Below are positions 1 to 21,990 of a DNA stretch of 21,990 nt, one piece after another; position 1 is the first letter of the stretch, and every line of letters starts with the position of its first letter. The translations under genes and the position numbers were made by a program. This DNA is from Ichthyosporea sp. XGB-2017a (Eukaryota; Opisthokonta; Ichthyosporea). The notes beneath the pieces are model-generated. The model made no database searches. It saw nothing but the letters and a program-made list of their open reading frames with translations, and was not told where the DNA came from. The stretch spans positions 107,762 through 129,751 of the forward strand of contig PDIM01000067.1 of assembly GCA_002811675.1 (NCBI GenBank), read 5' to 3'.

Positions 1-233
1 AGAAGAAGAAGAAGAAGAAGAAGAAGAAGAAGAAGAAGAAGAAGAAGAAGAAGAAGAAGAAGAAGAAGAAGAAGAAGAAGAAGAAGAAGAAGAAGAAGAA
101 GAAGAAGAAGAAGAAGAAAAAGAAGAAGAAGAAGAAGGAGAAGAAGAAGAAGAAGAAGAAGAAGAAGGAGAAGAAGAAGAAGAAGAAGAAGAAGAAGAAG
201 AAGAAGAAAAAGAAGAAGAAGAAGAGAAGGGAA
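1..233. repeat. GAA/TTC triplet microsatellite in a purine-only tract
   Basis: Bases 1 to about 225 are an almost pure AAG triplet repeat, and the first pyrimidine of the window is at 234. Four single-base interruptions keep the period: G to A at 119 and 209, A to G at 138 and 168. The tract begins at the window edge, so its true length is unknown. Its right end is about 110 bases before the first ATG of the next gene, so it lies in that gene's promoter or 5' leader. GAA/TTC tracts are known to form triplex DNA and to vary in length; any effect here is inference. Confidence 0.97.
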
Positions 234-345
234 TTAGTGAAAAGCGAAAAGTAGAAAGAAAAGGAAAAACGAAACATCGGTAACCAAAAAATATAAAAAA
301 AAAAAAAGAAACAACAAGAAGAAGGATTTGGATCAAGAAGGGATT

Positions 346-3300
346 ATGGTGTTGGTCTTAAGTCTGGGTGGAAGTGACTGCTTGAGTAGAGTCGCCTCCT
401 CGTCTTTGGGTAACTCGTCAAAGCGAATGAGAACAGCTTCAGTGTCCTTCATCTCTTATTTATCGCACAATATATTAGGATCATGTACTCGAGTAAGAGA
501 GCACCATCGTTTGACGTTTATTCAAACAGTCGCAACAACAACGAGAAAAAGAACAGCGAGTGTGTATAGTCTGCATTGTTTATCCTCCTCCTCCTCCTCC
601 TCCTCCTCCCTGTGTGAATCAACATTGTCGTCATTATCATTTTCTCGCGGGATATCCAGTGGACGAAAAAGTTTTAGATCTGCTGCTGACGCTGCTGAAG
701 CTGCTGCTGCTTCCACAACCAGTGCGCGTTCGAGCACACCTCGGGAGGAGATAATGAGTCTTTTGAAAAAGGCAAGCAATGATTTTAATGTTGTTCCGCG
801 TTTGAGGAATGCTTTTAAAGCAAGTTTGGATCCAAAACATGGGAAAGGCTTGAGTGGGAAGAGAAAGGGAAGGGGAAGAGGGGGTTCTGGGCGGCCACAC
901 TCTACGGCAGTGACTGGTGGTTGGGATAGGATGGACAGGAATCTGCACAAGCAACAGGAAGGGGTGTTGCGGGAGGGGAAAAGTGGATTCAAGATGCGAT
1001 TTTGCGATATGGAAGGCGTGAATGCAATTTTGAACCAAGGGGAGAAAAAAAACCTATACACGGAGAATCCATTGGAGGGTGATGTTTTTATGCATTGGTT
1101 GACTAGCAGTGTTGACGAATGTAAACTGCAGGGCAGCAAAACCTCGTCCGTGTATAAGGACAATGGTCACATGATTGGCGAGAGTGGAGAAGACGATCGT
1201 ACGTATGGTGGACTTGACGCAGCTAATAACAGGGAAGGTGGGAAGCGCAAGAGGTTCTTTGGGAAGAAAAGTGTAAATAGAGAAGAATCCGTGGGTGTAA
1301 ATGAAATGAAAAGTGTCTCATGCATGGGTGAAGTAGGGCAGGAAAATAGCAATGAGGATGAAGAGGTGTGGGAAATTGAAGTGGGGGAAGATGAGGAATT
1401 GAGACTTGATAGGCAGGATAAGAGTCCACAGAATATGTGGAACATGCTGAAGAAGAACCGCATGGCAAAGAGGTTTACTGTGAAGGACCTGGATGAGGAA
1501 GGGGATGATGTATTTGTCGAGGTAAATGATAATGACAATATACCAGATGAGATGGAAATAGTGAGTGGATGCAGAAACGATGGGAGGAAGCCATTGGCAA
1601 ACTTACAAACGTTGAGATTGAAACAGGCAGAGACGGCCGCGCAGTCTATGCAGGCCGATGGTGATTTGCCGATGTTAAAAAACCCCGACTTTTCAGAAGC
1701 GAAGCATGACGGAGCCTTAGATGAGGTTCCATTGTTGGGAGAAAACGATTTGGATGTCAAGGCTAGGACCCTTGGGAAGTTCTTGCATAGGGACTATTTA
1801 TCTTACTTCATGTATCAATATGAATTGAATGAACTGTCCCCGGATTTAAGGACTGTTGAAACGAAGGAACAACTTTCTAGGTTTTTAATTAATTTTGGTG
1901 AAAGGGCAAGGACTTTGGCTGATATGGTTTTTGCATTGAAAGTGTTGAATGGGGATATTTCTTGGTCCGACGATTTTAATGTTGAGAAACGGTTTAATGT
2001 TCTGAAAGAGATTGAGCAGCAGATAGCGGAAACTAGTTTGTTTAAAGAAGCCGGCACTCGAGCTTCGATTTTCTCGAATTATGTTACTCTTGTCCCTCAT
2101 CACCCTGAAGCTGCTGTAAATTGCGAATACTATATTGACCAGATTGCAAACGTCTATGCGCAGCCTTATCCAACACGATTCTACAGAGCCTTTTTTATTT
2201 ACTGTCGAAAGGTGATGTATTTGAATGAAAAAGACCGCGCTTTGTGGTATGGTTGGGCATGTGACTTGTACGATGATGCACTTAAACACAGGGTCTCAAC
2301 AGATTTTTTAAACAAACAAATGATGGCCTTATCTTTGATATATGGAAATACTGATAATGCAATTAAGCTTTTAAAAGAATTTTCCGAATACAAAGGTATG
2401 AGAGACTCCTGCTTTGCCATTCTTTGCAGTAGCTCTTACATATCGTCGAGGCCAAAGAAAAACTTTGAAGCGTTCGGCAAAGTGATTGATTATTTAGACG
2501 AAACAGGATATGATTTCCCGGCCCATCTCTGTGGAAAATTTTGTTTGAAAGTAGCGAAATTGAACCTTGTATACCCATTACGTAAAATGGTTGACGTCAT
2601 TGAAAGCCGAGATGGAACCAGAGCAAATCCTTTGATAAGAGCCTCCCTCATACACGCATTATGCACGCGAAGCGATTTAGAAAATGCCTTGCGAGAATTC
2701 AATATTTTATTAGCCTATTCTTCCCAAGCTGACGATGCGATAGAAAAAACACTGTCAACGCTTTGCACGCATATTGAAAATGCTGGTCGCTATGAATTGT
2801 TTGGTGCACTCCAAGATCTTATTTGCAGAAACGACAGGGTTGTTTCTCATACGGTTCTTGTGAATTTAATGAAACACTGTGAACACATCCCAAGTGTAAG
2901 CATTGCGGGTGCGCTAAAGTACGCTGTGTTATCAGGTAGTTTACGCCCTATGAACGAAGTTGAAAGACTTGGTGATAACGAAGGAATGCGTAAGAACAAA
3001 GAAATGTTTGATGCCGCGCTAGTGGGCGTAGAAAATGCCTATGGCAGCTCTTTGTTAGCTTCTCATGTTCTTGTAACAATGCATGATGCAATTGTTGGCC
3101 ACACGGGGCAAACGACCAGGACTGGTCAGTTTTGTATGCTGCTATGTGCAGTCAGTCGAATTGGAAACATGGAAGGTTATGGTAAAGATGCGTTCAAAAG
3201 AATGAAAGAGTTTGTGAGTGAATACGGTATTCTGGATACAGCCCAGCAGGAAAAAATGGCCCATTACATTGCACGGGTTATGTGTAAATACGACAAGGAT

Positions 3301-3783
3301 GTATCCAGTAGAAAATCTGAGAAGCCTCACATGCTTAACAAAGCATATGATATCAGTTATTTTAGAACTTGCAAGTTTGAAGATGCGTTTGACGAGTATT
3401 GCTCGAATCCCTTCCTCAAGTGTGTATATGTAGCAGGGATGATAAAGCACGCTCGTTATGGGGATTGGAAAAAGAAGAAATTGCGTGAGCGAGTGAGTGC
3501 CATAATGGATGGACTTGTAAAAGAAGCATTTCATAGCCGCGCGAGCGGCTCTTCTACAGAAATGATATGCTATGTATATGACACTTTAACTCGCTCTGGC
3601 TACATCGACCGACATGTTGGTATGGAAATGAATGGGTTTATTAAAATCCATGCTTTGGATTTTGAAAGGAATGGCTCAAAGAATGAATATCATATTTTGA
3701 AAACAGTTTTTCAGTTCTGCGAGAAAAGACGATCATCACGTAACAGCCCCACACAACACCCATTTAACTTTTTAAGCAAGTAA
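346..3783 (+). CDS. Large helical-repeat (PPR/TPR-like) protein, possibly mitochondrial
   Basis: This is an uninterrupted frame of 1145 codons. The first ATG after an in-frame TGA (238-240) is at 346. The first ~110 residues are rich in Ser, Thr and Arg with few acidic residues, which suits a mitochondrial presequence, and include a nine-Ser run (residues 80-88, TCC repeat) and Ala-rich stretches from GCT repeats near 681-713. Residues about 125-470 are charged and look disordered, with an acidic patch near 335-370. From about residue 480 to the end the protein is helical; segments such as the one encoded near 2640-2710 resemble a PPR/TPR helix-turn-helix (LIHALC...LENALREFNIL). That would fit an organelle RNA-binding protein, but no repeat array is clear enough to name the family. 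It converges with the deoxyhypusine hydroxylase gene. Confidence 0.85.
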   Translation: MVLVLSLGGSDCLSRVASSSLGNSSKRMRTASVSFISYLSHNILGSCTRVREHHRLTFIQTVATTTRKRTASVYSLHCLSSSSSSSSSLCESTLSSLSFSRGISSGRKSFRSAADAAEAAAASTTSARSSTPREEIMSLLKKASNDFNVVPRLRNAFKASLDPKHGKGLSGKRKGRGRGGSGRPHSTAVTGGWDRMDRNLHKQQEGVLREGKSGFKMRFCDMEGVNAILNQGEKKNLYTENPLEGDVFMHWLTSSVDECKLQGSKTSSVYKDNGHMIGESGEDDRTYGGLDAANNREGGKRKRFFGKKSVNREESVGVNEMKSVSCMGEVGQENSNEDEEVWEIEVGEDEELRLDRQDKSPQNMWNMLKKNRMAKRFTVKDLDEEGDDVFVEVNDNDNIPDEMEIVSGCRNDGRKPLANLQTLRLKQAETAAQSMQADGDLPMLKNPDFSEAKHDGALDEVPLLGENDLDVKARTLGKFLHRDYLSYFMYQYELNELSPDLRTVETKEQLSRFLINFGERARTLADMVFALKVLNGDISWSDDFNVEKRFNVLKEIEQQIAETSLFKEAGTRASIFSNYVTLVPHHPEAAVNCEYYIDQIANVYAQPYPTRFYRAFFIYCRKVMYLNEKDRALWYGWACDLYDDALKHRVSTDFLNKQMMALSLIYGNTDNAIKLLKEFSEYKGMRDSCFAILCSSSYISSRPKKNFEAFGKVIDYLDETGYDFPAHLCGKFCLKVAKLNLVYPLRKMVDVIESRDGTRANPLIRASLIHALCTRSDLENALREFNILLAYSSQADDAIEKTLSTLCTHIENAGRYELFGALQDLICRNDRVVSHTVLVNLMKHCEHIPSVSIAGALKYAVLSGSLRPMNEVERLGDNEGMRKNKEMFDAALVGVENAYGSSLLASHVLVTMHDAIVGHTGQTTRTGQFCMLLCAVSRIGNMEGYGKDAFKRMKEFVSEYGILDTAQQEKMAHYIARVMCKYDKDVSSRKSEKPHMLNKAYDISYFRTCKFEDAFDEYCSNPFLKCVYVAGMIKHARYGDWKKKKLRERVSAIMDGLVKEAFHSRASGSSTEMICYVYDTLTRSGYIDRHVGMEMNGFIKIHALDFERNGSKNEYHILKTVFQFCEKRRSSRNSPTQHPFNFLSK
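583..609 (+). repeat. In-frame TCC triplet repeat (poly-Ser)
   Basis: Nine TCC units in a row encode a Ser run in the N-terminal region of the helical-repeat protein. They lie in the presumed presequence or disordered segment, so length changes of whole triplets would probably be tolerated. Confidence 0.9.
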
Positions 3784-3795
3784 TTTTTAAGATAA

Positions 3796-3801
3796 AATAA
3801 A
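3796..3801 (+). terminator. Poly(A) signal AATAAA of the helical-repeat protein gene
   Basis: An exact AATAAA lies 12 bases after the stop codon at 3781-3783. It is the nearest hexamer and would give a very short 3' UTR. Confidence 0.6.
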
Positions 3802-4209
3802 GTTACATCTGCTTTGTGTTTTTGCTACTTGTACCTAAAAGAACTTGACAGAGGTTTAAAATATTTCTTATTTTTCAAGAATGTTCGGCCATATACATTC
3901 ATTCTTACTCGAATGCAGCTTTGTATTCAGTAGTAGTGCTTTATTTTGCTATTAGACCCAAAGTTCATAGTGTTTAATACAAAACTATAGCATCAAATTG
4001 CAAATTTGTGAAATGAAAGTCGAAATCGACTTTAGAAAATGTACTTTCGCTGGCTGAGGAGTATTTTTCACTTGCACAACCAAAGTTTAATTCAAAAGTG
4101 ATAGGTAAATTAAGGAGGTAGAATGCAACTACATGAGATCTATGAGGCCTTTTCCTGAAGGCGCACAACTGTGTACTTTTGTTAATATTAAATTAATCCG
4201 TATCGTGGC
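3802..4209. other. AT-rich intergenic region between convergent genes
   Basis: About 400 bases lie between two convergent stops. No convincing gene is seen; a 64-codon minus frame at 3974-4168 has no recognisable features. Minus-strand poly(A) candidates for the next gene are an ATTAAA (4086-4091) and an AATAAA (3940-3945). Confidence 0.6.
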
Positions 4210-5211
4210 TTAAGAGGCATTAACAGCGGAATCGCCCAATTTCGAAACTGTATCAGCATATTGGAAATCCCCACTTTGCTCGTATTCCAACATATCTAAG
4301 GCAACATCGCAACTTTCTTTAACAACACGCTCACCATCTTCTTGAAAGAGTTTCAACACGGGCATACACTCTTCAGTTGCGATGGATCCCAAAGCTTCCG
4401 CACATTCATGTCTCACCATACAGTTCTCATCCATTCGCTCCAAAGCTTTTACTAGACCCGGAACAGAAGCAGGGTGCTGCATCTGCCCAAGAACATAGCC
4501 AATCTCATGACGAAACAGCGCGCTCTGGCACCCAAAGCCATCCACAATCGCCAACACAGATTCTTCATCCCCACGATTACGCAAAGCAAACAGCGCGCGG
4601 TACCGTTTGAAAAGAGGCAATTCCTCATTCAAAAGCATTGTGCGCAGCTCGGTCGTTGCTTTGTCTTCAAACCCGGCAGGAGCTGGATCCACAGAGGAGT
4701 ACTGTGTCCCAATCACATTTTCCCCATCTTTGAGTGTCCCTTCTTCAATCTTCTTTTTCTTCTCCATATTAAACTTTACAAGGTCGACTGCAATCTGACA
4801 TGTCTCGGAGACCTCGATACAATCATCCTCTACATACTTTTCCAAAATCGGCAATGTCTCGGGTTCAGAAATAGCACCCAAAGCCTCGCCAGCCTCGTGA
4901 CGAACCATCGCCTCCTGGGAGCGGTCCTCCAATACCTTCACAAGAGAAGGGATGCTATAAGGGTCCTGCATCTGCCCCAGACAGTACGCCGCCTCATGCT
5001 TCAACAGCGCAGAATCATCTTCAAAAGTCTTTGCAATCCCATCAATCGCCTGCTGACCACCGATATTTTTCAGGGTAAACAAAGCGCGGAAACGCTCAGC
5101 CAAAGGCTTTTCAGAATCATTCAGAACCTTTGACAATTCCGGGACATGCTTCTTTAAATCTTCTGCCTCGCATGCCGCAGCAGTATTCGTTGGTACCATA
5201 TGCTCACCCAT
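4210..5211 (-). CDS. DOHH: Deoxyhypusine hydroxylase
   Basis: The 333-residue product is a HEAT-repeat di-iron enzyme that hydroxylates deoxyhypusine on translation factor eIF5A, the last step of hypusine formation in the cytosol. Two halves each carry two His-Glu iron-ligand pairs: H72-E73 and H105-E106 (motifs KHEAAYCLGQMQ and RHEAGEALG), then H235-E236 and H268-E269 (RHEIGYVLGQMQ and RHECAEALG). Both pairs have the 33-residue spacing of the human enzyme. The linker (about 148-182) is Lys/Glu-rich, as is usual. The start is the first ATG; a second Met at residue 5 is possible. Length is close to the family norm (about 300) and all eight ligands are present, so the enzyme should be active. 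It is head to head with the guanylate cyclase gene, with a 27-base poly(A) run about 150 bases upstream. Confidence 0.97.
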   Translation of the reverse strand: MGEHMVPTNTAAACEAEDLKKHVPELSKVLNDSEKPLAERFRALFTLKNIGGQQAIDGIAKTFEDDSALLKHEAAYCLGQMQDPYSIPSLVKVLEDRSQEAMVRHEAGEALGAISEPETLPILEKYVEDDCIEVSETCQIAVDLVKFNMEKKKKIEEGTLKDGENVIGTQYSSVDPAPAGFEDKATTELRTMLLNEELPLFKRYRALFALRNRGDEESVLAIVDGFGCQSALFRHEIGYVLGQMQHPASVPGLVKALERMDENCMVRHECAEALGSIATEECMPVLKLFQEDGERVVKESCDVALDMLEYEQSGDFQYADTVSKLGDSAVNAS

Positions 5212-6399
5212 TTCTTTCTTTCTGTCTTATATATCTAATCTGCCTGCTTGAAATACTTCCTCTTCCCTGATGTTCTTCCCATGTGATTTTCTTAAATAAA
5301 ATAATAAAGAAGGAGAAAAATAAAATAAAAATAAAATTAAAAGAAATATAAAAAAACAATGAAAAAAAAAAAAAAAAAAAAAAAAAAATAAAAAAAAAAA
5401 AAAAAAAACACAGCTGATTTATTTTTTCTATGAGAATTTCCATACTGAAAATATTTGTATGAAAAAATCTATAGTTAAAAATTTTCAATACAAAAGTTCC
5501 ATACATTTGATATTTTCAATAGAAATTCTGTGATTTTTCTCAATGCAAGATGGTACCGAGGGAAGGCTGTAAAGAGGAAGATGAACAAGTGAAGTGGACT
5601 GGAATTGAAAACTTGTGCTGTTGGAAGTGAAGATGCAGGGGAACTTAAAGATGAGGGTAAAGCCCTTTGTTGCCCTTTGGCGAACTAAAGGGTGATGGCG
5701 AAGTCAGAGAAGGAGGTATCTTCCAAGAATAGGTAAGGTGAATAGAGAAATGTGGGTCATGGGGGACTTTTTAGGCAGTCTTGCATTGAATCTTATCACC
5801 AAAAAGGAGTTATAGAAATTTCAGAGAGTTGCTTTACATGTGCGTTTCTCAAGTAAACATCATTGACCTCTGCTCGCTAAAAGTCAAGATAGAAAATTAG
5901 TACGGCATTTTAAAATAGCTGAGAAGGACGAAACAGGAGGCCAGCGCCCTCGTTCGCAGTTCGGTCTCCAACAGAAACGTCCTTAGTCTTATTTGTTCCA
6001 CTCTCTTTAATCTCTAAAAACAGAGCTACTAAGAGTGAAACTTTGTGCAAGAATGGGGCCCAATGAAGAGAGCGTAAAACACACAATGAGCTAGCACATA
6101 AACTGATAAGTGACAAAGACTACTAGAATGAACACCCGATATGCTACTTGACCCGCATTGGGGTGAAGATTTGTTGGAAGTCTTATCAGTTTAATGAGAT
6201 AGCTATACTGTAGCTTCATTATATTAGGTGTGAAGCCAGAGCAGATAGCTCTAGTACGTAGTATAAGATGGGAGAGGAGAGGGATGGAAGGATGGGAACT
6301 ATAAATAAGAGAACAGTTGCTTAACAAAAGGTTACGTAATTGAAAAAAAAAACCAAACGAAACGAAACGTGTCGGTTTTCTTTTTTTTTTTTTTTTGGG

Positions 6400-6438
<39 letters not shown>

Positions 6439-6484
6439 TTTGTTCTATTCTTTTTTTTTTTTTTTTTTTTCTTGTTGAAATTAG
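5212..6484. other. Long divergent intergenic region with A/T homopolymers
   Basis: This region separates DOHH (-) from the guanylate cyclase gene (+) and should hold both promoters. It contains A27 (5362-5388) and A19 (5390-5408) runs, then about 900 bases of ordinary AT-rich sequence without a convincing ORF on either strand, and finally the poly(T) tract. A good-looking donor (AATAG then GTAAGG, near 5732) follows a 12-codon frame from an ATG near 5697. Its phase would fit the acceptor at 6483-6484, but it encodes no signal peptide. The missing first exon of the cyclase should lie here, and I could not identify it. Confidence 0.6.
6381..6470 (+). repeat. Compound homopolymer T16-G5-T35 ... 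T20
   Basis: The T runs are at 6381-6396, 6402-6436 and 6451-6470, with GGGGG at 6397-6401. Read in frame it would give an absurd poly-Phe leader, so it is not coding. It could be the pyrimidine tract of an intron ending in TTAG at 6481-6484, or a place where the assembly is unreliable. Confidence 0.9.
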
Positions 6485-9400
6485 GAATCCTGTTCATCTG
6501 GCCGCCAATCTCACAGGACGAGATATTTCCGTAGTGGTGGAATGGGATAGGCCTCCCGTCGTGGACACTCTTGCGCATGCGAAGAAGATACGGGATGCGG
6601 CAGATCTGTACAGCGGGAGCAGTAGTAGTGGCAGCGGTGGAGTGAGCATGGGAATGGTTGTCACTCTACCAGATGAAACCGTGATTGCTGCAATGGACTA
6701 TGCGTTATCCAAAGGAATTCCTGTTGTCTCCATGAACAGTATCCCGGGCTCTTTTGACTTCAACTCAATGAACGCTCTACACATGCAGCACATATCACAG
6801 GATGAACAGTTTGCCGGTGAAGTGGCCGCTAAACGTCTTCAGAGCGAATATAAGGTAACACGATGTGTTTTTGGAGGCGGTGAGGCTAACAATGGCGGGA
6901 TACTCAGTAGAGCGGTAGGACTGAAGAACATTTTGGGGGACAATAATGTAAAGACGTTGTATATGGATGTCACTCATGTGGATTCCGCCGCGGCAGAAGT
7001 TGTTGCGCTAGTAAATGCTGATCCAACTATTGACTGCTTGATTTCCGGAGGTGGGAGTGTAGCAGAGGTGATGGACACTGGGTTGGGAATAATCTTAAGC
7101 TCCGGGCGAGTTATGAAAGCAGTCATATCGTTTGATGCGAACGATAAAGTGATAACATACTTAAAGAATGATCGCTTCTCTTTCGTAATAGATCAAGGTC
7201 AGATTGTACAAGGGGCTCACAGTGTGATGTACATGTATCTATATCTAATGACAGGCCTTCGCATCATCAACAAAAGAGTGGATTCCGGTCCCCAGTTCCT
7301 AACCAAGGCCAATATCAACAGTTTCATATGTACGGCTGCTTTGGCGTTTAATCATCACAAATCCGAATGTTCGTTCAATAACCAAAATAATGGGGCTCTG
7401 ACTGAGGGTACAGGCGGGAGTGAGAACACAACTGGTGAGTGCCCATGTGTGAACAATCAAAATTGTCCAGCCACAGAAACATGTCCGGCCATTGATCCAG
7501 GAAAAATCAATATTCACGTGACCATTGATTCCATAACAGGTGTGGAGTTTTGGAGCGGAATTCTACTTGGGGTAGAGCACGCGAAACGGGATTTAAAAGT
7601 AAATGTGACATATTCTAGTTACGATCAATACTCAACCGCTGCCCATGTAGCTGCGATTCAAAGAGCGATAGATTCAAAGGCAGACGCACTAGTTGTTTCC
7701 ATTCCAGATGATGACGTTTACACAATCGATACGGAGGAAGCTCGTCCTGTAAAATTTGCAGTAGAGAGGGCACTCGCTGCAGGTGTCAAGGCCTTGGCCA
7801 TCCAGAAAGGTGAACGGACACAGGCGGCATTAAGCAGTAAAGGTCTGTTCACTTTTGTGGGCGAAGATACGAAGACCTCTGCAGAGAGTATGGCAGCCTT
7901 GCTGGCGACCAAATCGTATTCAAAAATTTTAATAGTAACCACATCGTCGTCTGTTAAACAACGTACGCAGACATTTAGAGACAAACTGGTCTCTCTTTTA
8001 GGGTTGAATACGGCATCGAATATGCTACTGAGCCAATTTGATTCCACGACCAACCCAAATGGTATATTGGTTAAAGTCAGTCCCTTTGATGCAACTACGG
8101 CACGGGTAGCGATAAAGAGCGCAATTATTGAAAACCCAGGCGTTCAGGCAATCGTGGCAATGGACAGTGGCGCCTTTAACCCAACCATTAGCGCACTTAA
8201 ACTGGTCGACAAGGCTAACGGGTTCCCAAGGGCCATTTCGTTAAATAGCGGCAATGGTCTCCCTGTTTATGCATTCGATGTGCAATCAGATACTCTAGCT
8301 GAAATACGTTCTGGCAATGTGCTGGCCGGAAGTGATCAACAACAATACCTTCAAGGATATCTAGGGGTGTACTTTGCGTTCATGGAAGTGGTTACTGGAA
8401 CGAGAGTGGCGTCTTTGGTTCGTTCGGGCCCAGTAATGGTATCCACGGGAGCTGAAGCTTTGGCTCGGGAATGCGCAGCAAAAAACCTACGTAATATCCA
8501 CTGCCCATGTGCGGATGGTAGTGGCACGAGCAATAATGCAGACATGTGCTACCAATGCTTGCCTGGATGGTATGATTCGGATGGCGTGTCTTCCACAAAT
8601 TGTGTACAATGTTTGGTTGGTAATATTTGCCCTGGATTTGGCACAACATCTGCTACCTTGCAGCCATGCTCAACAGCCACAGTTCCTGGATTGGTTACAT
8701 GCCCTGCGAGTAGCTCGGATCTAGTTCTTATTATCATCATTGCGGTGGCATCTTCTGTTGCCTTGTTCTGTGTTTGTGTGGTATTCTTTTTCGCCTACCG
8801 TAGAATACAAACAAAAGCGGCAATCAATGCCATGCTATGGGTTATTGAAGAGAATGACTTACAGGAAGACACGTATAGCCCTGCCCATCCTGTTAATACT
8901 AATATATTAACCAAAGGCTGTGATGATTTTGATCTCAATCTCAGTTTAGAAGAATCAACGAAAAGTCATGGTGAAAGAGCCGTATTTGGAAAGATCTTTG
9001 GTCGCACTATGTTCTATCGAGGTGAACGGGTGATTATCCGAGACTTGGAAGCGAAACGTATGCAAAAAGGGACATTTACAAATGTAGAAAATTCTAAGTG
9101 TATTAATTTAAATCGTGATTTAAAACAAGAAGCCCATGCGGTGTTTTCGCTGTCGCACATAAATGTAAACGCATTTATAGGCGCAACAACTCGAACCACG
9201 AACAAATGGTTTTATTTGGTGTGGGCCTATTGCCAAAAGGGAAGCCTCAAAGACATTTTAAGAAATCAATCTATTGACATGGACTGGTACTTTCGGTTTT
9301 CAATAGCGCAAGATATAGCCCAAGGCCTGGAGTACTTGCACAAGGCAATCGGGGTTAGGTACCACGGATCATTGACACATGACAAGGTGGTAATGGACAA

Positions 9401-10739
9401 TCGATGGGTGGTCAAAATTACAGACTACGGAATGCGATCGTACAGAGACCAGATGGTTGATAATTCCTCAAAGCTCATCCAAAAGCCCCGAGATGATAAT
9501 GATACAAAACATTTCTGGAACAAATTGCTTTTCGTTGCACCAGAATTGATCAGTAAAGAGCTGATAATGGAATCAAACGCTCCTCAAGATATATCGACTA
9601 AAATCAGTCGTGACGTTAGTGTGCATAAACGTCAGCTGGGTGACATTTACTCTTTGGGTATTATTATGTCTGAACTGGTTTTGTTAGGAGACCCGTTTTG
9701 TTATATTTCTCATATGAGTCCCCAGGAAATTATTCAACAGTTGGCTGTGGGTAATACAGATATAAGTCTGTTCGGAGAAAACCTAAGCGAGTCTCATCAG
9801 GGGGAACATTTTGAAATTGTTGGAAAGACATTCTGTAACATAGCAAAACAATGTGCTTCAAAAATTGCCCACAAGAGGTTTGATTCCGCGGGATCGGCTT
9901 GCGCGAGTATTTGTCGAGCAAGTCCAAATAGGCGTTTGAGTATGATCGACCGAATGGCGGCGATGCTTGAAAAATATTCAAATCATTTGGAGGAGATAGT
10001 CGAAGAGCGCACCCTGCTTTTAGAGGAGGAAAAGGCAAAGACAGATGACCTTCTCTCGCGAATGCTTCCAAAAGCCATAAGTGACAAGCTTAAGGCAGGT
10101 CATCCAGTGCCTCCAGAGTCATTTGATGCAGTTACTATTTTCTTTAGCGACATTGTTGGCTTTACAACCATCGCAAGCAAAAGCACCCCTTTAGAAGTGG
10201 TAAGTTTACTAAACGATTTATACACGTGCTTTGATTCCATAATCGATGTATTTGATGTGTACAAGGTAGAAACTATTGGTGACGCCTACATGGTAGCATC
10301 GGGTCTGCCGACTAGGAATGGACAGCTACATGCGTCTGCTATCGCCAACATGGCACTGGAACTGCTTGCAAGTGTTGTGGATTTTCGCATTAAACATTTG
10401 CCGGATACTCAATTGCAATTACGTATCGGACTACATTCTGGGCCTGTTGTGGCTGGGGTGGTTGGTTTGAAAATGCCTCGTTACTGTTTGTTCGGGGATA
10501 CGGTAAACACCGCGTCGCGCATGGAAAGTGGAGGGTTGGCTCTCAGAATTCATATGTCATCAGATACTCAAGCAATCCTTACGCTCCTTGGGGGTTACCA
10601 TTTGGAATCAAGAGGCTCTATTTTGGTTAAAGGCAAAGGACAAATGGAAACATTCTGGCTCACGGGTAGGGATGGTTTCACCAAGCGTTTGCCTGATGTA
10701 GCTAGGGCTGCACCCGCCGACGAACATGAATTCAAGTAA
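6485..10739 (+). CDS. Receptor guanylate cyclase with tandem periplasmic-binding-protein ectodomains (5' end missing)
   Basis: About 1417 residues are visible, forming a membrane receptor that would make cGMP. Order by base position: LacI/RbsB-type sugar-binding-like domain 1 (6486-7370), Cys-rich linker (7436-7500), a second such domain (7506-8470), Cys-rich stalk (8500-8700), one TM helix (8718-8799), kinase-homology domain (8980-9960), coiled coil (9970-10090), class III cyclase domain (10115-10670). In the cyclase, metal Asp codons are at 10149 (FSDIVGFT) and 10281 (ETIGDAYM). The purine-specifying residues are Glu (10269) and Cys (10485, PRYCLFGDTVNTASRMES), the guanylate-type pair. The kinase domain has HGSLTHDK in place of HRDLKxxN and DYG for DFG, so it is a pseudokinase like those of animal receptor cyclases. 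Domain 1 lacks its first strand and no signal peptide is seen; the first in-frame ATG (6648) is inside the domain. A 3' splice site at 6483-6484 is the likeliest true start of this exon. Confidence 0.93.
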
Positions 10740-10871
10740 TAGAAATTCCTGACTACATGCACCCACCCAAAAGTGCCCTTGCTTCCCACTATTCTATCCA
10801 AGGTTAAGAAATTGTTGCGAATGCCCAAAAAGAGATTTGGCTAACATTGTGAAAAACGCTGAAAAAAATCG

Positions 10872-10877
10872 AATAAA
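10872..10877 (+). terminator. Poly(A) signal AATAAA of the guanylate cyclase gene
   Basis: An exact AATAAA lies 132 bases after the TAA stop (10737-10739); a second copy is at 10905-10910. Either would suit the cyclase transcript. Confidence 0.5.
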
Positions 10878-11239
10878 AATAGAAATAGTAAAAGCAAATA
10901 GTGTAATAAAACATGATTATAATCAAAAAATCAAAAAAATAATAAAATATTTTTAAATAACACGTGTTACTTCACGTGTACTTTCTAGGGTTTGTATAGG
11001 TTTGTATATGATTGCATTTTCATTATGTTTTTGTGTAAATCATTTTTAATTTGTATAAATCAATAATCGTTTATAAAGGAGTGAGCTTTTATTAAATCGT
11101 CCTTAACTCCATAAAAAATGTCCAAAACGTACGTAAATGTTTGATTGCATGAAAATACAGGCACATTTTGGGCCCACTATTACTGTCCGAGCCGATTTTA
11201 ATAAACAAATGTGAGCAAAAGATGCATTTCAGTGATTTG

Positions 11240-11245
11240 TTTATT
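11240..11245 (-). terminator. Poly(A) signal (minus strand AATAAA) of the MFS transporter gene
   Basis: TTTATT on the plus strand, 117 bases past the transporter stop. A further copy is at 11088-11093, so the actual site is not certain. Confidence 0.45.
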
Positions 11246-11362
11246 CTTATTTTTTGTATTTGGCAAGTACTGAGTAAGATCAAATTAGAGCACCTGTGAC
11301 AAATGACTCTGGATGAGACAAAAGCCAAATAACCATTAGTTCTGTCTATATGATATCTTGCT

Positions 11363-12802
11363 TTAGCTCTTCGACTTTGGCTTGATAATGTTGGGGTCAG
11401 TTAGACCGGTATAGCAAACAAGAAGGAGGATGAGGTGGATGAACATGACACCAAGACATGTGCCCATAATAATGTTTTCGTGTTGGGGATGGTCTGGGAA
11501 TTGCGAACCCAATGCAGTTCCAAGGGCCCGTCCAACCGCCATGGAACCCAAACTGAGGATACCTACATCCACCTTTAGACGGCGACCAAAATCCTTGGGT
11601 ATTATTTTGATGAAAAGAGACTGAATAATGCCAAAAAGGAGGGAAAGAGTGATGAAAAGAATACTTCCCCCGATGATGTATTGGCACTCAGAAAAGGGGC
11701 TTCCGTACTGCAAAAGGACTATGTTGGCTGCCAGATTTGTAAATATAAGAGCCACTGCCATCTTTTTCTCAGAAATATGAGACAGGTATCGCTGTTGAAT
11801 GTAAAATGCTGGGAAGACAGCCAATCCAATAGCTCCCAAAAACACAGACACTACCGTAACGGACCACCCGAAAAAGTAGTCTGCAATAAATGGCGCAGCT
11901 GCTTCAAATCCACCAAGAGAAAAGCGGCCACAACCATTCATTATAAGCAGGGAAATGACAGTCCATGTTGTTCTTCGTCTGGCAGCAATAGATACGGGTG
12001 TAGACTGGGCATTACCTTTTTTTTCAGCATCCTCGTTCGCACATTCTGGGCACCCATCATCGCATTCTGGACGTGATTGTGGCTCCTCAAACAAAAACCA
12101 AAAAGCAACCATAAAAAAGATAGACATTGCTGCGTAGAACCACCCGGGCAAGGTCATCTTGTCGAAATACACCTTGCCAACCTTGGCATCTCCTAGACTG
12201 AGTAGAGCAGCAATAATGGCTCCTCCAGCCACTCCTCCAGCCACCGCAGTGCCGAGTTTTCCGGATGCAGTTTTGACAAGCGATGAACCGTAGGACTGTG
12301 ATATCCAATTTACACTGAGACTTAGAGTATAAGCAACGCCTACCAATGCACGAGAGATGTAGAATTGTGCCGAGGACAGACTGGTTTCAGAGAGGGCATA
12401 AAGGAGATTACTAATCAATGCCACAGTATTGATAATGACAAAAGCCCGCCGGAATCCAACATGGCGGTACACAAAAGACCAAATAAACAAGCTGGGAATT
12501 CCAACGAGAGGTGCCAAACCCAGCATGACACCAGACATGGACTTTGGCGCACCAACTCGTTCTGTGTAGTCAGGCCCTGTGGGAATCTGCACGTAATAGT
12601 TACTAACACACATCACAGTCATGAACAAGTTGAGAAACTCAGCCCACGCGGATGGTTTGCGGTTCATCTTCCAGTCAACACATGCAGAGGTAGTTGCTAT
12701 CTGTTCCACTGTTGCGGATACCAACATTCCTTCTTCCGCGATAGATTCATCGACTTTTTTATCTTTTTTTTCCACTGAAGTATTGCTGCCTTGCTGTTCC
12801 AT
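11363..12802 (-). CDS. Major facilitator superfamily transporter, substrate unknown
   Basis: The product has 479 residues with about twelve hydrophobic segments in two sets of six, the MFS layout. A soluble N-terminal tail of about 50 residues is charged and has no signal peptide. TM1 starts near residue 53. The loop after TM2 contains an MFS-like YRHVGFRRAF turn (residues 112-121). TM6 ends in FWFLFEEP (234-241), followed by a cytosolic loop with a Cys cluster (C247, C251, C254) and many acidic and Lys residues, then TM7-12. The EEP ending of TM6 recalls the MFSD8 / SPX-MFS branch, but no SPX domain is present and I cannot assign a substrate. The start is the first ATG of the frame and the stop is TAA. 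It is convergent with the cyclase and divergent from the PLAC8-family gene about 2 kb away. Confidence 0.9.
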   Translation of the reverse strand: MEQQGSNTSVEKKDKKVDESIAEEGMLVSATVEQIATTSACVDWKMNRKPSAWAEFLNLFMTVMCVSNYYVQIPTGPDYTERVGAPKSMSGVMLGLAPLVGIPSLFIWSFVYRHVGFRRAFVIINTVALISNLLYALSETSLSSAQFYISRALVGVAYTLSLSVNWISQSYGSSLVKTASGKLGTAVAGGVAGGAIIAALLSLGDAKVGKVYFDKMTLPGWFYAAMSIFFMVAFWFLFEEPQSRPECDDGCPECANEDAEKKGNAQSTPVSIAARRRTTWTVISLLIMNGCGRFSLGGFEAAAPFIADYFFGWSVTVVSVFLGAIGLAVFPAFYIQQRYLSHISEKKMAVALIFTNLAANIVLLQYGSPFSECQYIIGGSILFITLSLLFGIIQSLFIKIIPKDFGRRLKVDVGILSLGSMAVGRALGTALGSQFPDHPQHENIIMGTCLGVMFIHLILLLVCYTGLTDPNIIKPKSKS

Positions 12803-14870
12803 CTTGAAGCCGAATTCGTTCTATAACAGATTCACAAGCTGATTGGATGTCTGTGCGTTGAATCTCCTTTTTTTCTTAGTTTTGCTTCTGAATAACAATG
12901 TCCAAAAACCTCCTTTTGGGTATTTATACTCGTCCTCCTTTTGAAACCATACAAAAAAACAGACAAATAAATTGCAAGTACACAATATAATTATAAGGAA
13001 TGTATCACATCATCATGTGTGCACACCTCCCTAAAATAAAAATAAATATATACCAAACGCTTGAGCTACCAAAGATTGGTTATCTTGCCATGGGCAGCCA
13101 ATCACAGGTCTCCTTTTCACCTGTGCAAGACAAGGTTCTGAAATGTCGCCCTTAAGTCCTCCGAAGGCCCCTGAGGGCCCTGACCACAACTCTGAAAAGC
13201 CCTGCTCTAAGCCGAAGGTGCCTCTGATAGATCCAATGTTCCAAGTATTTCAACATACCCCCATTATTGACCACGAGGCACTGTACTTCTTACAAGTGGG
13301 GGGTTGGGGGCTGGTCGTGGTCTCGTGGAGGTTTGGGGTATTTTGGAGCAATAAAATGTGTCCCTTTTATTCAACATCGATCAGCTGTAACACTCAACAT
13401 AAGGAGCGTTAACACAACCAAAGCAAACACAAACAGTTTGTAATCTCTAAATGAAGCAAAACCCTAACGATTATTTAAATACAATGTAATTATGAATGGT
13501 GATTCACCTTTTCTGGTTGGCCATAGCTCATAGGGCATAGAGGTGCAGACATTGCTCCAATAAGCTTGCTGGCCTTCGTACAATTGAGTTTCATTATACC
13601 AAAGTGTAACATCGTCTTAATTTGTCATTCCTAATTATGAAAGGCCAGGACAGCCAATTTTGTTGTTTGTCGTCATCCTTACACAATAGTATCCGCTCAC
13701 AACTCTAGTAGCGCTATTAATAGCACTGCATAAGAGCATCACTAATCCTTCTATTTTGCGGCTTTTCTCCTGGAATATAGAACGTAAAATGTAAAACTTT
13801 GTTCAAAGGCATCAGGAGCTACAGCCTACAATAGTGTTTGGGACGGAAGTCCCTGGAGCTCCTACTTCTTGAGAGACTGCACTATTTTCTCCCTCAGCAA
13901 AAGCAACCAGGTCAAGGAAACATTCGCCTTGGGAGTTATGAGAAATCACAGTCCCACCAATAAGCCATAAGTTCTTCATTCTGAAAGAGTTAATTAGGTT
14001 ATTTCTAAACATCATAAGGTCTTTTAGTTATGTTTCGCTCATACAATGCAAAGCCCTTTGGTGGCCTCATGAACACTCCTCACAAGAAAATCATCATTTC
14101 TTTACTCCTTCATCTTCCATCACCATTAATGTGCTCTTCCCCGTACTCTTTGGCACAACAAGCCTCTGGCTTCGGATGTTAAATAACCCGAAGGTTTCCC
14201 AATTGCACGCCCTCTTGCGGCCCTCTTGATACCGATGCCGAATTATTCAGTTGACCACCGGCCCTGCCAATTTCCTTCCAGTTGCACCCAATCTTCTTAG
14301 AGGGCATTAGTGCACTTGAAGTCCCTTTTTGATGGGCTTTTACCCCAAACGAACTGTTTGGGAGAATAGGCATTTTTGCTACCTCTTAGTTTGAAGGATC
14401 CAGATACTTCCACGGAAGGAAATCTGTGTGTGTCTCTGATGTTTTCCCAGACACCCCCTTGCCCTTTAACAGGGGTGCAAAAATTCCCGAATGGCTAATA
14501 ACAAGCACAGGAAGAAGGGCAGCTGCGTTGCGAGCCACAAGGGAAACTTGCTCGTACACGTGGCCCCTTCCTTCGCTCATAGAGTACTCCTTCGCTCCGG
14601 GCAGTGACGTGCCCTTCCTTTTTCTTTACCTCCCAATATTTTTGTTTCCTTTTTTCTTTTTTTATTTTTTTACAAATTTCAATTACTGGACTGTGGGCTG
14701 CCACGGCGATACATGTTGCATGTACAAGTTGTGGTTGTGGTGAGGTTGGAGTCCGAATTTCACACTTCACACACCTCTGCACGCAACGATTCAAATCTAT
14801 CCGCACACAGTCACACGGGCGTATTGCTGGATGAAGACTGCTCTATAGCCATCTGCACTGTACTACCACA
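12803..14870. other. Two-kilobase region without a confident gene
   Basis: No recognisable gene is seen. An 89-codon plus frame from an ATG at 13143 (to 13412) has no family features; an AATAAA at 13350-13355 lies inside it. On the minus strand, frames at 14580-14179 (one in-frame TAA at 14386), 13980-13812 (after a TTTCAG acceptor), 13740-13660 and 13595-13508 could be exons of a spliced gene. A 31-codon terminal segment (13463-13371) would end in a hydrophobic helix, with AATAAA overlapping its stop. The plus strand is also open over 13788-13970, so direction is not settled. The promoters of the MFS gene and of the PLAC8-family gene must lie at the two ends. Confidence 0.4.
13371..14580 (-). 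other. Possible spliced minus-strand gene (unresolved)
   Basis: Successive short open frames and splice-like sites suggest, but do not prove, a gene with very short introns. One proposed chain uses donor GTATGA (14044), acceptor TTTCAG (13981), donor GTAGGC then acceptor TTCCAG (near 13770), donor GTAAGG (near 13682), donor GTGAAT (13507) and acceptor GTTAG (13464). The last piece is phase-compatible and reads a 16-20 residue hydrophobic stretch before a TGA that overlaps a poly(A) hexamer (13366-13371). The implied introns (44-66 nt) are shorter than the two clear introns in this window, and the products resemble nothing I know. It may equally be chance or a decayed gene. Confidence 0.2.
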
Positions 14871-15335
14871 ATGAGTAAACAATGGGAACAAGGAATCTGC
14901 GGGTGTTTGAATAATCCACTTAACTGTGTATTTACATGGTGCTGCTTCCCTGGGTAGGTATTGTATTGGGTGTATAGATAGGTAGACAGATGGGTGTGTA
15001 TGGGTGTGTAGAAGCAGAGTGCTAAACTTATTCATTATGATTCCCTTCCTGATAGGGCGTATGCTACTGTGAAGACCAATGTTCAAGGGGGAAGCTTCCT
15101 TCCTCCGTGCCTGCCTGCCTGTTTCTGCCCTTTATGTGCTTGTCTTCTATGCCATCCTTCGATTCGCAGAGACATCAGGCGTGTAAAAAATACCCCAGAA
15201 GAACCATGCGGAGACTTTGTGACGTCTTGCTATTGTCTCCCATGCTCAATCTGCCAAGAAATGACGGAAATCAACGTTGCCACCCCATGTGGTAGTGTGG
15301 ATCCCTCTCGTCCAGTGGGTATTGTGAGCCAGTAG
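14871..15335 (+). CDS. PLAC8-family Cys-rich membrane protein (two exons)
   Basis: Exon 1 is 14871-14953 and exon 2 is 15056-15335; joined they give 120 residues ending in TAG. The intron starts GTAGGT, ends GATAG, and joins codon GG to G (residue Gly28), phase 2. The protein shows the PLAC8 layout: WEQGICGC at 5-12, a first Cys segment ending CCFPG (24-28), an AYATVKTN stretch, a second hydrophobic Cys cluster (CFCPLCACLLC, 50-60), a basic RRDIRR (65-70), then CGDF (79-82) and the hallmark CYCLPCSICQEMTEI (86-100). PLAC8 proteins are small membrane-associated proteins linked to organ size, metal tolerance and calcium entry in plants, and to cell growth in animals; the role here is unknown. 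An in-frame TGA at 14832-14834 precedes the ATG. The reading depends on one predicted splice, but family match and phase agree. Confidence 0.88.
14954..15055 (+). other. Spliceosomal intron in the PLAC8-family gene
   Basis: This is a 102-nt GT-AG intron with donor GG|GTAGGT. A branch-site-like GCTAAAC (15021-15027) lies about 30 bases before the pyrimidine-rich acceptor CTTCCTGATAG. Without splicing the frame meets TAG at 14955-14957, so removal is needed for a full PLAC8 domain. Confidence 0.82.
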
Positions 15336-15367
15336 CCTACAGGCCAGCCAGCACCGACGCAGTAGCT

Positions 15368-15387
15368 AGTGGGCTGTGCCCTGTGGC
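15368..15387 (+). repeat. Short word shared with the second GC-rich block
   Basis: The 20-base word AGTGGGCTGTGCCCTGTGGC recurs, with about two differences, on the minus strand near 20600-20620. Both copies sit in GC-rich blocks with GCACCGAC and GGATCCA nearby, which suggests a dispersed repeat in opposite orientations. Confidence 0.4.
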
Positions 15388-15599
15388 CTGGGGCCGGGGG
15401 TGCCACATCCATGATCCAGAGCTGTCTATGTAAAATGTAGGACAAGTGAGGACGGGGGGAGGGGACTCCTTGAGGGGACTGGGGTGGCCATCCTTTGGAG
15501 CGGAGCGAAGGGATTGAAGGGACACTAGCTGCTGCCAGCTGGGCTCAAGGTCTATGGAGTATGGTCCACGCAAGGATCCACGTGGCCAATTGAAGGGTT

Positions 15600-15620
15600 A
15601 GGGGGAGATAGAATCCCCCT
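15600..15620 (+). other. Perfect short hairpin
   Basis: AGGGGGA and TCCCCCT are separated by a 7-base loop. It lies in the possible 3' UTR of the PLAC8-family gene and its role is unknown. Confidence 0.6.
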
Positions 15621-15957
15621 AGTAGGGTTACGGCAAGGAGTGTGAGGAATGTGTGGTATGACGGGTATGGTTGTTATGGAGACCCCCCCATACATTTGCC
15701 ACTTTCCCCATACTAAAGCCTCATAGTGCCAGAATAATAAATTTACGGAATACTCTATTATTCTCCTGTCCCCACTGTCTTTCTAGTCCCTATTTTATTG
15801 CTCCTCTTCACCCAACTCCCGTTCTATAGACTACGGCCTCATAGATAGATTATGCTCCACTTACTCTTCGCACGCAAACAACACATTTTTCATTAATATA
15901 GATTACTATTTTTTCAAAATACTTAAAGCTCGTTTTGAGATTTTTGAATAGAAAATC

Positions 15958-16530
15958 ATGCGCAGAGTCCTTATATCACTTGCAATTGTAGCCAGTCTTG
16001 TGGCACTTGCCTTGGCCAACGCGGAGTTCCCTGAATACTTGAAGGAACTTCAGCAACAATACCCAGAATTGGGACAAAGAGAATTTGAAGGATTACATGC
16101 CCTTCACAACAAAGAGACAGAAATTCTGCAGAGGGCTATTCGAAACTACGACACTTGTTCAGCGCAGAGCAGCGTTGCATCTTGTGCACTCAAAATGTTC
16201 ATGGAATATAGCTTTGCGAATGGTTTCGAGGAATTTGAAAAGGAAGCAAGAAATAGACGACTTGACGATCCCCTTGATAAACTACGCGAGCTCGTTAGTA
16301 CAGCAATTCAGTCTGTGATGCCAAGATTCGAATACTTTGTTTATGCCTTTTCCCGTAGTATCCGTCTTGCTCTTTGCGGAATCCACAACATGCTTGGCTC
16401 TGGCTTCCAAATGACTGGAGACGCAGTTTCATGTGTAGCTCATGATCTGGTACATAACAAGATGGTCGATCTTTGGGTGTTCTATAGAGCCAATCATGGT
16501 GAGGCCTCCCCCTTCATTGGTAAAAGTTAA
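15958..16530 (+). CDS. Small secreted four-cysteine protein, unknown family
   Basis: The product has 190 residues. Residues 1-20 form a clear signal peptide: MRR, then a hydrophobic core of about 16 residues ending ALALANA, with cleavage likely after Ala20 or Ala22. The mature part is mostly helical and charged and has four Cys (67, 76, 140, 159), which could make two disulfides. No second membrane segment, repeat or GPI signal is seen, and the C-terminus is plain (SPFIGKS). The ATG at 15958 follows an AT-rich stretch. I do not recognise the family; a secreted or vacuolar helical protein is the most that can be said. It converges with the CD36-family gene. Confidence 0.85.
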   Translation: MRRVLISLAIVASLVALALANAEFPEYLKELQQQYPELGQREFEGLHALHNKETEILQRAIRNYDTCSAQSSVASCALKMFMEYSFANGFEEFEKEARNRRLDDPLDKLRELVSTAIQSVMPRFEYFVYAFSRSIRLALCGIHNMLGSGFQMTGDAVSCVAHDLVHNKMVDLWVFYRANHGEASPFIGKS

Positions 16531-16572
16531 GCAGTTTGACTGACCAGCTTGCCCTCCTCCGCCTTTTAATGA

Positions 16573-16578
16573 AATAAA
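16573..16578 (+). terminator. Poly(A) signal AATAAA of the secreted protein gene
   Basis: An exact AATAAA lies 42 bases after the TAA stop at 16528-16530. Confidence 0.65.
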
Positions 16579-16733
16579 ATACAACTTTGCACGATATGTT
16601 GATATTCTTATTCACTCATCTCCTCCCTCTGTAGAGGGTTCCCCTCAAATAAAAATGTATCAAAATAAAAAAAACAGAAAAACAAGGAAAAAGAAAAAAT
16701 ACAGGCGTAGATTTCACATAAAAGAAAAAGAGA

Positions 16734-16739
16734 TTTATT
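16734..16739 (-). terminator. Poly(A) signal (minus strand AATAAA) of the CD36-family gene
   Basis: TTTATT on the plus strand, 61 bases beyond the TAG stop of the CD36-family gene. It and the signal of the convergent secreted-protein gene lie within 170 bases of each other. Confidence 0.65.
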
Positions 16740-16800
16740 TGCTCTTCAAGAATATTCAAACCCAAAACAAAAATCAAGCAAGCAACGCACCAAACAAAGT

Positions 16801-19800
16801 CTACCTCTTTTTGTCTGGTGCAAAGGAGTCTTCGGATGTTGCAAACGATTGTTTGGAGGATGCGAGGTCATCTTTGTCATAGTCGTCACCTTCAACAGGT
16901 GTTCCTTTGGCTCGCATTTCCTCTCGATATCTTTCCTCCCACCATTGCTTTCCCCCATTGCGAACCCAAAAGTAAAGCATCACAAACCCCAAGATGATGG
17001 CACATCCCCCTCCAATAGGTCCAAGATACAAACTGATATAGGACAAGTCGACACCGCCGTACAGCTGTGTCTTAAACTTGTCTGCCAGATCATCTGTAAT
17101 AAATGCAAATTGATCGCACCAGTACCAAGGCAAAACTATATCAACAGCCTTGATGCCATTGTATGGTGGCAATGTGGCGAACTTCGGCAATACCATCAAA
17201 TTGGCTTGTAGTCTTTTATGAGCATACATGGCCTTTCCGGTCCATGGTTCAACTCCAATGTATGTTTCCAAGTCGTCCGTACCGGGGGCATCCCCTTCTA
17301 TGGTAACATTGTCTTTCACAGCCTGTGGACAGTTGTAAAACCATGGCTGTGAAAGAAATGACGGGCACTTGGTGGCGGCTTCTAGAGGCTGAAAACACTC
17401 AAAGCGATCAGTGATACCATACGCTGTATTGTTATAATAGCCAGGATAAAGAAGTTTTGGAGAGGGCTTGTACATGTTAAGCGTGATACCCTTGTAGTCC
17501 TGATTATGAGAATAAACAAGATGAACAGCACGAAAGGCCTGAACAACCCAAGCGGCAACCGTCTCTTCTGCGGGCGAAAAGTCGCCATGTGAAACTTTAC
17601 CTTTGGGAAGAAACTGGGTTCCATCATGGCCTGCTACTTCCAGTTGGTCTGCGTCAGCTTGAGGAAAAGTACTTGCAATTTGATATTGATTGGGCCAAGA
17701 CACCCACTCAAGAACTTCTCCAACATTATTCTCTCCTGTTTTAAGGGTAACCCATTTGTTTAATGGATCATTCACAGAAGCTTCCTCCGTTTCCCAATTT
17801 GGGAGGTTGGCAGGAGTTGAGGTCATGGCACCTTTTGTCGATGTTGACAGAAAGTCACTTTTCATCCCTTTGCACCATTCATTCGGGGACATCTGGTTAA
17901 CTATTCCCATATTGTTCAGCTCTAGAGTAGTTGGGGTAAATGGCTGAAGATTAACTATGGCATATCCCATAATCACGTTCATATTCCACAAAGCAACAGC
18001 CATCTCTTTGCTTACTCGCGGATTCAAGTAAGTAAAGCCTTTAGGCTCAAATGTGGTCATGGCTGTCCAGCACCCTTTTTCATCTAGACCCTGAGGGTCA
18101 GCACTCACCATTTCCTTGCATAGAGATGTTAATACGGCCTTACAATCCTTGTCACTTTCAGCGTTCCAAGCAGTTTGGAATTCTCCCACCAGTTTATACA
18201 TCCCTGTTTTGTTGCAGGGAAATGTGTCAGTTGCTAAATGGCCTTGAAAAGTGCACGAGTCGGATATAGACATATAAATTAGCCTCGTCATATTTATATA
18301 ATACACTTGATCCTTGCCCAGAGCTATATCATTGCGATAAATTCCTTGAATAGTATTCGTCCCCTTTCGAGCATACTCTACAATCTCTAAATCACGAAAT
18401 CCAACTGGAATAGCACTCACAAGACTTGGCAGAAGCTCAGCAACAAGGTCATTGCTCAGGAGCCCCCCTCCCAGAAGCGCATCTTGCCCCATTTGATAGT
18501 ATACAATATTGTCATATTCCACATCAGTTGGTATTTGAAACAGGCCAAGGGAGTTCACAAAACTATTCTTCAAATTTTCTATGAAATACCTCAATCCCAC
18601 TGTTTTGGTAAAAGTAACTGTAGCGTTATACACTTGATCAAATTGGTTGTCACTCATTTGAAACTTATTAATTAACTCGGTTTTAACCGATTGGTTCGTT
18701 GAGGGATCAGGATTATATCCTAACCACTTCTTTATCCCCTTGACAGCATAAGGGGAGTCCTCGGGAAATTGGGCTTTATCAAAGAGCGCAGTTATCAGAG
18801 CAAGATTTTCATCGGCGTCTTTCTCCGAAGAGCCCAAGTTCCATGCAGCAAGACCAAAGGCCTTCATCATGGCGCTAGTTAAGGTAAAACCCTTGTTCAA
18901 TTCACCCTTCAACCACTTATCGCAAAGAAAGGTTTTTTCAGTTCCGGAACCAAAACTATTAAAAATGGGGTTTGGTACTCCATCAGACAAGCAATTTAAA
19001 ATAACATTTGTTTCGACCGCCCATTGCTTAGAGCTCAACTCTATTATTGTCGCCATGCAGTGCGAAATATGAGCTGCGTCGAAAAACTTACTCATATTCT
19101 CTCCGCACCCAGCATATAATTTTGAATGTTTTTCTGTATCAATTTCTAAAATCATATATTGCGCTTTAGCATCAGTGAAAAGATTTCCAAGAAAGACCAA
19201 CATATTCTGGTACATTTGATCTATACTACCCAGCGAGAGTGGAGCACTTGGTATCTGAGGTAAAAGCCCATTAGTGATCATTCCAGTCAATGTAGACACA
19301 ACACCAGGAGTTGCTGACCTGTAGAATGCAGCGTCCCCCCCGAATGTATTCAGTAACACAAGGACGATTGGATTAATCATAACTATGATATCATTATCGG
19401 GGTCAACACCGGGAGCAGAAAGGGACGGCTGGAATACTTGCCACATCCACTGTTTGTGGTGTATTAGACCCTTCCAGAACGTGACAGCGACGTTATTCTG
19501 ATACTCTCTCCAAGTATATGGGCCTCTTGATACAAATATCGGGTTTTTTCCTTTATAGAAATCGTCTTTGTTCTTTAGATGAAAAAAGTTGACCCTGTTG
19601 TACTTTGGAACAGAATCACTCAAATTGGAAGATTGCTACAAAAGCGCCAAAAGCAAACGAAAACTGTCCATTAGCAAAAAGCAACGACAAAAACAAAAAA
19701 AAAAAAAAACTTTTAAAGAAGATATTTCGGGAATAAGCTCCCTTTTGACGAAGACTGAGGGGAGCGTGCCATAACTTACCCATTGCTTAAAGGCGTCCGA

Positions 19801-19977
19801 GCCAAAGTCATTCGATGGAATAACAATGCCATTGAGAACAACATTGTTGGCGAACTCGGGAACGGCGTATCCCATGATCAAGCCAATAGTTATACAGAAT
19901 GCCCCACCGCAGATAAAGATTATTCCGTTGATCTTCAAGTTCAAGGCCTTGTACTTCCAAAATGTCCAGTTGACCAT
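16801..19977 (-). CDS. CD36 / scavenger receptor class B family protein, enlarged (two exons)
   Basis: Exon 1 is 19977-19780 (66 codons) and exon 2 is 19635-16801, giving 1010 residues and a TAG stop. The layout is that of CD36/LIMP-2 proteins: a short cytosolic N-terminus, TM helix at 17-39, a large lumenal or extracellular domain, a second TM helix near 933-958, and a 52-residue acidic and basic tail. CD36-like marks are a VPKYNRVNFFHLKN strand after the first TM, SRGPYTWREYQNN, HDGTQFLPKG late in the ectodomain, and near the end YIGVEPWTGKAM followed by AHKRLQANLMVLP and LPWYWCDQF. The family binds lipoproteins, fatty acids or sterols and moves lipid across membranes. The ectodomain is about 890 residues, roughly twice the usual 400-440, with extra sequence in the middle. 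Earlier frames (TTG at 20040) lack an ATG, so the first ATG, at 19977, is taken as the start. Confidence 0.9.
19636..19779 (-). other. Spliceosomal intron in the CD36-family gene
   Basis: A 144-nt GT-AG intron with an ideal donor TGG|GTAAGT (19779-19774), a 15-base T run on the coding strand (plus A run 19695-19709), a GCTAAT branch-site candidate (19675-19670) and acceptor TTTTGTAG (19636). It is phase 0 and joins Trp66 to the QSSN residues of exon 2. The acceptor TAG is an in-frame stop for exon 2, so the two ORFs only meet by splicing. Confidence 0.9.
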
Positions 19978-21115
19978 TTTTCCTAGCTGTGCACAATAAA
20001 AAGTCTGAAAGTTGGTGATTATTTGAGAGCAAAATGACAAGTGTGAACTACCCGCTCACCACCCTAAAAGGTACCTGTAGTAATATTCAGCAAGTAATTA
20101 GTACACAAGTTGAACAATGCCATCCATGCACGCACGATAAGCAAAATACGCCGCGATGAGTCTACCTGAAACTTGATCTCTAGGAATTTCAACTCTTATG
20201 CCTTCCTCTGGGGATATGAACAGTTTATGTAGCAGCTTCACAAAGTTGTTATATTTTCGATCTTAATGTTTATCTATCTCTTGGGAAGTCCCATCAAGGA
20301 GAACAGCACACAACAAGCATATGAGTGCGAGATTAAAATCCAGACTTTGTCCAAACCAGAGAATTTCAGCTGCAGAGAGTTATACACTTCACCATGCCCC
20401 CTCCTATAATAACAGCCACACAGTACACTCACCCTACAAGACTGTGTGCAGGTGCAGCCTGAAAAGTGAAAAAGATTCATAAACTCATAAATTCATAAAT
20501 TCCTAAAATTTTATTATAGCCGGGGCCTGCCTGTGCATGGATCCGCGCCGTGGAATAGGGGTAGGGTGGCATCTATAGACTATAGCTATCCATGGTAACG
20601 CCACAGGCCCACAGCCCACTGTAGAGAGTCCCGAGGGCGGACTGCGGAGTCTCTGCCCCGTTGATCACGACTTATTATTACTGTAGTATTACCTCTCTGT
20701 GACTCGGTAGTCGGTGCGGTAGCTGGAGCCTGGAGAGTGGAGACGCCCCTCTATGTATAGTGTATAGGGTTTGTCCCCCCTCGTCCTATGTCCATAATGG
20801 CCCTCTCTCCCAGGAGTGCCTAGAAGAGTTGTCACTTTGGCTTATCCAGGAATAAAGAAGATAGTTCGTGACTTGTTTAAATCTTTAGTAGCCTCTCCAT
20901 TTTTTAAACATCTCGTCTCTTCTTCTTTATTCCAATTTGGTCTTGATCACAAAAGGTACAGAAGAACAAGACTAAGTTTTTTCTCATTTTTTTTTTACTT
21001 TTTTCCTAAACAAGAATTTAAATCTTAAAGAACTCAAGAGACACATAAGACTTGTTTGGAAACGAGAGGTTTACTGATTGATTACACGAACTCTGACTGC
21101 AGAGTCATAAAACAC
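19978..21115. other. Upstream region of the CD36-family gene, with a GC-rich block
   Basis: No confident gene is seen. The minus strand holds a possible 5' UTR intron: donor TAGG|GTGAGT near 20430 and acceptor GTGCACAG near 19991, just before the CD36-family ATG; this is inference. Bases 20480-20505 are a short CATAAA/TTCATAAA repeat. Bases 20519-20820 are GC-rich and unlike their surroundings. A plus frame at 20816-21028 starts with GTG and resembles nothing known. Confidence 0.55.
20519..20820. repeat. GC-rich block, possible dispersed repeat
   Basis: The block has sharp AT/GC edges. On its minus strand (near 20600-20620) it carries a close copy of the word found at 15368-15387. No ORF or terminal inverted repeat was recognised. 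Confidence 0.35.
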
Positions 21116-21129
21116 TTTTTTTTTTTTTT
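21116..21129 (-). mobile_element. A14 tail of the retrotransposon 3' end
   Basis: Fourteen T on the plus strand read as A14 on the minus strand, directly after an AATAAA (21127-21132 overlaps it). It lies 77 bases past the stop of the retroelement ORF, as expected for a non-LTR element terminus. Bases left of 21116 would then be flanking host DNA. Confidence 0.5.
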
Positions 21130-21205
21130 ATTATAAGGCCCACCATTACCTCGGGCTACTTTATTTATAATCTTTCCTGGACTCATTCATTGGCATAGCT
21201 AAATC

Positions 21206-21990
21206 TTAAACCGCTCTGTGATGTTGTCGTCTTTGTGTATCTTTGCCTCTTTCGCTTTCCCAAATAATCTGTGCACGTAGTGCTCTCATGTTAATATTCC
21301 TGTCCGCTTCCTCTTCGGCGTGAAAGAAAGCATTCCTAGCTTTCCAGCCTACCGCAAATGCGATTGTTGTATTCTTGGTGTTGCTGATGAGATGTTTAAA
21401 CAGTGTTGGCTTGCGACTACGGTTTGCGGTTTCTGCTAATTCTAGGTATCCCTTACACAAATTTATATGCTCGACCGTCTCTATTTCGTTTTCTCTACAT
21501 AGGGGGCAAAATATCCCTCTGCCGTGGTCATCAAAGTTATCTTCCCAAGTTTCCTGCTTTACAGCTCTAGTCCATAACTTCTTTCGTACCCAACACCATA
21601 TATACTCTGCATACAGTCCCTTGATACTAGACTTCTTCAGTTTCATGATATTTTCAAAAAAGGATTTAAGTGTTTCGTCATTGGTCCCCCACCTGTGAAG
21701 CATATCCTCCCATTTTTCGCGTTCATTTTCGGACAAGACGGGGTCACTCGTAACTAGATCTTCCTCTCTCAATATTCTGTCCTCTCTCGCGCCAACTATG
21801 CAGGCCCTGAAACGGCCTATGGTTGGGAAATTCACAACGTCTAAAGGGTCCAGCGCTGCAGGATTGTTGTAACGTTCTGTTACAAAGGCAGTCTCGTACA
21901 TGTTGTCGAATTCAGATCCTCTAAGCTGAGGGTCACGCAGGTCTGCATTCTCTCCATACACGACTCTTCTTCCATTAATGATTTTCTCGT
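21206..21990 (-). CDS. C-terminal part of a probable non-LTR retrotransposon polyprotein (partial)
   Basis: The frame is open from the right edge of the window, with no ATG required, to TAA at 21206, about 260 residues. The main clue is a zinc-finger-like C-x2-C-x9-H-x3-C (codons 21508 down to 21455, CPLCRENEIETVEHINLC). It resembles the zf-RVT segment that follows reverse transcriptase and RNase H in LINE-type elements. It is preceded by a Trp-rich stretch (YIWCWVRKKLWTRAV) and followed by a basic C-terminus. No reverse transcriptase motif lies within the window, so the assignment rests on this motif and the A-tail at 21116-21129. A host gene with a similar finger is possible. The frame has no internal stop, so the copy may be young. 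Confidence 0.5.
   Translation of the reverse strand, partial: EKIINGRRVVYGENADLRDPQLRGSEFDNMYETAFVTERYNNPAALDPLDVVNFPTIGRFRACIVGAREDRILREEDLVTSDPVLSENEREKWEDMLHRWGTNDETLKSFFENIMKLKKSSIKGLYAEYIWCWVRKKLWTRAVKQETWEDNFDDHGRGIFCPLCRENEIETVEHINLCKGYLELAETANRSRKPTLFKHLISNTKNTTIAFAVGWKARNAFFHAEEEADRNINMRALRAQIIWESERGKDTQRRQHHRAV

Follow-up and report, generated by a model that had tools for sequence, protein, structure and literature searches.

What the extracellular part of a receptor guanylate cyclase senses, and how such a receptor was assembled, is the question raised by a 21,990-nucleotide stretch of ichthyosporean DNA (the window). Animal receptor guanylate cyclases combine an ectodomain, which carries one ANF_receptor domain, with one transmembrane helix, a pseudokinase, a linker helix and a class III cyclase. 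An earlier note had proposed that positions 6486-8470 encode a receptor guanylate cyclase ectodomain made of two tandem LacI/RbsB-type binding domains, and Pfam searches of each half together with fold models confirm this assignment. Our best reading is that the gene encodes a cGMP-raising receptor for a nutrient or polyol, built by ectodomain swapping.

The gene lies in an open frame at 6369-10739 (+) of 1456 codons, and its main coding exon spans 6485-10739, with the stop codon at 10737-10739. The public protein P0002 (EukProt Nk52_evm32s2325) is 100% identical over residues 37-720, the part searched. According to an excerpt of PMC6981761, the prefix Nk52_evm denotes proteins of Chromosphaera perkinsii; an excerpt of PMC5560861 places this species in the ichthyosporean order Dermocystida, gives Hawaiian sediment as its source and reports a genome assembly of 34.6 Mb.

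Other genes surround the receptor. A 1151-codon open frame at 328-3783 (+), preceded by long purine-rich low-complexity sequence, has no Pfam match at E 0.01. The upstream neighbor of the receptor gene encodes a HEAT-repeat protein (4210-5211, -), presumably deoxyhypusine hydroxylase. Downstream, a CD36-family protein occupies 16801-20040 (-), with 143.7 bits in frame 16801-19623; the frame at 19636-20040 (-), upstream of it, resembles its first exon by eye. Finally, an open frame at 21206-21988 (-) with a C-x2-C...H-x3-C pattern looks by eye like the end of a retrotransposon ORF, and has no Pfam match at E 0.01.

Domain organization of the window receptor

The ectodomain consists of domain 1 (6486-7358), which lacks its first strand, a Cys-rich interdomain linker (7359-7493) in which several Cys are shared with a paralog, domain 2 (7494-8489), and a Cys-rich juxtamembrane stretch (8490-8711) with no Pfam family above cut-off. 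The sequence motifs on which the earlier note relied are present in the open frame. When run alone, both halves exceed the Peripla_BP_4 cut-off of 35.1 bits: domain 1 scores 46.0 bits (E 6.2e-12) and domain 2 scores 66.7 bits (E 3.1e-18). The best NCBIfam model for both is rhizopine binding protein, at 109.7 bits against an equivalog cut-off of 420, and 4ru1 (ACEI_1806) ranks first for both in a sequence search of the PDB. Structure models predict two separate type I periplasmic-binding folds, and CUT2-type sugar-binding proteins lead among the 50 entries listed for each model, from a VIA-align comparison of Foldseek's top 1000 chains.

One large single domain was rejected, as the two halves match the profile separately and are modeled as separate folds. 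Bacterial contamination was rejected as well: a single open frame encodes the binding domains together with kinase homology and cyclase, and the tandem recurs in another gene of this genome. A third candidate is that the ectodomain is a diverged animal-type ANF domain that merely resembles a sugar-binding protein. ANF and Peripla_BP domains do share the flytrap fold (PMC6027212, excerpt), and 17 of the 73 cyclase loci in this genome have an ANF_receptor domain upstream. However, the ANF_receptor profile (PF01094) has no match in the whole protein at E up to 1, none of its 52 matches in the genome falls at the place of this receptor, and the leading fold entries are of CUT2 type. This identity is already contradicted, and we give it almost no credence. 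Neither of the outcomes that would speak for a single or an ANF-type domain occurred in the profile and fold comparisons. The tandem Peripla_BP_4, non-ANF part of the earlier interpretation is supported, whereas the ligand class, like the dimer and its mechanics, the direction of signaling and export to the cell surface, is something we infer.

Behind the ectodomain, the protein follows the animal plan. Hydropathy from residue 39 onward reveals one hydrophobic region, a single transmembrane helix at 8724-8807 (P0001 residues 786-813; overlapping peaks at 786-804 and 795-813). The kinase homology domain (9105-9881; PK_Tyr_Ser-Thr 66.6 bits, Pkinase 57.3 bits) has HGSLT in place of HRD, and is therefore taken to be a pseudokinase. 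A linker helix at 9951-10091 lies at the edge of an HNOBA match of 21.2 bits, below the cut-off of 23.4.

The guanylate cyclase catalytic domain (10110-10664; 231 bits to Guanylate_cyc) keeps the motif residues D1261, E1301, D1305, C1373, N1380 and R1384. We take the E and C to be GTP-selecting and the others to serve metal or transition-state roles. Some of these positions are altered in other cyclases of the genome, for example those on C105 and C41. Adenylate-type cyclases carry K and D at the sites of E and C; such residues are absent here, where E1301 and C1373 are of the guanylate type. Judged by this complete set of substrate residues, the predicted output is cGMP. The genome also has 11 PDEase_I matches.

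The 5' end of the gene is less regular. In the public model, when P0002 is placed on the DNA by eye, an upstream exon at 5695-5732 (+) encodes MAKSEKEVSSKN, and an intron at 5733-6484, with borders also drawn by eye, ends in poly-T tracts of 16, 35 and 20 T plus AG. A scan of 5212-6484 for four donor patterns gave a sole match, at 5732/5733. The 12-residue first stretch of this model is no signal peptide, and 5695-5732 is probably wrong as a first exon. Homology to domain 1 starts abruptly at 6485. The domain 1 of the paralog, by comparison, has a full first strand, with CPC and a hydrophobic N-terminus ahead of it; hydrophobic N-termini are present in both the paralog (P0003) and a third homolog (P0004), and the window gene has no recognized signal-peptide exon.

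These features could mean that the assembled gene is a 5'-truncated or decayed copy, without a signal peptide and not working as a surface receptor. A search for the first-strand exon over 5200-6484 found nothing convincing, and in a search of the genome with the paralog's domain 1, the window gene was matched for domain 1 only from query residue 29 and no other gene was matched. The public model's non-signal first exon points the same way. Yet approximately 1,418 codons are open from 6485, the cyclase residues are kept, and the splice acceptor would split a conserved Trp codon if the lost exon ends in TG. Moreover, an assembly fault is plausible given the long homopolymers next to the gap. 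The genome searched comprises 25.06 Mb in 291 contigs, compared with the 34.6 Mb published, so it may be incomplete. We consider a decayed copy quite improbable.

Two dissimilar clefts and the origin of the tandem

The clefts were compared at 132 columns where 85% or more of 48 bacterial rows share a residue; these rows were picked among the 120 listed of 978 matches. Each domain has the bacterial residue at 51 of the 132 columns, with eight gap columns in domain 1, corresponding to its missing first strand, and four in domain 2; the paralog on C45 matches at 55 (domain 1) and 60 (domain 2). We presume, from ribose-binding proteins, that the cleft places compared face the ligand. Domain 1 keeps the N and S of PVVSMNS, E134, N137, R143, an F-D pair and D-Q; in the paralog, domain 1 additionally keeps H, G, A, D, F and W of the first loop. 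Domain 2 keeps IPD, R157, the F-D pair and DQQQYLQGYL, but in its first loop D, S and V replace H, G and D, and it has Q and K at the N-S site, where all 48 of the bacterial rows compared have N and S.

Because domain 1 keeps N-S and its companions whereas domain 2 has a changed first loop and Q-K, domain 1 looks, at the level of sequence, like the more canonical cleft and domain 2 like a diverged one, and neither looks simply decayed. The same site in domain 2 reads H-Y in the C45 paralog and N-S in P0004.

We consider it rather probable that the gene encodes a single-pass receptor guanylate cyclase whose sensing part is two CUT2-type sugar or polyol clamshells, with ligand closure leading to cGMP. 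Most likely, a small sugar or inositol-type polyol would close the outer clamshell (domain 1), and the inner clamshell, with its altered cleft residues, would take a second small ligand or relay the movement. Closure would then rearrange a receptor dimer; this change would travel through the pseudokinase and linker helix to paired cyclase domains, thereby raising cGMP.

Two sub-cases of this proposal differ in the role given to domain 2. In one, only domain 1 senses, and domain 2 is a structural spacer or dimerization module. The Q and K at a site invariant in the bacterial rows compared fit this arrangement, but domain 2 keeps the bacterial C-terminal signature FD...DQQQYLQGYL and outscores the truncated domain 1 on the family profile; we regard it as possible, although doubtful. 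In the other, both clamshells are independent sensors with two ligands, and the receptor integrates two nutrient cues. The domains do differ strongly, with about 17-21% identity, while each keeps its 51 conserved columns, and their cleft residues diverge at the INS/IQK and first-loop positions. However, the variation of the domain 2 site among the three homologs (QK, HY and NS) is unlike what is expected of one fixed ligand, and this second sub-case seems to us unlikely.

The genome has at least four Peripla_BP_4 matches, two in the window gene and two in one gene on C45, at 35.8-40.2 kb (L009:2315-6709, -). This paralog, too, has an ectodomain of two tandem domains with Cys-rich linkers, 46% identical to that of the window gene over their alignment. 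Behind it, the C45 protein is polytopic, with approximately eight hydrophobic segments. Pfam finds no cyclase or kinase in the C45 paralog; its polytopic part matches DUF3397 only below cut-off, and the best PDB match has E 0.61. The third homolog, P0004, is a partial protein of 641 amino acids on a 41,404-base ENA contig. Over 601 residues it shares 56% identity with the C45 protein, in an alignment that ends at residue 619, within domain 2. A protein search with both tandem genes scored 7,994 candidates, the best by shared words; of these, only P0002, P0003 and P0004 reached E 0.001, so that eukaryotic relatives with few shared words may fall outside.

In trees, the first domains of the three genes form one group and the second domains another (100/99 and 100/100). 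The domains therefore seem to have been paired before the three genes diverged. A branch with support of 82/81 sets the six eukaryotic domains apart from 20 bacterial rows, a thinned subset of the 120 listed among 978 matches, although long branches meet there. Each window domain is closer to some bacterial protein (up to approximately 30% identity among the 120 compared) than to the other domain (17%). An internal duplication may have produced domains 1 and 2, or each may derive from its own bacterial protein.

Transporter-type ectodomains on receptor cyclases

The genome has 89 Guanylate_cyc matches, which reduce to 73 loci when those on the same strand and within 3 kb are merged. An ANF_receptor domain lies within 5.5 kb upstream at the 17 loci mentioned above, in the same open frame at 14 and in a neighboring frame at three. 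Transporter-type binding domains lie upstream at 14 loci, in the same open frame at 11 and in a neighboring one at three (C174, C182 and C185). These two classes make up the ectodomains assigned here; the remaining 42 loci include cyclases of other kinds.

The 14 comprise the window gene as the one CUT2 tandem; five loci with Bmp/PnrA (C265, C107, C255, C174 and C182); four with OpuAC (C178, C7, C223 and also C22, whose 19.1 bits fall short of the 21.2 cut-off); one with NMT1 (C45, 56 kb); two with NMT1_2 (C73 and C185); and one with a TauA-like part (C161; PDB 6ssy, E 9.6e-15; Pfam NMT1 at 18.6 bits, under the cut-off of 20.5). The SBP_bac_3 profile has no match in the genome. Matches to the same families also occur without a nearby cyclase: OpuAC on C162, NMT1 on C166 and C41, and Bmp at C174:24,971.

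Pfam scans covered six of these open frames, four transporter-type and two ANF. C265 combines Bmp, Kelch, kinase homology and cyclase, and C161 has its TauA-like part followed by CUB, EGF, kinase homology and cyclase. At 31.4 kb on C64, a guanylate cyclase domain lies inside an exceptionally long open frame of 10,684 codons. On C174, two Bmp domains with identical scores lie approximately 5 kb apart, at 24,971 and 30,138, which suggests a recent tandem duplication.

A tree of 23 cyclases took 8 of the 14 transporter-type loci; the ANF loci C157 and C217 were omitted as too divergent or partial. The nearest to the window gene by path are C161, C265, C182 and C178. These four have three kinds of ectodomain between them, which would fit the swapping of ectodomains on a shared chassis. 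The transporter-type receptor cyclases group together (8 versus 15 rows) with support of 48/94, a weak indication that they form one clade.

Known systems and implications

The window receptor resembles animal natriuretic-peptide-type receptor guanylate cyclases in its one helix, pseudokinase, linker helix and class III cyclase with E and C, but its ectodomain is two CUT2-type domains rather than one ANF_receptor domain. To our knowledge, trypanosome receptor adenylate cyclases have no kinase-homology domain. Most trypanosomatid adenylate cyclases are one-pass receptors with two flytrap domains (PMC6027212, excerpt). The window receptor shares with them two tandem flytraps, one transmembrane helix and a class III cyclase, and differs in its guanylate-type residues, its kinase-homology domain and its Peripla_BP_4/CUT2 domains. 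Because two-flytrap receptor cyclases are already known in trypanosomes, the CUT2 tandem is a variation on an existing theme, and the surrounding ectodomain repertoire is more surprising than the tandem itself.

Bacterial CUT2 solute-binding proteins such as 4ru1 and those of the rhizopine model differ in that the window domains are in tandem, joined by Cys-rich linkers and anchored to a cyclase. Going by entry titles, transporter-type binding proteins do serve as sensors in bacteria, as in the fructose domain of BT1754 (2x7x) and in XylFII-LytS (5xsj), both seen as fold matches; their output is two-component, whereas that predicted here is cGMP, in a eukaryote.

GPCRs of the close relatives of animals were surveyed in 2025, with the C. 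perkinsii proteome included; that survey covers ANF and other extracellular domains, and the terms "periplasmic" and "Venus flytrap" are absent from its main text as far as an excerpt represents it (PMC12716839). In literature consisting mostly of papers open without subscription, we found no report of the window receptor, nor of a holozoan receptor cyclase with a transporter-type ectodomain, and no CUT2, Bmp, OpuAC or TauA-type ectodomain on receptor guanylate cyclases.

The wider reading, which we hold to be evenly balanced between right and wrong, is that C. perkinsii, which is free-living and closely related to animals, possesses an array of nutrient-sensing receptors in the bacterial style. 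At least four transporter groups (the CUT2 pair, Bmp/PnrA, OpuAC and NMT1/TauA-like) would act as exchangeable ectodomains of a single receptor-guanylate-cyclase chassis. The CUT2 pair, which is present on a polytopic chassis too, would link one type of sugar sensor to two outputs. Candidate ligands follow from the ectodomain families; by family name, these are presumably inositols and sugars, nucleosides, betaines, and taurine-like compounds.

Receptor guanylate cyclases are regarded as animal peptide-hormone and sensory receptors. Should the same chassis carry transporter-type binding proteins in a unicellular relative, a nutrient-sensing origin of receptor guanylate cyclases becomes testable, and the CUT2 pair on two outputs constitutes a natural ectodomain-swap experiment.
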